From positions 1,451,001 through 1,515,000 of the forward strand of contig NZ_CP036266.1 in the NCBI RefSeq assembly GCF_007744075.1: a stretch of DNA of 64,000 nucleotides. The letters run 5' to 3'. The translations under genes were made by a program, and so were the position numbers. This document shows positions 1 through 64,000 of the stretch, one piece after another; the first letter of the stretch is position 1; every line of letters begins with the position of its first letter. This stretch comes from Gimesia chilikensis (GTDB lineage Bacteria > Planctomycetota > Planctomycetia > Planctomycetales > Planctomycetaceae). Under the pieces are notes generated by a model that saw nothing but the letters and a program-made list of their open reading frames with translations, did not search any database and was not told the DNA's origin.

Positions 1-474
<474 letters not shown>

Positions 475-587
475 TCGGCCAGTAGGGAATCAGACGGTGA
501 TTGCATCGAGGGCTGGATCATTTTAAAATAAGGATCATATCCCTTTTTTATCATATCATTTATCGTGTCATCACAAGGGCTTCATTT

Positions 588-2270
588 ATGGCGACTCTAG
601 TCATGCTACAGGCGGGCCAGGCGGTCTCTTATTCCCTTTCGGGTGATGAGATGGTGATTGGCAGGCATCCTGACTGCCAGATCCAGCTTGATTCCAATAT
701 GGTTTCCCGCCGACATGCTCAGGTTGTCGGTGATGGCGATCAGTTTTTCGTTGAAGACCTGGGCAGTGGAAACGGGACTTTCGTTAACGGTAAAAAGATT
801 GACGGAAGGACCCTGCTGGCACACGAGGATCGTCTGAAAGTCGGTCCGATTCTATTCCGCTTCGAATCAGATAACAAAGCGGGCGCGAAAAAGTCCTCGG
901 CCATGATGCAGGTCGACAGCGGCTTTGATATCGGTTTTGCCACTGATGAAGATGGTGGCGCCGGTGCCACCATTATGGGGGCGGTATCCGGAGTCGGCGG
1001 ATTCGGGGGGCTCGATGTGCGTCCCGAGGCCAAGCTGAAGGCGGTCATTGAGATCAGCCGCAGCCTGGCAGGAACTGTGGATCTGGAAAAACTGCTGCCG
1101 CAGATCCTGACCACCCTGTTTCATATTTTCCCAGCTGCCGACCGGGGCTGTATCCTGCTCAAGGATGAAGAGTCAGGAGAGATGGTTCCCCGTGCGTTCA
1201 AGCATCGCCGCGAAGGCGAAGATGCAACTGTCAAGCTGAGTCGGACGATTGTAAATAAAGTACTTGAGGAGAAAACAGGTATCCTGTCGGCCGATGCAGC
1301 CAGCGATTCCCAGTTTGACGCCAGTGAGTCTATTTCGAATCTGTCGATTCGCTCCATGATGTGTGTACCCATGCTGGGGCTGTCGGAAGAGCCGATCGGG
1401 ATTATCAACATTGATACGCAGAATCCGCTGCAGCAGTTTCAGGAAGAAGATCTGGACCTGCTGATGTCAGTTGCTGGTCAGGCAGCATTATCTTATGAAG
1501 GTGCCCGGCTGATGAACTCCTATCTGGAGAAACAGAAGCAGGACAACGAGATGAACATCGCTCGCGGGGTACAGCAGGGGTTGTTGCCCAGTTCGGTGCC
1601 GGAAGTGGACGGGTATGAGTTCTTCGCGTCCTATCATTCCGCACAGGCCGTAGGTGGTGACTATTATGACATCTTCGAGCTTCCGGATGGGAAGATCGGG
1701 CTCTCCTTCGGTGATGTCGCTGGTAAAGGGGTCCCCGGGGCAATGATCATGGCTCGTATGTCGAGCTGCGTGCAGCACACAATGCGCTTTCTGCATGAAG
1801 TCGGACCTGCGGTGGAAGCAATTAACGACCACATGTGCGACAGTGCTGTCGAGGGACGTTTTGTGACCTACGTACTCGCAATTCTAGATCCCCAGACGCA
1901 TCACATTTCGCTGGTCAACGCAGGGCATATGTCCCCCATGATTCTGAAGCCGGATGGTTCGATTGATGAGTTTCCGGAAGACAGTATCGGCGTCCCGATT
2001 GGTGTGATGGAAGGCTTTCCGTTTGAAGTGGTCGAACGGGATCTGGCACCAGGCGAGATTGTGGTCCTGTTTACTGACGGCGTAGATGAAGCGATGAATC
2101 CGGAAGGGGAATTATACACCCTGGACCGGATGCGGGAGTTCATAAAGGCCAATCGTGAAAAGAATGCTGCTGAACTGGGGCAGGCACTGCTGGCTGATGT
2201 CCGCCGGCATGCGAATGGTCGCCCCCAGAATGACGATATTACTATCATGACTTTCGGGCGTGTTTCCTGA
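588..2270 (+). CDS. FHA-GAF-PP2C (SpoIIE-type) serine/threonine phosphatase, copy 1
   Basis: A 560-residue cytoplasmic regulator. I chose ATG 588 (protein begins [10 protein letters not shown]) rather than the upstream ATG at 501, because the paralogue that follows begins in the same way and the FHA fold starts there. Residues ~20-90 form an FHA phosphothreonine-binding domain ([28 protein letters not shown]). Residues ~150-310 form a GAF sensor domain. Residues ~335-558 are a PP2C/SpoIIE phosphatase with metal-binding acidic motifs [22 protein letters not shown] and NDDITIM. Such proteins dephosphorylate anti-anti-sigma factors or similar partners; here the partner is unknown. The gene ends 37 bp before the ATG of a near-duplicate, suggesting one transcript. 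Domain calls are strong; the signal and substrate are inference. Confidence 0.9.
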
Positions 2271-2307
2271 AAGTGAAATTTCCAGTCACCCTGTCTATGG
2301 CCTCATC

Positions 2308-4005
2308 ATGTCCGCCAGTCTGTTTTTGCAAAATAACGGCAGTTCGTCCAGGCTGGAGATAACGGGCGAGCAGATGACGCTTGGTCGTCATCCGGATTGT
2401 GATATCTGTCTCAAGTCAAATACGGTTTCGCGTTATCATGCGAGAATTTCCGTGCTTGATGAGGAACGCTTCGAACTGGAAGATCTGGGAAGTGGTAACG
2501 GCACGTTTGTGAACAACCAGCCGGTTAACGATCCAGTGCTGTTACATTCCGGAGATCAGATCTCGATAGGTCCCTTTCTGCTGGAATTCTCCAGTGATGC
2601 CGAGTACGAAGCCGAGCAGCATGAGGGGCTCTTGACCGCTTACGGTTTGATACCTTCATTAAAAAATGTCTCCGTGAAGCCCCCGGCAGTCGATAAGAGT
2701 ACGATCCTGCGTTCCAGCGGTTCAAATGACGATTTTGATCAATACCAGATCAAACCAGAAATCAAGCTGAAGGCGATCCTGGAAATCAGCCGTACGATTG
2801 CGACGGCCTCTGACCTGGATATGATGGCCGAACGGGTACTTGAGGGGTTGTTTCATATTTTTCCGGCAGCGGATCGGGGCTGTATTCTACTGCATGACAG
2901 AAGCAATCAACGGTTTTTGCCAAAAGCGGTTCGCCATCGCAGAGATGACGATCAGGAAGCGCTGCAGCTCAGCCGCACAGTGCTCAAAACGGTCATCGAT
3001 AATAAAACCGGGGTGCTTTCTGCCGATGCGGCGAATGATGAACGCTTTGAAAAAAGCGAATCCGTTTCAACACTCACGATTCGCTCGATTCTGTGTGCCC
3101 CGATGCTGGGATTAGACGGGAGTGTGATTGGAATCATCAACCTCGATACTCAGCTGGCAGGTCAGATGTTTTCCAATGATGACCTGGAGCTCCTGATGGT
3201 CATCGCCAGCCAGACGGCTCTCTCTTATGAGAGTGCCCGGTTGATGATCTCGCATGTAGAAAAGCAGCGTTACGATAACGAAATGGAAATTGCGGCCCGT
3301 GTCCAGAAAGGACTGCTGCCAGCCAAGATTCCCGAAGTTCCCGGCTATGAATTCTTCGTGTCATACGAAGCAGCACGGGCTGTCGGCGGTGACTACTACG
3401 ACCTGATCCAGACCGAGGATGATCTCGTCTGGTTTGCATTGGGAGATGTGGCCGGTAAGGGAGTCCCGGCTTCGCTGGTAATGTCCCGCGTCTGCAGTGC
3501 GGTACGCAGCACTGTGGAGTTTGTGCCAGATGTTGCCGATGCGGTACACCGCGTAAATCATCATATTGATGAGGCGGCACATGATGGTCGCTTTATCACG
3601 TTTATTCTGGGTCAAATCAGGCTCAGCCGGGATCTGGTGACCTTCGTCAACGCAGGACATCTGGAGCCACTGTTGCTGCAGGCTGATGGGACTCTTCGCG
3701 AACTTTCAGCCGATCAGCCAAGTATTCCACTGGGTGTGATGGATGACTACGAATACGAGGCTTTGACCCATGTGCTGCAACCGGGAGAACAATTGATTCT
3801 GTATACCGACGGTGTCACAGAGGCGATGAATGAGGATCGAGAGCTCTTCGGAATCGAACGCCTCAAGTCTGCGATACTTGAGTCGGCAGCGAGTCCTGCT
3901 GAGCGAGGTCCTCAGATTCTACAGGCCGTAAAACAGTTTGTCGGTCAGCACGAACAGTATGACGATCTCACGCTGGTAATCATCGGCAAGTCTGCCGCGC
4001 AATAA
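2308..4005 (+). CDS. FHA-GAF-PP2C (SpoIIE-type) serine/threonine phosphatase, copy 2
   Basis: A 565-residue paralogue of the preceding gene, with the same order: FHA ([30 protein letters not shown]), GAF, and PP2C phosphatase ([38 protein letters not shown]). ATG 2308 gives an N-terminus collinear with copy 1; an in-frame GTG at 2260 would overlap the upstream stop by 11 bp and cannot be excluded. All acidic PP2C residues look intact, so both copies should be active. The two proteins are clearly homologous along their length but differ in the FHA-GAF linker, so they may answer to different phosphoproteins or ligands. The stop codon runs straight into the A-tract of a convergent terminator shared with the next minus-strand gene. 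Confidence 0.9.
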   Translation: MSASLFLQNNGSSSRLEITGEQMTLGRHPDCDICLKSNTVSRYHARISVLDEERFELEDLGSGNGTFVNNQPVNDPVLLHSGDQISIGPFLLEFSSDAEYEAEQHEGLLTAYGLIPSLKNVSVKPPAVDKSTILRSSGSNDDFDQYQIKPEIKLKAILEISRTIATASDLDMMAERVLEGLFHIFPAADRGCILLHDRSNQRFLPKAVRHRRDDDQEALQLSRTVLKTVIDNKTGVLSADAANDERFEKSESVSTLTIRSILCAPMLGLDGSVIGIINLDTQLAGQMFSNDDLELLMVIASQTALSYESARLMISHVEKQRYDNEMEIAARVQKGLLPAKIPEVPGYEFFVSYEAARAVGGDYYDLIQTEDDLVWFALGDVAGKGVPASLVMSRVCSAVRSTVEFVPDVADAVHRVNHHIDEAAHDGRFITFILGQIRLSRDLVTFVNAGHLEPLLLQADGTLRELSADQPSIPLGVMDDYEYEALTHVLQPGEQLILYTDGVTEAMNEDRELFGIERLKSAILESAASPAERGPQILQAVKQFVGQHEQYDDLTLVIIGKSAAQ

Positions 4006-4039
4006 AAAAGGTGGGAAGCGAATAAATCGCATCCCACCT
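4004..4039 (-). terminator. Rho-independent terminator for the small gene at 4067-4381
   Basis: On the minus strand an 8-bp stem (AGGTGGGA with TCCCACCT) continues into GCGA/TCGC across one mismatch, and is followed by a run of six T. It sits between two convergent stop codons. On the plus strand the hairpin is not followed by T, so termination there is less certain. Confidence 0.8.
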
Positions 4040-4066
4040 GCAGGTTTGACCTTATATGATTTGTGA

Positions 4067-4381
4067 TCAGAGCGAAATGTCTGTTGGTTCAGCAACCTTG
4101 CGATAGCCCATGCTGTGGAGGACTTCCAGTACTTCACTCCAGGTGGGGAACTGTCGACCACTGCGTCGTTTGTAATCATCCATGGCTTTCATGAAATCGA
4201 TTTCCTGATCGCTGTAGTCGCGTTCGCAGGTGGTTGGATCGATCTGGCGGCGACGCTCAATTTTCCGCTGATCCACAACGCCATGCTTCTCATGAATGGT
4301 ACCTTTGCTGCCGGAAGCTCTACGATTAACACGACGACGGTCAACAACCAGTTCAGAGGGGGGATCGAGTTGATTTACCAT
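4067..4381 (-). CDS. Conserved planctomycete-type small protein of unknown function
   Basis: 104 residues from ATG 4381 (a TTG two codons upstream is possible). The first 55 residues are basic and probably disordered ([21 protein letters not shown]). The C-terminal half looks folded: [20 protein letters not shown] then [18 protein letters not shown]. The [12 protein letters not shown] ending recalls small conserved planctomycete proteins of unknown function. There is no signal peptide or membrane segment, so it should be cytoplasmic; the basic N-terminus could bind nucleic acid, but that is inference. It is transcribed alone, converging on the phosphatase pair and ending at the terminator beside it. 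A real gene is likely from codon use and the dedicated terminator. Confidence 0.75.
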
Positions 4382-4733
4382 ATTCAATTTCAGCTTTCTT
4401 TGAGGGAGTTCAATTACCTGAGGCTTTCACATACGCGCCAGTGTTGAGAACCAAGTCCGATACAAAAGGACTCCCAGTCATTCTCACACAATCCGTTCAT
4501 ATGCTTGGGGGAAGAATTTCTCCACGATTCCGAAATAGTTCTGGCCCGAGTCGGAAAGTGGAGCTAACTTACTCAATTATTCCCACCAAAATCCGGATTG
4601 GGAGATTTGTTTAAAATAATTAACACCGATAAGCATGATCGACCGTGCCGATTGAGTAGTCATCCCGATTATGAGGATTATCGGGCGGCTCCTGTCGTGC
4701 TTTGTTCAGAATTGTGTACAGAGTTGAGATTGC
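4382..4733. other. Intergenic region, 352 bp
   Basis: Holds the upstream region of the small minus-strand gene and the downstream region of the exported-protein gene at 4734. The only structure I see is a 6-bp inverted repeat (CCCGAT/ATCGGG) near 4664-4685 without a T-run, so it is not a convincing terminator. No convincing ORF. Confidence 0.5.
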
Positions 4734-6545
4734 TCACCGTGTCGGTGAGAGTGATCCCAGACCGATGACGATCCGGACCTGTGTTTTCTGGAGTCCTGCC
4801 GCCAGAAAGACTCCATCGAATGACTCCAGCAGGCTTTTGAGCCCTGCCAGCTTGCTTTTTCCCTTGGCCAGGTCACTGTCCTGTTGTCTTGAGAGTTGTT
4901 CCGCCAGAAAATCGGAATTCTGTTCGATGAAAGTGCGAATCGAAGAAATGTTCAGGAAGCAAAGCTGTTTCTCTTCCTGGAAAAAAGTCTCCTTCCAGGA
5001 TTGAAACAGGGGCAGCGCTGCAAGACTGTCCTCGGACTTCAAGGTGAAAAATTCGCGGACGAGATCCGGGGAACTGGCTAGGACCAGTTGTTGATCACTG
5101 ATGCCGTAAGCGGGCTGGTAAGGTCCCAGGTGGTCGATCCAGCGTAGATGATATAAATCATGATCTTCCACCTTGAGAATCGCTGGTTCATCCTTGTGCT
5201 TCGCATCCGTATTGTGCTGGACAAGCACGCTGTTCATCAGGAAGTGGGCTACATTTTCGAGAGCCAGATGATATCTGGATTTTTCTGATGAGGATGATGC
5301 ATTCTCAGGAGGAGAGAGCTGCATGGCGATCAGACCGTCGAATGAGATCGCATCGAAGGAAAGTTGCTGGCGAGGAACCGAATAAAACAGGACGTTAGGT
5401 CCCAGGGCACTGGCAATATCGGTAATCGGATCCAGCCCACCCAGCAGGCCAACACTGGCCGCATGAATTTTTTTCCACTTTTCCGGGTGTTTCTGGGCAT
5501 AGAAATCGACAAACTTTTGCGTCAACAATTGCAAATTCAGCTGGCCAGCCATCACCGCCAGGGCCTTCTGTGGAATCAGCGTGTAGGGATCCGGAGTGCT
5601 GGCTGAAGTCTGCAGAATATTGAGCAGCGGCAGATCGATCACTTCGGAATTGAACAGAATCACGGTCTCCAGGGCGAGTGTGTTTTTCAGATGCAGACCT
5701 GCGATCAGTGCACCGGTTTTCTGCCACCAGTTAACAATTCCCTGTTCGACTTCATTGCGCGGAGGTTTGATAAATTCATCCCAGGCCCGTGGGTTCAGGA
5801 AGGCGGAACCTGTGACATCATCAGCGAGCACTGCACGCGCTCGCTGGTACATCTTGAGATTGTAGAGGCAGTTCTGCTCCTTAAGAGGTTTCCCCTCCTG
5901 CAAAGCGGCAAAGAGTGCGACACTGGAGTGGAGCAGGTTTTCATTTTCAGAGAGAATCAGAGTTTGTTCCAGAAACGTATAATGGATCCCAGGAGATGCC
6001 TTCTCGGCATCCGCCGTTTGTTGGCTGGCAGTAAAGCAGGGAATATCAAGATGAGTTGATTCCGACACTTTAACGCCTGTCTTTTGAAACCAGTCTGCAA
6101 ACAGAGCACGGGTTGCAGCGGGATCCTTAACATCGGTTAATAGCAATATGGAGGGATTCTGATCCGGGCCGTTATTAAATACTGCCAGGCCAACCGATTC
6201 TCCGAAGAGATCCCGTAGCAGGGGAAGTAACGGGCGTTGAGTCAATGTTTCCAGCTGAGTGAGGCCCTGTTTCAGGTTTTTCACATCCTGGCTGCGAAGC
6301 CAGTGCTGGAAGACATCTGTCTCACGAAAGCGAGATGCGAGCTGGGAATGCAGGAACTGCTTTATATGTTGATCCAGCTGTGTGGCTTCAAGATACAGCC
6401 CTGCTTTCTGATCGACGAGTTGACTGAGCGGCCGGGAGGCGAAGGCTGTACGGTCGGAAAGACAACAGAGTAGACTCAGGAGGAGGGCTGGCACGAACCG
6501 AAGTGTGTCCAAGCGTCTGCAATTGACTGATGGATTTGGTTTCAT
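4734..6545 (-). CDS. Large exported protein of the sigma/anti-sigma operon (DUF3352-like)
   Basis: 603 residues from ATG 6545, chosen because an AGGAA ribosome-binding site lies 9 bases upstream; a TTG at 6590 is the longer alternative. The N-terminus carries a signal peptide (basic start, hydrophobic LRFVPALLLSLLCCLS, then a TAFAS cleavage region near residue 36). The mature part has no membrane segment and a layout similar to DUF3352-type proteins: QKAGLYLEATQL, repeated LFGESVGLAVF- and LLLTDVKDP-like strands, later VLFYSVPRQ and LVLASSPDLVREF. Function is unknown; location should be periplasmic. It lies 41 bp downstream of an anti-sigma-like gene and an ECF sigma gene on the same strand, so it may be the output or the sensed component of that system. 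The family assignment is tentative. Confidence 0.75.
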   Translation of the reverse strand: MKPNPSVNCRRLDTLRFVPALLLSLLCCLSDRTAFASRPLSQLVDQKAGLYLEATQLDQHIKQFLHSQLASRFRETDVFQHWLRSQDVKNLKQGLTQLETLTQRPLLPLLRDLFGESVGLAVFNNGPDQNPSILLLTDVKDPAATRALFADWFQKTGVKVSESTHLDIPCFTASQQTADAEKASPGIHYTFLEQTLILSENENLLHSSVALFAALQEGKPLKEQNCLYNLKMYQRARAVLADDVTGSAFLNPRAWDEFIKPPRNEVEQGIVNWWQKTGALIAGLHLKNTLALETVILFNSEVIDLPLLNILQTSASTPDPYTLIPQKALAVMAGQLNLQLLTQKFVDFYAQKHPEKWKKIHAASVGLLGGLDPITDIASALGPNVLFYSVPRQQLSFDAISFDGLIAMQLSPPENASSSSEKSRYHLALENVAHFLMNSVLVQHNTDAKHKDEPAILKVEDHDLYHLRWIDHLGPYQPAYGISDQQLVLASSPDLVREFFTLKSEDSLAALPLFQSWKETFFQEEKQLCFLNISSIRTFIEQNSDFLAEQLSRQQDSDLAKGKSKLAGLKSLLESFDGVFLAAGLQKTQVRIVIGLGSLSPTR

Positions 6546-6586
6546 GAACTGTATTCCTGATGAAACTCTGCGCGAATTGAAAAGTA

Positions 6587-7273
6587 TCAAATTTTCGTTG
6601 ATGACTCGGGGACGGAATGAATTATAAAGTTCCAGGCATGATTGAACTGATCTTTAATGGGTTGCATTTCTGAATTGAGATCATCAACCCAGTTCGGTTC
6701 AGAAGGAAGTGTATCTACAGACTGCGGGGCCGACCGTGAAACCGGGACCAGGGTGACAGCCTCCGACATCGCTCCGGCTGTACTTTGGGCAAGTCCCCAC
6801 GAAGCAGCGCCTGCATTTTTCAGCAGCTGATTCAGATCATGCGGAGCAGTGGGCTTTTTAGCTGCAGGCTCGGGAATCGGAGGGCTGGTAGCTACCGGGA
6901 GGCCGGATTCCTTTTCTGATCGATTGGTGAAAAACGGAATCACAATCGCCAATAGCAAACCGGCGGCTGCCAGACTGGTCCAGATCCAGGGAGTAGAAAG
7001 ACGATGAGGACGGGCGACTCTATCTGTAGTCACAGAAGGCAGGTCGCTATTACCCGATGTGTCAGTCAACTGGGCCAGCACCGCATCAACCAGGTCAATC
7101 TCAGGCATGGTCTGTTCCCATGCAGGGAGTGCCTGTTCCAGGATGAGAAAATCTTCCCAGAGCCGCTGATGTTCCGGGGAAAGTGCGGACTGTTTTTCGA
7201 GTTGGGAACGTTGATTGAAGCGCTGTGATTCGATCATGGATTCCAATTTCGATTGATATTCAACGAGATTCAT
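6587..7273 (-). CDS. Putative anti-sigma factor, single-pass membrane protein
   Basis: 228 residues if started at ATG 7273 (MNLVEYQSKLESMIES); a longer start at 7297 is possible. The N-terminal ~85 residues are helical and soluble, as in anti-sigma domains, but I see no zinc-binding HxxxCxxC motif. One membrane segment follows (WTSLAAAGLLLAIVIPFF, about residues 98-116), then a proline-rich, low-complexity periplasmic region and a short tail. It overlaps the 3' end of the ECF sigma gene by 14 bp, the usual arrangement for translationally coupled sigma/anti-sigma pairs. Role inferred: holds the sigma factor inactive at the membrane until an envelope signal arrives. Other possibilities are a general regulatory membrane protein of unknown action. 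Confidence 0.65.
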   Translation of the reverse strand: MNLVEYQSKLESMIESQRFNQRSQLEKQSALSPEHQRLWEDFLILEQALPAWEQTMPEIDLVDAVLAQLTDTSGNSDLPSVTTDRVARPHRLSTPWIWTSLAAAGLLLAIVIPFFTNRSEKESGLPVATSPPIPEPAAKKPTAPHDLNQLLKNAGAASWGLAQSTAGAMSEAVTLVPVSRSAPQSVDTLPSEPNWVDDLNSEMQPIKDQFNHAWNFIIHSVPESSTKI

Positions 7274-7817
7274 GTCTGACCTCTGGTACAATTCCACGTT
7301 GCCTTAAGGTAGATGCCAGTTCCTGACGAGATCGATGCAGCCAGGTTTTGATGGTCCCTTCCGGACGTTCCAGCACTTCTCCAATCTCCTGACAACTCAA
7401 ATTTTCCTGGTGAAACAGAATAAAGCAGGTACGGTGGTCTTCCCGCAGCTGACTGATGGCATTCTGAAGTTCTTCTCCCAGGTCCTGCAGCTCTTCAGAC
7501 GACTGACTGACGGCCAGTTCCGATGCAAATTCAGCAGGGACAGGTCGACGGGACCGTTGGCTGAGGAACGTCCGACAACGATTGGCAGCGATTGTCAGTA
7601 ACCAGGGTTTTAAAGTCCTGGCAGGATCCCACTGATGCAGGCTGCGAAAAGCGCGGACGAAGACTTCCTGAGCGACATCCTCCGCGTCCTGACGATGCCC
7701 CAGCATCCGATAGCACAAGCCAAAGATGGAACTCTGAAACCGTGCTACGAACGCGCGCATCTCCGCCCTATTACCTTCCAGGCAACTTTGGACCAGTGCC
7801 GCATCTTCTTCGTTCAC
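7260..7817 (-). CDS. ECF-family RNA polymerase sigma factor
   Basis: 185 residues from GTG 7817 (protein NEEDAALVQSCLEGN...); a TTG at 7847 adds ten residues and cannot be excluded. Region 2 is clear (GLCYRMLGHRQDAEDVAQEV, then FVRAFRSLHQWD) and region 4 follows (LREDHRTCFILFHQENLS, CQEIGEVLERPEGTIKTWLH). The family directs RNA polymerase to stress or envelope promoters. The length and the absence of extra C-terminal domains fit a classical ECF sigma factor. It overlaps the anti-sigma-like gene by 14 bp and heads a three-gene operon ending in a large exported protein. The target promoters are not visible; autoregulation is common in the family but I saw no duplicated promoter motif. Confidence 0.92.
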   Translation of the reverse strand: MNEEDAALVQSCLEGNRAEMRAFVARFQSSIFGLCYRMLGHRQDAEDVAQEVFVRAFRSLHQWDPARTLKPWLLTIAANRCRTFLSQRSRRPVPAEFASELAVSQSSEELQDLGEELQNAISQLREDHRTCFILFHQENLSCQEIGEVLERPEGTIKTWLHRSRQELASTLRQRGIVPEVRHESR

Positions 7818-8268
7818 GGAAAAATCCCGTTTTGGCTTGCACAACAACAGAACTCGGAATCAGAACTTCATTCGATTTCACTAACTATACCAGCTTTCTA
7901 CTGCGGGAGTTTCAGAGGAGACTAAAAATTCGGTCCTGTTTTCGTCAGAAGACCAGACTAAGCAAATAGAAATTTTAGAATGCTAATGGGGGGATGGGTA
8001 CATGTGAATACAAGTGGTGTGCCTCTGATTCTTAAGGTGCTACTATTCTAGATTTATCGATCTGATTAACCTGATTTTGTTCAGATAGTCGAATGTGCGG
8101 GTTCGTGTGAGGTCTAAATCCCTATCTGAGAAACCTTTAAATCTGAAAGTTGACAACCTTCGATAAGCATCCGAAACTTATTATATTACATTTAATAATT
8201 GGTTCTAAATTAACTGTTTATTATTAAATGTGTTGTTTTTATTAACCTGTATTTTAAGGATGTTCAAA
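7818..8268. other. Divergent intergenic region, 451 bp
   Basis: Lies between the ECF sigma operon (minus) and a prepilin-like gene (plus), so it should hold promoters for both. It becomes AT-rich toward 8160-8260. A TTGACA occurs at 8150-8155 but no -10 hexamer sits at a normal distance, so I do not call it a promoter. No convincing coding sequence. Confidence 0.5.
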
Positions 8269-9216
8269 ATGAGGCACTTGAGAACCTTCACCGGAAAACG
8301 TGGATTTACGTTGATTGAGTTACTGGTGGTCATCGCGATTATTGCCATTCTGATTGCGCTGTTGTTACCAGCCGTGCAGCAGGCTCGTGAGGCAGCCCGA
8401 CGGAGTACATGTAAGAACAATGTGAAGCAGATCAGCCTGGCGCTGCATAATTATGAGAGCGCTCATCGAGTCTTTCCCTATGCACATCGTGGTGGAAACG
8501 GCTGGTACCCCCAGGCCTGTCATCAGCGAGATACCTGGTTTCATCGTCTTCTCCCTTACGTTGATCAGGCCCCGATGTATAATCAGTACGAAGGGGACTG
8601 TGCGAATCTGTCTGCCAGTGTGAGTAATCATGTGCATAACATTTCGAGCAGTCAGGCTTTTGTAAGAACTGCTTTGCCGGCCTTCATGTGCCCTTCGGAT
8701 ATCGGACCTGCGTTTGCAGAAAATTCGGGCGTTCGTTGGGGCGGGAATTATATGGCCTGTATCGGAGGGTCAAGCAATCTTTCGACTGGATCAGATAATG
8801 GGATGTTTGGTTACGAGACCAAAACGAAGATCCGAGATGTGACCGATGGTACCTCGAATACGATGATGCTCAGTGAAGGTGTGCAGCGTGTTGCAGTCCC
8901 CAGCGGTTTTTCCTGGGGATGCCCGGGCTGCTACTGGATTGGTGGGGCGCATGGCGAAGTGACTTTCACTGCATATGAGACACCCAATACCAAGGTGCCC
9001 GATCAGAATTATCTTTGTAAGTCAACCACGGATGTGAATGCACCATGTGTAACGAACCAGTCGAACCGACGGAACTATGCACGTAGTCAACACGTGGGGG
9101 GAGTGCACGTCGGAATGGCTGACGGAGCAGTTCGCTTTGTCTCAAATAATATTGATCTGGGGACTTTCCGAGCGCTGGCTACCCGTTCTGGCGATGAAGT
9201 CATTGGAGAATTTTAA
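8269..9216 (+). CDS. DUF1559 H-X9-DG prepilin-like protein
   Basis: 315 residues from ATG 8269, which has AAGGA eight bases upstream. The N-terminus is a type IV pilin/pseudopilin signal ([20 protein letters not shown], followed by QQAREAARR), cleaved before the F by a prepilin peptidase in the known families. The body is the planctomycete DUF1559 domain with the SNTMMLSEG region, and the C-terminus carries the H-X9-DG motif ([12 protein letters not shown]). These proteins are expected to be anchored in the inner membrane and possibly assembled by a type II secretion- or pilus-like machine; the individual function is unknown. A lipoprotein gene follows after 77 bp containing a strong hairpin. 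Cysteine-rich insertions near residues 220-265 are distinctive to this copy. Confidence 0.93.
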
Positions 9217-9237
9217 GCGTTTCAAGTCAAAATGAAA

Positions 9238-9275
9238 TCTGCCCGTCCCGACACAGATTGTGCGGTGCGGGCAGA
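9238..9275 (+). promoter_or_regulatory. Intercistronic stem-loop between prepilin and lipoprotein genes
   Basis: An 8-bp outer stem (TCTGCCCG/CGGGCAGA) encloses a second stem (CCG-CACA with TGTGCGG) and a GAT loop. There is no T-run after it, so it is more likely an mRNA-processing or stabilising element setting the ratio of the two products than a full terminator. Confidence 0.55.
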
Positions 9276-9293
9276 ACTTACAGGAATGAGTCA

Positions 9294-9719
9294 ATGAAAA
9301 CAGTTGCGTATTATCTGATGTTGGCCTGTACTGCAGGTGTGCTTGCTGGATGTGGCGGTGGTGAGTCAGGACCGACTAATTATCCTGTCTCAGGTAAAGT
9401 AACCGTGGATGGAGAACCTCTGGCAGAAGGGGATATTATTTTCCGCGATGCAGAAGGGAAAGCGACCAGTGGTGCTGGCAAGATTGAAGAGGGGACGTTC
9501 TCATTTGAAACAGTTGCGGGTAAAAAAGCGGTTGTGATTACCGCGACTCGCGAGATTCCCGGTAAGACCGTCGCTGGTGGCGCTCCCGGGGAGCCGGCAG
9601 TACCTGCCGTGGAGCAGTATCTGCCTGCGGAGTATAATGAGAAGACCACACTGGAAGCTGAAGTCAGCGAGTCCGGACCAAATGAATTTACTTTCGAATT
9701 GAAGACTAAAGGAGAGTAA
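9294..9719 (+). CDS. Small lipoprotein with a regulatory-like beta domain
   Basis: 141 residues from ATG 9294 (longer in-frame starts lie inside the hairpin). A lipoprotein signal peptide ends in the lipobox LAGC, so the mature protein should be lipid-anchored at Cys20. The body (YPVSGKVTVDGEPLAEGDI, IFRDAEG) matches the carboxypeptidase-regulatory-like / transthyretin-like beta-sandwich often seen in planctomycete lipoproteins. It lies 77 bp downstream of the DUF1559 gene, and a similar lipoprotein-prepilin pair occurs at 52051-53556, so the two families seem to work together. The precise role is unknown; it might assist assembly or anchoring of the pseudopilin. A terminator follows. Confidence 0.85.
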   Translation: MKTVAYYLMLACTAGVLAGCGGGESGPTNYPVSGKVTVDGEPLAEGDIIFRDAEGKATSGAGKIEEGTFSFETVAGKKAVVITATREIPGKTVAGGAPGEPAVPAVEQYLPAEYNEKTTLEAEVSESGPNEFTFELKTKGE

Positions 9720-9775
9720 CCTCTCCTGTCATAATAGAGGCAAGTGTCACCACTGTCTAAGCTTTAGTTGAACGT

Positions 9776-9810
9776 AAAAAAAGCCGCACCTGCCTGGTGT
9801 GGCTTTTTTA
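9776..9810 (+). terminator. Rho-independent terminator of the prepilin-lipoprotein unit
   Basis: Stem AAAAAGCC-CACC with GGTG-GGCTTTTT around a TGCC loop with one internal mismatch. The A-tract on one side and T-tract on the other allow termination in both directions; it may also serve the minus-strand gene ending at 9850. Confidence 0.85.
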
Positions 9811-9849
9811 TTGATACTTGCTCAGAGCGAATCTGATTCGGGAGATCAG

Positions 9850-10059
9850 TTATTTCTGAATGCATTCCCGAGCGAGGATGCGAGCCTGCTTGAAAGCATG
9901 TTTGATGGTATAGGCGCGTGCCTCGACCTGCTCTTCGGTATAATATTTACCGTGATCACTGGCAGGGAGTCCTGCAAGTGACAGGGTCAACGGCAGTAGA
10001 TCGAGAAATTCACGATAACGACGCTGGATATCATTGCTGGCACTGGCTGAGTCATTCAC
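9850..10059 (-). CDS. Conserved small protein of unknown function
   Basis: 69 residues from GTG 10059, with a good ribosome-binding site (AGGGAGA) about nine bases upstream. The protein is helical and soluble: NDIQRRYREFLDLLPLTLSL, then KYYTEEQVEARAYTIKHAFK and ARILARECIQK. No cysteine pair, signal peptide or membrane segment is visible. I recognise no named domain; short helical proteins of this kind recur in planctomycete genomes. It is transcribed alone, downstream of the FHA gene's terminator, and its 3' end meets the bidirectional terminator near 9800. Codon use and the RBS favour a real gene. Confidence 0.7.
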   Translation of the reverse strand: MNDSASASNDIQRRYREFLDLLPLTLSLAGLPASDHGKYYTEEQVEARAYTIKHAFKQARILARECIQK

Positions 10060-10210
10060 TGAAAGTATCTCCCTTTAGATTTCGTCCTGGTTCGCATAGT
10101 CTTATAAACCTGCTTGATGATTATGATTTTCCCAAACAGGAATCATAAAAGCAATGGGCAGCTTGCAGAATGGCGTATTCTCAAGCGGAAACCAAGGCCA
10201 CTATACCTAT

Positions 10211-10252
10211 AAAAAAATAGAGATGAGAACTGGAACTCAGTATCTCATCTCT
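10211..10252 (-). terminator. Rho-independent terminator of the FHA gene
   Basis: On the minus strand a 10-bp perfect stem (AGAGATGAGA/TCTCATCTCT) continues, after one bulged base, into ACTG/CAGT, and is followed by ATTTTTTTATA. It lies 36 bp beyond the stop of the FHA gene. Confidence 0.9.
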
Positions 10253-10287
10253 GTTTTGTATGTATTCTGGCTAAAACTCAGAGCATT

Positions 10288-11109
10288 CTACTCTTTGTTT
10301 TTCAGTCCGGTTTCCTCAGGTTTGGGCAGAGTCACTGGAGGGAGATCAGGAACTCCTGACCGCCCTTGTTCTCCCTGTTGGTCCTGGGGCTGTTGAGGCG
10401 GTTGTTGTGGGTAACCCTGGGGAGGCATCTGATATTGTTGCGGGTATGCCGGCATGGGTTGTTGAGGATACCCCTGCTGCGGGTAATACTGAGGTGGCAT
10501 CGGATACGGATAAGGCATCTGCTGGGGGGGATAGCCGTAAGGTTGCTGTGGGTAACCCTGCTGCTGAGCAGCCTGGTCATAGGCCTGCTGTGCCTGTTGC
10601 TGCTGTTCCGCAGTCAGGATCTGGGTGTCCCCTTCATAGACCCCGGGAGCATCCGGTGCATCGTCCGCAGGTGCTGGTTCACTTTCTGTAGACTCAGCTT
10701 TCGCCTCTTCGGTTTCCTCTTTGTGGACGGGAATATCAAATACTGTATCGGAGCCGGTGAGGATATCACTTCCCGGAGCTGCTCCCGCTGGAGCCTCTTT
10801 CGCATCCGGACTGTGTGAGATTACAATTTCAAAGTCCAGCTTGCCTACCTGGATTTTGTCTCCATGTGACAGTTGAACTTCGCCTTTGATGCGTTTGCCG
10901 TTGACCAGTGTCCCGTTGGTGCTGCCGAAATCTCGCAATCGTACGCTGTATTCATCGACAGTAAAGACGCAATGGTGACGACTGACCATATCACTGTTAG
11001 GTCGTAAATGGCAATCTTCTTCACGCCCAATGAGGAATTTTTTACCCTTAATGGGAATCTGTTTGCCATCATGGCGACCGCCAATGACTTTCAGAGAAAG
11101 CTGTAACAT
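10288..11109 (-). CDS. FHA-domain protein with P/Q/Y-rich low-complexity tail
   Basis: 273 residues from ATG 11109. Residues ~10-95 form an FHA domain (FLIGREEDCHLRP, MVSRHHCVF, FGSTNGTLVNGKRI), which should bind phosphothreonine peptides. An acidic linker (~residues 110-165, many E, A, P and D) leads to a tail of about 90 residues built from repeats like YPQQ, YPPQQ and QGYPQQ, with almost no charged residues until the end. Such tails are probably disordered and may mediate multivalent contacts; that is inference. It stands alone between an intergenic region and its own terminator. With the FHA-PP2C pair at 0.6-4 kb it suggests an active Ser/Thr-phosphorylation network, but no kinase is in the window. 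Confidence 0.88.
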   Translation of the reverse strand: MLQLSLKVIGGRHDGKQIPIKGKKFLIGREEDCHLRPNSDMVSRHHCVFTVDEYSVRLRDFGSTNGTLVNGKRIKGEVQLSHGDKIQVGKLDFEIVISHSPDAKEAPAGAAPGSDILTGSDTVFDIPVHKEETEEAKAESTESEPAPADDAPDAPGVYEGDTQILTAEQQQQAQQAYDQAAQQQGYPQQPYGYPPQQMPYPYPMPPQYYPQQGYPQQPMPAYPQQYQMPPQGYPQQPPQQPQDQQGEQGRSGVPDLPPVTLPKPEETGLKNKE

Positions 11110-11545
11110 AAATCATTCACTCCGTGGGTGCCCGCAGAACGTGTTAATGTTCTGGATTGTGGAATGGCGATAACACGCACCATTCTAACTCAGGTGACTT
11201 GTTTTCATTTTGACAGAAGAAAGGAGACAGGAATCGAAAATGAACAAGAAACAGAAATGAGTGAAAAACTTCTCGTCAATAAATGGAAGGAGCAAATAAC
11301 AATGCCCTTTTGGCCCGCATTGTGTGGTTTGTCTCACTTCATCGTAAGCAAAGATCCACTACTTCTTTCCGTAACACACAATTTTTAAACTGCTGAAAGA
11401 AAATAAAATAAGAGCTTTATATATGTAACGCTATCAGGGATTTGACGGTATGTCAACAAGTATCAATCCTGCATCCAACACGTAAATAATTTATTAATAA
11501 CGTATCGATTTTGCTTGATTTTAGTAACTGCTGAATTCTCAACCG
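11110..11545. other. Intergenic region, 436 bp
   Basis: Upstream of the FHA gene and downstream of the octanoyltransferase-like gene, both minus strand. AT-rich from about 11380 to 11520. It holds a short inverted repeat TTGAC-N5-GTCAA at 11442-11456 and a 6-bp stem GAATGG/CCATTC near 11160-11190. Neither is followed by a T-run. An 86-codon ORF here has no family features and I do not call it. Confidence 0.5.
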
Positions 11546-12328
11546 CTAAACCTGTTTTTTGCGGCTGGTCCAGCTGTCTTGTGAATATTTTTCTTTTTCC
11601 AGTGTACGGGCTCGCAGGGATTCTTCGTCAGTCAGGTTTCCAGACTGGAGTGGTAATTTTAATGCTGTCGAAATTGCCTGTGAGAAGTCTGTGGTGAGCG
11701 AGTTGAGGAATTCTTCACTGTAGCGACTGGCTTGCTCAACCAGATTCAACAGGCCGGGAAAATCGGGAGCGTACTCTGAAGTCAACAGGAGCAGGCTGCC
11801 ATGCTGAACGATGGCTCCGCGCCGGCGTCGCTGCGCACTCCCCAGTATTTTCTGACCCTGGTAGACCAGATCCCTTTCATCTCCACGTCCAAAACAGAGA
11901 AAGGGTTCTGAGGCGGAACGGAAGGAAACTCCTCGGAATTCTACATTCAGACCGTGTGCCGCCAGTACGTCGATCAGAGGCTGGTGGATGGCGACATATA
12001 GCTCTGGTGGTGACTTCGCAAGAGGGTGGTTGGCGGGTACTGTAAATGAGTAGGTCAGCTCATGGTGATGTAAAATCGCACCCCCACCTGAAAGGCGACG
12101 GACACGGGGGAGTCCTTCCCAGGGCCCCTGTTGGGCGTCGCCGTCATTCTGCTGAAAGTAACCCAGAGAAATCGTTGCCTGATCCCAGCGGTACCAGCGG
12201 AGCGAACAGACCTGGTCTGACACGGCTGATTCCAGCAGGGATTCATCCACAGCCATATTCCAGCTTCCCGGCTGGGGAGCTGGTTCATTCAGCAGTCGAC
12301 AGTGATCTGGAAGATGAGAAGCTGTCAT
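11546..12328 (-). CDS. LipM-type octanoyltransferase / lipoate-protein ligase family
   Basis: 260 residues with the BPL/LplA/LipB fold: RWYRWDQATISLGYFQQ, the substrate loop RRLSGGGAILHHHELTYS (residues 77-94), and GQKILGSAQRRR with Lys160, then HGSLLL. A cysteine at residue 145 (EPFLCF) sits where LipM octanoyltransferases have their acyl-thioester cysteine, so transfer of octanoate from acyl-carrier protein fits better than ATP-dependent lipoate ligation; this is a family-based inference. It lies 46 bp downstream of gcvPB and in the same strand as gcvPA and gcvH, so the likely acceptor is the GcvH lysine (or 2-oxoacid dehydrogenases elsewhere). The protein is cytoplasmic, with no signal peptide. 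Confidence 0.85.
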   Translation of the reverse strand: MTASHLPDHCRLLNEPAPQPGSWNMAVDESLLESAVSDQVCSLRWYRWDQATISLGYFQQNDGDAQQGPWEGLPRVRRLSGGGAILHHHELTYSFTVPANHPLAKSPPELYVAIHQPLIDVLAAHGLNVEFRGVSFRSASEPFLCFGRGDERDLVYQGQKILGSAQRRRRGAIVQHGSLLLLTSEYAPDFPGLLNLVEQASRYSEEFLNSLTTDFSQAISTALKLPLQSGNLTDEESLRARTLEKEKYSQDSWTSRKKQV

Positions 12329-12374
12329 GCCGGGAAGCAGTTCATATCAGGAATTCAACAAGCGGGTCGTTTTG

Positions 12375-13844
12375 TTATTCAGACTCGCAGCATTGGAGGA
12401 TCGGATTACGCGCCGCAACCACTTCGTCTGGTCGACTGACGTCTGTAGAGTGCGGAGCCTGATGCAGGAACTCAGGATCTTCCTGGAGGATTTTAACAAT
12501 CGTCTCAGCGAAGGCATCCAGAGTCTCTTTGGATTCGGTTTCGGTCGGCTCAACCATGATGGCTTCCGGCACTACCAGTGGGAAGTAGACTGTGGGGGCA
12601 TGGAATCCAAAATCGAGCAGCCGCTTGGCGATATCCATGGCTGTGACACCGTTGGCTGCTTTGCTCTTTGATGCGGAGGCCACGAACTCATGCATACACA
12701 GATCGCCATTGGGAACAGGCAGCACGTCTTTGAGCAGGGCCTTGAGGTAGTTCGCATTCAAGACCGCATTTTCAGAAACCGCTTTTAACCCCGCTGCACC
12801 CAGTGTGCGCAGATAGCAGTAGCCCCGTACCAGGATCCCGATGTTGCCGCAAAAGGAGCGAACACGGCCGATTGATTTGGGTGGGGTAACAAGCTGGTAT
12901 GCTTCCCCTTCCTCAGTGGAAGTGGTGTGGCCGATGACGGGGCCGGGCAGGAAGTCAGCCAGGAAATCACGAACGGCGATCGGGCCGGAACCCGGTCCAC
13001 CTGCTCCGTGAGGACCAGTGAAGGTTTTATGCACATTGAAATGCATCATGTCGCCGCCGAAGTCTCCCGGACGGGTATAGCCCAGGATCGCGTTCATGTT
13101 GGCACCATCAATGTAGACCAGGCCACCTACGTCGTGAACCATCTGAGCGATCTGTTTAATGTCTTTCTCGAACAGTCCTAGTGTGTTGGGGTTGGTGACC
13201 ATGAAAACAGCGGTCTGATCATCCAGATGCGATTTCAGATCTTCCAGATCGACCAGTCCCTCTTTACTGCTGGCCAGCTGGACGCAGTCAAAGCCTGCGA
13301 TAGCGGCACTGGCCGGGTTGGTGCCGTGAGCACTGTTGGGGAACAGAACCTTGGTCCGTTTTTCCCCTTTGTCCTCAAAGTAGGCTTTCGCTGTCAGCAG
13401 GGCAGTGAATTCTCCCTGGGCACCAGCGGCCGGCTGCAGGGAAACCGCTGGCAATCCTGAGATTTCTGCCAGCATTTCCTGCATTTCATAAAGCAGACCG
13501 AGCATGCCCTGCAGGTCAGCCTGATTCTGGTAGGGATGCAGGTCGACGATTCCGGACAGACTGGAAAGCCGTTCGTGGCGCTTGGGGTTGTATTTCATCG
13601 TACAACTGCCCAGCGGATAAAAGTGAGTATCCACACACATGTTTAAGGTGGAGAGATTGACAAAGTGCCGAATCACGTCAGATTCGGTGACTTCAGGCAA
13701 CCCTGTGGGTTCGGTGGCCAGCGCCTGCGCGGGGATCAGCTCCTCAAGCGGTTTGACTGGAACATCTGCAGCAGGAAACTGTGCACCACGACGTCCGGGC
13801 TGTGAGAGAGCAAATAATGATTGAGTGGCCAGTTTGTTTCGCAT
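12375..13844 (-). CDS. gcvPB: Glycine dehydrogenase (decarboxylating) subunit 2
   Basis: 489 residues, the C-terminal half of a two-subunit P-protein. It uses pyridoxal phosphate to decarboxylate glycine and pass the aminomethyl group to lipoylated GcvH. Visible landmarks are THFYPLGSCTMKYNP, the cofactor-binding FPNSAHGTNPAS, VYIDGANMNAILG, and the PLP lysine Lys273 in NVHKTFTGPHGAGG. Length is normal for bacterial GcvPB. It follows gcvPA by 65 bp, with the lipoylation gene 46 bp further, indicating one transcript. No odd residues are visible in the active-site motifs. Confidence 0.97.
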   Translation of the reverse strand: MRNKLATQSLFALSQPGRRGAQFPAADVPVKPLEELIPAQALATEPTGLPEVTESDVIRHFVNLSTLNMCVDTHFYPLGSCTMKYNPKRHERLSSLSGIVDLHPYQNQADLQGMLGLLYEMQEMLAEISGLPAVSLQPAAGAQGEFTALLTAKAYFEDKGEKRTKVLFPNSAHGTNPASAAIAGFDCVQLASSKEGLVDLEDLKSHLDDQTAVFMVTNPNTLGLFEKDIKQIAQMVHDVGGLVYIDGANMNAILGYTRPGDFGGDMMHFNVHKTFTGPHGAGGPGSGPIAVRDFLADFLPGPVIGHTTSTEEGEAYQLVTPPKSIGRVRSFCGNIGILVRGYCYLRTLGAAGLKAVSENAVLNANYLKALLKDVLPVPNGDLCMHEFVASASKSKAANGVTAMDIAKRLLDFGFHAPTVYFPLVVPEAIMVEPTETESKETLDAFAETIVKILQEDPEFLHQAPHSTDVSRPDEVVAARNPILQCCESE

Positions 13845-13909
13845 GGTAGTAGTTATCGCTTCGAAATAATTGACGATTGAAACGGTGAACGCGGAGTTGA
13901 GCGTCGCGT

Positions 13910-15265
13910 TTATGCCTTGAGTGCGGTCACCAGGCGATCAATTTCTTCCCGGGTGCGCTGTTCTGTGATCGCTACGAGTACGGCTGTCTGATAGCTTTCT
14001 GGATTATTTTCAAAGGTAAAGCGGGAAAGCTCCGGTCCCAGATCGAAGCCTGCCTGACGCGATTTTCGCAGCAGATAGTCAGCTCCTTCGGAACAGCTGA
14101 CGGCGAACTCTTTGAAGAAGGGACGCTCAGGAAAGAGCAGCTCAATGCCCTCAACACTCGAGAGTTGGTCTGCTGCGTAGTGAGCTTTCTGGCAGGAAAG
14201 TTCAGCGACTTCCCGGATGCCCTGTTTACCCAGCAGGGAGAGATAGACGGCAGCCCGGATTGCAATCAGCCCCTGGTTACTGCAGATGTTACTGGTTGCT
14301 TTGTCGCGACGAATATGCTGCTCGCGTGCCTGGAGATTTAAAACATAGCAGCGTTTACCGTTACGGTCGACAGTCTGGCCGATCAGGCGACCAGGCATGC
14401 GGCGGACGAATTTCTCACTGCAGGAGAACAGGCCCAGGTAGGGGCCACCAAACTGCAGAGGGGTGCCCAGCGACTGACCTTCGGCAATCGCGATATCGGC
14501 TCCATAGTCGCCAGGACGACTCAGGATTCCAAGGCTGATTGGATCGTAGGAAACTACAGAGAGTGCCCCGGAGCGATGTGCAATTTCGGTCAGTTCAGCA
14601 GCTTCTTCCAGAGTACCGAAGAAGTTGGGATGTTGAATGACCAGGCAAGCGGTCTGATCATCCATGGCTGCGTCGACGTCGGCCGGATCGACAGAACCGT
14701 CTTTGCAGGGAACGATCACCACTTCGCAGTTGAGGTGTTTCAGATAGGTTTCCACGACCTGTCGATATTCCGGGTGCAATGATCCAAGCAGGACAACCCG
14801 ATTGTGTCGATTCGTGACCCGCATTGCCATGAAGGCGGCTTCACTGACACAGGTTCCCCCCTCATACAGGCTCGCATTGGAAACATCCATGCCGGTGAGC
14901 TGGCAGATGAGAGACTGGAATTCGAAGAAGGTCTGCAGGCTTCCCTGACTGGCTTCCGCCTGATAGGGAGTGTAAGCGGTGTAAAATTCACCCCGACGGG
15001 CAATTTCATCGACGGCTGCCGGCACAAAATGGTCATAGGCTCCACCGCCCAGCATGCAGACGCGATCCCCGGGGCCGACATTCTGACTGGCCAGATTAGA
15101 GAAATGCTTCTGCAGTTCCATTTCTGTCAGAGCAGGGGGGAGATCCAGGGGGCGATCCAGTCGCAGGTCTGAGGGAATGGTCGAGAACAGGGCTTCCAGT
15201 GAGTCGACGCCGATGGTCTGCAGCATCTGTTGCTGCTGTTCTGGTGTATTGAAGAGATAAGACAC
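13910..15265 (-). CDS. gcvPA: Glycine dehydrogenase (decarboxylating) subunit 1
   Basis: 451 residues starting at GTG 15265 (SYLFNTPEQQQQML). This is the N-terminal half of the split P-protein and forms the heterotetramer with GcvPB. Typical motifs are FLGGGAYDHF-like MLGGGAYDHFVPA, YTAYTPYQAEASQGSLQ, the region SLYEGGTCVSEAA and GGPYLGLF. A 188-bp gap with a terminator-like hairpin and a palindrome separates it from gcvH upstream, so it may have its own promoter. Split P-proteins are common in planctomycetes, Gram-positives and archaea. Assignment is secure from length and motifs. Confidence 0.96.
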   Translation of the reverse strand: MSYLFNTPEQQQQMLQTIGVDSLEALFSTIPSDLRLDRPLDLPPALTEMELQKHFSNLASQNVGPGDRVCMLGGGAYDHFVPAAVDEIARRGEFYTAYTPYQAEASQGSLQTFFEFQSLICQLTGMDVSNASLYEGGTCVSEAAFMAMRVTNRHNRVVLLGSLHPEYRQVVETYLKHLNCEVVIVPCKDGSVDPADVDAAMDDQTACLVIQHPNFFGTLEEAAELTEIAHRSGALSVVSYDPISLGILSRPGDYGADIAIAEGQSLGTPLQFGGPYLGLFSCSEKFVRRMPGRLIGQTVDRNGKRCYVLNLQAREQHIRRDKATSNICSNQGLIAIRAAVYLSLLGKQGIREVAELSCQKAHYAADQLSSVEGIELLFPERPFFKEFAVSCSEGADYLLRKSRQAGFDLGPELSRFTFENNPESYQTAVLVAITEQRTREEIDRLVTALKA

Positions 15266-15299
15266 GGTTCACTCAATCATAAATGTAGAGGGTGATGAT

Positions 15300-15315
15300 G
15301 GCTGAAGCTTCAGCC
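15300..15315. promoter_or_regulatory. 16-bp perfect palindrome upstream of gcvPA
   Basis: GGCTGAAGCTTCAGCC reads the same on both strands and lies 35 bp upstream of the gcvPA start codon, a suitable place for an operator. There is no T-run and no loop, which favours a protein-binding dyad over a terminator. The binding protein is unknown. Confidence 0.4.
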
Positions 15316-15384
15316 CGAGGGTTTATAGTAGCGCTGGATATATTGGTAATCTGTTTTTTCCATTTTGCCACGAAATCATGGCCC

Positions 15385-15413
15385 AAAAGGCAGGCTGTCT
15401 ATTTCAGCCTGCC
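15385..15413 (-). terminator. Terminator-like hairpin between gcvH and gcvPA
   Basis: On the minus strand a perfect 9-bp stem (GGCAGGCTG/CAGCCTGCC) with a seven-base loop is followed by TTTT. It lies 40 bp after the gcvH stop codon, so gcvH may end here, fully or partly, before gcvPA. Confidence 0.65.
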
Positions 15414-15453
15414 GCAGTGGAATGCAGGAAGTTCGCCGGTGGCGGAGCAACTC

Positions 15454-15840
15454 TCAGTGCGCTTCGGATTCGCAGAATTTTTTGTATTCGTCTGCGTCCA
15501 TGAATTGTTCGAGCTCAGCCGGGTTGGACATTTTGATTTTAGTAATCCAACCGGTGCCAAATGGATCGTCAGAAAGCGGAGCCTGGTCATCAACCAGTGA
15601 TTCGTTGACTTCTGCAATTTCTCCACTGACGGGTGAGTAGAGGTCACTGACTGCTTTAACGCTCTCGACTTCGCCGAAAACTTTTCCCGCTTCGCAGGTT
15701 GAGCCGACTGCTGGCAGGTCAATATAGACCAGGTCGGTTAACTGATTGACGGCGAAATCCGTGATTCCTACTGTTGCCAGTTCGCCTTCAACGCCGACCC
15801 ATTCGTGAGTTTTAGTAAATTTTAAATTGGCCTGATCCAT
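15454..15840 (-). CDS. gcvH: Glycine cleavage system H protein
   Basis: 128 residues from ATG 15840 (MDQANLKFTKTHEW); an upstream in-frame ATG at 15912 adds 24 residues unlike the family. The HEWV start, GITDFAVNQLTDLVYIDLP and the lipoyl attachment sequence GEVESVKAVSD with Lys62 are canonical. The H protein shuttles the aminomethyl intermediate between P, T and L proteins in the cytoplasm. Its lysine is the expected target of the LipM-type enzyme at 11546. No gcvT or lpd gene is in the neighbourhood. Downstream is a terminator-like hairpin; upstream is 287 bp before rpiB. Confidence 0.97.
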   Translation of the reverse strand: MDQANLKFTKTHEWVGVEGELATVGITDFAVNQLTDLVYIDLPAVGSTCEAGKVFGEVESVKAVSDLYSPVSGEIAEVNESLVDDQAPLSDDPFGTGWITKIKMSNPAELEQFMDADEYKKFCESEAH

Positions 15841-16127
15841 GATCGTAAAACCCTCTGTGTAAGTTCTTTTTTCCAGAGATTGAACAGCGGAAATCTGGAA
15901 AAAAGAGGTCAAAAAATCCCTGATATATCTCTGTTGACGATACAGAGATTTGATCCATTTGAAAAGGATTCAGTGAGGGAAATTCTATGACTACTGAGGA
16001 CTATCTTGCTAAGGCCGCGGAAGAGTTTCACAGGTGAAACCTGCTGCAGGATGGTGATTTCCTAAGGTCGGATGGACACAGGCGATGGGCGCAAACAGAA
16101 CCGGTGAAAACCCTGTCGCTGCGCTGC

Positions 16128-16592
16128 CTAGGCTTCTTCGTGAGGGTGCATGGTCTCTTCTTCGACCTTGTGGAGTTTTTCCAGTCGACGTGCGTGCCGG
16201 CCCCCCTCAAATTCTTCCTTGAGCCAGATTTCTACCATGCGATTGACGAGCCGGTCTCCCAGCAGGTCGGCTGAAAGGCAAAGAACATTAGAATCGTTAT
16301 GCAGGCGGCTCATTTGAGCGGTGATGTCGTCGTGACACGGTGTTGCCCGGACTCCCGGAAATTTGTTGGCTACGATGCACATGCCCATGCCGGTACCACA
16401 GATCAGAATTCCCCGATCTATGGACTTGTCACCGATGGCTTTTGCCACTTTCACTGCATAGTCAGGGTAGTCGACACACTCGCCATCTTCCGGGCCGTAA
16501 TCGTAAGCGACATGCCCTAACTGGTTAAGGAGTGTGAGGATCTTGGCTTTGGTGGAGAATCCCCGGTGATCGCTGGCAACTGCAATTTTCAT
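16128..16592 (-). CDS. rpiB: Ribose-5-phosphate isomerase B (RpiB/LacAB family)
   Basis: 154 residues. RpiB interconverts ribose 5-phosphate and ribulose 5-phosphate in the pentose phosphate pathway. The start IAVASDHRGF, the acidic DYPDYA region, the catalytic cysteine Cys65 in GILICGTGMGMCIVANK, and CHDDITAQMSRLHNDSNVL are all typical. The GTGMGMCI form with cysteine supports RpiB over sugar-phosphate isomerases with other specificities. It is preceded by a strongly structured leader with a terminator ending 26 bases before the ATG, so its expression may be controlled by attenuation. Upstream lies the Sua5-like/LMW-phosphatase fusion, echoing the ywlC-ywlE-rpiB order of Bacillus. Confidence 0.95.
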   Translation of the reverse strand: MKIAVASDHRGFSTKAKILTLLNQLGHVAYDYGPEDGECVDYPDYAVKVAKAIGDKSIDRGILICGTGMGMCIVANKFPGVRATPCHDDITAQMSRLHNDSNVLCLSADLLGDRLVNRMVEIWLKEEFEGGRHARRLEKLHKVEEETMHPHEEA

Positions 16593-16618
16593 CGAAACTC
16601 TTTGATATTTGGATGATC

Positions 16619-16800
16619 AAAAAAAGAGAGCCCTCTGCACAGGCTCCATGCAGCACCAATTGGATTATGGCAGGCTGCTGAGCTCAGGACGCCTGGCTAA
16701 CGGACTCGCTGGCCAGGCTGAGACTCTATTCACCATGCGTGAAATGAGCTCGCGGGTGCAGAGTTAACAGTATCTTCATAAAGGTAAGGTTAATGATTAC
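16619..16800 (-). ncRNA. Candidate structured leader or small RNA upstream of rpiB
   Basis: Read on the minus strand, CTCTGCAC (16763-16756) pairs perfectly with GTGCAGAG (16640-16633), enclosing three further stems: TTCAC/GTGAA, GCCTGGC/GCCAGGC (extended by CTCA/TGAG), and CAGCA-CC/GGTGCTG. The closing strand GTGCAGAG also lies in the loop region of a terminator hairpin, GAGCC (16646-16642) with GGCTC (16632-16628), followed by seven T. The closing stem and the terminator are close enough to compete, as in attenuators and riboswitches. A 6S-like small RNA ending in this terminator is an alternative. I recognise no known riboswitch core. The 5' end is an estimate from the -10 box. Confidence 0.55.
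16628..16646 (-). terminator. Terminator hairpin at the end of the rpiB leader
   Basis: Five G-C-rich base pairs (GAGCC/GGCTC) plus a G-T pair are followed by CTTTTTTT on the minus strand (T-run at 16625-16619). It lies about 36 bases upstream of the rpiB start codon and overlaps one strand of the leader's closing stem. Confidence 0.6.
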
Positions 16801-16806
16801 TAATCT

Positions 16807-16812
16807 ATTATA
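16807..16812 (-). promoter_or_regulatory. Extended -10 promoter element for the rpiB leader
   Basis: On the minus strand TATAAT is preceded by TGC, forming an extended -10 (TGCTATAAT). No good -35 hexamer is seen at 16-18 bp, which is acceptable for an extended -10. Transcription would start near 16800, about 37 bases before the structured element. Confidence 0.55.
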
Positions 16813-16895
16813 GCAAGCGAGTACCTGCTGCTGTTAGGTATATTTTGTCTTAAAAACGAGAACTCAGGCGGGTGGGAATTCAGTTCGCTCAATTT

Positions 16896-18002
16896 TCACT
16901 CAGGGAGATGGAGTTGAGTGACAATCGTCTTTAAACAGTTCTCAATTTCTTGTTTACAGTCTACGTAACACTGGTAGCCTCCACCGATCGGGTCTGAGAT
17001 GTCTTTCCCATTGGGTGAGAGTAATCTGACTGTTTCTGCCAGATCGGGGCGTTCCGCGAGAATCGCGGATCGATGTCCTTGTGTCATCGTATAAAGATGA
17101 TCGGACTGGTCAAGTAGGCGTTCGGTCAGTGGTTGACTTTCATGAGCCTGAATATCAATGCCCTGTTCAGCCAGGATCGAGACGCCTTCGGGGCTGGGAG
17201 GGGCTCCCATTGCAGCTGCGAGTCCCGCTGAGGCGACTATATAGCCACGATCCGACAGTTCATCTTCCTGGCAGCCCAGTTTATCAGAGAGAAGTTTTCG
17301 GAACAGGCCTTCAGCCATCGGACTTCTGCAGGTGTTTCCTGTGCAGACAAACAGGTAGATTTCGCTGGAAAGTCGCTTCAGTGTCGTGTCGGTGACGACG
17401 CCCGGTTGGAGAATGCTCCATTGGTTATCCTTGATTGAGACCAGGGTAGACTGATCTCCGAAGCGGGATGGGCCATCATCAATAACCAGGGCGATCTGGT
17501 CTCCGAACGCCTCAGTTACGGCGTCTGCTGTCTGAAAACGAGCGTCTTCGTTGAGTAAAACCAGTGGTGAGGGAGAGAGTCGCATGGTCTGAAAAATAAT
17601 TTCATGTGCCGGGGCACGCAGTCGGATACGCTCTGCAGGGCAAATCTGCTGCTGTACTTCAGTAGGCAACTCAGAGAACAGCGTGTCAGGACCGGGGCGA
17701 TCGAGTTCCAGTACGATCGGGCCGGGCCAGCAGCGTTTTGAGAGTTTGCGAGCAATCGGAGGCATTTCCGGGAGATAATCCTGTGCTTCATCAAAATCTT
17801 TGACACAGAGCACCAGCGGATCTTCATTTCCGGCAAGATGTTTAAGTTTTTGCATGCCATCCGGACTCAAAGCCTGTCCTGCAATCACATAAGCGGTTGC
17901 CGTTGGAAACGCAACTAATTCGCCATTAGCCAGGTGCTGGACTGCCAGATGGATCACATCACGGATATCGTCAGTCTGTTTTAAATTGATCCGTTCGGTC
18001 AT
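16896..18002 (-). CDS. Fusion: Sua5/YrdC-like domain with low-molecular-weight phosphatase
   Basis: 368 residues. Residues ~15-205 resemble the Sua5/TsaC/YrdC fold that makes threonylcarbamoyl-AMP for tRNA t6A, but key motifs are eroded: AFPTATAYVIAG in place of the usual FPTETVYGL, and KHLAGNEDPLVL without the KGRP signature. Residues ~213-365 are a low-molecular-weight phosphatase with the P-loop CTGNTCRS (Cys220, Arg226) and the acid loop DISDPIGGG. The threonine at 224 matches the residue that distinguishes arginine phosphatase YwlE from tyrosine phosphatases, so protein-arginine phosphatase activity is possible. Bacillus has separate sua5 and ywlE genes beside rpiB; here they are fused and rpiB follows. 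The activity of the first domain is doubtful. Confidence 0.88.
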   Translation of the reverse strand: MTERINLKQTDDIRDVIHLAVQHLANGELVAFPTATAYVIAGQALSPDGMQKLKHLAGNEDPLVLCVKDFDEAQDYLPEMPPIARKLSKRCWPGPIVLELDRPGPDTLFSELPTEVQQQICPAERIRLRAPAHEIIFQTMRLSPSPLVLLNEDARFQTADAVTEAFGDQIALVIDDGPSRFGDQSTLVSIKDNQWSILQPGVVTDTTLKRLSSEIYLFVCTGNTCRSPMAEGLFRKLLSDKLGCQEDELSDRGYIVASAGLAAAMGAPPSPEGVSILAEQGIDIQAHESQPLTERLLDQSDHLYTMTQGHRSAILAERPDLAETVRLLSPNGKDISDPIGGGYQCYVDCKQEIENCLKTIVTQLHLPE

Positions 18003-18381
18003 TGAACAATTTAAGCCTTAGATTTTCTGCAGAAATTGTTTTGCGGCGCAATTCAACGGTCAAAAAAAGTAAGATTTTCGATCCCGCGACGAATCACGAT
18101 TCAGGTCTAACTGCTTAGGAAATACTGATTTGAATCTGTCCCAATGCACTTGATCATAACCGGCGCAATTCGATTGATCAAGCTGCTGGAATAATTGACT
18201 CTCTTAAGGTATTATCATTAGGAAGTTTATAACGCTTGCGTAAAAAGTGTTCTTACGTGATTTTTAAGAAATCAGGAATACCTGACGCGTTGACCAGGGC
18301 CCCTTGTTAGGATGGGGGACTGTTTCAGTCCTGCATCTGCTCTAAACAGCATTCCTTCCGGTTTCACAAGCACAGTGCACT
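18003..18381. other. Divergent intergenic region, 379 bp
   Basis: Lies between the fusion gene (minus) and a methyltransferase gene (plus), so both promoters should be here. I see TTGACT at 18195 and TTGACC near 18288 but no -10 hexamer at a proper distance. No hairpin or coding sequence stands out. Confidence 0.45.
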
Positions 18382-19167
18382 ATGGCTCCATTAAGTTCTC
18401 CTCAAAAAAATAATCCAAAGCGGCAACGCCTCAAACAATCCATTCGCTCACTGATCGAATTTCGCGGCGCGTCCGAACTGGATCAGAACCAGTTTCAGTC
18501 GACCGCTCGGAAATTATATGATGGTCCGGCAGGGGCTGTGCTCTATCTGGCCAGTAAGCTGTCACTGCATGACCCCCTGGTAGGGCGGATTCTCAAAACT
18601 CGTCGTTTCGATGTGACCGAGTTTCGGAATATCCTGGATATTGGCGCTGGAGCCGGACAGATTCTGGGACATCTTCTGCGGGAAACGCATCCCGAAGCAA
18701 GATTAGTCGCCTGCGATCTCTCACACCAGATGTTGAAACGGGCACGAACCCGTATGGGGAGTCCACGTCCGGATTATCTTTCAGCAGATTTGACCTGTCT
18801 GCCATTTCAGGATGAATCTTTTGATTGCGTTACCTGTGGCTGGGTGCTCGAATATCTGAAGGATCCCCGTCATGGTCTCTCGGAAATTTACCGTGTACTG
18901 CAGCCAGGCGGCAGCCTGTTCCTGATGGCGACTGAAGACCGCTTTTCCGGCATGTTGAACAGTGCAACCTGGAAATGCCGGACTTACAATCGGATTGAGC
19001 TCCAGCAGGCCTTCGAAGAAACCGGGCTGCCCTGGAAAGAGCAGCATTGGTTTACACCGATCCATCAGTTCCTGAAGCTGGGTGGAATTATTGTCGAAGC
19101 GACTAAACCGCTGGAAGCTGTTGAAGAACTTACAGCAGATGCCGTTTCTACGACAACTCAGTCCTGA
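18382..19167 (+). CDS. Class I SAM-dependent methyltransferase
   Basis: 261 residues. A Rossmann methyltransferase core follows a ~75-residue N-terminal extension: motif I ILDIGAGAGQILGHLL, the acidic ACDLSHQMLKRA, motif II-like DYLSADLTCLPFQDESFDCV, and YRVLQPGGSLFLMA. This is the Methyltransf_11/UbiE-like pattern. The substrate is unknown; the C-terminal part (WFTPIHQFLKLGGIIVEATK) suggests a small lipid or quinone rather than nucleic acid, but that is weak inference. It stands alone and overlaps the convergent cysQ-like gene by 10 bp at the stop codons. Confidence 0.85.
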   Translation: MAPLSSPQKNNPKRQRLKQSIRSLIEFRGASELDQNQFQSTARKLYDGPAGAVLYLASKLSLHDPLVGRILKTRRFDVTEFRNILDIGAGAGQILGHLLRETHPEARLVACDLSHQMLKRARTRMGSPRPDYLSADLTCLPFQDESFDCVTCGWVLEYLKDPRHGLSEIYRVLQPGGSLFLMATEDRFSGMLNSATWKCRTYNRIELQQAFEETGLPWKEQHWFTPIHQFLKLGGIIVEATKPLEAVEELTADAVSTTTQS

Positions 19168-20078
19168 TATCGGACCTGGCTCCAGTCTTTTGCCAGCTCA
19201 CAGAGTGTTTTTAACGTCTCTGGATTGGCGCTACAGGCCGTGATACCGGGCAGACGCAGCATGTCTGCCCGTTCGTCGAGCCAGTGCTCGTGAAAGTTAA
19301 CCGGCTCGCCATTGTGTACCCACACCGCATCGCCACCCAGAATGCGGGCGATGTGCAGTGAGACTGGAAAGTCGTAGACATTCGGGGTGTGGATCAGCGA
19401 ACCGCCAAAGGCTCCAGTTGCCAGGTGGTCATAGATACTGCCCGGCATTTCATCCGGTGGGACTCCCTCCAGCCCGGTTTCCGTCACCAGTCTGGCGTTT
19501 GATGTATCTTTATCCTGGAAGCCGATCAGGTAGATGCGTGGTGAATCGGGGCGTGTCTGAGGATCAATGGCAGGCATCGCATCCAGCACTTCCCGGGCGG
19601 GACGGCTCAGGTCATCTGGACCACAGATCACTTTTTTGTGTACTGCTTCCACCCAGGTGCCCTGTTCTCCGGTTTCTGGAATATAAACCAGCGAATAATG
19701 GACTGTTTCACTATCACGCAGATGAACCATGACACAGTAACCGTTGGCTGTTTTATCGCGATACTGTTTCGTGCCATCAATCGGATCGATCGAGAGTACG
19801 TAGGGCGAGTCCTCTGAGAAGCGATTCAGGTCTCCGGTTTTCTCTTCGGCTTCGATGCGGCACTCACGAAAAATCGGATCGCGATCGCGTAAAGCAGCGA
19901 CAATCAATTCCTGCAATGTCAGATCAGCCAGGGTCAGGGCATCAGTGAGGGCACTGCCGGATGATTTGTTCTCGACAGCAATATTGAAATTTCGCAGCCG
20001 TTTCGCGATCGCACCGGACCAGCGGAGGATCTCGGGAAGATGGGCCTGTAATGCGTCGAGCAGAGGATTGAGTTCCAT
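19158..20078 (-). CDS. Inositol monophosphatase / CysQ-like phosphatase
   Basis: 306 residues of the lithium-sensitive phosphatase superfamily. Metal ligands are seen in EAEEKTGD (residues 77-83) and SIDPIDGTKQYRD (Asp98, Asp101), and the C-terminal WD motif is modified (ILGGDAVWVHNGEP). CysQ hydrolyses 3'-phosphoadenosine 5'-phosphate; inositol-phosphatase relatives act on sugars. The insert RPDSPRIYLIGFQDKDTSNA is longer than usual, so specificity is open. It is last in a same-strand set of four (DHDPS-like, mch, ATP-grasp, this gene) with gaps of 44-62 bp. Cytoplasmic; no signal peptide. Confidence 0.82.
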   Translation of the reverse strand: MELNPLLDALQAHLPEILRWSGAIAKRLRNFNIAVENKSSGSALTDALTLADLTLQELIVAALRDRDPIFRECRIEAEEKTGDLNRFSEDSPYVLSIDPIDGTKQYRDKTANGYCVMVHLRDSETVHYSLVYIPETGEQGTWVEAVHKKVICGPDDLSRPAREVLDAMPAIDPQTRPDSPRIYLIGFQDKDTSNARLVTETGLEGVPPDEMPGSIYDHLATGAFGGSLIHTPNVYDFPVSLHIARILGGDAVWVHNGEPVNFHEHWLDERADMLRLPGITACSANPETLKTLCELAKDWSQVRYQD

Positions 20079-20124
20079 GGTTTTGAATCTTTATTGTTAG
20101 CTGTTATAGAGATTAAATCGTAAA

Positions 20125-21048
20125 TCAGGGCTGGCTTACACCTGCATTGTTTCGTTTCTGTTCCAGATATTCAATCACCAGTGCAGCCACATTCACATTT
20201 GTGGCTGATTGCAGTCCTCTCCAGCCTGGTACCGCATTGACTTCGAGCAGGTAACGGGTCTCAGGTGCCTCGACGGGAGTCAGCAGATCAACGCCCGCAA
20301 ATTCGGCCTGGGTCAGTTCGCAGGCCCGCAACGCCAGTTGAACTTCAGACTCTGTAGGCGAGTAAGCTTCCGCTCGTCCCTGGCGGGAAATATTGGTTCG
20401 AAAATCAGTCTGATTATGTCTGCGGATTGCTCCGACGACAGAACCATTGAGAATGAGAATTCGCAGGTCGTAGCCCGGGTGGGGAATGTAACGTTGCAGA
20501 TAGATGACAGCCTGTGTGCGTTCGAGTGTGCGGAATGAGCGATAAGCAAGATCCGGATCGCTGATCCGAAAGATGCCACGCCCTTCAGAACCGAACAGTG
20601 GTTTGACAACGACGTCTCCCCCCAGATCCTCGAAACGTTGCATTGCCGCTTCTGAGGATTCACAGACAGCGGTCGCAGGAACAGGCAGTCCTGCTGCCGA
20701 CAGGCGAGAAGTTGTCAGATATTTATCGACTGCGCACTCTATGGCCCGGGGAGTGTTGAATACAGTCACGCCTGCCTGTTCCAGTCGGCCCAGCAGATCC
20801 ATGCGAAAGATGACCTGTTCCAGCGAGCCGGGAGGCATCGTGCGAATAATCAGGGCATCAAACTGATTGAGATCAATCTGACACTCCTCTGCGTCATAGC
20901 TGCTGAACTGCTCTGTAGAAAGAACAGGGAGCCAGGCTGCGAGATCGTGGAATTCGAGAGTGCAGGACGAATGCCCGCGTGCTTCCGCAGCCTGCTGAAG
21001 TTCACGGCAGTACCAGCTTCCCTGATTTCCCAGAATGGCAATCCGCAC
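20125..21048 (-). CDS. RimK-family ATP-grasp ligase, likely tetrahydromethanopterin glutamate ligase-like
   Basis: 307 residues from GTG 21048. It has the ATP-grasp layout: N-terminal RIAILGNQGSW, ATP-binding GGDVVVKPLFGSEGRGI, IYLQRYIPHPGYDLRILIL, and the metal site EVNAVPGWRGLQ. RimK relatives join glutamate to an acceptor by ATP. Because it sits 44 bp after mch, whose substrate is a H4MPT derivative, a role in adding glutamate to H4MPT (as MptN does in methanogens) is plausible but inferred. ATP-grasp genes are also known in the archaeal-type C1 gene sets of methylotrophs. The alternative is a ribosomal-protein-modifying RimK. Confidence 0.8.
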   Translation of the reverse strand: MRIAILGNQGSWYCRELQQAAEARGHSSCTLEFHDLAAWLPVLSTEQFSSYDAEECQIDLNQFDALIIRTMPPGSLEQVIFRMDLLGRLEQAGVTVFNTPRAIECAVDKYLTTSRLSAAGLPVPATAVCESSEAAMQRFEDLGGDVVVKPLFGSEGRGIFRISDPDLAYRSFRTLERTQAVIYLQRYIPHPGYDLRILILNGSVVGAIRRHNQTDFRTNISRQGRAEAYSPTESEVQLALRACELTQAEFAGVDLLTPVEAPETRYLLEVNAVPGWRGLQSATNVNVAALVIEYLEQKRNNAGVSQP

Positions 21049-21092
21049 GAAACTTGTTCCTGGCTAAACGGGATCGGAATCAGGTGACTTTA

Positions 21093-22043
21093 TCAGAGTC
21101 CGAAGCTCTGCTTGAGCAAATCGGGATTCATCTCGCCGAACCGAAAGACATTACCGGTCTCCAGGTTCTGCAACGTGACAACAGCAGGACTGAAGAAACT
21201 CGGGTCGATTTCATAAAAGTCATGGTTGGCTTCAGCGAAGACATCCAGAAAAGGTTTGCCATAACAGGCTGCCGAACAGGAGGGGAGCGAAGGGCCAATC
21301 TCCTGCAGCGACTCATCGTCGCCGACCACCCAGAGTGTGACTGCACTGCCATATAGAATCGCATCATTAGTACGTCCGATGCCCGTCAGGTGATCTTTGG
21401 CGACAGGAGCCAATGGTGCGGTACCGAAGCCCGCCTGAACGCGATGTACGTCAAACTTGCTTTCAAACAGTTTATGCATGGCCGTCTCTACCGAGCGGGC
21501 AATCACCTGAATGTTACCGGCGATGCTCGACGTGGGAGCAACCAGGAGCATGATATTCTTCGGATCGACGCCCGTTGATTGTGCAATTTTTTCGACCACG
21601 TTGACGTCAGGCAGTGTATTGGACTCCAGGACACCGACCGTTTTCTCAGGCGACTCACCAAAGGCAAGAATCCGGTATAGATCTTCGACTTCGGCAGCAG
21701 CCCGCATCGGACCGGAGCCCATAGCGAAGAATTTACCTACATCAATTTTCCAGCCGGCATACTGACTCAGGAGACAGGATTCGACGGCATGATCAGTCTG
21801 CACCTGCAGGTAGGGGAGAGGCTGACCGTCGAGTTCACCAGAAACCAGTTTTACTTCGCCCAGGTCCGCCATACAGATCCTTGCCAGGAGCAGGCCCGCC
21901 TGTATTCCCGCCGGTGTCTCTATGCCGCAGTCAACGACAATGGCGCCGTTCTCCAGGGCATGCGGAAAGACTTTCAGTTCGCCGGACCTGGCCAGCAGCT
22001 GTTCTGTCAGCTGACACGCCCGTTCGTTTAAAACACCGCTCAT
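21093..22043 (-). CDS. mch: Methenyltetrahydromethanopterin cyclohydrolase
   Basis: 316 residues. Mch converts methenyl-H4MPT to 5-formyl-H4MPT in the C1 pathway that oxidises formaldehyde, known in methanogens, methylotrophs and planctomycetes. Typical features are GAIVVDCGIETPAGIQAGLL, the FFAMGSGPMRA motif, LESNTLPD, and the conserved VQAGFGTAPLAPV. Length matches bacterial Mch. It is flanked on the same strand by a DHDPS-like gene upstream and a glutamate-ligase-like gene downstream. Other enzymes of the pathway (fae, mtdB, fhcABCD) are not in the window, as is usual for scattered planctomycete C1 genes. Confidence 0.95.
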   Translation of the reverse strand: MSGVLNERACQLTEQLLARSGELKVFPHALENGAIVVDCGIETPAGIQAGLLLARICMADLGEVKLVSGELDGQPLPYLQVQTDHAVESCLLSQYAGWKIDVGKFFAMGSGPMRAAAEVEDLYRILAFGESPEKTVGVLESNTLPDVNVVEKIAQSTGVDPKNIMLLVAPTSSIAGNIQVIARSVETAMHKLFESKFDVHRVQAGFGTAPLAPVAKDHLTGIGRTNDAILYGSAVTLWVVGDDESLQEIGPSLPSCSAACYGKPFLDVFAEANHDFYEIDPSFFSPAVVTLQNLETGNVFRFGEMNPDLLKQSFGL

Positions 22044-22105
22044 GGTTTATTCAATTCATTCCACATTCAGGTTGGTATGGCAGGCACTCGGCAGAGTCGA
22101 TTTTA

Positions 22106-23026
22106 TCAGAGACAGCCGACTTCTTTCATAATTGTTTCGGTGCGCTCGATCAGTTCGGGAGTGCAGGCAGGGAACGGATGGAACAGTGTATCATTCTCAA
22201 TGATGCCGCGGAGACGCAGTGCGGTTTTCATCGAGCCGATAATGTAGCCTACATTCATGGTTCCGTCGGGGCAAACGAAGACTTCAAACAATCTGACGAT
22301 GGCTTCCTGAAGACGAACCGCTTCCTGGTGATTGCCTGCAGCAGCAGCTTCATAGAGTTGTACGAACAGTTCAGGACCTACGTTTGCCAGACCGGGAACA
22401 GTGCCGTCAGCTCCTGCCATCATGACGGCATGGACCAGCATCTCCGCACCGGTGAAGAGCTTCATTCCGCGAGGCTTGCTGGCAACAAGTCGATGAAAGC
22501 CGACGGCATCACCGCTGGAATCTTTGACCCCGATAATCGTGCCCTCTTTCCCCAGAGTCATGAGAGTGTCGAGTTCGATTTTTATTTTCGTCATGACAGG
22601 GATGTCATAAGCAAAAATCGGAATGTCGACTGCTTCCCGAATTGTGCGATAGTGGACGAGCATGTCTTTCTGGCTCGCCGGATAGTAATAAGGAGGGCAG
22701 ACAACAACTGCATCCGCACCCTGCGCTTTGGCAACCTTGGCCTGCGCGATAATCTGTTCGGTTCCCGGGGCAATCACGCCCACCAGTAACGGGACGCTGC
22801 CGTCCACCACTTTGACCGCGATTTCGGTGGCCTCTTCCCGATCTGGTTCACAGAGCAGGGGGCCTTCACCTGAAGTGCCGAACAGGAACAGTCCATGCGC
22901 GCCCTGTTTCAGCATGAAACGGTAGACGGATTCTGCTGACGCTGCATCCAGCCTGCGTTCGGACGTCAGCGGTGTGATGACCGGAGGGAGCACTCCCTTC
23001 AGTTGAGTGGAAAGATCAATTGTCAT
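22106..23026 (-). CDS. Dihydrodipicolinate synthase / N-acetylneuraminate lyase family aldolase
   Basis: 306 residues forming a TIM-barrel class I aldolase. The Schiff-base lysine is Lys168 in IGVKDSSGD, Tyr140 lies in FAYDIPV, and the GTSGEG loop (residues 50-55) binds the pyruvate carboxylate in family members. True DapA usually has YNVP rather than YDIP, so another 2-oxoacid aldol reaction is likely. It heads the four-gene set with mch, the RimK-like ligase and the CysQ-like gene, separated from mch by 62 bp. Whether its product relates to the C1 pathway is unknown. I leave the symbol empty because the substrate is not fixed. Confidence 0.85.
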   Translation of the reverse strand: MTIDLSTQLKGVLPPVITPLTSERRLDAASAESVYRFMLKQGAHGLFLFGTSGEGPLLCEPDREEATEIAVKVVDGSVPLLVGVIAPGTEQIIAQAKVAKAQGADAVVVCPPYYYPASQKDMLVHYRTIREAVDIPIFAYDIPVMTKIKIELDTLMTLGKEGTIIGVKDSSGDAVGFHRLVASKPRGMKLFTGAEMLVHAVMMAGADGTVPGLANVGPELFVQLYEAAAAGNHQEAVRLQEAIVRLFEVFVCPDGTMNVGYIIGSMKTALRLRGIIENDTLFHPFPACTPELIERTETIMKEVGCL

Positions 23027-23361
23027 GAGTTGTGTACCAAGAGTCTGTGTTGAACTAAACGGAACAGCGGTCCTGAGCAGGTTCGATTATAAGCCCCTGT
23101 TATACCAAACTGGAAACCAGGATGCGATGATTCCAGGGGATTGACTCCCGGAATCAGACACACAGCCTGCTATGGGTCGCCACCGATGGCCTGTTATGAC
23201 GGTCAGGCGGTTTTTCAGGACTGTAGTGGCTGATCGGAACAGGCAAGCAGACAAATTTCCAGAAAAGAAAGCGGGGCCGTTCGGGTTCCCTGAAAATCTT
23301 GATTGCCGGCTCAAGAAAAAACTGGAGAGCGCCCGGACGGGCTCTGTATAATTCAGCTGCT
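23027..23361. other. Divergent intergenic region, 335 bp
   Basis: Upstream of the DHDPS-like gene (minus) and the small plus-strand gene at 23362. I see no clear promoter hexamers or hairpins. Short ORFs on both strands show no family features. Confidence 0.4.
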
Positions 23362-23649
23362 ATGAGAAACGAACACGCAACAACAATTTGTCTGGAACAT
23401 CAGTCTGCTGAGACACAGGCGACTCCCCATGGGACGGTCTGCCCGCGATGCAAGCAGAGGCTGTATACGAATCCTCCCCAGGGTAATCTAATGAGCTTCT
23501 GGGAAAGTCAGCCAGTGGCTTACACGCTGGAGCGGGAACCCTGCTTCGCGTATTCGCTTCTGTGGGAGAACTTTCGCATCCGATCACTGCATCTGCCGGA
23601 AGTCTCTACAGTGGACGAGCCCGCATCACAGCTGAAGTCTCACTCCTGA
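23362..23649 (+). CDS. Hypothetical small protein with a CPRC motif
   Basis: 95 residues from ATG 23362 (MRNEHATTICLEHQSAE). It carries CPRCKQRLYTNPP near residue 27, with a cysteine and histidine 16-18 residues earlier (ICLEH), so one zinc ribbon site is conceivable. The C-terminal half (SFWESQPVAYTLEREPCFAY) has no recognised motif. It faces the ycsI-like gene and their stop codons are 10 bp apart. There is no obvious ribosome-binding site, so the gene is only moderately supported. Confidence 0.45.
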   Translation: MRNEHATTICLEHQSAETQATPHGTVCPRCKQRLYTNPPQGNLMSFWESQPVAYTLEREPCFAYSLLWENFRIRSLHLPEVSTVDEPASQLKSHS

Positions 23650-23658
23650 ACCTACTAT

Positions 23659-24456
23659 TTATTGCGTGGCCAGTTGTTCGTCTTTCCAGTCAGTGACGAA
23701 CATGCAGCCGGGACTGTGCGTGATTGCAAATTCCGGCTTCGCTTCCATCAACACCGTTTGCGGCGTCACACCACAGGCCCAGAAGACGGGTAATTCTCCC
23801 TCATGGACCGGAACGGGATCGCCAAAATCGGGCTGGCTCAGATCGGTAATTCCCAGCTGATCAGGAAACCCCAGATGCACAGGCTCCCCATGGACAGCCG
23901 GGAAACGCCCGGTGATCTGGATCGCGCGGATCGCATCGGCCGGGAGAAAGGGACGCATGGAAACGACCAGCGGACCAGAAAAGATCCCCGCTGATTCACA
24001 AGGAACATTCGTGCGATACATGGGGACGTTAACACCCAGTTCGATGTGTCTGACAGGCAGCCCTGCACGAATCATTTCTGCTTCAAAGGTGAACGAGCAA
24101 CCAATTAGAAATGCCACCAGGTCGTCTTGCCAGAGGTGGGAGATGCTGGTCGGTTCTTCTACCAGTTCACCCGATTCCCAGACACGGTAGCGGGGCAGGT
24201 CAGTCCTGAGATCAGCGTCGGGAGTCGACTGCCGCGGGCAGGGATTGCCGGCCTCCGTCACTTCCAGGACAGGGCAGGGTTTCGGGTTTTTCGCACAGAA
24301 CTCGCGAAAGTGAGCTGCCTCGGCTTCACGAAGAATCACCAGATTCGCCTGGGCGAACCCGGGAGCCAGTCCCGAGGTCTGCCCGGAGAACTGATCGGTG
24401 CGGCAGGCTTCACGCACAGCCGCACCGGTTAACAGTGAAGCACGATCAATGCTCAT
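23659..24456 (-). CDS. YcsI / DUF1445 family protein (D-glutamate cyclase family)
   Basis: 265 residues. The family is annotated as putative hydro-lyase or D-glutamate cyclase, after a vertebrate mitochondrial enzyme with the same domain that makes 5-oxo-D-proline. Typical pieces are [59 protein letters not shown], and [19 protein letters not shown] near the end. It lies 5 bp after the cyclophilin gene and close to a 5-oxoprolinase gene on the same strand, which fits a role in making or clearing 5-oxoproline. Activity on D-glutamate has not been shown for most bacterial members. Confidence 0.88.
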
Positions 24457-24461
24457 CGCGG

Positions 24462-24998
24462 TTATTTTTCCTTGGCGATCACTTCGGATCCCGTGATTTT
24501 GACTTCATCCAGCGGGCGATCGCCGTGGTCGGTTTCGACATTACCGATTTCGAGTACGACCGCTTCACTCTCTTTGTCGCTGGTTCTACCAAAGACAGTA
24601 TAGGAGTTGTCCAGGTGAGGTACGCGGCCCAGGCAGATGAAGAATTGAGAACCAGCGGAATTCGGGTCACTGGTGCGGGCCATCGAGAGCACGCCGGTTT
24701 CGTGGGGAATATTGTTGAATTCCGCGTCGATCGTGTAACCCGGACCACCGGTGCCTGTTCCCTGGGGGCAGCCGACCTGGATCACGAAATCGGGAATAAC
24801 ACGGTGGAAGATAATCCCGTCATAGAATCCGATTTTTGTCAGTCCGATCAGGTTCTTGCAGTGCCCGGGAGCCACATCGGGATAGAGGTCCATGCGAATG
24901 GTTCCCTTGGTGGTTTCAAAGACGACCTGGTAATCAAACTTGTCGAAATCAACATCAGCCAACGCGGCATCAACTTCGGCGCGACGGTTTTGAGACAC
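24462..24998 (-). CDS. Cyclophilin-type peptidyl-prolyl cis-trans isomerase
   Basis: 178 residues from GTG 24998, with AGGAAGAGT upstream. The cyclophilin fold is clear from [38 protein letters not shown] (catalytic Arg in FHRV), [15 protein letters not shown], and [11 protein letters not shown]. There is no signal peptide, so it acts in the cytoplasm on proline peptide bonds. An N-terminal helix of about 28 residues precedes the domain. It is followed by the YcsI-like gene after 5 bp, so the two are co-transcribed; I see no mechanistic reason for the pairing. Confidence 0.93.
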
Positions 24999-25170
24999 GG
25001 TACTCTTCCTTCTTAGTTTTGTTCTATAAATAGTGAGTGATACGTTTCAATTGGGTATAGCGCTACCTTACCGACTGCAGGGCGAAATCACAAAGCAGAA
25101 CTCACGAATATTAAATGAGAGGACCCAATTGGCAGAACCTAATTCATGGCTAAAGTGAGCAAACTGTTGT

Positions 25171-28100
25171 TCACTTCGCTGGTGTGTTGCCGGGTGACCC
25201 GTAACCACCGCCACCTGGCGTTTTGATGGTCAGTGTATCGCCCGCATCTACAGAAATGGAGAGTTTCCCTCCCAGCGATTCCTCGGTCGTCGTGCCTGCT
25301 TTCTGCAGCAGATTCTCCCCGATCTGTCCCGGTTCTCCACCATCTAAGCCGAAGGGAGCGTAATCGCCCCGTCGTTCAGACAGCAGTGAGATTCGCAGCG
25401 GTTTGAGGAATTCGATCCGTCGGACGATGCCGTCTCCTCCCGGGTGTTGACCTGCCCCTCCAGATCCAGTGCGGATCGAGAATTCATGTAGTCTGACCGG
25501 GTAGCGACGTTCGATAATCTCGGCATCAGTCAGTCGGGTATTGGTCATATGCGTGTGGACGGCGTCAGTACCAGCGCTGTCTGCGGTCGCGCCACTACCA
25601 CCGCAGATGGTTTCGTAGTAGCCGAATGTCTCATCGCCGAAAGTGAGATTATTCATCGTTCCCTGGCTGGCAGCTGCTTTGCCCAGCGCTCCGAGCAGGG
25701 TATCGACGGTTCGCTGAGAAGTTTCGACGTTGCCTCCCACCATCGCGGCACATTCGGCGGGAGAATCCCGTTCGGGTGGATTCAGGAAGCATTCAGGCAG
25801 TATGATTTCGATCGGAGCCAGTACGCCGCTGTTGAGCGGAATGTCTTCCTGAATCAGGCAGCGAAAGACATAGAGCACTGCCGCGTTCACAATGGCGCGA
25901 TTCGCATTCAGGTTGGTCTCCAGCACCGGTCCAGTACCTGTGAAGTCGACAACAGCACGACTCCCCTGGATCGAGATTTTCACACAGAGCGGCGCCCCAT
26001 TATCAAGATGATCCGTAAACGAATAGTCGCCGTCTTCAATCGCAGCGAGTGCAAGCTGCATCTTTTCGGTGGCGGCCTGCTGAATGTGTTTCATGTAAGC
26101 CTGGACGACCGGCAGGGAATAGCGACGCACCAGATCATTCAGTAATGTGACACCACAATTATTAGCCGCAACCTGCGCGGAGACATCCGACAGGTTATCA
26201 GCCACCGAACGCGAAGGATGTTCGCCAGAAAGCAACAGTTCACGGAGTTCCGCTTCACGGGAGGTGCCATGGTCGACCAGTTTGAAGTTTCGAATCAATA
26301 CACCTTCATCGGCCAGTGTCTTAGAGAAGGGGGGCATACTGCCGGGAACAATTCCACCGATCTCTGCATGATGTGCACGACTGGCGGTAAAAAATACGAG
26401 TTCTCCGCTTTCCGGATGATGCACGGGAGTGATTACCGTTACGTCGGGCAGATGGGAACCGCCTCGGTACGGATCGTTGGTCACGAATACATCTCCCGAT
26501 CCCAAGTCCGGATTATCGGCGATGATCCGCTTTACCGTTTCACTCATGGCTCCCAGGTGAACGGGGATATGTGGCGCATTTACGACGAGGTCTCCCGTTG
26601 CGGAGAAGACCGCGCAGCTGAAGTCCAGTCTCTCTTTGACGTTGGTGGAAATCGATGTTTTCTGCAGGGTGATTCCCATCTGCTCGGCAATGGACGCGAA
26701 CAGGTTGTTGAAGATTTCCAGCATGACCGGATCGGCTTCGGTGCTGATATCGGCATGGCCGCCTGACTGCGGTGAGGTCTCCCGCATCAACGTTTCTCCA
26801 CGAGACAGAATCTCTGCGGTGAAGCCGGGATCGATAATTACTGTCGAGATCGCTTCACAGATGATCGCGGGGCCTGCGAGCTGATCGCCGGGCTGCAGGT
26901 CCTCCCTTAGATAAACGGCGGCCTCCTGAGCCTGTCCCTGAAAGTAGGCTGTTGTCGTTTCAACAGGTTGAGGGGTACGCGAGACCGGCTCCTTTGCGGG
27001 TAAATGGGGTTCTTCCATCAGTCCGACTATTTCCGTACGGATTGCAGTAACCTCAATGTCGCGGGCCGTGTGTTTGTAGCCATAGAGTCGCTGATGTTCC
27101 TGTTCGAACTGCGTACGCTCATCCAGTCCCTGCTGGCAACGAACCTGTATCGTGGCGTCGGTGCCAAGGTAACGCATCTCAAGGGAATGTTCGGGGGCTT
27201 TGATCCGTTCCGGAGGGATGCCTTCCGCGCAGACTTCGTCGTAAACGCTCTGGTCGAGCGTTGCAAAGCGGTTCTGCAGTTCCTGCTGTAATTCGTCTGA
27301 CCAGATCTCAAGAACCGACTGCTGACCAAAACGGCGTACATCGGCCTGACCGATACCAAAGGCACTGAGAATACCGGAGTATGGATGGATCAGTACTTCA
27401 TGAATTCCCAGAGAACGGGCGATGGCACACGCATGTTGAGAACCGGCGCCGCCAAAACTGACCAGCACGTAGTCTGCAGGATCGTAACCACGGGCTACGG
27501 AAATGTTACGGATCGCACGTACCATGTTGGCATTCGCGATCTGCAGGAAACCCTCAGCCAGTTCGAGGGGAGTGTATGTTTTTCCCATCGGGGAGGCAGC
27601 GATTTCCTCGCAGATCGCCGTTAGACGCTGTTCGACAGCACTATGATCGAGAGTAAACGGAAATCGGCTCGGGAGAATCTTTCCGAGGAAAAGGTTCAGG
27701 TCAGTCACCGTCAGGGGGCCGCCTCGTCCATAGCAGGCAGGGCCCGGATCTGCGCCTGCACTGGCGGGACCGACGTGCAGCTTGATGCCATCAAATCCGC
27801 AGATACTTCCACCACCGGCTGCGACAGTTTCGATACTCAGCATCGGGGCAACAATCCGCACGCCTGCTTTACGGGTTTCGAATTCCCGCTCATAAACGCC
27901 ATCAAAGCGGGAGACATCGGTGCTGGTGCCTCCCATATCGAAGCCGATCGAACGGGGGAAACCTGCGATTCCAGCGACGCGGGAATAACCAATCACACCT
28001 CCAGCGGGGCCCGAGAGGATACTGTCCTTGCCGACGAAATGCGAAGCGTCAACCAGACCACCGGCGGAGGTCATCAGTTTAAGTTCGCAATTTTCCAGGG

Positions 28101-29025
28101 GAGTGCGGAGCTTCTTGATGTAGTCTTTGAGGATCGGATTCAGGTAGGCGTCCATGACTGTCGTGTCACCGCGGGAGACGATTTTGATCAGTGGCGAAAG
28201 TCGGCTGGAAACGCTGATTTCATCAAAGCCTGCTTCTTCTGCGAGTCGGGCGACGAGTTCTTCATGCTCCGGGTTGGCAAAAGAATGCAGCAGGCAGATC
28301 GCCAGTGATTCGACACCGGTTGCTTTGAGTTCTGCTAACTGCTGGCGGATGATTTGCGGGTCAGGGGGCTGGAGAACATGCCCCTCTGAGTCGATTCGCT
28401 CATTGATTTCGACCGTGCTTTCGAACAGGGGTTCCGGTTTCTGGATCACGAGATCAAACAGCCGGGGGCGATCCTGGTTACCGATCAGGAGCACATCTGC
28501 GAAGCCTTTGGTGGTGATGAAAGCGGTGCGGGCACCGTTACGGGTGAGCAGAGCATTGGTGCCGCGTGTCGTGCCGAGTTTCACAATGACATTAGAAATC
28601 GGTTCGGATTTCTTGAGGCCGAGGATCCAGCGGATAGCGAGAACCGGTGCTTCTTCACCGGATGAAAGTTCATAACCGGAAGAGACAGAAACAGACTCAG
28701 GCAGACCGGGTGTGATTTGCAGGGAATTGGTGGCGGTGTCAAAGGAAGTTACTTGTGCCGAATGCACAGTCTGTCCCGCTTCATTCAGAAATACGATCTG
28801 GTATTCCTGCCAGAAGTCTGCCGGATCACCTTGCCGGGAAGGGTCGATAATGATCGTGGGATCAGGGATTTCCTGTATACGACCTTTGGTGATACCCGAA
28901 CTAAGAGTCTTAAAGGGGATGAACTCATTCTGGGGAGAGCGGGCAATACAGTCTGTGAAGGTGCCGCCTACATCGATCCAGAATTCCCACTTTTTTTCGA
29001 TCTGATCCATTTTTGTGCCATTCAT
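25171..29025 (-). CDS. 5-oxoprolinase (ATP-hydrolysing), HyuA-HyuB fusion
   Basis: 1284 residues, the length of fused 5-oxoprolinases. Residues ~12-690 are the hydantoinase A part: ATP-binding [63 protein letters not shown]. Residues ~770-1280 are the hydantoinase B part: [45 protein letters not shown], and [19 protein letters not shown]. The enzyme opens 5-oxoproline to glutamate using ATP; related fusions act on hydantoins or acetophenone. It is 172 bp upstream of the cyclophilin-YcsI pair on the same strand. ATG 29025 is used; ATG 29010 is also possible. Confidence 0.93.
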
Positions 29026-29203
29026 ATCAGCAAAAATTTCGTAGCGATTCCCCGGATTTTGGTGGAATTTTTTGAATTCCCTGACGTAGACTTACGTATG
29101 AAATAACAGAACCGGCGGACGGACACAACGAACCCGCCGGGAAGTCGGACCCGGGGATCCGAATGTGGTAAATTATGAAAAATAAAAGAGTTTCTGCTGG
29201 TAC

Positions 29204-29231
29204 TTGAATTATGTGCAGTGTGGTTTATAAT
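29204..29231 (+). promoter_or_regulatory. Sigma-70-type promoter for the Bax-inhibitor-1 family gene
   Basis: TTGAAT (29204-29209), 16-bp spacer, TATAAT (29226-29231). Transcription would begin near 29238, giving a leader of about 110 bases. The rest of the 325-bp divergent region (29026-29350) shows no other structure. Confidence 0.65.
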
Positions 29232-29350
29232 TGTCCCGCCCGCCTGCCCTTCCTCAAAACCGCAGTGCCGGCGGAACCGATGTTTAAAACGATGACCCAT
29301 TCCGTGTTCGTCTGGAACATCATTTCTCAATCACATGGAGAATTCAGTCA

Positions 29351-30085
29351 ATGAACAACTACAGTCCTGACTACTATGACCAGGATACGACGGCCGGCCG
29401 CGGTATGTTTGCAATCGATGCGATTGCAGAAGAGCGCGCTGCTTTCATCCGCAAAACGTACATGCACCTGACCGGTGCGATCTTTGTGTTTATGGGACTG
29501 GAATTTATCATTTTCAGTACTCCCACCTTAAGGAATGGTGTGTTGAGCCTGTTCACCGCCAGTCCCTGGATTATTCTGATTGCCTTCCTGGGTGCCAGCT
29601 GGTTAGCCAGTTCACTGGCATCAAGTGCCAAGTCTCTGGGGACACAGTATCTGGGACTGGGGTTATATACCCTGGCGGAAGCGATTATCTTTGTGCCGAT
29701 CCTGTTTTTTGCCAGTCAGATGTCGAATCAGACCGTGATTCCGATTGCGGCGGTGATTACCCTCTGTATCTTCGGGGGCTTGACTGCTTACGTGCTCGTG
29801 ACGGGCGCAGACTTCTCCTTCCTGGGCGGAGGACTGACGATTGCCCTGCTGGCAGCAATCGGGATTGCCATCGGTGCCGCGATCTTTGGAGTCTCCCTGG
29901 GACTCTGGTTTGCTGCTGCAATGGTAGTGCTGATGAGTGGTTTCATTCTGTATGAAACTTCAAATGTCCTGCATCAGTACTCGACCGATCAGTACGTTTC
30001 GGCTTCACTGGCGCTGTTCGCTTCCGTCGCCACTCTGTTCTGGTACGTGCTGCGGATCGTAATGATGTTTGCTTCGGAAGACTAG
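29351..30085 (+). CDS. Bax inhibitor-1 / YccA (TMBIM) family membrane protein
   Basis: 244 residues with a ~45-residue soluble N-terminus and seven hydrophobic segments, e.g. MHLTGAIFVFMGLEFIIF, SPWIILIAFLGASWLA, and LTIALLAAIGIAIGAAIFGV. Family features are EERAAFIRKTYMHL at the start and the acidic motif MSGFILYETSNVLHQYSTD near the C-terminus, where two Asp residues act in a pH-sensitive calcium leak in studied homologues. Location is the inner membrane. It is transcribed alone from its own promoter and ends at a strong terminator. No neighbour suggests a specific partner. Confidence 0.93.
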   Translation: MNNYSPDYYDQDTTAGRGMFAIDAIAEERAAFIRKTYMHLTGAIFVFMGLEFIIFSTPTLRNGVLSLFTASPWIILIAFLGASWLASSLASSAKSLGTQYLGLGLYTLAEAIIFVPILFFASQMSNQTVIPIAAVITLCIFGGLTAYVLVTGADFSFLGGGLTIALLAAIGIAIGAAIFGVSLGLWFAAAMVVLMSGFILYETSNVLHQYSTDQYVSASLALFASVATLFWYVLRIVMMFASED

Positions 30086-30124
30086 GCGATACGCTGGTTG
30101 AACGAATCAACAATCGAATATACA

Positions 30125-30158
30125 GACCGGGTAGAATGTTTCTACCCGGTCTTTTTTT
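30125..30158 (+). terminator. Rho-independent terminator
   Basis: A perfect 12-bp stem (GACCGGGTAGAA/TTCTACCCGGTC) with a TGT loop is followed by seven T. It ends the Bax-inhibitor family transcript. Confidence 0.95.
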
Positions 30159-30209
30159 GCGCATTTAACCTGATGAATGAAGGCTTCCAGTTCGAAAGCC
30201 GGGCTCAAA

Positions 30210-31217
30210 TCAGCCTGTGTAGAGGCCGCCAACATATTCCCCGTAACCATTGTAAATCTTGGTGTCGTAGCGTTTCTCGGTGCCCAGCATCCATTCCGTG
30301 CGTTGGCTCCAGCGGGGATGAGGCTGATCCGGATTCACATTGGCGACGAACCCGTATTCCCCCGGATTTACCGTGTTCCAGAAGGTCGCGGGTTGCTCTG
30401 CGGTGAGTTTGATCTTCACGATCGATTTACCTGATTTGAATCCATATTTCCAGGGAACGACCAGACGGATCGGCGCTCCATTCTGTTTCAACAGCGGCTT
30501 CCCATACAGGCCGGTGGCGATGAAGGCGAGCTCGTTCATCGCTTCCTCAATGGTCAGGCCTTCGGTATAAGGCCAGGGCCAGGTGCCAGCTCCACTTCTC
30601 TCCATATAAGGCGCCTCCTGGGGTTTGTTGAACGTTTCAAAGGCGACGTACTTGGCTGAAGGTTTCGGTTCAACCAGCTTGAGCAGACTTGCCAGCGGGA
30701 AACCGGTCCAGGGAACACACATGGCCCAGGTTTCGACGCAACGATGGCGGTAGGCCCGCTCTTCGAACTGCATTTCCCTGTAGAGGTCATCGAGGTCAAA
30801 CGTGCGAGGTTTGGCACATTCCCCTTCGACGGAGACCGCCCAGGGTGTGGTCTGGAATTTTCCGACGTACTTCCAGGCCTCTTTACTGGTGGGGCCGGTG
30901 AATTCGTAGAAGTTTGTGAACTCTTCTGCCTCGATTTCTGCTGTTTCAGGGCGGCCGTATTTAAATGCTTCATTCCGCTTAGCCGGATAGACGGATTGCA
31001 GGGCTTCCGGCAGAGGTTCCACTGCTCCCGCCTGTTCGATCTCTTCCTTGGTTGCCTGTTCACAGCCAGAGAGTAGATCAGCAAACCCGGCGACACCCAG
31101 ACCGTAGCCCATCATTTTGAGGAATTCACGGCGATGCGATTTACGATTCTGATAAACGGATTCTGGGGTGTGGGTGTGTTCCGGGACATGCCAGATTTTT
31201 CGGAGCAGGTGATTCAT
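30210..31217 (-). CDS. MsrP/YedY-like molybdopterin-dependent oxidoreductase
   Basis: 335 residues. A twin-arginine export signal is visible (SHRREFLKMMGYG, Arg29-Arg30, then a hydrophobic stretch), so it should be folded in the cytoplasm and exported by Tat. The molybdenum-ligating cysteine is Cys160 in YRHRCVETWAM, and family features include VEGECAKPRTFDLDDL, RLVVPWKYGFKSGKSIVKI and FWNTVNPGEYGF. MsrP repairs oxidised methionines in periplasmic proteins. No msrQ membrane partner gene is adjacent. The N-terminus has an unusual extra ~25 residues before the Arg pair. It diverges from the sthA-like gene. Confidence 0.93.
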   Translation of the reverse strand: MNHLLRKIWHVPEHTHTPESVYQNRKSHRREFLKMMGYGLGVAGFADLLSGCEQATKEEIEQAGAVEPLPEALQSVYPAKRNEAFKYGRPETAEIEAEEFTNFYEFTGPTSKEAWKYVGKFQTTPWAVSVEGECAKPRTFDLDDLYREMQFEERAYRHRCVETWAMCVPWTGFPLASLLKLVEPKPSAKYVAFETFNKPQEAPYMERSGAGTWPWPYTEGLTIEEAMNELAFIATGLYGKPLLKQNGAPIRLVVPWKYGFKSGKSIVKIKLTAEQPATFWNTVNPGEYGFVANVNPDQPHPRWSQRTEWMLGTEKRYDTKIYNGYGEYVGGLYTG

Positions 31218-31531
31218 CAGAGTTCCTTTGATCTGAGATCAGAGCTTGAAGCAATGTGGGGCGAGACAGACACTTCCGTGGTCTTGATCAGGAGGAGTTT
31301 CCCCCCGAAGAGTTTTAAAGTTGAGCTATACAATCAGTATAACCGTCAGTCTGGGCGCAAAATAGCCTGTTTCAGAGATCAGATCAATCTTTCTATCTTT
31401 TCCATTCCAACTCATGACCGAAGTTAGAGGTGGTTGTTTACGCTGTAAAGTTTAACCAGGTTTCTCAATTTGACATATGGGGCTGGAAAGCCGTGTCTGA
31501 GAAGACTGGTCTGAGTATTGAGAATAGATCC
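31218..31531. other. Divergent intergenic region, 314 bp
   Basis: Between the MsrP-like and SthA-like genes. TATAAC occurs near 31338 with no matching -35. No hairpin stands out. An in-frame start at 31430 would extend the SthA-like protein by 34 residues that do not fit the family. Confidence 0.4.
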
Positions 31532-33025
31532 ATGAAATTCGACATTGTAATTATCGGAAGCGGTCCCGCTGGTCAGAAGGCGGCGATAGCAGCTTCGAAA
31601 CTGGGGAAGCGGGTTGCGATCATTGAACGTAACTTTCGCGGCATGGGGGGCGTCTGTCTGCATAAGGGGACGATTCCTTCCAAGACGATGCGCGAAGCAA
31701 TCTTATATTTAACCGGATATCGGCATCGGGACGTCTACAGCAAATGGTATCGTCGGAAGCGGCGAGTCACGATGCAGGACCTGCGGCTGAAGCTGGCAGA
31801 CGTAGCAGAGCATGAACTGGAAATCATCCATGATCAGCTTGAGCGAAACGGCGTCGACATCTTTATTGGAGAAGCTCAGTTTGTCAGCCCGCATGAAGTG
31901 GCTGTCGACTGTGAGACCGGACGCAAGATTTTGCACGGGGATTACATTCTGGTCGCTACCGGCACCAAGCCTTCGCGGCCGCCTCATATCCCCTTTGATG
32001 GCGAAACAATTTTTGATTCCGATGAAATTATCGACCTGAAACAGATTCCCCGTTCGATGATCGTGGTGGGCGGCGGTGTAATTGGCATCGAATACGCGAT
32101 CATGTTCGCCACTTTGGGTGTTGAAGTTACCGTACTCGATGGTCGGGAGCACCTGCTCGAGTTCTGTGATCGTGAAATTATTGACGCTCTGATTCATCAT
32201 GCCCGTTCACTGGGAATGGTTTTCCGGATGGGCGAAGAAGTTGTTGGGATTGAGCGGTTTTCCGATTCAATGGCCGCAGTGCAGACCGAGAGTGGCAAAC
32301 GACTGGTGGCCGATTCGGTATTGTATACCGTGGGACGTGTGGGAGATGCGGACGAACTGAATTTCCAGGCTGCGGGGCTTGAACCGGATGAACGCGGTCG
32401 TTTGTGGTGCAACGAAGATCATCAGACCTGGGTACCTCATATTTACGGTGCGGGCGATATTGTAGGTTTTCCTGCTCTGGCCAGTGTGTCTATGGAGCAG
32501 GGACGCCGTGTAATCTGTAATGCCTTTAATGAGCCATTTGAAGCGTTTGATCTGATGCCTTACGGGCTGTTTACGATCCCGGAAATTTCGATGGTGGGTA
32601 AAACCGAACAGCAGCTGACTGAAGCGCACATTCCTTATGAAGTCGGCGCGGCACGCTATCGTGAAATTGCCCGCGGGCAGATCTCGGGTGACCGGGACGG
32701 GATGCTGAAGATTCTGTTTCACCGTGAGACACTCAAGATTCTAGGGATCCACGCGATTGGGGAAGCGGCAACCGAAATCGTACACATCGGACAGACGGTG
32801 ATGTCGTTTGGCGGCACGATTGAATATTTCCGCAACGCTGTATTCAATTATCCGACAATGGCAGAATGCTATAAAGTCGCGGCTTTCGATGCACTGGAAA
32901 AAATGAGTCTGGATCGACTCTTCGAAGCATCTAAGACATCCAAAGCGGCAGCTCCGTTGAATAAAGAGCTGCAGGAGACACAGGACGAAGCGTCCTCAGT
33001 GGAAGTCCTCACTCAGACGAAGTGA
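31532..33025 (+). CDS. sthA: Soluble pyridine nucleotide transhydrogenase-like flavoprotein
   Basis: 497 residues from ATG 31532, where the FAD-binding MKFDIVIIGSGPAGQKAA begins. The usual redox disulfide CxxxxC is reduced to a single cysteine: CLHKGTIPSKTM has Cys42 and Thr47, as in SthA, which moves hydride between NADPH and NAD+ without a disulfide. NAD-binding GGGVIGIEYAIMFATLG and the C-terminal dimerisation region (IHAIGEAATEIVHIG) are normal. The C-terminal ~35 residues are an extra hydrophilic tail. It is cytoplasmic. Stop codons of this and the convergent rluA-like gene are 30 bp apart. Confidence 0.92.
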   Translation: MKFDIVIIGSGPAGQKAAIAASKLGKRVAIIERNFRGMGGVCLHKGTIPSKTMREAILYLTGYRHRDVYSKWYRRKRRVTMQDLRLKLADVAEHELEIIHDQLERNGVDIFIGEAQFVSPHEVAVDCETGRKILHGDYILVATGTKPSRPPHIPFDGETIFDSDEIIDLKQIPRSMIVVGGGVIGIEYAIMFATLGVEVTVLDGREHLLEFCDREIIDALIHHARSLGMVFRMGEEVVGIERFSDSMAAVQTESGKRLVADSVLYTVGRVGDADELNFQAAGLEPDERGRLWCNEDHQTWVPHIYGAGDIVGFPALASVSMEQGRRVICNAFNEPFEAFDLMPYGLFTIPEISMVGKTEQQLTEAHIPYEVGAARYREIARGQISGDRDGMLKILFHRETLKILGIHAIGEAATEIVHIGQTVMSFGGTIEYFRNAVFNYPTMAECYKVAAFDALEKMSLDRLFEASKTSKAAAPLNKELQETQDEASSVEVLTQTK

Positions 33026-33055
33026 GGCAGTAAAAAGGAAAAACCGAGAACAGCT

Positions 33056-34000
33056 TTAGGCGCTCCGTAACCGCTCGAGCGCCTGGTGGAAATCATCAGG
33101 CGCTCCCGCGGAGAGCTTCATTTTCAATCCCGTCACCGGATGTGCAAACTCGATCTGTTCAGCGTGTAATGCCTGTCGCGAAATCAGACAGCGATCTGTT
33201 TCCAGTCGTTCATCGTTGCCATAGAAAGCGTCGGCGATAATGGGAAAACCAAGATCGGCCAGATGCACGCGGATCTGATGCAGGCGTCCCGTCTGTGGAA
33301 AAGCACGGACCAGCGAGTATCCGGTATACCGTTCAAGGACTTCGAAACGCGTGTAAGCGGATTTAGCCTTTTTCGCCTGCGGGTGTGTCGACATACAGAC
33401 CCCGGCCTGGGTGGGATGCTCACCGATGGCAGCATCGTTCTCAAAGTGATCGCCCGGAGGCTGGTCGCGAATGATTGCCAGATATGCTTTACTGATCCGG
33501 TTCTGCTGGAACTGAATCGAGAGACTGCGGTGTCCCAGATGCTCTTTGGCGACAATCAGAATGCCGCTGGTAAACTGGTCGAGCCGATGCACGATTCCTG
33601 GACGCAGTAGACTGCGGATTCCCGTCTGCTGATCGAGGTAATGCTGTAACGCGTTAGCCACAGTACCCGAGTGGATATTCCCCGCGGGATGGGCGATCAT
33701 CGCCGGCGGTTTGTTGACAATAACCAGCCATGCATCCTCGTAGAGGATCTCCAGCGGTAATGCCTCAGGCTGATAGGTTTTGTCCGGCGGTTCAGGCAGG
33801 AGAATGCTGATCTGCTGACCGCGGAAGACTCGTTGCAACGGTTCGGCAGGGATGCCATTGACTTTGGCAAACCCTGCCTGAACGATGCGTTGCAGACGGT
33901 GCGTCGAATAGTTTCTGAAATGACGGCTGAGAAACCGATCGATGCGGGAACCATCAAGGTAATCCTCGACAATCAGATCGGTTTCGTAGGCTGGTTTCAT
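33056..34000 (-). CDS. RluA-family RNA pseudouridine synthase
   Basis: 314 residues from ATG 34000. An S4 RNA-binding domain (residues ~15-75, SRIDRFLSRHFRNYSTHRLQ) precedes the catalytic domain with GIVHRLDQFTSGILIVAK, whose Asp is the nucleophile, and HQIRVHLADLGFPIIADAFY. The family converts uridine to pseudouridine in 23S rRNA or tRNA; length and S4 domain fit RluD-like enzymes but the target cannot be told. The gene begins 11 bp after the aconitase stop codon, so the two share a transcript. Confidence 0.93.
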   Translation of the reverse strand: MKPAYETDLIVEDYLDGSRIDRFLSRHFRNYSTHRLQRIVQAGFAKVNGIPAEPLQRVFRGQQISILLPEPPDKTYQPEALPLEILYEDAWLVIVNKPPAMIAHPAGNIHSGTVANALQHYLDQQTGIRSLLRPGIVHRLDQFTSGILIVAKEHLGHRSLSIQFQQNRISKAYLAIIRDQPPGDHFENDAAIGEHPTQAGVCMSTHPQAKKAKSAYTRFEVLERYTGYSLVRAFPQTGRLHQIRVHLADLGFPIIADAFYGNDERLETDRCLISRQALHAEQIEFAHPVTGLKMKLSAGAPDDFHQALERLRSA

Positions 34001-34011
34001 CAATTCAGGAA

Positions 34012-36687
34012 TCAGGCTTTGGCCAGATCGCGGAGAACTTTGTGCAGAATTCCGCCGTTGCGATAGTATTCGACTTCAACGGGGGTATCGACACGACACT
34101 GAACGGTAAACAGGACCTGTGTGCCGTCTTCTTTGGTAGCGGTCACGCGGATCGCCTGACCTGGCTTCAGGTTGTCATCCAGTTCAATGTCATAAGTTTC
34201 AGTACCATCGAGGCCCAGTTCTTCGCGGCTTTCACCTTCGCGGAACTGCAGCGGCAGCACACCCATGCCGACCAGGTTGGAACGGTGAATCCGCTCAAAG
34301 GAAGTCGCAATGACAGCCTTGACGCCCAGCAGGAAGGTTCCCTTGGCGGCCCAGTCACGAGACGATCCCATTCCGTAGTCACCACCAGCGAGAACAACCA
34401 GCGGCGTGCCGGCGTCTTTGTACTGCAGTGAGGCTTCATAGATCGAAGTCTGTTCGCCGGTGGGCAGGTAGGTGGTAACGCCACCACTGGTTCCGGGGGC
34501 GAGCAGGTTGCTCAGGCGAATGTTCGCGAAGGTACCGCGGGTCATAACCCGGTCGTTTCCGCGACGGCTACCGTAGCTGTTAAATTCAGCAGGAGTCACT
34601 CCATTTTCCTGCAGGTATTTACCCGCAGGGGAATCTGCTTTGATGGCTCCAGCAGGAGAGATGTGGTCGGTGGTGACGGAATCGCCTACAGAGACCAGGA
34701 CGCGGGCTCCAGTGATGGAGCTGATCGGGGCCGGCTCTGCGGGCATGTCGACGAAGAACGGAGGTTCCTGAACGTAGGTGCTTTTTTCATCCCATTCAAA
34801 GATGTCACCGTCGCCACCATCAATGGCCTGCCATTCAGGAGAACCCTGGGTGGCTTTGCCGTACTCGTCACGGAACATTTCCGGGTTGATGGACGATTCG
34901 AGAGCCGCGTTGACTTCAGCCTGTGAAGGCCAGATATCTTTCAGGAAGACATCATTCCCGTCTTTGTCCTGACCGAGAGGCTCGGTGCTGAGGTCGATAT
35001 CGGTGGTACCTGCCAGGGCGTAAGCCACGACCAGCGGCGGGCTGGCGAGGTAGTTTGCCCGAACATCGGGGCTGATACGTCCTTCGAAGTTCCGGTTTCC
35101 GGAGAGGACAGCAGCGGCGACGATGTCGTTGTCGTTGATCGCTTTGGAGATTGGTGCGGGCAGTGGGCCACTGTTACCAATACAGGTCGTACAGCCGTAG
35201 CCAACCAGGTTGAAACCGAGTTCATCGAGGTAGGGAGTCACGCCGGCTTTTTCAAGGTAGTCGGTTACAACGCGGCTTCCGGGGGCCAGACTTGTTTTTA
35301 CCCAGGGCTTGCGGGTCAGGCCTTTTTCAGCAGCTTTCTTTGCCAGCAGGCCGGCACCGAGCATAACTGACGGGTTACTGGTGTTGGTACAACTGGTGAT
35401 CGCGGCGATGACGACTGAACCATCTTTGAGTTCAAAATCCTGACCAGCGTAGTTCACGGGAGCGTGAGTGGGTGAAGGATCCTGTTTGCCGAAGGTGGAG
35501 CTGAGATCGCTGTGCCAGTGTGATTTCATGTCGGTCAATGCGATTCGGTCCTGTGGACGTTTGGGACCGGCCAGCGAGACTTCAATCGTGGAAATATCCA
35601 GACTCAGCTTGCTGGTGAAGGACGGCTCGGGCGAGCTTTCCGTGCGGAACATACCCTGTTCTTTGTAGTAACGCTCGACCAGATCAACTTCAGCGTCAGT
35701 ACGTCCGGTGCGACGCATGTAGTTCAGAGTTTCATCGTCGACGGGGAAGAAGCCGATAGTGGCCCCGTATTCGGGAGCCATGTTGGCAATAGTAGCCCGG
35801 TCGGCGAGGCTCATGTTGGACAGGCCAGGACCATAGAATTCGACGAACTTGCCAACGACACCGTGTTCGCGGAGCATCTGGACGATGCGGAGTACGAGGT
35901 CAGTCGCAGTTGCGCCTTCAGGTAGCTTGCCTTCCAGACGGAAACCGACGACTTCGGGGGTCAGCATGTAAATGGGCTGACCGAGCATCACGGCTTCTGC
36001 TTCGATACCACCCACGCCCCAGCCGACGACGCCCAGGCCGTTGATCATGGTGGTGTGACTGTCGGTACCAACGAGACTGTCCGGGTAAGCGACACCGTCT
36101 TTGGTCAGAACGGCTTTGGCCAGGTATTCGAGGTTTACCTGGTGCACGATCCCGGTTGCTGGTGGGACAACGCCGAAGTTATCGAATGCCTGCTGTCCCC
36201 AGCGGAGAAACTGGTAACGTTCCTGGTTCCGTTCAAATTCTTTTTCGACGTTGTGCTGCAGCGAGAGTTTAGTTGCGAATTCGTCGACCTGCACACTGTG
36301 GTCGATGACGAGGTCACAGCGAACCAGTGGATTGATTTTCTGAGGATCGCCGCCCAGTCGAACCATGGCACTTCGCAGCGCTGCCAGGTCAACCACAGCG
36401 GGAACGCCGGTAAAGTCCTGCAAGACCACGCGACCGGGTTTGAAAGGGATTTCCACCGGGTTAGGAGATTCTGCACTCCAGTTGGCGAGATTGTGCACGT
36501 CGGACTCGTTGACGACGAACCCATCTACGTTACGCAGGCAGGATTCCAGCAGCACACGAATCGAGTAAGGCAGCGACTCAATATTTCCAATGCCATCATC
36601 GATGAGTTTCTGTAAACGGTAGTATTTAAACTCACCACCGGCTGCTGTTAATTGACCTTCCGCGCCAAAAGGATTTCCGGAAGCCAT
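34012..36687 (-). CDS. acnA: Aconitate hydratase (AcnA-type)
   Basis: 891 residues, standard for AcnA/IRP-type aconitase. It isomerises citrate to isocitrate in the citric acid cycle using a [4Fe-4S] cluster. Cluster cysteines are in [15 protein letters not shown] and [13 protein letters not shown]; other hallmarks are [43 protein letters not shown] and [16 protein letters not shown]. It starts at ATG 36687 with a GAGGAG site upstream and heads a two-gene operon with the rluA-like gene. No iron-responsive or other leader structure is evident in the 228 bp upstream. Confidence 0.98.
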
Positions 36688-36915
36688 TTATCTCTCCTCA
36701 GTGCTACATTAAAAATCAGGTAAATTATTAAATACAGGCTGCTTCGGCGAACCTGTCATAGATTGATTGCTGTTCAGATCGGAATATGCTGCATTCTAGG
36801 ATTTCGCTTCCCGCGCGACAAACGGCAGGGGGGCGAAAAACGCAAAACATCCCCAGAAGCTGGAGTTTAGCGGCAGATTCGGGTCAGAAAGGGCAAAATT
36901 TAACGCTGGCGAGGC

Positions 36916-38340
36916 CTATTTTCCATTGCGGACCTTCTCGACCTGTCGCTGGGCACTCTCGACGATTTTGTCTTCAATTTCGTCGGACCAGCGGTTGGCG
37001 GGCATTCCATAGACGGCCATCGATGTGTTGCCTTCGTAGCCCCAGCGGGATGACTTGCGGGGAGGCACGTCTTCTTCCAGAACACGGAGAGAAGGAGTAT
37101 AGGCCATCACATCGTTACAGTAGCCTGCGATCCAGGTACTGTCGCCAAACATCTTTTTCATTCCCAGGGCGTAGTCGACGACAACCTCACCACCGATGGT
37201 GATCCAGAGCTGTCGCTTGCCCATCAGCCAGACCTGAACCGGGAAGGGATAGGAGGTCCGGAACGGTTTACCCGAGTTGAGTTGCTTGAGCAGGCGGGCG
37301 CCCCAGCGGTTACGATAGTTATTCTGATTTCCGGCAGCGAGTGTTTCGAGTTCTTCTTTTGTGGGAGCGTCACCCAGTTTGATGTCGACAATTTCGATTT
37401 CGGTTTTCAGTATGGGATCGAGTTCGACCATCGGCAGTCGGACGGTATCGGCGACGGCATGAGCCAGCCGGGAACCATAAGACTGAGCCAACTCCATTGT
37501 TCGGCGGGGCAGTGGGTTCTGGTCAGCACCACAGCCCATATAGAACATGGCGGTCACACCAGGGAACATGGCTTCGAGGTCGTACTGAGCGAAGCCTGCG
37601 TAGTCACCACACCACTGCTGAATTCCCAGAGTGGTGTTGTGACAGGCGTAGCCGAACACGATGGTTTTCAGCTTACCGTTTTTATCTTTCACGGCCAGAA
37701 TCGGGACGCTGTGATCGATGGGGCCTTTCAGTTTTCCTTCTTTTCGCAGTTTGGGAACATCGGCTTCCATATTGTTGCGGCGGTTCACTGCGAAACTGGT
37801 ATGGCCTTCGCCGGTCCAGAGGCTTGCGGGCTCCAGATTCTTGATTGCGGTGGTGACGGCATCGACGAGTTTCTGTTCCAACTGCGTGGAATACTTGTTG
37901 ACCTTTGCGATCTGTTCTTTATTCAAAGGGTAGATGTCATGCAGAGCGCCGCGTAAGACAGGGCCACAGTGGGTGTGGGATGCATTGAGCATGATCTGGC
38001 TGCGATCGAGATCGAATTTTTTCTTTAGTGCAGCACAGACATTGTTGTAGATCGACTGGGGGATTCCCAGGGTGTCGGTCGACACGATCACGCCACGATG
38101 TCCGTCGTGTGCTTCAATCACCAGTACTTTGAGCCAGAGGTCATGGATCTTTCCATCAGCCGGTTTGGTGCGACCACCATAGCCAGCCATCCAGAGATCT
38201 TCCTGCGGGGTGATCACAGCACTGGCAGAACCGGCTTTCCAGAGTGCCTCGTCAGCGTAACTCTTTGGAGTTTGTGAAAGACAGACACAGGAAATCAACA
38301 AAAGTAGAATGCCGGCGCGAAACTGCGTTAGATAATGCAT
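36916..38340 (-). CDS. Neutral/alkaline ceramidase N-terminal-domain protein, exported
   Basis: 474 residues with a signal peptide (GILLLLISCVCLS, cleavage near YADEA). The body matches the planctomycete group of neutral/alkaline non-lysosomal ceramidase-like proteins: GSASAVITPQEDLWMAGYGG, the metal-site-like NASHTHCGP, YACHNTTLG and MGCGADQNP. Zinc-dependent ceramidases hydrolyse N-acyl-sphingosine, but the planctomycete members lack a proven substrate and this protein is shorter than the ~650-residue ceramidases, lacking the C-terminal domain. Expected location: periplasm. It is transcribed alone, divergent from the DUF1570-like gene. Confidence 0.87.
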   Translation of the reverse strand: MHYLTQFRAGILLLLISCVCLSQTPKSYADEALWKAGSASAVITPQEDLWMAGYGGRTKPADGKIHDLWLKVLVIEAHDGHRGVIVSTDTLGIPQSIYNNVCAALKKKFDLDRSQIMLNASHTHCGPVLRGALHDIYPLNKEQIAKVNKYSTQLEQKLVDAVTTAIKNLEPASLWTGEGHTSFAVNRRNNMEADVPKLRKEGKLKGPIDHSVPILAVKDKNGKLKTIVFGYACHNTTLGIQQWCGDYAGFAQYDLEAMFPGVTAMFYMGCGADQNPLPRRTMELAQSYGSRLAHAVADTVRLPMVELDPILKTEIEIVDIKLGDAPTKEELETLAAGNQNNYRNRWGARLLKQLNSGKPFRTSYPFPVQVWLMGKRQLWITIGGEVVVDYALGMKKMFGDSTWIAGYCNDVMAYTPSLRVLEEDVPPRKSSRWGYEGNTSMAVYGMPANRWSDEIEDKIVESAQRQVEKVRNGK

Positions 38341-38592
38341 GGAGAATCCCTCTTAACTCTGGGAGGTCGAAACAGAAGAAACTAAACCTTCTTTATAAAC
38401 GGTTTTCCCTCAGAGTAAAGGGGGTGGGGCCACATATCAAGCGATTGGGATGTGTTATCCCTCTTTTAGCAATGTAAATTGTTTCAGGTCGAATACGTGT
38501 TAGAATGGTATGAACACATCATAAAACTCTGTTGTGTGGTGAAGAAATCAGTTGAATTGTCGGAGCTGAGATCAGAGGGAGGAAGATTGTCT

Positions 38593-39861
38593 GTGTCAGG
38601 ACTTTTGCATATCTGTAAGCCACTTATCGTCTGTTTGACTCTCTGCTGTTCCTGCCTGTGGCTCGGCGGTGGAACACAGCTGGCAGCCCAGGGAACTCAG
38701 GTTCGAAGTGGATCGACTACCACAGAGCCCCGCGATTACCGCTCGAAAAATTTCCTGATTCATACCGACCTCTCTCCGGATGAAGCCCAGGATTTACTGG
38801 CACGGCTGGAAAAAATGCTCGTGATTATTTCGGCGTACTGGGCCAGTCCGAATCGCAGCGTGATTGAGTGCTATGTAGTGAAAGATCTGGCAAACTGGCC
38901 GTCAGGGAGTCTGCACCCGGTCGGATTGCAATCGATTTCAGGAGGTGGAGGTGTCACTATCAGTCATGCGCGCTATCGGGGAGGGCGTCTGGTTCAGTCG
39001 AAATCTGTCGTCTATGCCGTCGCTGAACGGGGGACGCCCCAGCACGAGGCCGTGCACGCGTATTGTGCTCAGAACTTTGGGCATACCGGGCCTGTGTGGT
39101 ACAGCGAGGGAATGGCAGAGATGGGCAATAACTGGAAAGAAGTGCCTAAGAAGGGACAGCCTCTATCGGTGAACTGCGAGCGCTATGTCGTGGATTACAT
39201 CAAGAACAGTGAGCCCAAAAGTCTGAACGAGATTGTCAATTCGAAAGAGACCACCGGTGATTCCTGGGAGAATTACTGCTGGCGGTGGGCGTTGTGTCAT
39301 CTGCTGGCCACGAACCCGAATTATGCGAATCGTTTTCGTCCCCTGGGGCTGGGGTTGTTAATGAAGAAGCCGGTTTCATTCAACCAGACCTACGGATCGA
39401 TGGCACGCGAAATCTCGTTTGAGTATCTGTTTTTCCTGGAGCATTTCGATCAGGGATATCGTTGTGACCTGTGCCAGTGGGACTGGAAAACGAAATTCCG
39501 CAAACCCAATTCGGTTCGCCCGCAGACTTCAAAGATCGAAGCCCGACAGGGCTGGCAAGCGTCGCATGTGCTGGTGGAGGAAGGGCAGGAGTATGAAGTC
39601 TCAACCGAGGGAGACTGGAAGGTCCGCGAGGAAGACGAACCTGTGACCGCGAAAGGGAATGCAGACGGACGGGGTATGCTGGTCGGAGCCGTGCTGCTGG
39701 AAAATGACAGTGATGAATATGAACTCAGTGAAGAATTCGAACTGGGTGAAGCGGGGCGATTTCAGGCCCCGGCCAGTGGCAAGCTGTACCTCCGCTGTCG
39801 CGATGCCTGGCATGAACTGGCAGATAACAGCGGTAAGGTCATTGTGAAGATCGGCGAGTGA
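38593..39861 (+). CDS. DUF1570-like exported metallopeptidase with C-terminal beta domain
   Basis: 422 residues from GTG 38593, chosen because GGAGG lies 10 bases upstream and a signal peptide follows (PLIVCLTLCCSCLWLGGG). A TTG at 38479 would add 38 unlikely residues. The middle holds the zinc motif HEAVH (residues ~151-155) and, 17 residues later, YSEGMAE, a gluzincin (peptidase MA-like) arrangement. The last ~110 residues (IEARQGWQASHVLVEEGQEY, EYELSEEFELGE) resemble a LecA-like or other sugar-binding beta-sandwich. This suggests an exported peptidase with a binding module; the substrate is unknown. Confidence 0.78.
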   Translation: MSGLLHICKPLIVCLTLCCSCLWLGGGTQLAAQGTQVRSGSTTTEPRDYRSKNFLIHTDLSPDEAQDLLARLEKMLVIISAYWASPNRSVIECYVVKDLANWPSGSLHPVGLQSISGGGGVTISHARYRGGRLVQSKSVVYAVAERGTPQHEAVHAYCAQNFGHTGPVWYSEGMAEMGNNWKEVPKKGQPLSVNCERYVVDYIKNSEPKSLNEIVNSKETTGDSWENYCWRWALCHLLATNPNYANRFRPLGLGLLMKKPVSFNQTYGSMAREISFEYLFFLEHFDQGYRCDLCQWDWKTKFRKPNSVRPQTSKIEARQGWQASHVLVEEGQEYEVSTEGDWKVREEDEPVTAKGNADGRGMLVGAVLLENDSDEYELSEEFELGEAGRFQAPASGKLYLRCRDAWHELADNSGKVIVKIGE

Positions 39862-39882
39862 TAGCGGAATAGACTTTAAACT

Positions 39883-41781
39883 TCAGTCTTCATTCTCCCG
39901 TAACTGATTGATGACCCGCTCTTCAAATTCAAGTCCCTTCCGCATTGCTTCTGCAGGATCCGTTGAAAGAGGGAGACCATATCTACGAGCAATGGGCACA
40001 AACGTAAATGGGTCGGCAAAGATAAAAGAGGCGATCTGGCCCCCACTTTGCTCAGTGATAAAGCGTTCTGGTCGTCCGGTGGTTTCCAATGCGAAGTTGA
40101 TCAGCCGCACGATTGCCTCGACATCGTACCAGTCTCCATAATTTTCAGCCCCCGTGCGATAAAGTCGATTCTCCAGCACAAATTGAACTGTATACGGGGC
40201 GTCGAAATCCTCTTCATTTTTGCTATGCCAGTACTCAACGGGCCATTGGGGGGTAAATTTTCCTTTAGAAGCATTGGCAAAATCCAGAATCAAACGATCG
40301 TGACGACAGGGGATCTTACTGGTTTCGGCGTCGAACATCACCACGATGCCTTCCAGGACTAGAGCAGAGTAGAGTGAGTCTGGATTGGATGGATCGAACA
40401 GATCAGTATCCTCGCTTCGGTTTCCAGCTTCATTTATTTTTTTAATCAGTTCATCCGGGCTGGTCTTTATAACGCCAGAGATATGTAATTCTTTGAGCGC
40501 TGAGTGCAGGTTTAATCCTTCAAGTTTCCATCTGGCTCTCATGCGGGCCTGATCTGTAAGTTGATCCAGATGTTCCCGGACAAATTGCTCTCCCCGGTTG
40601 CCGAATTTGAGGAGACAAAGGCGCAGGACCTCGGTGTCTAAAACATCTTCTGATTTTTGCGTCCATTCCTCGATGATCGGGATGATCTGATCATAATCCT
40701 GCTCAGTAGCATAAGTCTGAAGCAGACGCATTGTACTGTATCCGGGGCCTTCCTGTTTGATGTGACTGGTCAATAAGTCCAGTGCCTGATCGGGTTGCAG
40801 TCTGGCAAGTGCACCGATTGCATAGGTACGACTGACAGGGTCTTTTGCATTGTTCAGAATCTCTTTCAGTACCGGGATCGCTGCCTTGTTTGCAGATTTT
40901 GCCAGGCACTCAACAAGTATCTGGTCATTTCGCTGTTCGGGAAACTGCAGAGTGTAGTCATACAGGGCCTGTTTAACAGGACCCGATATTTCTGGATCAG
41001 GATTTTCAATTAACTGTTCGAAAGCGTAACCTGTCCATTGTGAGAATTCCTCTGGCTTGTCCTGAAGCACATGTGGCAACAATGCCTTGACGGCCTGCTG
41101 TGTGGTGGCAATTTCGGCCAGTTCCATAGCAACCGGTTCCGGATCTGTCAGTTTCCCGGCTTCCAGAAGAGCGGTCAGCCTGTCTTCTGTTCCTGGAATT
41201 TTGCGATAGATACAAAGTTCCGCCGCTGCCAGGATGATCTCCTGGTCTGCGGTATCCAGTTGAGCAAGCAGTATGCTGGTACGTTCTGGAGAAGAAAAAT
41301 CCAGGTTCAGATTCCATTCACGCAGGCTTTTCAAAGCAGCCAGCCGTAATTCTTTCGAATCCGAATTCAGAGAATTAAACAGGAACTTTTCACCTCTGGT
41401 ATCCCCCAGAAGGATCAGTTGTTCTGCAGCTTTTGTTCGTCCTTTGGCGGTCAGTGATTCATTATCGAGGAGAGCGCTTAGATCGGCAATCGCCTGTTGT
41501 TTGCGTTGTTGCAGGGCAAACTCGTGTTCTGAAAAGATCCATTCACCCTGGGAGATGTTATTAATCGCCTGTCGATAAAGTTCTGCGAGTTCATTCTCGA
41601 AGATTTCCCTGCATCGCTGGATTTCATCAGAATCATCCAAGACCACAGGAGTACGACTAACCCGGGCTGGGGCATCGGGAGAGCGGGATTGATAATAGAT
41701 CAAGTTGTCATCTCTGTTACATCCGCAGAGAGAGGTGACGAGAAGAATTGGGAAAAATACTGAGACCATTTTTGGCTTCAT
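39883..41781 (-). CDS. HEAT-repeat lipoprotein
   Basis: 632 residues from ATG 41781 (alternatives ATG 41793 and GTG 41799). The signal peptide ends in the lipobox SLCGC, so it should be a lipid-anchored envelope protein. Residues ~90-420 form helical repeats of HEAT/PBS type (KELRLAALKSLREWNL, KAAIPVLKEILNNAKDPVSR, TYAIGALARLQPDQALDLL). The C-terminal ~200 residues form a different, acidic domain (LYSALVLEGIVVMFDAETSK, RLILDFANASKGKF) that I do not recognise. HEAT repeats usually bind other proteins. Its stop lies 21 bp from the convergent DUF1570-like gene's stop. Confidence 0.8.
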   Translation of the reverse strand: MKPKMVSVFFPILLVTSLCGCNRDDNLIYYQSRSPDAPARVSRTPVVLDDSDEIQRCREIFENELAELYRQAINNISQGEWIFSEHEFALQQRKQQAIADLSALLDNESLTAKGRTKAAEQLILLGDTRGEKFLFNSLNSDSKELRLAALKSLREWNLNLDFSSPERTSILLAQLDTADQEIILAAAELCIYRKIPGTEDRLTALLEAGKLTDPEPVAMELAEIATTQQAVKALLPHVLQDKPEEFSQWTGYAFEQLIENPDPEISGPVKQALYDYTLQFPEQRNDQILVECLAKSANKAAIPVLKEILNNAKDPVSRTYAIGALARLQPDQALDLLTSHIKQEGPGYSTMRLLQTYATEQDYDQIIPIIEEWTQKSEDVLDTEVLRLCLLKFGNRGEQFVREHLDQLTDQARMRARWKLEGLNLHSALKELHISGVIKTSPDELIKKINEAGNRSEDTDLFDPSNPDSLYSALVLEGIVVMFDAETSKIPCRHDRLILDFANASKGKFTPQWPVEYWHSKNEEDFDAPYTVQFVLENRLYRTGAENYGDWYDVEAIVRLINFALETTGRPERFITEQSGGQIASFIFADPFTFVPIARRYGLPLSTDPAEAMRKGLEFEERVINQLRENED

Positions 41782-41949
41782 ATGCAGGTCCATCCCCACA
41801 GAAGTGTTTTTGTACGCAACCAGAATTGAAGATAAAAGTGCCTGCTGGGCAATTGTACCCGACGGGGTTGTTCAAAGGAAACCACTGTAAGGTAGAGGCT
41901 GTGTCCTGTCGGAAAAATACCCTGTGGCACGTATTCGGATCGAGTTATG

Positions 41950-41968
41950 ATCTGAGTGTCACTCAGAT
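41950..41968. repeat. 19-bp near-perfect palindrome across a stop codon
   Basis: ATCTGAGTG and CACTCAGAT flank a single T; the dyad overlaps the TGA stop of the GT87-like gene (41963-41965). There is no T-run in either direction, so it looks more like a protein-binding dyad or mRNA end structure than a terminator. Confidence 0.4.
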
Positions 41969-43330
41969 TGATTCAACCGTCTGGCTGGCCTGCTCTTCTT
42001 CGAGTTCAGGCAGTGGCCAGAGCATGACGATGCTGAGCAGCAGGGCGTAACACTGGTAGGAGAGCGCCGTGAGTGATTGCCAGGGTTGGGCGACCATGCC
42101 TCCCTGTTCCCAGGGCGTGGCACCGGATCCCGGCGCTGTCTGTTGTTGCGAGATCAACAGTGCCCAGGTAAGACGGGGGCTGATTGCCAGAGCGATGATC
42201 AGCAGGTTGACCAGCCAGCGTTTTCCCGAATAAGGGGTATACATGGTGAGCAACAGCCCAATCGGCAGGAGCAGAATGATGAAGTAGTGATGCCAGGTGG
42301 TGGGTGTCATCAGCAGCATTGCGACGATTGTAATCCCGAAGGCCTGGTCGTCGAAATTCGCGTTGCGCGTCCTCCAGGCAGCCAGTCCGGCGATGGATGT
42401 CACAGCGATCCAGGAAGACCAGACCGCGAATTTCAACAGTGCGGGGGAATCGACAACCGGTAGTACGCTGTCAGACGACTGTTCGAACAGTCGTTCCCAG
42501 AATGCCAGCAGCGAAGCATTGCCCCAGTTGTTCGTTACATCAGAGAGAGAAGGCAATACGACCGAGAGATAATCGCGATAGGCGTCGATTCCGATCAGTC
42601 CGATGGTGAGAAGAGTAACCAGCCCCAGAGAGAGTGTTCCCCCCAACAGGGCGCGGAAGTCGCGACGGACCAGAAAATAGAGAAACAGGTACGCCGGATA
42701 GATTTTGACTGCTGTTGCCAGACCAAGACAGCTGCCGGCCAGGAGTGATTTGCCGCTACGACCGGTTTTCCAGGCACCGACGATGAGCAATCCCAGTAGA
42801 AGATTGGGCTGTCCCTGGATCAGGGTCTGCTGCAGGGGATCGGTGGCGAGCAGGAGTGTGAGCAGGGCCAGAGTCGTCCAGAAGGTCATCTGAATCTTCA
42901 ATCCCTCTACAATCCAGTAGAGCGAGAGAGCAAGCAGACCCAGGGCGGTCAGGTTCCAGGCCAGCTGTGCTTCCTGGTAACTGAGCCAGGCAAAAGGGAC
43001 CGCGATCAGGTTGGCAGACGGGGGGTGTGTATTGTAGTGGTCAAAAAAGGCACCCGGAGTTGAGAGCTTAAGATTCAGATGTTTTTCCAGTGCCAGTTCC
43101 TGATCCAGATAAACGGGCTGACCAGTCAGGCGGTTCTGGACCGACGCCCATTCCTTGAAGAAATCGAAGACCTGGCCATCGGCGGGTCTCAGAGCGGCGA
43201 TATATCCGGGCGCAAAGACCAACAGGGCACACAGGAAAAGAATGACCCACAATATTTTTCTTGCAGCTGGCCAGTGATTCTGTTGAGCGACGACTGTTTC
43301 AGACACGAGGGACTCCACAAACAGGGACAT
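41963..43330 (-). CDS. GT87-like (DUF2029) integral membrane glycosyltransferase
   Basis: 455 residues with about ten hydrophobic segments. The N-terminal region has VFDFFKEWASVQNRLTGQPVY and YNTHPPSANLIAVPFAWLSY, which match the polyprenyl-phosphate-mannose-dependent GT87/DUF2029 family, where the aspartate-bearing first periplasmic loop is catalytic. QGQPNLLLGLLIVGAW and the middle KIYPAYLFLYFLVRR are also typical. Members transfer sugars from polyprenyl-linked donors on the outer face of the inner membrane. The acceptor is unknown. It is transcribed alone; a 163-bp gap follows before the lipoprotein gene. Confidence 0.85.
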   Translation of the reverse strand: MSLFVESLVSETVVAQQNHWPAARKILWVILFLCALLVFAPGYIAALRPADGQVFDFFKEWASVQNRLTGQPVYLDQELALEKHLNLKLSTPGAFFDHYNTHPPSANLIAVPFAWLSYQEAQLAWNLTALGLLALSLYWIVEGLKIQMTFWTTLALLTLLLATDPLQQTLIQGQPNLLLGLLIVGAWKTGRSGKSLLAGSCLGLATAVKIYPAYLFLYFLVRRDFRALLGGTLSLGLVTLLTIGLIGIDAYRDYLSVVLPSLSDVTNNWGNASLLAFWERLFEQSSDSVLPVVDSPALLKFAVWSSWIAVTSIAGLAAWRTRNANFDDQAFGITIVAMLLMTPTTWHHYFIILLLPIGLLLTMYTPYSGKRWLVNLLIIALAISPRLTWALLISQQQTAPGSGATPWEQGGMVAQPWQSLTALSYQCYALLLSIVMLWPLPELEEEQASQTVESI

Positions 43331-43509
43331 AATACGGTGCGCATCAAGATCCTGTTGTTATGGGGTTTGGCGGGTTCTCAGTCCGGAGACTGACTGCCGG
43401 TCATTAAACTATGTGTCGCCCCCTGATGTCCAGTGCAGGTCGGGATTTCGTAGAGATTTCCCGATTGGATGTGAAGTGAAGTAGATGAGTGCCGTGTCCG
43501 TATCAGGTC

Positions 43510-44904
43510 TTAATCCGATTTGACTGCTTCAAGCGGAGAGATCAGGCTGTCATGATCCTGATCGAGACGGTCGAAGGCGGCTGGGGGACCGGTGAATTCA
43601 CGGCGTGAAACGTCTCCGTCCCGGTTGCGGTCCATCAGGTTGAACCATTCCACATCGGAAGTCGTCGTCTTTCCCAGTTGATCCGGGTAACCCTGGCTGA
43701 CCACGAATAGTACGACATGCGGGACCAACTGAAGATCAACGTGACTGCCGGTAGTACATCCCGCCGCTTTCAGATTCTGCCAGATGTTCCTCAGTTCGCG
43801 AATGGAAAGTCCCGCATCGTGGTTCGTATCCAGCAGTTCAAATAACCCTCCGCCAGAGTAAATGCTGATCAGCAGCTGGCCGTGAATCAGTCGCTGTTGT
43901 AGTTGTAGCCATTGATCAATTTCATCCTGCGAGAGCACGCCGTTCCCGTTCCGGTCTCCCAGGGGAGTCAGCCAGGCGCGAGAGGGACGCCGATTTCGTG
44001 AGCGTTGTTCTTGTTCGGCTTGTGGTGGATCGGGATCTGCGTTAGCAATTTCCTCACGCAATTGAGAAAAAAGTTCGTTGAGGGGGCCGGGGATGCTCCA
44101 GCTTTCAAAACGTATTTTGGGAGTTGTGAAGTTTAGTCGCTGGTCGGAGATGTGGTCGGTCACAGAGAGCTGCCAGACCGAATGATTCTCCGATTTGACT
44201 TCAACTTGTGAGTTCTGTCGGCTCAGGGTGAGATCGGATTTACCTGTTGGTGTCAGGGAGACTTCGTGTCCTGCCTTGAGAGCATGTGCGGCCCAGCTGC
44301 CGGGATAGGTTGCATTCGGGATCAGTTCACCGACGCCGATGAGCTCATCATCGTTCGTATCAAGTCTGCGGAGAACCGTTTCTGCCCGTTGGAGTTCCAC
44401 TTCGGAAAGCTGGTGGTCTTGATCTGTGTCGAGAGTCTGAAGCAGGGCCTGCGTCAAAGCTGAGGTATGTGGCAGAGTACCTGTGCCGATCTGAAGTTGC
44501 CCCGCACCATGGCGTAGATAATAGTTTCGAAGTTGTGTCTTCGTACATTTCTGAGAAGAATTTTTTACGATTTCACTCAGCGATGTAATCGCGGCGACGG
44601 GGGGCGTGAATGCATTTCCCAGTGAAAGACGGACGGCGCGGGCGGAGGGGACCAGTTTGATTTCGTTTTCAGTGAGCACTCCATCCTGGTTGGTGTCAGC
44701 AAAATCAAAAATGGCATCGAAGGTTCCGGACCAGTAGACATCGAAAGGTTGTCCATCGATGGTGACTGGAATCTCAATCGTACTAGTATGACCAGCTCCC
44801 TGCAATTTCAGAACAGTGGTGGCCTGTCCCGGCTGCGTCTGTCCCGCCTGAAGTTCAATTCCGGCTGACCAGAGAGCGAATGTGAGGATCAATGCGGTTC
44901 TCAT
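43510..44904 (-). CDS. Exported EF-hand protein with seven calcium-binding-type loops
   Basis: 464 residues with a short signal peptide (MRTALILTFALWSAGIELQ). Seven loops fit the EF-hand pattern D-x-[DN]-x-[DN]-...-E: DTNQDGVLTENE, DTDQDHQLSEVE, DTNDDELIGVGE, DRNGNGVLSQDE, DTNHDAGLSIRE, DRNRDGDVSRRE and DQDHDSLISPLE. A central beta-rich region (~residues 200-290) separates loops 3 and 4. Such proteins bind calcium outside the cytoplasm. It overlaps the DUF1501 gene by 4 bp and ends a five-gene operon of planctomycete envelope families. The function is unknown; a calcium-dependent partner of the DUF1501/DUF1549 pair is an inference. Confidence 0.88.
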   Translation of the reverse strand: MRTALILTFALWSAGIELQAGQTQPGQATTVLKLQGAGHTSTIEIPVTIDGQPFDVYWSGTFDAIFDFADTNQDGVLTENEIKLVPSARAVRLSLGNAFTPPVAAITSLSEIVKNSSQKCTKTQLRNYYLRHGAGQLQIGTGTLPHTSALTQALLQTLDTDQDHQLSEVELQRAETVLRRLDTNDDELIGVGELIPNATYPGSWAAHALKAGHEVSLTPTGKSDLTLSRQNSQVEVKSENHSVWQLSVTDHISDQRLNFTTPKIRFESWSIPGPLNELFSQLREEIANADPDPPQAEQEQRSRNRRPSRAWLTPLGDRNGNGVLSQDEIDQWLQLQQRLIHGQLLISIYSGGGLFELLDTNHDAGLSIRELRNIWQNLKAAGCTTGSHVDLQLVPHVVLFVVSQGYPDQLGKTTTSDVEWFNLMDRNRDGDVSRREFTGPPAAFDRLDQDHDSLISPLEAVKSD

Positions 44905-46178
44905 AGTAATTCCTCAAGGGGAGTGCCATCTGGATCTGCCAGTCGGATCGGGCGTCCGACGTTGGACATATTCTGTTTACGGGGATCGAGACCTACGCCT
45001 CGGAAAATGGTGGCCATGAGGTCTGCGGTGCGAGTGGGTTTCGACTTGATTTCAGCGCCATCAGCGCTGGTCTCTCCAATTACCTGACCACCTCGAATGC
45101 CGGCGCCGGCCAGCATCATGGCCCAGGAAGCTGGCCAGTGGTCCCGCCCATCCTGTCCGTTGATGCGCGGGGTGCGACCAAATTCACCCTGACAGACAAC
45201 CAGCGTATCTTTCAAAAGCCCCCGCTCGCGGAGATCGTTGAGGAGTGAGGTACAGCCACGATCCAGTTGTTGCGACAGTTCCTTGACGCGTTCAAAGTTA
45301 TTCGAATGCGTGTCCCAGCCGTTAAGGGATACTTCCACAAAGCTGACGCCCCGTTCCACGAGCCTGCGCGCCATCAGACAGCCCTGTCCAAATGAGCCGG
45401 AGCCGTAGGCTTCACGGACTGACGCCTGTTCTTCTTCCAGGTTGAAGACAGAAGCAGCCTGGGGATTCATGAGTCGCAGGGCTCTGTCGCGGGCAGAGTT
45501 GAGTGCATCTGTGACTACGGAAGTGGGCATGGTAGACAGAGACGCCAGTTCGGATTGCAGTTGCAGACGTTCTGCCTGCTGGTCTGGAGAGACCGGGGCG
45601 AGGTCCGCAACCTTCAGATCTGCATTGTCGGGGCCTCTGCGGCGACTGCGTCCACCGACGACAAAGGGGGCGAACTGCGGACCAAGAAATCCGCCGCCAC
45701 TGATGGCCGGTCGTCCTCCAATATGTACGTAAGCGGGAATATCGTTTTCGACATTAAACTCATGAGCCACCAGAGAGCCGAACGCTGGAAACTTGATCGC
45801 GCCCTGAGGTGTGTAACCCGTCATCGAGACGAAGCGGGCACGGGAGTGATCCCCTTCACGTGTTGACATGGAACGAATCAGGGAGAAGTCCGCTGCCTGG
45901 GCAGCCAGTCCGGGGAGATGCTCACTGATCTGCATTCCGGGAACTTTCGTATCAATTTTCCGGAAGGGGCCGCCGTTCTGGTTTCCGGGTTTGAGGTCCC
46001 AGAGGTCGATCGTGGAAGGGCCTCCGTTGAGCCAGATCAGAATTACTGATTTGGGTTTTTTCCCTGTGGCAGACGCGACATCGGCCAGAGCGGGGAGCCA
46101 GCTGGAAGTCGACCAGGCGGTGACTCCGAGGGCCATGTTTTTTAAAGCGGTCCGTCGTGAAAATGAATGGTTGACCAT
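44901..46178 (-). CDS. DUF1501 domain protein (Tat-exported, sulfatase-like fold)
   Basis: 425 residues. The twin-arginine signal is FSRRTALKNMALG. The DUF1501 domain is evident from VILIWLNGGPSTIDLWDLK, EHLPGLAAQAADFSLIRSM, GRTPRINGQDGRDHWPASWA and VIGETSADGAEI. DUF1501 proteins are related to alkaline-phosphatase/sulfatase enzymes but their reaction is unknown. In planctomycetes they nearly always follow a DUF1549/DUF1553 cytochrome-like protein, as here (17 bp gap). It overlaps the EF-hand gene. Expected location: periplasm. Confidence 0.95.
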   Translation of the reverse strand: MVNHSFSRRTALKNMALGVTAWSTSSWLPALADVASATGKKPKSVILIWLNGGPSTIDLWDLKPGNQNGGPFRKIDTKVPGMQISEHLPGLAAQAADFSLIRSMSTREGDHSRARFVSMTGYTPQGAIKFPAFGSLVAHEFNVENDIPAYVHIGGRPAISGGGFLGPQFAPFVVGGRSRRRGPDNADLKVADLAPVSPDQQAERLQLQSELASLSTMPTSVVTDALNSARDRALRLMNPQAASVFNLEEEQASVREAYGSGSFGQGCLMARRLVERGVSFVEVSLNGWDTHSNNFERVKELSQQLDRGCTSLLNDLRERGLLKDTLVVCQGEFGRTPRINGQDGRDHWPASWAMMLAGAGIRGGQVIGETSADGAEIKSKPTRTADLMATIFRGVGLDPRKQNMSNVGRPIRLADPDGTPLEELL

Positions 46179-46195
46179 AGGAAACTTCGCTTGTC

Positions 46196-47854
46196 TTAAT
46201 GGTTGGTGTTGAACTCAGACGAATTAATGAGAGCCCAGAACAGGTTTCCCAGGTGCTGTAAGTGGGAAGTGTCTGGATGAGATTTGAAACTGCGTTGCAC
46301 AGCCTGCAGTTCGGCTGGTTGTGCATGTCGTCCCAGCACGGCAATAAATACGGTGTCGATCTGCTCAGCAGGAGCCATAAAGGGGGAGCTCGCCAGAGAA
46401 GCGAGTACCCGATTCCCCTCGGGAGCAGTCAGTTCGTTGATGAATCCGCCATTCATGAGGGTCAGTGACTGTGCAATCGAACGTTCGGCACTGTGTGCAC
46501 GTTCGATGTAAAATTGTGTTGAAAATTCTTCTCGCTGACTTCGATCGTTACTGCCTCGAACATCCTTCCTTTCCGGTGCAAGGCCGGCTGCGGTCTGCAG
46601 GCTATCGTAGATCTGCTCTCCGGTAAGACCACGTACGGTTGCTTTTGTGATTTGGAAGGTTGCGACGCTGTCTGCTTTGGAGTCGTTGTCCGTGGCGGGA
46701 TTCTGTTTCTGAGTACTGCCCTTAGCGTCAGTGATACTTTGTGATGAGGATGACAACCGATACGCATTGGAGCCGACGATACCTTCCACCAGCGTCTGCA
46801 GATCGTAGCCACTGTCGATGAAGGTCTGAGAGAGTTCATTCAACAGTTGAGCATGGGGGCCTGACTGGAATTCATCACGACTGAGGTCATCCATCGGTTC
46901 AATGATGGCTTCACCGAAGAAGTGAGCCCAGAGCCGATTGACGGCATTTTTCGCCAGCAACTGTTCCTGGTTGGTTTTCATCCAGTCAACCAGCACCAGT
47001 CTCAGGGAAACGGAGTCGAGCTGCTGAGGCCATTGAATTTTCGTTTTGGAGAGCAGGGCTGGTTTATAGGCGAGTTTGGTATCTGGTATCTGGACTTCAG
47101 GGGGCTGTGGCCGATCCCCTTTGCCCATTACCGGTGGCGCGAAGAATGCAGCCGTCTGCCAGAACTGCTCGCGAGTCCAGCGGGAAAAGGGATGGTCGTG
47201 ACACTGTGCACAGTCCAGATTAATACCCAGGAATGCGCGAGTGGAGCTGGCAGCGAGATTTTCCGGTTTTGAAAGATTGGCATCGTAAAATCCGACGGGA
47301 GTGGTGCTCTCGGGGACAATAGCGGCCTGGTCTAAGATCAGGATTTCCGTGACGAGTTCATCATAAGGCGTCTTTTGTTGCAACCGGTGCATGAGCCAGC
47401 GTTCAAAATTACCGGTGACGGAATCAAATTCAGGGGTATCAGCCTGAGGCACCCAGGAACGGCGCCAGAAAGTCGCCATGTTACGGTAATAGACGCCCGA
47501 GTTCATCAGCCGCGTAATTGCTTCACTGCGACGTGATTCAGAGGTGTTTTCCAGGAAATCATAGACCTCAACAATCGTGGGGATTCGCCCACCCAGATCG
47601 AGGGAGACCCGCCGCAGAAACTCAGCATCCGAGGCGAACTGAAGTTGGGTCTGGTTATCGGTTCCCAGGCGTTCGTCGATCAGACGGGAAATTGATCTCG
47701 GTGTGATCTCTGTGGCGAAGCCGGTGGGAGCAAACGAGAGCGTGGCGACCAGGAGAAACAGGCTGGTCCCTATTATTCTTTTCACTGAAAACACCGTGCG
47801 TGGACACTGAATCCCCGGTGAATGAGTAAGTGGCTTGAATTTAGAAGTCGTCAT
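46196..47854 (-). CDS. DUF1549/DUF1553 domain protein, exported
   Basis: 552 residues. The N-terminal part has a signal peptide starting at VKRIIGTSLFLLVATLSF; an internal GTG at 47785 could therefore be the true start, since ATG 47854 overlaps the upstream gene by 14 bp. DUF1549 (SDAEFLRRVSLDLGGRIPT, ILDQAAIVPES, CAQCHDHPFSRWTREQFW) is followed by DUF1553 (AKNAVNRLWAHFFGEAII, DLSRDEFQSG and the late TLMNGGFINELT). The CAQCHDHP motif looks like a haem-c site CxxCH, but no separate cytochrome domain is present. It is a periplasmic planctomycete protein of unknown function, coupled with DUF1501. Confidence 0.95.
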   Translation of the reverse strand: MTTSKFKPLTHSPGIQCPRTVFSVKRIIGTSLFLLVATLSFAPTGFATEITPRSISRLIDERLGTDNQTQLQFASDAEFLRRVSLDLGGRIPTIVEVYDFLENTSESRRSEAITRLMNSGVYYRNMATFWRRSWVPQADTPEFDSVTGNFERWLMHRLQQKTPYDELVTEILILDQAAIVPESTTPVGFYDANLSKPENLAASSTRAFLGINLDCAQCHDHPFSRWTREQFWQTAAFFAPPVMGKGDRPQPPEVQIPDTKLAYKPALLSKTKIQWPQQLDSVSLRLVLVDWMKTNQEQLLAKNAVNRLWAHFFGEAIIEPMDDLSRDEFQSGPHAQLLNELSQTFIDSGYDLQTLVEGIVGSNAYRLSSSSQSITDAKGSTQKQNPATDNDSKADSVATFQITKATVRGLTGEQIYDSLQTAAGLAPERKDVRGSNDRSQREEFSTQFYIERAHSAERSIAQSLTLMNGGFINELTAPEGNRVLASLASSPFMAPAEQIDTVFIAVLGRHAQPAELQAVQRSFKSHPDTSHLQHLGNLFWALINSSEFNTNH

Positions 47855-48809
47855 GTTGAATCAGGTGCCCGTCATCTCGAATGGTGAGGTAAGCGAAGGT
47901 GAGTGGATCGAGTTTTTTTCCGATGAGTCGCACGCTGCCGTCGCAAAATAAAACGTTACCGCCTTCTTTGTGAAAACCATAGATCCCCAGCCAGTTGTTG
48001 CAGTTAACGCTGCAGTCGGTGCTGTCACCTCGGGGGGGGCGTTGTCCGGTTTCCGGGTTGACTGCACCAAAGGAAATCGATCCCCAGCCGGCCCAGGTGC
48101 CGCGAGCATTAGGGCTCATGCCGAACTGTCCATCGCCGGGCTGTTTTTCCCGGTTGTACCAGGCCGCAGGACGTCCCGCCTGTTCGATCAACAGGAGTGT
48201 GTTCGAAAGCCCGTCAGTTACTTTTGAAAGGGGAAGATCCTGGTTGTCGGTCATGGGCTGACGCTGGTTGCCGATACGCCCGTCTTTGCCCATCGCGTTG
48301 ATGCCGTAACCGCTACGGGTCATTTGCACGCCATTCGACGTGATGAAATCGATGGCTGCGGCTTTGCAGGAAAAGACGGTTTCCTTGTTTGGGTTGAGCG
48401 ACTTGGTTGAAGCCTGTGACTGAATCTGTATGAATCGCTCTGCGGGACTGGCGGGGCAGAGGAAGACCGGGAGTTGCGTTTCAACAATTTGTTTGTTGCG
48501 TGGATCAAAGAAATCAAATCGCGTGTCGTAGGCGGTCGCCTGGTCGTCTGTCAAGAGGTGCGGCAAGATGAAACCGCCCCAGCCGCCGTAAGCATTGCCG
48601 TCATTGAATCCGGAACGACGGGGAGGCAGACCGCCGTGGACTTTTTCGTACTCGAGGAAAGCCGTTCCCAATTGACGCAGGCTGTCCTGGCAGGATTGTT
48701 CCCGTGCGGTATCCCGGGCGACGAGCATGCCGGGCAGTAGAATGACCGTCAGGAGTGCGACACAAAGGGTCGTGATGATGACTTCCAGAGGGGTAAACCA
48801 CTCTCGCAT
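47841..48809 (-). CDS. DUF1559-type protein with degenerate prepilin signal
   Basis: 322 residues from ATG 48809, preceded by GAAGAGAG. The N-terminus (EWFTPLEVIITTLCVALLTV) keeps the F-T-x-x-E spacing of a prepilin signal but lacks the usual glycine before the cleavage site, so processing is doubtful. The rest follows DUF1559: QDSLRQLGTAFLEYEKVHGG, KVTDGLSNTLLLIEQAGRPA, and an H-X9-DG ending HKEGGNVLFCDG. It sits 40 bp after a canonical DUF1559 gene and overlaps the DUF1549/1553 gene by 14 bp. It may be a minor pseudopilin or a membrane-anchored partner of the operon proteins. Confidence 0.85.
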   Translation of the reverse strand: MREWFTPLEVIITTLCVALLTVILLPGMLVARDTAREQSCQDSLRQLGTAFLEYEKVHGGLPPRRSGFNDGNAYGGWGGFILPHLLTDDQATAYDTRFDFFDPRNKQIVETQLPVFLCPASPAERFIQIQSQASTKSLNPNKETVFSCKAAAIDFITSNGVQMTRSGYGINAMGKDGRIGNQRQPMTDNQDLPLSKVTDGLSNTLLLIEQAGRPAAWYNREKQPGDGQFGMSPNARGTWAGWGSISFGAVNPETGQRPPRGDSTDCSVNCNNWLGIYGFHKEGGNVLFCDGSVRLIGKKLDPLTFAYLTIRDDGHLIQHDDF

Positions 48810-48849
48810 AGTCGTTCTCTCTTCATTAAAAGGAGCGTAAAAGTCTGTC

Positions 48850-49770
48850 TCAGAATTCTCCAATGACTTCCCCGCCATTGATCGTGATGAGGGCAAAGAG
48901 GATGTTGGCATCAATCGATTCCGAGAGCATGTGAACCGAACCATCTGCAAAAGAAGCCTGTGCGCCGCCTGTATGAAAACTGTAGATTCCCTGACTGTTA
49001 TTACAGTTGATGGAACAGGTGCCTCCGGGGCCATCGCGGGTAACAGCATCGCTGCCGAACACCTGGACCTGAAACACCTGATAGGACGGCCAGGATCCCC
49101 AGCTGGTTGCCTGACTCAAACCAGCGTTCGATGGTTGTTTAATTCCACGAATGTAATAGTCGGGACGGCCCGCCTGTTCGGTAATCAACATGGTATTCGT
49201 CGTTCCATCTGTGATATCCCGGAACTTGCGCGTGCGGGGCAGATCGTCCATGGCTGTGATCTGGTTGTTTCCGCTCAAGCTTGAGACTCCATACAGATTG
49301 GAGCGAAAGCTGTTTGGACCGAAGTAGTCTCCTGCAATGCCCTCCGATGAAACACCACTGACGAGAACGGTGATTGGTCGCGGTCCGGGAGCAGAAGGGC
49401 ACATGAAAACTTTGAGGGGGACTTTAATATTATCTGCGTTTTCGGGGTCGTAAAAATTCTTGTTGAAATCATATCGTCCCTGCAGATTTGCCTGATCGAG
49501 ATAAGGGAGGATTGAAGGACCCCATCCGCGGCGGTTTCCTGATGAAAGAATTCTGCGCGGGGGAAGAACTCTGAATGCGGATTCGTAGTTGTGCGCCGCG
49601 AGTGCAATCTGTTTGAGATTATTCTTACAACTCATCCGTCGCGCGGCTTCACGAGCCTGTTGTACGGCTGGAAGTAAAAGTGCGATCAGAATCGCGATGA
49701 TGGCGATGACAACTAGCAGTTCAATCAGCGTAAAGCCGAAACGCGGTTTTCTGGTGGACAATCGGGCCAC
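48850..49770 (-). CDS. DUF1559 H-X9-DG prepilin-like protein
   Basis: 306 residues with a canonical prepilin signal ([20 protein letters not shown], then QQAREAARR) and the DUF1559 domain: [39 protein letters not shown] and [12 protein letters not shown] near the end. It is the first gene of a same-strand set with a degenerate paralogue, DUF1549/1553, DUF1501 and an EF-hand gene. Expected location is the inner membrane, possibly assembled by a type II secretion-like apparatus. 177 bp separate it from the 85-residue partner gene of the PP2C phosphatase upstream. Confidence 0.94.
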
Positions 49771-49947
49771 GAAATCTGTTCCCCCCTCATTTGAATAGTC
49801 ATCAGGCAGCTTGAGGGATTTAACTGTTGCAACAGTTGTGCCAAACCAACTTGTTGTTGGTTCTGGTATATTTCGCAGCTTTAAAAGGGCGGGCTGCAGG
49901 TGATGTGTCGGTATGGTCGACCTGGGTGGCGATTTATTCGACGGCTG

Positions 49948-50205
49948 TCAGGAGATGAGGGTGATGACTTCTGGGGCGGTTTCCGTCTTTTTTATTTCCC
50001 GTTTCAGCTTACTGGTCAGCCCAGCCAGAGCAATCTGTGCCTGGGTGTGTTCCACCGGATGGGTGATCTCAACTTGTTCCTGATCAGCACGATAGCAGAA
50101 CTCTCCTGAGAGTTCCCCTGCGTTAATAATATCCGGAAAAAACTGGTACCAGAAATGGTGGTTTGACTGTCGGATCAGAATTGCCTTGAAGTGTGAAATT
50201 GTCAT
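49948..50205 (-). CDS. Small protein coupled to the HAMP-PP2C gene
   Basis: 85 residues. Its ATG overlaps the phosphatase stop codon as ATGA, so translation is probably coupled. The sequence (SHFKAILIRQSNHHFWYQFF, VEITHPVEHTQAQIALAGL, SKLKREIKKTE) has an amphipathic C-terminal helix and no signal peptide or membrane segment. I recognise no domain. The location right after a SpoIIE-type phosphatase suggests a regulator or target, but this is inference. An alternative is that it is a fortuitous ORF, though the coupling and codon use argue against that. Confidence 0.65.
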   Translation of the reverse strand: MTISHFKAILIRQSNHHFWYQFFPDIINAGELSGEFCYRADQEQVEITHPVEHTQAQIALAGLTSKLKREIKKTETAPEVITLIS

Positions 50206-51701
50206 CGGTGACCCACTTCAGGAGCAGGTGTGGTGGAACCGGAGCAGGGGGCTGTCATCTCGACGAGCAGAAGGGTGATGTCATCCTGTTGAGCGCCACC
50301 TGCCCGAAACTGGGAAAGCGTTGAGCGGATCTGCTCGGCCGTTTCGCTGACTGACAGGTGCTGGCATTCCTGCAGCAAGGCGGTCAAACGTTTGCGACCA
50401 AACATTTCCCCTGCGGGGCTGTGGGTTTCGGAGACGCCGTCAGTGAGCATCAGCAGGCGGTCTCCCTGATTCAGTTGGAGACAGATTGTATTCCAGGAAG
50501 TCTCCTGCTCAATCCCGACCAGCAGCCCGGTTGTTTCAGACTCGGAAATGTCTCCTGTTGAGCTGAGTATGCAGGCCGGTTCATGCCCTGCACTGGCATA
50601 TTCAATGGCATGAGTCTCAGGATGGATTGAAATCAACTGCATGGAAACGAATTCGCCCACTGGACTGATGACAGTAAAGCGACGGTTTATGAATTCCATG
50701 ATTTCTGCCGGGCAACTGGAATGTTCACAGGCCTGGATGAGCAGGGTCTTCAGCACAGCAGCGCTCATGGCGGCTGAGATTCCATGACCGGTAATATCTG
50801 CGACACAGAACAGCCAGGCACCATCTTCGAGTTGCAGAACATCATAATAGTCACCGCCAACTTCGTCAGCGGGGTGGTAGATGGTTGCAACATCCAGGCC
50901 TGGTACATCGATTTTTCGGGGATGCAGATTCTCCTGAATCATACGGGCTTTGTTCATCTGACGTTGGCGCACTTTCTCGACTGCAGCGAGCGAGGTGCTC
51001 ATCGCATTGATTTCATGCGTCAGATAATTGAGCTCCATGCTGTGGAAGGTTTCCGACTGTGTTCCGAGTTCGCCCTGTCCAATGAGCTGGACGGTTTGCA
51101 TTAACTGATCGAGGGGACGGGTGACAATGTAGGTCAGGGCCAGGTTGATCATGATCCCTGTGATGAAGGCGAGCACGATGAAGCCGGTGAGGCGGTTCAG
51201 CACTTCCGATAAGACATCACCGTACAGATTGTCTACGGTTTCAGAGACGGAGACCGTGATGCCTCCCTCACGGAATGTTCCGACCACAATCTCGGAATTA
51301 TGGAAGTGGGTTAGTTTGCCTGGAGAACGGGCTGCCTGACGGATGGCTGTGATCAGTTCCTCTGATTGACCTGCGTCGGAGATGGCAGGGCGTTCCGGTT
51401 TTTCAAATGTAATTAAGATGTGATGTTCCGGAGCATGGATCTCCTGCATCTGGCGATGGATGGTATTGATATATTTCTGAATTTCGGTTCGTTCTTCCTG
51501 CTGCATTTCCAGAATGGTGGGGAGGATGGTGGCAGCTTCTTCTTCGAGAGCGATGCGTTTGTCATTCAGACGGGCTGCGAGATCGCGCTGGTAGGAGAAG
51601 AGTAGAAAAACGACCACAAATATCCCCAGAACCATATTCACGACCAGTAGAAGCTGGAAACGAATTGTTCGTTTTACGGGGGGCATTGGTGGGGGATTCA
51701 T
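50202..51701 (-). CDS. Membrane-bound HAMP-PP2C (SpoIIE-type) phosphatase
   Basis: 499 residues. One membrane segment (FQLLLVVNMVLGIFVVVFLL, residues ~15-36), a ~130-residue periplasmic sensor region, a second segment (GFIVLAFITGIMINLALTYI, ~173-193), a HAMP linker (TRPLDQLMQTVQLIGQGELG), a coiled stretch, and a PP2C/SpoIIE domain from ~265: GGDYYDVLQLEDG, VADITGHGISAAM, TDGVSETHSPAGEM, QQDDITLLLV. Metal-binding aspartates are intact. It should convert an envelope signal into dephosphorylation of a cytoplasmic partner, probably an anti-sigma or STAS-type protein, not present here. Coupled to the 85-residue gene downstream. Confidence 0.93.
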   Translation of the reverse strand: MNPPPMPPVKRTIRFQLLLVVNMVLGIFVVVFLLFSYQRDLAARLNDKRIALEEEAATILPTILEMQQEERTEIQKYINTIHRQMQEIHAPEHHILITFEKPERPAISDAGQSEELITAIRQAARSPGKLTHFHNSEIVVGTFREGGITVSVSETVDNLYGDVLSEVLNRLTGFIVLAFITGIMINLALTYIVTRPLDQLMQTVQLIGQGELGTQSETFHSMELNYLTHEINAMSTSLAAVEKVRQRQMNKARMIQENLHPRKIDVPGLDVATIYHPADEVGGDYYDVLQLEDGAWLFCVADITGHGISAAMSAAVLKTLLIQACEHSSCPAEIMEFINRRFTVISPVGEFVSMQLISIHPETHAIEYASAGHEPACILSSTGDISESETTGLLVGIEQETSWNTICLQLNQGDRLLMLTDGVSETHSPAGEMFGRKRLTALLQECQHLSVSETAEQIRSTLSQFRAGGAQQDDITLLLVEMTAPCSGSTTPAPEVGHR

Positions 51702-52050
51702 GTCGATCGCAGGTATTGACCTTGAGGCGGGCTGGGGTGAAGAAGTTATGAAAACCTACTCACTCTTTTAGTGTTGCGAGGAGTAAAACACAACAGTCTG
51801 TCTGGTTGAAGGTGCTGCTGTTGAGCTGTGATATAAGGTGGAATGAATATCTGAACAAATTCTCAATTTTATCGATAGTCATCTTTACAGTTCAAATTAT
51901 TAAGGTATTTTCTTAATGAGATCTTAATATTCAGGCTGCGCTCTGCACCTGCATGGATTCCAAATCATTTCCCCCATTTTCCATGTTCAATGTCAGCATA
52001 CATTGTTTTCCATCCGGATACGCGTCTGCGCGCTGGAAAGGACTTGTGTA
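51702..52050. other. Divergent intergenic region, 349 bp
   Basis: Between the HAMP-PP2C gene (minus) and the lipoprotein gene (plus). AT-rich from 51840 to 51940. No hexamer pair at normal spacing and no hairpin with a T-run. Confidence 0.4.
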
Positions 52051-52434
52051 ATGCGTCTATCGTTTCTTCTGGTGTTTATGTTACTGATTTCCGTTTCGTC
52101 TGGTTGCAGCAGTCACGGTGCCGATATGCCCGAACTGGGGCAGGTGCATGGAAAGGTTACGCTGGATGGTCAGCCACTCTCTGGTGTGGATCTGCTGTTC
52201 GAGCCGGAAACGGGGCGCACTTCCCGGGCTACAACGAAAGAGGATGGAAGCTACTCAGCCCAATATCTGATTGATGAAGCCGGTGTCAAAGTGGGGCCCA
52301 CTTTGGTGCGACTGGAGTGGGGTATTGACGCCAGCGGCCCTAAGATCCCGGCGAAATACGGGACAAAGAGTGAATTAAAACTGGATGTGCAACCGGGAGA
52401 CAACGTGTTCGATATCGAAATGAAATCAAAGTAA
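52051..52434 (+). CDS. Small lipoprotein paired with a DUF1559 gene
   Basis: 127 residues from ATG 52051. The signal peptide (RLSFLLVFMLLISVS) ends in the lipobox SSGC. The mature part has the same beta-sandwich pattern as the lipoprotein at 9294 (QVHGKVTLDGQPLSGVDLLF, EDGSYSAQYLIDEAGVKVG), i.e. a carboxypeptidase-regulatory-like domain. It lies 78 bp upstream of the prepilin gene, the reverse of the order at 8-10 kb. The recurring pairing suggests a functional link between this lipoprotein type and DUF1559 pseudopilins. Confidence 0.82.
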   Translation: MRLSFLLVFMLLISVSSGCSSHGADMPELGQVHGKVTLDGQPLSGVDLLFEPETGRTSRATTKEDGSYSAQYLIDEAGVKVGPTLVRLEWGIDASGPKIPAKYGTKSELKLDVQPGDNVFDIEMKSK

Positions 52435-52512
52435 TGTTCGCGAAGAGACTGCTGCGTTCTCAATGAGTGGTATGCTTCGTTTCAGTGTTTTGAGATAAAG
52501 AGGAGCGTCGTC

Positions 52513-53556
52513 ATGAGTCAGTCTGGAAGCTTGAGAAAACGTGGATTCACATTGATTGAACTGCTGGTGGTGATTGCCATTATAGCAATCCTGATCGCGC
52601 TGTTGCTGCCTGCGGTTCAGCAGGCACGTGAGGCAGCACGACGTTCGACCTGCAAAAACAGTATGAAGCAGATCGGACTGGCGATGCAGAACTATCACGA
52701 TGTGCACAACACTTTTCCTCCGGGATATGTTACTAAAACGCACTGCAGTTCTGCTTCGGTCTGGTCTGGCTGCAATCAGGGAGAACTGGGTGTTTACGGC
52801 TGGGGGGCGTTTATACTGCCTTTTATCGATCAGGCTCCCTTGTACAATCTGCTCAATATTGGTGGTGTGACGCTGGATCAGAATCTGGCGAATGCCAGTA
52901 CTCGACAGGCATTGCAGCAACCATTGGCTATTTTTCTCTGTCCCTCAGATCCGGGGCCGAGTCTTAACGACTACGTTTCCGGTACGAACAATTATAATTT
53001 TACGGTCACAGATGGAACGACACCCTATCAGATTGCCCGGTCCGATTACGTGATGGTGGCCAATGCCTGGGACAGTACGACGCCTCCCGTATATTCCGTT
53101 TCCTATGGCGCGGCGCATGGAATTGGATACGCGAATTCCCGGGTTCGTTTTCGGGATATCATTGATGGTAGCAGCAACACGATCCTGGTTGGCGAACGAG
53201 CTTACATTTATAAGAGTGCTAACAAGGTCGGCGGCGCCAATGTGATTGGCTTTTCCGGTTCGAATAATACTCAGAGCAGCAGTTATGCCCGCAAGGGAAA
53301 TGGAATGGCGGTGCTGGGGCTGACGTATAACGGAATCAATGCGTTGGCGGGAGCCGAGCATGATGTGCGAGGATTCAGCAGTAATCATGTTGGTGGGGCG
53401 CATTTTGTTTTCTGCGATGGATCGGTGCATTTCCTGAGTGAGAACATCGATTACAAGAAGGGATCGGTGTCCACGGCCAATTATCTGCAGAACATCAATT
53501 CCACGTTTCAAAGGCTGGCGGTTCGAGATGATGGCCAGGTGGTTGGTGAATTCTAA
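52513..53556 (+). CDS. DUF1559 H-X9-DG prepilin-like protein
   Basis: 347 residues from ATG 52513 with AGGAG upstream. A canonical prepilin signal ([29 protein letters not shown]) is followed by KNSMKQIGLAMQNYHDVHNT, a domain with two cysteine-containing segments (THCSSASVWSGCNQGELGVY), DGSSNTILVGERA and HVGGAHFVFCDG. Function as for the other DUF1559 proteins is unknown. The extra ~30 residues before the C-terminal segment distinguish it from the copies at 8269 and 48850. Confidence 0.94.
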   Translation: MSQSGSLRKRGFTLIELLVVIAIIAILIALLLPAVQQAREAARRSTCKNSMKQIGLAMQNYHDVHNTFPPGYVTKTHCSSASVWSGCNQGELGVYGWGAFILPFIDQAPLYNLLNIGGVTLDQNLANASTRQALQQPLAIFLCPSDPGPSLNDYVSGTNNYNFTVTDGTTPYQIARSDYVMVANAWDSTTPPVYSVSYGAAHGIGYANSRVRFRDIIDGSSNTILVGERAYIYKSANKVGGANVIGFSGSNNTQSSSYARKGNGMAVLGLTYNGINALAGAEHDVRGFSSNHVGGAHFVFCDGSVHFLSENIDYKKGSVSTANYLQNINSTFQRLAVRDDGQVVGEF

Positions 53557-53590
53557 TTTCTGATTGCTCGATTACAGCGTGACTTGTGCT

Positions 53591-53878
53591 CTATTGAATT
53601 GACGGCAGGATCGCCAGGAAAACGACAAGGTAGAGCAGTATTCCTGCGATGATAGACCAGGTGATCTCGAAGTCAGTCAGTTCATCTGGTTTGCGATAGA
53701 GTAATCGAAGTATCGCAATTATGGGGAACAGGTAGAGCGAGTAGAAGGCCAGACTCGCAAAGATGAAGAGGTTCAAGTAGTTGGGGGTTGAGGTATTGTC
53801 CACATTCCCGAAGCGGATCAGCAGAACCATTGCGAGGGCAATCAGGGCCTGTAACCACAAGATACGCTGTAGAGTCAT
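53591..53878 (-). CDS. Small three-helix membrane protein
   Basis: 95 residues from ATG 53878 (a GTG directly upstream at 53881 is possible), with AAGGA eight bases before the ATG. Three hydrophobic segments are visible: LWLQALIALAMVLLI, LNLFIFASLAFYSLYLFPII, and IIAGILLYLVVFLAILP. A polar loop (YRKPDELTDFEITWS) lies between the second and third. I recognise no family. It lies 34 bp from the stop of the convergent prepilin gene. Inner-membrane location is likely; function unknown. Confidence 0.75.
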   Translation of the reverse strand: MTLQRILWLQALIALAMVLLIRFGNVDNTSTPNYLNLFIFASLAFYSLYLFPIIAILRLLYRKPDELTDFEITWSIIAGILLYLVVFLAILPSIQ

Positions 53879-54017
53879 CACGCCTGTCCTTGACTCGGTG
53901 TTGCGAAGGGGAGGGGCGGTATAAACGATATCAAACTTCTGGTTTATACAGGTAATTCCAGGGTACGCGAAAGCCTGATCTGGAATCAGAGAGTGAAGCG
54001 GCTCTGGATTCGTGCTT

Positions 54018-54063
54018 GATAAAACGAAATCACCAGCAGGGGAATGGTTTCCCGCTGCTGGTG
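54018..54063 (-). terminator. Rho-independent terminator of the gene at 54092
   Basis: On the minus strand CACCAGCAG-CGGGAA pairs with TTCCC-CTGCTGGTG around a short loop with one bulge, followed by ATTTCGTTTTAT. It lies 29 bp beyond the stop codon. Confidence 0.75.
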
Positions 54064-54091
54064 AGTGAATTGTGATCGTCTCTGGTTGAGA

Positions 54092-55342
54092 TTAGTTTAC
54101 CGAACCCTCTTTAGGCTGAGCGGCAACTTTCTTGACCGACTGCCACTGTTTGAACTGAGGGGAAGCAGTAAACTTATCAAAGTTGTCCAGTTCGCTCAGG
54201 TCGAGGTCTTCGTAGGCAAAACCGAATTTGCTGTTGAGAACATCAAGGTATTTGATGCTCGCATCGAACTGTCCCTGCATGACCGAAAGATTGATCAGGT
54301 GCAGGTAAGGCTGCAGCAGGTCTGGTTCGAGCTCAGACGCTTTACTGGCGTATTTTCCTGCGAGGTTGTGATCTCCCATTTCAATCAGCACTCCGGACCG
54401 TACTGAATAGAGGTAAGGATCGGTGGTTTTGATGGCAGCCGTCAGGCGATCGATGCTTTCGAGGGCCTGTTTGTATTGTTTGGTCATTGAGAAATAATCG
54501 ATGCTGAGCAGTTCTGCAGCCGGGTCCTGTGGGTGATATTTCCGATAGGCGCCCAGTACAGACTGGTATTTTTTGTCGTTCTCAGTTTCGATCGTGTTCT
54601 GAGCCAGGAAGAGCAGGACGATTTTCTCGTTTTTGTACTCGTTCGGGAGTTGTGTGTATGTCTGGAATGGATCTGTTTTATCAGTTGCTGCTGTCAGGAA
54701 GTCATACCGCTTTTTCTGGTTAATGATCCGGCTCTTTTCCTGATCGCTGAGCTTATCTTTGACGTCCAGATGAGCTTTATAGATTTCGGGCAGGTAAAGT
54801 CGCTGCAGGGACTGGGAAATGAGTTCGCCTGTTGACAGGCTGTCGATGTCGACAATTTTCAGCTCACCGGAGGCCTGCTTTTCGATGATCAGGGCCTGGT
54901 AGTTCAATGTCCAGTCAGGACGCAGGAAGCGGAAAATGACTTTGAACTGGTTGTCTTCCTTACGCATCGCGAGGAAGCGGTAATCTGCTCCGCTGCCGAC
55001 TTCGGCCAGAATCTCTGAATCAATCCCCTGATTATTTTCGGAGTAAGCGGTTTCCAGCTGCTTGCGGACCGGCTGAATGGCCTCTTTCACGGCTGGATTC
55101 TGTTCGTAGCCCCCCAACACCCGATTGATGAAGGTGGTCCAGTCAAACAGGGCGCGGAATTTGGCAGCGTCCTGCGAATAGGCGGTCTGCTGAATCTCCT
55201 TACCGAAAGCCTGCAATTCCTGAGGTGTCATGGGACCTGGGGCTGCTGACAGGTGTTCATGTGAGGCAAGGCTGGTTGCCAGGACGGTGATGGCGACGAG
55301 CAGGGACTGGAAAAAGGGGCGATTGATACGATGATCCGTCAT
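54092..55342 (-). CDS. Exported protein with TPR-like C-terminal repeats
   Basis: 416 residues. A signal peptide is present (SLLVAITVLATSLASHEHLSAA). The N-terminal half (PQELQAFGKEIQQTAYSQDA, FDWTTFINRVLGG, FLRPDWTLNYQALIIEK) resembles a nuclear-transport-factor-like or SnoaL-like beta fold. The C-terminal half contains helical repeats of TPR type (AELLSIDYFSMTKQYKQALE, YSVRSGVLIEMGDHNLAGKY, LHLINLSVMQGQFDASIKYL). Likely periplasmic; it may scaffold other proteins. No operon partner is adjacent. Confidence 0.75.
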   Translation of the reverse strand: MTDHRINRPFFQSLLVAITVLATSLASHEHLSAAPGPMTPQELQAFGKEIQQTAYSQDAAKFRALFDWTTFINRVLGGYEQNPAVKEAIQPVRKQLETAYSENNQGIDSEILAEVGSGADYRFLAMRKEDNQFKVIFRFLRPDWTLNYQALIIEKQASGELKIVDIDSLSTGELISQSLQRLYLPEIYKAHLDVKDKLSDQEKSRIINQKKRYDFLTAATDKTDPFQTYTQLPNEYKNEKIVLLFLAQNTIETENDKKYQSVLGAYRKYHPQDPAAELLSIDYFSMTKQYKQALESIDRLTAAIKTTDPYLYSVRSGVLIEMGDHNLAGKYASKASELEPDLLQPYLHLINLSVMQGQFDASIKYLDVLNSKFGFAYEDLDLSELDNFDKFTASPQFKQWQSVKKVAAQPKEGSVN

Positions 55343-55456
55343 GTCAATTCTCGATCTTCCTGATCTTATGGCTGATGTTGATGTATACTGATGTCTTGTC
55401 AGGTGTCACAAACAAAAAATATCATTTTTGATATCGTCTGATGTGTGCCCTGTAGC

Positions 55457-55486
55457 TTGACAGTTGTTTTAAAAATTGCGTAGTAT
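55457..55486 (+). promoter_or_regulatory. Sigma-70-type promoter for the rpmF-plsX-fabD transcript
   Basis: TTGACA (55457-55462), 18-bp spacer, TAGTAT (55481-55486). The leader to the rpmF start would be about 130 bases. No other pair in the 280-bp region is as good. Confidence 0.65.
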
Positions 55487-55622
55487 GTGCGATTCCTGTC
55501 AGAAAGGTGGGTGGGAGTGATCCCGGTGCGCTCACTGAATGATATAAATGCTGTCAATATGCAGTAAGTTGTTTTACTAATACAGTTTAAGTTAAGTCAG
55601 GTGTTTTAAGGCGGTCTGATTC

Positions 55623-55802
55623 ATGGCAGTTCCAAAAAGACGGATGTCAAAATCCAACTCTCGTAAGAGACGCAGTCACAATGGTGTAAAGGCTAGCAAG
55701 CCTACCTATTGTCCCCAATGTGGTACCGCGTCCCCTTCTCATGCCATTTGCCCTCACTGTGGTTTCTATCAGGGGCGAACCATCGTTGATACTGAGGACT
55801 AA
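55623..55802 (+). CDS. rpmF: 50S ribosomal protein L32
   Basis: 59 residues, MAVPKRRMSKSNSRKRRS at the start, then a zinc-ribbon with four cysteines (YCPQCGT and ICPHCGFYQG). L32 is a surface protein of the large ribosomal subunit. Length and motif order are typical, and the zinc-binding (C+) form is intact. It stands 6 bp before plsX, the usual rpmF-plsX pairing that links ribosome synthesis to membrane-lipid supply. It is preceded by a good promoter. The gene is short and easily overlooked. Confidence 0.97.
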   Translation: MAVPKRRMSKSNSRKRRSHNGVKASKPTYCPQCGTASPSHAICPHCGFYQGRTIVDTED

Positions 55803-55808
55803 GCACCC

Positions 55809-56810
55809 ATGCGGATTGCACTGGATGCAATGGGGGGAGATTTTGCCCCTGAACCGAACATAAAGGGAGCGATCGACGCATTGCAGGCGGAACCCGCTCT
55901 GGAAGTGGTGCTGGTGGGTCCGCAGGATCTTCTTGAATCACAGATTGAGGCTTCCGGTTACAGCGGAGATCGTCTGTCGATCGTGCATGCCAGTCAGGTG
56001 GTGGGGATGGAAGAAAAACCCACCGAAGCCATGCGGCAAAAGCCTGACAGCTCTATCTCGGTCTGCTGGAAACTGATGGCGGCGCACGAAGTGGATGCGG
56101 TTGTCAGTGCAGGCAATACCGGTGCGGTAGTCGCATCCGGTTTGAAGACGCGGCTCTTTCTCAAAGAAGTCAAGCGTCCCGGGATTGCCGTCACGCTGCC
56201 AACTGTTGCTGGTCACGCTGTTCTGATGGACGTTGGGGCAAACCCTTCTGCTCGTCCGGCGCACCTGTATCAGTATGCAGTCATGGGCGAGATCTATGCA
56301 CGCGAAGTGCTGGGCGTCGCATCACCCAAAGTTGGTCTGATCAATATCGGCAGTGAAGACGTTAAGGGGAACGATCTTTATCGTGATACCTATCGTCTGC
56401 TGAACGACAGCCCGCTTAAAGAGAGCTTCGTGGGTAACGTCGAAGGACGGGGCTTGTACCAGGGCGAGGCCGATGTTCTGATCTGTGAAGGTTTTGTCGG
56501 AAATGTTGTGCTCAAGGTCAGTGAAGGTATGGCCGAGTTTCTGATGAAGGAAGCGTCGCAGCAGATTCTGGGGAGCCTCGACAAGGAGAAAGGGCAGGCA
56601 TTGCAGGCGTTTCAGGAGATGGCCAAGCGATTCCGCTATCATGAGACTGGCGGAGCTCCGCTGCTGGGAATTGACGGGATCTGCATTATCTGTCATGGTT
56701 CCAGCGACGCCCACTCTATCACGAATGCCTTGAAAGGAAGTATCATGTTCAAGGATCGTGGCATCAATTCCCAGATCGCCGAACACCTGGCTCAAAAGCC
56801 GGTAGCTTAA
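55809..56810 (+). CDS. plsX: Phosphate acyltransferase PlsX
   Basis: 333 residues. PlsX makes acyl-phosphate from acyl-ACP, the first step of bacterial phospholipid synthesis. The start RIALDAMGGDFAPEPNIKGA, VSAGNTGAVVASG, GVASPKVGLINIGSED and GFVGNVVLKVSEG are typical, and the length is normal. It acts peripherally at the inner membrane. It follows rpmF by 6 bp and precedes fabD by 53 bp, the common bacterial arrangement. Confidence 0.97.
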   Translation: MRIALDAMGGDFAPEPNIKGAIDALQAEPALEVVLVGPQDLLESQIEASGYSGDRLSIVHASQVVGMEEKPTEAMRQKPDSSISVCWKLMAAHEVDAVVSAGNTGAVVASGLKTRLFLKEVKRPGIAVTLPTVAGHAVLMDVGANPSARPAHLYQYAVMGEIYAREVLGVASPKVGLINIGSEDVKGNDLYRDTYRLLNDSPLKESFVGNVEGRGLYQGEADVLICEGFVGNVVLKVSEGMAEFLMKEASQQILGSLDKEKGQALQAFQEMAKRFRYHETGGAPLLGIDGICIICHGSSDAHSITNALKGSIMFKDRGINSQIAEHLAQKPVA

Positions 56811-56863
56811 TATAGCGGCGTCATAACTAGATCAGCGCAAGTTCAATTTAGAGGGATCGACCC

Positions 56864-57772
56864 GTGAGCAGAATCGCCTTTTTGTTTCCCGGACAGGGTG
56901 CTCAACATGTAGGTATGGGTAAGACCATCGTCGAGAAATATCCGGCGGCGAAAGAGCTGTTTGATCGCGCTGCAGATATTCTTCAGTATGATCTGGCAAA
57001 GCTCTGCTTCGAAGGGCCAAGCGAGGAACTGGACTCTACGGTCATCAGTCAGCCTGCTCTGTTTGTGACCAGTCTGGCGGCTCTGGAAATGCTGCGGGCA
57101 GATTCTCCCGATAAGGTTCTGGCGTGCGAAATGACAGCCGGATTGAGCCTGGGGGAATATACGGCTCTGGTGTTTGCCGGTGCGATGAGTTTCGAGGATG
57201 GCCTGCGGGTCGTTCAGCGTCGCGGTGAAGCCATGCAGGCTGCTGCGGATGCCAACCCTTCCGGTATGGTCAGCATTCTGTTGCTGGACCGGGATAAGGT
57301 GGCAGAAATCTGTGAGGCGGCGTCTTCCGCTGGAAGGATCTGGATCGCCAATTACCTGTGTCCGGGTAATATTGTCTTGTCAGGTGAAAACAGCGCCTGC
57401 GAGCGGGCGGCGGAACTGGCTGAACAGGAAGGTGGGCGTGCGATTCCCCTGGCGGTGGCTGGTGCGTTTCATACAGAAATCATGAAGCCGGCTGACAGTA
57501 AGCTGTCTGAAGCACTGGCAGGGGTCGGGCTGAAAAAGCCGGAAATTCCCGTGATTTCCAACGTGGACGCTAAAACTCATGAAGATCCGGATGAGATTCG
57601 CGAATTACTGATTCGTCAGGTTCTCAGTCCTGTGCTTTGGGAGGATTCAATCCGCGCCATGCTGGATGCGGGGTTTGATGAGTTCTATGAAATCGGTCCT
57701 GGGAAAGTTCTCAAGGGGCTGATGAAGCGTATTGATCGCAAGATTTCCTGTGAGACGGTTAACGATTCATAG
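56864..57772 (+). CDS. fabD: Malonyl-CoA:ACP S-malonyltransferase
   Basis: 302 residues from GTG 56864, with GAGGGA upstream. The oxyanion/catalytic region FPGQGAQHVGMG and GLSLGEYTALVFAG with nucleophile Ser95, plus the catalytic histidine in AGAFHTEIM and the ending GPGKVLKGLMKR, identify FabD. It loads malonate onto acyl-carrier protein. In many bacteria fabG follows; here a 389-bp noncoding gap leads directly to acpP. Confidence 0.97.
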   Translation: MSRIAFLFPGQGAQHVGMGKTIVEKYPAAKELFDRAADILQYDLAKLCFEGPSEELDSTVISQPALFVTSLAALEMLRADSPDKVLACEMTAGLSLGEYTALVFAGAMSFEDGLRVVQRRGEAMQAAADANPSGMVSILLLDRDKVAEICEAASSAGRIWIANYLCPGNIVLSGENSACERAAELAEQEGGRAIPLAVAGAFHTEIMKPADSKLSEALAGVGLKKPEIPVISNVDAKTHEDPDEIRELLIRQVLSPVLWEDSIRAMLDAGFDEFYEIGPGKVLKGLMKRIDRKISCETVNDS

Positions 57773-58161
57773 GAAATCCGGGGCGAAAGTGCCTCAGATG
57801 CGAAAGTGCATGCAAAAGGGCAGTAGTGAGTTCCGGTTCATCTGTCTGAAAAATTCAGAGCTTGATCTATTCTATCGATCTGTGCTACAACAACTTACGA
57901 GGCTCCGACAGGGAAATTCTATCAGAAGGCAAAATCAGCAGTTCTCGGGCTGGTAAAGTTGGTCGAGGCTGATTATGAGAGAACTCTGGTGGAGTAGACA
58001 AGACTCATAATTCTTGTCGCATTTTAAGGTTTACATAAATCGGGAAACTGGATATATCATCGCTACAACTGTTGGTGAATCCATACAAGTTGATATGGTA
58101 AAGATGTTTCCAGCCATACAAAAAGTAAAAACTATCACTAAGACGGTGAAGGAGAAGAAGC
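57773..58161. other. Gap between fabD and acpP, 389 bp
   Basis: Occupies the place where fabG is usual. I see no frame resembling FabG, so it is not a decayed copy that I can recognise. It probably holds the acpP promoter, but no hexamer pair at normal spacing is convincing. A GGAGAAG site lies just before the acpP start. Confidence 0.5.
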
Positions 58162-58395
58162 GTGTCAATTGAAGAAAAAGTGGTTGGTATCGTAAGCGAG
58201 CAGTTAGGCCATCCTAAAGAAGACATCACTCTGGACAGCAAATTTATCGACGACCTGAAGGCTGATTCGCTCGACATTGTCGAACTGGTAATGGAATTCG
58301 AAGATGAATTCGATGTCACCATTCCTGACGATGATTATGACAAAATCAAAACCGTTGGTGATGTGGTTGGCTATATCACTGAAAAAGCCAGCTGA
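58162..58395 (+). CDS. acpP: Acyl carrier protein
   Basis: 77 residues from GTG 58162 ([15 protein letters not shown]), acidic, with the phosphopantetheine attachment serine Ser36 in [19 protein letters not shown]. The protein carries growing acyl chains between the enzymes encoded around it. Sequence and length are standard for primary-metabolism ACP. A stem-loop covers the stop codon, and fabF follows after 83 bp. A start GTG for such a strongly expressed gene is notable but supported by the upstream GGAGAAG. Confidence 0.97.
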
Positions 58396-58414
58396 TTAAA
58401 TACGCGTTAATCAG
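58392..58414 (+). promoter_or_regulatory. Stem-loop over the acpP stop codon
   Basis: A perfect 8-bp stem (CTGATTAA/TTAATCAG) with a seven-base loop begins at the last acpP codon. No T-run follows, so it may stabilise or process the mRNA and set acpP above fabF. Confidence 0.45.
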
Positions 58415-58478
58415 ACAAAAACCACAAGCGTTTTGAATCTACAGGGTCCTGTCTTTTCATTGTAGGAAGTGTTCTCGG

Positions 58479-59723
58479 ATGCGCAGGAGAGTCGTCGTTA
58501 CCGGAGTTTCTGTCGTAACGGCTCTGGGTTTAGATGTCTCAGAGTTTTGGGACAAGTTGTGCGCTGGTAAAAGCGGTATCGGTCCCCTCGAACGTTTTGA
58601 CTGCTCCGACTACAAAGTCCGTTTTGGCGGCGAAATCAAGGATTTCAACGCAGCCGATTATACGAATCTTTCTTCAAAAGATCTGAAGCGAGTTGATCGC
58701 TTCGTCCAGTTTGGTCTGGTTGGGGCGCATATTGCCTACCGCCAGGCACAGCTGGAAGGATTTGAGGGAGATCCTTATCGCAGAGGCGTCCTGATTGGCA
58801 GTGGTATCGGCGGTTTGAATGAAATTGAAAACCAGCACGATAAGCTCTACAACCAGGGGCCGGCGCGAGTATCGCCTTTCATGATCCCCAAGCTGATGGT
58901 CAACGCTGCCAGCGGGAATATTTCAGTTGCATATGAGCTGAAAGGTCCCAACAGTGCTGTGGCGACTGCTTGTGCTTCGGCGACGAATGCGATCGGCGAT
59001 GCCTATAAGCTGATTCAAAATGATGTGGCTGATATCATGGTGACTGGCGGCAGCGAAGCGGCAGTTACCCCGATGGGGCTTTCCGGCTTTGCCCGGATGA
59101 ACGCTCTGTCCACACGGAATGATGATCCCCAGGCAGCCAGTCGTCCTTTCGATCGTGATCGCGACGGGTTCGTGATGGCGGAAGGTGCCGGCATCGTCGT
59201 TCTGGAAGAGTATGAACACGCTAAGAAACGGGGTGTACCGATTCTGGCTGAGGTGGTCGGTTATGGTATGTCTGCTGATGGCACGCACATGACGGCTCCC
59301 GATCCGGAAGGTCGTGGTGCAGCCCGTGCCATGCTGCATGCAATCAAGGACGCAGGGCTCAACCCGGAGGACATTGATTACATCAATACGCATGGTACAA
59401 GTACTCCGCTGGGTGATGTTGCAGAAACCGTGGCCATCAACACCGTTTTCGGTTCGCACGTCAAGTCGATGCCCGTTTCCAGTACGAAGGGGCATCTGGG
59501 GCACCTGCTGGGGGCTTCTGGTGGTGTCGAGTTCGTGGTGGGTGTCAAGGCCCTGATGGAGCAGGTTGCACCACCTACGATCAACCTGGACAATCCAGAC
59601 GAGCAGTGCAATCTCGATTATGTTCCCAATGAGCCGCGCGAAATGAAACTCGAACGGGTCATGAAGAACAGCTTCGGCTTCGGTGGGCACAACGCCTGTC
59701 TGATTATGCAGAAAGCCCCATAA
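58479..59723 (+). CDS. fabF: 3-oxoacyl-ACP synthase II
   Basis: 414 residues. FabF condenses malonyl-ACP with acyl-ACP in fatty-acid elongation. The catalytic triad is complete: Cys165 in VATACASATNAIGDAY, His in INTHGTSTPLGD, and His in STKGHLGHLLGASGG; the C-terminal NSFGFGGHNACLI is also canonical. It follows acpP by 83 bp and precedes a second, degenerate ketosynthase gene by 414 bp. Length is standard. Confidence 0.97.
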   Translation: MRRRVVVTGVSVVTALGLDVSEFWDKLCAGKSGIGPLERFDCSDYKVRFGGEIKDFNAADYTNLSSKDLKRVDRFVQFGLVGAHIAYRQAQLEGFEGDPYRRGVLIGSGIGGLNEIENQHDKLYNQGPARVSPFMIPKLMVNAASGNISVAYELKGPNSAVATACASATNAIGDAYKLIQNDVADIMVTGGSEAAVTPMGLSGFARMNALSTRNDDPQAASRPFDRDRDGFVMAEGAGIVVLEEYEHAKKRGVPILAEVVGYGMSADGTHMTAPDPEGRGAARAMLHAIKDAGLNPEDIDYINTHGTSTPLGDVAETVAINTVFGSHVKSMPVSSTKGHLGHLLGASGGVEFVVGVKALMEQVAPPTINLDNPDEQCNLDYVPNEPREMKLERVMKNSFGFGGHNACLIMQKAP

Positions 59724-60137
59724 TTCCGGGGTTTGTTCTGCTGCCGGGTGTGTGCTCGTGTGTATATCTCCCTGGTGCTCGATGGGCATCCTGCTGCTCC
59801 CGGGGAGATTTCCCGGATAATTATTGATCTGGCAGTCGCGTCAGGCTTGAAAATCGCGCCTTGATTGTCTTGACTATCTCCTGTTGCCGGTACATTACTG
59901 GGTCAGAATAGTGTATGAATGTCTGCTTTCGTGGTTGAGCTGGGTTCAAGTCCAAAGCAGTCGCTCATCAGTTGGTCTCGGCGTCCTGAAAATCAGCAGT
60001 ATCAATCCCGGTATGAGGGTTTTTAGTGCTGAGGCAGGCAAAAGTCTTGTCTGGACCGGATTATCCTCTACGATGAAGTTACATTATTCACAAGCAGCCG
60101 GCATATTCGATTAGCGGGACTTTCAAAAGAGATTCAA
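59724..60137. other. Gap between fabF and the second ketosynthase gene, 414 bp
   Basis: Contains a stem ATCTCCC/GGGAGAT (about 59765-59811) with a long loop and no T-run, and a TTGACT at 59870-59875 followed after 17 bp by a poor -10 (CATTAC). A 76-codon ORF here has no family features. The downstream gene may have its own weak promoter. Confidence 0.45.
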
Positions 60138-61439
60138 ATGAATACAGAATCACGACGTCGAATTCTGATTACCGGGATGGGGATTCTCAGCCCGATCGGA
60201 ATTGGAACAGAAGCGTTTCAGGCCAGCCTGATGTCGGGGACTTCGGGCATTAAAAAATCAGAGCTGTATGAGTTTCTGGCAGCGCCAGACTGCTGCGTGG
60301 CTGAAGTCGCCGATTTCAATGACAGTACAATCAAAAAAGAGTATCTGAAGCAGCAGCGCAGAAGCCTCAAAGTGATGTGCCGCGAAATCCAGCTGGGAGT
60401 TGCTTCTGCGAATCTGGCGATGGATGATTCAGGGATTGACCTGGAAGCCGTCGACAGTGAACGTTTCGGGATTGAGTTTGGTGCGAACCTGATGCTCAGC
60501 CCTCCTGAAGTGCTTTACTCGGCCTGTATGGCCAGCACCGAAGGCACTGAGTTCCAGTACGAAAGATGGGGGTCAGACGGGCTTCCCAAGATGGAGCCGC
60601 TCTGGCTGTTGAAATATCTGCCGAACATGCCGGCCTGTCACATCGGAATCGTGATGGATGCCCGCGGTCCCAGTAACTCGATCACACAGGCTGAAGCGTC
60701 TGGGAATCTGGTGCTGGGTGAAGCTCAGCGGATCATCGAGCGTGACTGGGCAGATGTCATGGTCGCTGGTGTGACTGGGACCCGGATACATGAAGTCAAA
60801 TCGATCCACGCGAAGATGTGGGATGAACTGGCTGACTCTCCAGCAGATTTTTCTAAGCGTTCTCGTCCTTTTGATAAGGCACGCAATGGTCAGGTCGTGG
60901 GTGAAGCAGCCTGCTCCCTGTTGCTGGAAGAGAAGTCTCATGCTGAGAGGCGTGGGGCCAAGGTCTGGGGTGAACTGCTGGGGACTGGTGCTTCCTGTGT
61001 TGTTGGCCGGGATGGTATTCCCGATACCCGGACTTCGATTGCCAATGCCATTAAACTCGCGTTTAAGCGAGCTGGTGTCGAAGCAGGAGATATTGGTCAT
61101 ATCAATGCCCACGGTTTGGGTGATACCAAGCTGGATGTCGAAGAGTACCAGGCGATCTGTGACATCTTTGGTGACAAGGCGACAGAAATTCCGGTTACTG
61201 CCCTAAAGAGTTACTTCGGAAATTCCGGTTCTGCTTGTGGAATCGTGGAAGCCAGTGGTTCACTTGTGGGGCTGAAGCAGGGAGTGATTCCAGCGACATT
61301 AAACTACGAAACTCAGGATGCAGATTGTCCGTTGAATGTCGTTCGAAATGAACCGCAGCCGACCGACAATAAGCTGTTCCTGAAGATCAGTACCACGACT
61401 TTCGGCCAGGCCAGTGCCTCGGTTGTCTGTGGTGTCTGA
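60138..61439 (+). CDS. Ketosynthase-family protein lacking the catalytic cysteine
   Basis: 433 residues with the full thiolase-fold beta-ketoacyl synthase layout: RRILITGMGILSPIGIGTEA, DKARNGQVVGEAACSLLLEE, HINAHGLGDTKLD and the C-terminal TTTFGQASASVV. The nucleophile cysteine of TACASG is replaced by glutamate (Glu186 in ITQAEASG). The first histidine is kept (His325), but the second is asparagine (Asn362 in KSYFGNSGSACG); Lys357 is kept. It therefore cannot be a normal condensing enzyme. It resembles chain-length factors or decarboxylating KSQ-type proteins by logic, and could pair with FabF next door. A terminator follows directly. Confidence 0.9.
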   Translation: MNTESRRRILITGMGILSPIGIGTEAFQASLMSGTSGIKKSELYEFLAAPDCCVAEVADFNDSTIKKEYLKQQRRSLKVMCREIQLGVASANLAMDDSGIDLEAVDSERFGIEFGANLMLSPPEVLYSACMASTEGTEFQYERWGSDGLPKMEPLWLLKYLPNMPACHIGIVMDARGPSNSITQAEASGNLVLGEAQRIIERDWADVMVAGVTGTRIHEVKSIHAKMWDELADSPADFSKRSRPFDKARNGQVVGEAACSLLLEEKSHAERRGAKVWGELLGTGASCVVGRDGIPDTRTSIANAIKLAFKRAGVEAGDIGHINAHGLGDTKLDVEEYQAICDIFGDKATEIPVTALKSYFGNSGSACGIVEASGSLVGLKQGVIPATLNYETQDADCPLNVVRNEPQPTDNKLFLKISTTTFGQASASVVCGV

Positions 61440-61456
61440 ACTTGAATCAATCATTG

Positions 61457-61495
61457 AAAAAGCCCCGCCAGGATGATCCTGGCGGGGCTTTTTTT
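61457..61495. terminator. Bidirectional Rho-independent terminator
   Basis: AAAAAGCCCCGCCAGGAT pairs with ATCCTGGCGGGGCTTTTT as a near-perfect dyad; T-tracts lie on both sides. It serves the ketosynthase gene (plus) and the TPR gene (minus). Confidence 0.95.
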
Positions 61496-61514
61496 ATTGT
61501 CTTCTCAGGGGAAA

Positions 61515-62936
61515 TCAGAATTTCTTGAGTGCGTACTGTGCACCGCGGTAGGCGGACAGGTTGCGCATGCCGGTATTCAGTGACTGCTGGAAGTTCTGGG
61601 TGGCGGTTGCTGTGTCGCCGGCCAGCAGGGCTTTTTGTCCGATGAAGTAGTGTGCTTCACAGGTTTGTGCTTTAGCGCGTTGCGGGTCCTTCTGGTCAAT
61701 AGATTTGAGCAGGTCTGCTTCGGTCACGCCGCCCATCAGATATGCGGTGAGCATGTCGACCGAGTCGCGCGCTTCGGGTTTCTCGGCGAGGACTGTCTGG
61801 AATTTTGCGTCCGCTTCTGCTTTCTGGTTGTTGCGGACCATGGCCAGGTAGACCCAGGGGTTGAGGACCTTCATCTGATCCTGTGCCAGTTGAGTGGCCT
61901 GGTTGAACTGGGTCAGGGCTTCGTTGTAATTCTGGTTGAAGAAGTAGGAGAAGCCCAGGTCGGAGTGCAGGGCGGGGTTCTGTGGGTCGAGTTGCACAGC
62001 GCGGGTCTGGTCCTGTATGGCTTCGGCGATTTTCCCTTGCAGCAGGCGGGCTTCCCCACGCATTCCCAGTACAAAAGGCTGTTCAGGGGCGATCGAGAGG
62101 GACTTGCTCAGGTCTGCTTCTGCAGTGTCGGGTTTGCCCCCTTCCAGGTAGGCGAAGCCGCGGTTGGTGATGGCGTGGTGATAGTTGGGGTCGAGCTGAA
62201 TTGCCCGGGAGAAGTCATTGATTGCTTCCTGGAGCTTTCCCTGCTGCTGGTAGAACATCGCCCGGTTATTGTAGACCACGGGGGAATTGGGTTGTTTTTC
62301 GATGACCTGATTGAAGCTGGCCAGTGCCTGATCGTTTTCACCTGCCAGGGCGTAAGCGTCGGGCAGCGCGAGCAGGGCGGCGAAATGGTTTGGTGAGAGT
62401 TTGATGGTTTCTGAGAAGTCCTGTGCCGCTTCGCGGGGCTTGTTCAGAGGAAGATAAATCATGCCTCGCTGATAATGGAAGTTGGCGCGTTCCTCGGTGC
62501 TCAGGTTGGGGCGAGCCAGGACCTGGTTGGCCACATTCAGTGCTGTCTCGGCATGGCTTTTCTTGTTTTCCATGACGGCCAGGTTCATCATGCCGTACAG
62601 GTAGGGCAGGTAGTAATTGATGTTCTGGTTCTGGCTGTAGCGAATGGCTTCACGGGCATCACTGACACCTTCCCGGATCGTCTGGGTGTTTCCCTGTTCC
62701 CGACCTGATTCCACGCGGGCGCTGGCACGCAGGTAGTAGGCCACATGGTCGTCAGGCTTCTGCTGCAGCACCTGTGAGGCGAGTTGGACGGACTTGTTGT
62801 AGTCGCCCTGCTGCTGGGCCTGATCGGCCTGCATTTTCAGTTGAGCGAGTGGGTCGTTGGTGGTGGCGGTTGGTTGGGCTGCCGCGGCGAGGGGAAGCCC
62901 CAGGCAGAGGATCAGTGCAGGCAGTAAGCGAGCCAT
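61515..62936 (-). CDS. Exported TPR-repeat protein
   Basis: 473 residues. The signal peptide is ARLLPALILCLGLPLAAAA. About nine tetratricopeptide repeats follow, e.g. AYYLRASARVESGREQG, NFHYQRGMIYLPLNKPREAA, VYNNRAMFYQQQGKLQEAIN, HAITNRGFAYLEGGKPDTAE and LHSDLGFSYFFNQNYNEAL. TPR proteins scaffold protein complexes; this one should act in the periplasm. It is transcribed alone, with a possible promoter at 63039-63068, and ends at a bidirectional terminator. Confidence 0.9.
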   Translation of the reverse strand: MARLLPALILCLGLPLAAAAQPTATTNDPLAQLKMQADQAQQQGDYNKSVQLASQVLQQKPDDHVAYYLRASARVESGREQGNTQTIREGVSDAREAIRYSQNQNINYYLPYLYGMMNLAVMENKKSHAETALNVANQVLARPNLSTEERANFHYQRGMIYLPLNKPREAAQDFSETIKLSPNHFAALLALPDAYALAGENDQALASFNQVIEKQPNSPVVYNNRAMFYQQQGKLQEAINDFSRAIQLDPNYHHAITNRGFAYLEGGKPDTAEADLSKSLSIAPEQPFVLGMRGEARLLQGKIAEAIQDQTRAVQLDPQNPALHSDLGFSYFFNQNYNEALTQFNQATQLAQDQMKVLNPWVYLAMVRNNQKAEADAKFQTVLAEKPEARDSVDMLTAYLMGGVTEADLLKSIDQKDPQRAKAQTCEAHYFIGQKALLAGDTATATQNFQQSLNTGMRNLSAYRGAQYALKKF

Positions 62937-63038
62937 GGATGAGTTGTCCTTATTGAATTTCAGGCTTGATATTCAGATACTACAAACCCGGATCCGCAGA
63001 AAAAGGGTCGACGAATCCGGGAGTTCTCCTATGATACT

Positions 63039-63068
63039 ATGATAGTTTGACGTTTTGATGGAGATCAA
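63039..63068 (-). promoter_or_regulatory. Possible promoter for the TPR gene
   Basis: On the minus strand TTGATC (63068-63063), 18-bp spacer, TATCAT (63044-63039). It lies about 100 bp upstream of the TPR start codon. Moderate match only. Confidence 0.4.
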
Positions 63069-63233
63069 TTTCCGGCCATCCCCGGGATTTCGGAAAAATG
63101 GACGTATGACGTCCCTGATCCAGGATTTGGAAATTGTATCTGTGTGGTCTGGCCGATTGAACACTGATTCGCTGACTTTCTGGTAAGCGGAAGCGCTGAA
63201 GTTAAGTCGTTGTGAAATAGTTGCCTGCGGTGC

Positions 63234-63262
63234 TTGACATCTGAACGCGCGAAGATTAATTT
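63234..63262 (+). promoter_or_regulatory. Sigma-70-type promoter of the candidate RNA upstream of nusA
   Basis: TTGACA (63234-63239), 17-bp spacer, TAATTT (63257-63262). Transcription would begin near 63269, at the first base of a run of hairpins that ends in a terminator at 63565. Confidence 0.6.
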
Positions 63263-63268
63263 CTCAGA

Positions 63269-63565
63269 GTAGAGCATTAACCATGGTGCTCTATGCGCAA
63301 TGGTTTTGCATACTGATGTTCAGTAGGCATTGTGTTTGCAAGGGGTGACATGCCAGTTTGGCTGTTTGTTTCTTTGTGATGAATCGGCATTCGTAAACTC
63401 GAATGGAGTCCTCTCATATGTAGGCTGGTTGGAACTCGAGCATTTGCTCACCAATCCGATTGTCGCGTTTGCTGCATTGAAAAATGCCAATCGCGGCTAT
63501 GCCTGACTACCGTTTCTGCGGTGGTACGGGTAGTCATAAAGTGGGCATGTTCCCGCTTTTTTTTG
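63269..63565 (+). ncRNA. Candidate structured RNA of about 297 nt upstream of nusA
   Basis: No ORF of note occupies this stretch, yet seven hairpins follow one another: TAGAGCA/TGCTCTA (63270-63293); GCGCAATG/CATTGTGT (63295-63335) enclosing TACTGA/TCAGTA (63311-63325); CATTCG/CGAATG (63388-63405); GGTTGG/CCAATC (63427-63456) enclosing GAGCA/TGCTC; GATTG/CAATC (63458-63493) enclosing GCATT/AATGC; TGACTACC/GGTAGTCA (63505-63537); and a terminator. A promoter precedes and a T-run closes it. It could be an independent small RNA or a long nusA leader. I do not recognise tmRNA, RNase P RNA, SRP RNA or a known riboswitch. 6S RNA cannot be ruled out by eye. Confidence 0.55.
63539..63565 (+). terminator. 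Rho-independent terminator ending the candidate RNA
   Basis: AAAGTGGG pairs with CCCGCTTT (one G-T pair) around a six-base loop and is followed by a run of eight T. It lies 136 bp upstream of nusA, so nusA needs read-through or another promoter. Confidence 0.8.
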
Positions 63566-63700
63566 TTAATGGCCTGGCCATAAACCAGTTGAGTCCTCAG
63601 GGCTCAGTTGATAACAGATAGAAATATGACCGACAGCGGTCTTGTTTGAGTAGTTTTCGAGTCAGTTGAATTATCAACTGTCGAATGAAGGAAACACATT

Positions 63701-64000
63701 ATGGACGGTAAGGAAGTTCTCCGAATTGTTGATGCGATTCAACGCGATAAGAGCATCGATAAAGAGATCGTGTTCAGCGGGATTGAGCAGGCGATCCTGT
63801 CAGCGGCCCGCCGACACTTTGGGGATGATCAGGAATTGACGGTCGACATCGATCGTGAATCAGGCGAGCCAACCGTCTATTGTAATCAGGAACAGCTGGC
63901 ACAGGACATCCTGGGAGAAATCCTGGGACGTGTGGCAGCCCAGACGGCTAAGCAGGTGATGATTCAGAAGATCCGTGAAGCAGAACGCGATACGGTATTT
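63701..64000 (+). CDS. nusA: Transcription termination/antitermination factor NusA, N-terminal part
   Basis: The first 100 residues; the gene runs past the window end. The start [49 protein letters not shown] and the signature [20 protein letters not shown] identify the NusA N-terminal domain, which binds RNA polymerase. Compared with my memory of E. coli NusA, about 27 residues are missing between the DRESGE and AAQTAKQ motifs. No rimP gene lies upstream, although rimP-nusA is the common order. ATG 63701 follows a GAAGGAA site eight bases upstream. Confidence 0.93.

Follow-up and report, generated by a model that had tools for sequence, protein, structure and literature searches.

A start-stop minigene in the leader and candidate transcription attenuator of the nusA operon in Gimesia and its family

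In Gimesia, a stretch of about 300 nt upstream of nusA has the appearance of a structured RNA bounded by a promoter and a terminator. The original prediction placed two readings side by side, an independent small RNA or a leader that regulates nusA by premature termination, and raises the question of which of these the locus encodes and, if a leader, what it might sense. The analysis presented here points to the feature probably being the 5' leader and transcription attenuator of the nusA-infB-rbfA operon, in which ribosome loading would be sampled at a start-stop minigene. Coordinates throughout are positions within the window, i.e. the whole 64,000-nt stretch of DNA that was analysed, from a genome of 8.29 Mb.

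RESULTS

A Promoter and an Operon-specific Terminator Precede nusA

The gene upstream of the locus (61515-62936) encodes a TPR protein on the opposite strand, and the promoter is thus well placed to start the nusA operon. Between this gene and the convergent ORF at 60138-61439 (+ strand) lies a long, bidirectional-looking terminator of 18 pairs (61456-61494). The features of the locus itself are the following.

63203-63233, + strand: upstream box AAGTCGTTnTGAAATAGTTGCCTGCGGTGC, a candidate UP element or activator site
63234-63262, + strand: predicted promoter, TTGACA (63234-63239), 17-nt spacer and TAATTT (63257-63262), from the sequence
63272-63294, + strand: 5' hairpin of variable sequence (helix 1; double changes at 4 of 11 pairs in 17 sequences)
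63338-63461, + strand: Gimesia-specific conserved core (invariant helices 7-10; identity figures of 63331-63470)
63538-63564, + strand: intrinsic terminator AAAGTGGGCATGTTCCCGCTTT with T-run, similar to that of the rimP leader (hairpin 63538-63559), from the sequence
63628-63641, + strand: small hairpin GACCGACAGCGGTC between terminator and nusA, from the sequence, arms partly conserved in 17 loci
63656-63685, + strand: hairpin TTCGAGTCAGTTGA...TCAACTGTCGAA just 5' of the nusA ribosome-binding site, found by eye
63701-64000, + strand: 5' part of nusA (492 amino acids in all; Pfam NusA_N)

The promoter reads as originally described, and its two boxes, TTGACA and GATTAATTTC, are invariant in all 17 same-genus loci while the spacer is variable. 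Most of the 30 nt 5' of TTGACA are likewise invariant in these loci, and the upstream box is nearly so, although in the 11 more distant congeners identity over the enclosing region 63101-63233 is only 39-51%. The 5' end of the leader is expected near 63269. A consensus promoter scan did not return TTGACA-N17-TAATTT because TAATTT has just three of the six -10 consensus bases. In other genera, many units, extracted with a promoter-like word required, carry TTGACA and TATCGT-like -10 boxes, and both the promoter 9-mer TGCTTGACA and the terminator 9-mer CCCGCTTTT recur 5' of nusA at many loci beyond the genus.

The operon has the order nusA, infB, rbfA, with infB and rbfA lying beyond the window (Pfam NusA_N, IF-2 and RBFA). 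The first gene of this operon is usually rimP. RimP (RimP_N, PF02576) gave no match in the Gimesia genome at an E value of 0.001 and was present in 10 of 14 control genomes; a loss of RimP in the lineage would be worth mapping.

The predicted strong T-run terminator is confirmed by the hairpin and the T-run that follows it. The hairpin is identical in 15 of the 17 same-genus loci, with L010 and L014 each differing by one loop base. Of 59 genomes, 30 have the signature AAGTGGG-N(4-10)-CCCRCTTTTT, which by its coordinates lies at nusA and nowhere else in each of them, and the AAGTGGG-type signature has a single match in the 8.29-Mb Gimesia genome. A hairpin-plus-T finder that ignores the minigene described below located the terminator in 48 of 49 genera; the stem contains GTGGG or GCGGG in 45 of the 46 genera with a minigene site and AAGYGGG in 36. 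The T-run lies at a median of 121 nt from the nusA start codon and at 60 nt or less in 12 of 46 genera, where read-through is therefore the likely route to nusA. In Gimesia the terminator stands 136 nt before nusA, a gap that may leave room for another promoter, and the two hairpins within 63628-63685, the second of which has conserved arms and a variable loop in the 17 same-genus loci, could add a further control at the level of translation or conceal a second promoter.

The RNA Is Structured and Conserved within Gimesia but Is Not Found Outside It

The predicted unit, a structured RNA with promoter and terminator before nusA, is present in all 17 same-genus genomes, and its fold is more stable than that of shuffled sequences (z = -4.07, with 0 of 100 shuffles as good). 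Its hairpins do stand in series as proposed; the proposed number of seven does not stand, as 14 helices, with about nine hairpin loops, make up the same-genus consensus. Conservation of the RNA is above chance but uneven. Across the 11 more distant congeners (L008-L018) identity is 55-74% for 63263-63330, 76-94% for 63331-63400, 91-96% for 63401-63470, and 76-96% for 63471-63560; the first 300 nt of nusA are 79-84% identical and the spacers 63101-63233 and 63561-63620 are 35-51% identical. The core holds the hairpin CATTCG-TAAACT-CGAATG (63388-63405) and another hairpin 3' of the start-stop site.

Covariation was assessed on a structure derived from the same alignment, where double changes numbered 27 cells versus 12.8 in shuffles (0/500) and 11 pairs versus 7.4 (16/500), with no excess of further pair types (46 versus 47.7 in shuffles; 459/500). 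Alignment of the relatives thus bears out the unit, and the covariation support that it yields is modest and confined to the outer helices; the core, being without any variation, is uninformative on pairing.

No Rfam family matched at the gathering score in the whole window, and nothing relevant appeared over the locus at E values up to 10. The earlier statement that the RNA matches no family recognisable by eye holds for the Rfam models; it does not hold for the terminator, which resembles the published rimP leader as described in PMC2965389. We rejected 6S RNA (RF00013), the sole candidate in the genome (L112, G000:C1:6368288-6368470; 37.2 bits, E = 1.8e-5) lying elsewhere and below the cut-off of 46.4 bits, and also tmRNA or tRNA, as ARAGORN reported no genes in 60000-64000.

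Outside the genus the Gimesia core was not found by blastn or nhmmer, the nhmmer search with the Gimesia profile giving only short, weak, terminator-side matches (E = 0.012-0.074). A query of leader plus nusA was matched in 51 of 59 genomes, and beyond the genus only its nusA-side part matches; in its own genome the leader is present as a single copy. A ligand riboswitch with an aptamer conserved across genera was rejected, since the core was found only within Gimesia.

These data bear on the two original readings. A trans-acting small RNA of about 300 nt, for which the position before nusA would be incidental, would have its own promoter and strong terminator, as judged from sequence, and a structured core conserved throughout the genus, and a terminated RNA of 300 nt would indeed be made. 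Beyond Gimesia, however, it is the core that is not found while the promoter-terminator-nusA layout remains; conservation of the RNA apart from its neighbouring gene was not seen, 12 of 46 genera, with a T-run at most 60 nt from nusA, offer little space for a separate promoter, and what the genera have in common is a putative ribosome start site. We regard an independent small RNA as highly improbable. The other half of the prediction, a leader acting on nusA by premature termination, is better supported because the layout keeps its place 5' of nusA, because the 30 of 59 genomes with the terminator signature have it at no other place, and because T-run and gene are close together in 12 of 46 genera.

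A Start-Stop Minigene Recurs across the Family

The locus had been described as having no coding frame. This did not survive closer inspection, as the conserved core contains a frame of one codon preceded by a Shine-Dalgarno (SD) sequence, an arrangement that recurs across the family.

63405-63408, + strand: SD sequence GGAG of the minigene (purine peak at -12 to -9 across 46 genera)
63418-63423, + strand: start-stop minigene AUG UAG, with AUG at 63418-63420 and UAG at 63421-63423 (recurrence and frame test)

The stop is UAG in all 17 Gimesia loci, and the genus itself therefore offers no evidence of stop switching. An in-frame upstream ATG at 63403 would open a six-codon ORF (MESSHM); a coding reading of it is not favoured, since it lacks an SD sequence and its fifth codon varies between CAT, AAT, ATT, and GAT.

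To count the arrangement we took one locus per genus from 49 of the 54 genera of the genome-set family f1, presumably the Planctomycetaceae, the NCBI family of Gimesia (genera g7, g15, g17, g18, and g21 were left out). The counts were made on 47 of these, without L177, which has no terminator by the finder, and L031, for which the finder chose another, distal hairpin; an SD-like site with ATGTAG is visible in L177, and L031 has SD-ATGTAG at -172. L159, which has no site, is absent from the sets of 46 used for terminator words, pairing, spacing, accessibility, profile, footprint, and clustering. Within a window of 130 nt, 70-200 nt before the terminator, an SD-led ATG opening an ORF of at most five codons is present in 43 of 47 genera (mean 2.54 and maximum 8 in 1000 dinucleotide shuffles), SD-ATG-stop in 28 (mean 0.63, maximum 4), and ATG-stop irrespective of an SD sequence in 34 (mean 3.0, maximum 9). 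The reverse complement of the windows gave zero for all three counts, and 46 control windows 5' of the leader contained no ATG-stop, no SD-ATG-stop, and one SD-led ORF of five codons or fewer. The four genera that fail the short-ORF count are L159, with no SD-ATG, L149, with a nine-codon ORF, L030, where the ATG-stop lacks an SD sequence, and L166, where SD-ATG-stop falls at the window edge.

The position of the site is also restricted. When the region from -480 to 0 was divided into 40-nt bins, 25 of 27 SD-ATG-stop matches and 39 of 48 short-ORF matches fell 80-160 nt before the terminator, and the distance from minigene to terminator has a median of 113.5 nt (interquartile range 103.5-124.75, range 84-194, n = 46). 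The windows are otherwise unalike, with a mean identity of 0.50 in gapped alignment and 1 of 1035 pairs above 0.65, and when the 46 site-bearing windows were clustered at 60% identity, 43 clusters resulted, of which 40 were positive (40 of 44 if L159 is added). The site-anchored profile of the 46 genera consists of the SD sequence at -12 to -9, the ATG, the stop, and little else; most of the profile sites were chosen with an SD sequence, so the strength of the SD signal is partly built in, its position less so. At the level of sequence, the promoter, terminator, operon, and SD-led start-stop frame with its recurrence in the family are established as predicted features.

The start-stop hexamer also ranks above the remainder of the leader in accessibility (mean percentile 0.69, p = 5e-5, n = 46), which counts in favour of an attenuator that samples ribosome loading. 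Such accessibility would equally suit a ribosome that parks at the start-stop site and shields the leader from nucleases or Rho, and there is a precedent in the two-codon mini-ORF of axe-txe, described in PMC8708949 as acting in cis and possibly protecting mRNA. Protection alone does not, however, account for the spacing to the terminator, and as an explanation of the site we find it improbable.

A Stop in Frame Is Largely Retained, Whatever Its Type

The codon that follows the 48 SD-led ATGs is TAG in 11 cases, TAA in 9, TGA in 8, and TGG in none, a pattern that speaks for a stop codon rather than an RNA word URR. Among relatives sharing the context ATG-stop-GCATTGGC, eight loci picked by hand have the stop TAG (five), TAA (one), or TGA (two). 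The 18 genera that have an SD-ATG and yet no SD-ATG-stop in the window were used for a frame test, in which the SD-ATG nearest to -115 was taken whatever its ORF; a stop within four codons was found in frame in 15 (among them L166, the start-stop at the window edge) and in the other two frames in 2 and 3. A second ATG-stop closes the short frame in L027, L147, L148, and L161. L148, L151, and their relatives carry a minigene of four codons, ATG GAC AAG ATG TAG or ATG GGC AAG ATT TAG, which in this group is enclosed, as judged by eye, by a hairpin GAAATGG...CCATTTC.

Amino-acid-specific or release-factor-specific attenuation is known from the trp and prfB leaders, and a tiny ORF before a terminator is reminiscent of it. 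Here, however, a second codon is absent in 28 of 47 genera, codons vary among the longer ORFs, and all three stops are used; with neither codons nor stop type conserved, sensing of an amino acid, or of RF1 or RF2 specifically, is unlikely, and we find this kind of attenuation barely credible. Since an ORF of one codon has no elongator amino acid to sense and every stop is used, the common input would be initiation together with general release and recycling.

The Terminator Extends beyond the Family

In other families of the phylum we examined 81 loci from 42 families with the same finder. A terminator was present in 24, of the AGTGGG type in 13, and SD-ATG-stop was found in the window in one of the 24 (L183, in a G-run). 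A plain scan of the last 520 nt in 61 of the 81 loci returned few ATG-stop words; in L221 (family f10) an AGGG...ATGTAG lies closer to the terminator, outside the tested window. With AGTGGG terminators in 13 of the 24 loci and SD-ATG-stop in one of the 24, the terminator looks old and the minigene mainly a feature of f1. In three loci of family f11 (L179, L186, and L194) the leader is shorter and carries a promoter-like TTGACA and a terminator of the GCCGGC type, with 118-134 nt between its T-run and nusA; these loci contain no SD-start-stop in the tested window and look like a different termination leader on the same operon.

This distribution also speaks for an account in which NusA alone recognises the conserved terminator stem and represses its own operon, the minigene serving something else, e.g. 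RNA stability. Such feedback has been proposed for the rimP leader (PMC2965389), and it fits a terminator signature specific to nusA that precedes nusA in families where the minigene was found once. The genome in which RimP is undetectable keeps the terminator, which points away from RimP as the regulator and argues for NusA as the partner. NusA alone leaves unexplained why 43 of 47 genera keep an SD-led frame of one to five codons whose distance to the terminator varies rather little, and we consider this account, taken by itself, rather unlikely.

Folding Does Not Link the Minigene to the Terminator

No antiterminator was found, a result that also sits well with NusA acting alone: the 5' arm of the terminator pairs with upstream RNA to an extent of 0.73, versus 0.70 in shuffles, with no consistent partner across the 46 genera. 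In Gimesia, as judged by eye, GCUCAC 3' of the start-stop could pair with the terminator's GUGGGC; the predicted fold of L002 does not contain this pairing. A modelled ribosome footprint at the site changed the upstream pairing of the terminator 5' arm by -0.048, versus -0.031 at random places (p = 0.73), so neither coupling of the minigene to the terminator nor its direction is supported by folding. At the median distance of 113.5 nt a stationary ribosome would not touch the terminator, and alternative folding or a physical coupling via NusG/NusA would be needed. A 30S initiation complex coupled to a paused RNA polymerase has been seen by cryo-EM, as reported in PMC12820379, which makes such coupling conceivable.

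DISCUSSION

From these elements we propose the following course of events for an attenuator that samples ribosome loading. RNA polymerase would start near 63269 and produce a structured leader of about 300 nt before meeting the intrinsic terminator at 63538-63564, such that nusA would be reached from this promoter only by read-through. The GGAG at 63405 would bring ribosomes to the AUG-stop at 63418-63423, where a ribosome would initiate and, without elongation, undergo release and recycling. Its presence about 113 nt 5' of the terminator would lead to more or to less termination; our committed guess is that efficient initiation favours termination and poor initiation read-through, and that direct action of NusA at the terminator provides a second feedback. 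Translation of the site, its effect on termination, and the signal that is sensed are what we infer from the arrangement. Initiation (30S, IF2, and fMet-tRNA) is the likely input, and IF2 and the 30S maturation factor RbfA are both products of this operon.

The closest relative in working is the rimP leader (Naville and Gautheret 2010, PMC2965389), presented there as the most ubiquitous transcription attenuator, with a terminator signature specific to rimP-nusA-infB, no visible antiterminator, NusA as the favoured regulator, and the signal left open. The Gimesia leader shares with the description in that paper the intrinsic terminator with a GGG...CCC stem in the 5' UTR of nusA-infB, the operon-specific signature, and the lack of a visible antiterminator. 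It differs in that the operon starts with nusA, there being no rimP, in the distance from terminator to gene (136 nt versus the 4-130 nt given in PMC2965389), and in its long leader, which carries an SD-led minigene; the account of the rimP leader in PMC2965389 mentions no larger conserved element. The Rfam covariance model RF01770 did not match the locus and gave only matches of E = 1.0 and 2.8 elsewhere in the genome; of the published GGGc(...)gCCC motif, GGG...CCC is present, while the inner c-g is absent in Gimesia (GGGCATGTTCCC) and often shifted in other genera. For these two reasons we liken the Gimesia leader to the rimP leader in its working and do not class it as one. In Escherichia coli, metY-rimP-nusA-infB is likewise described with terminators 5' of the first protein gene and a link to initiator tRNA and initiation (PMC6511841), although by that description it has rimP, and an initiator tRNA gene where Gimesia has the start-stop ORF.

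Start-stop sites themselves have been described in other settings. Ribosome profiling of Campylobacter jejuni, as reported in PMC11955535, which also cites E. coli work, yielded 18 putative start-stop sites, internal and out of frame, where an initiation codon is likewise followed by a stop at once or nearly so; in the present case the site is found in the leader of one operon and throughout a family. The AUGUAA upstream ORF of Arabidopsis NIP5;1 is similarly a one-codon ORF at which ribosome stalling controls the gene, but it belongs to a plant, where, according to PMC11915504, the effect of boron runs via the termination factor eRF1 and decay of the mRNA. At the AUGUGA termination-reinitiation sites of E. 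coli a stop right after a start also alters the next step of the ribosome; the choice described in PMC9841429 is, however, between the starts of overlapping protein genes, and would fit only the UGA versions seen here. The axe-txe minigene of two codons shares with the Gimesia site a tiny ORF that acts through ribosome occupancy, but in the description of PMC8708949 there is no terminator or nusA and the effect is ascribed to RNA protection.

The two-codon minigene bar of phage lambda also acts through ribosome occupancy, with sequestration of tRNA and no terminator or nusA. Start-stop sites and minigenes are thus already known individually. Among the papers listed by our searches of open-access literature on start-stop ORFs, minigenes, nusA/rimP leaders, and planctomycete transcripts we found no description of a start-stop ORF or minigene in an attenuator, and none of a family-wide conserved one in a nusA-operon attenuator.

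More tentatively, and as a possibility that falls short of being probable, the start-stop ORF might be a dedicated sensor of initiation capacity, coupled via a NusA-responsive terminator to the operon for IF2, RbfA, and NusA throughout the family. That a genome in which RimP is undetectable keeps both the terminator and the start-stop site points to ribosome initiation and NusA as the inputs. The site would then be a frame-tested regulatory start-stop ORF conserved across a bacterial family and, if this reading is true, part of an attenuator whose input is initiation as such, whatever the amino acid or the type of stop codon.
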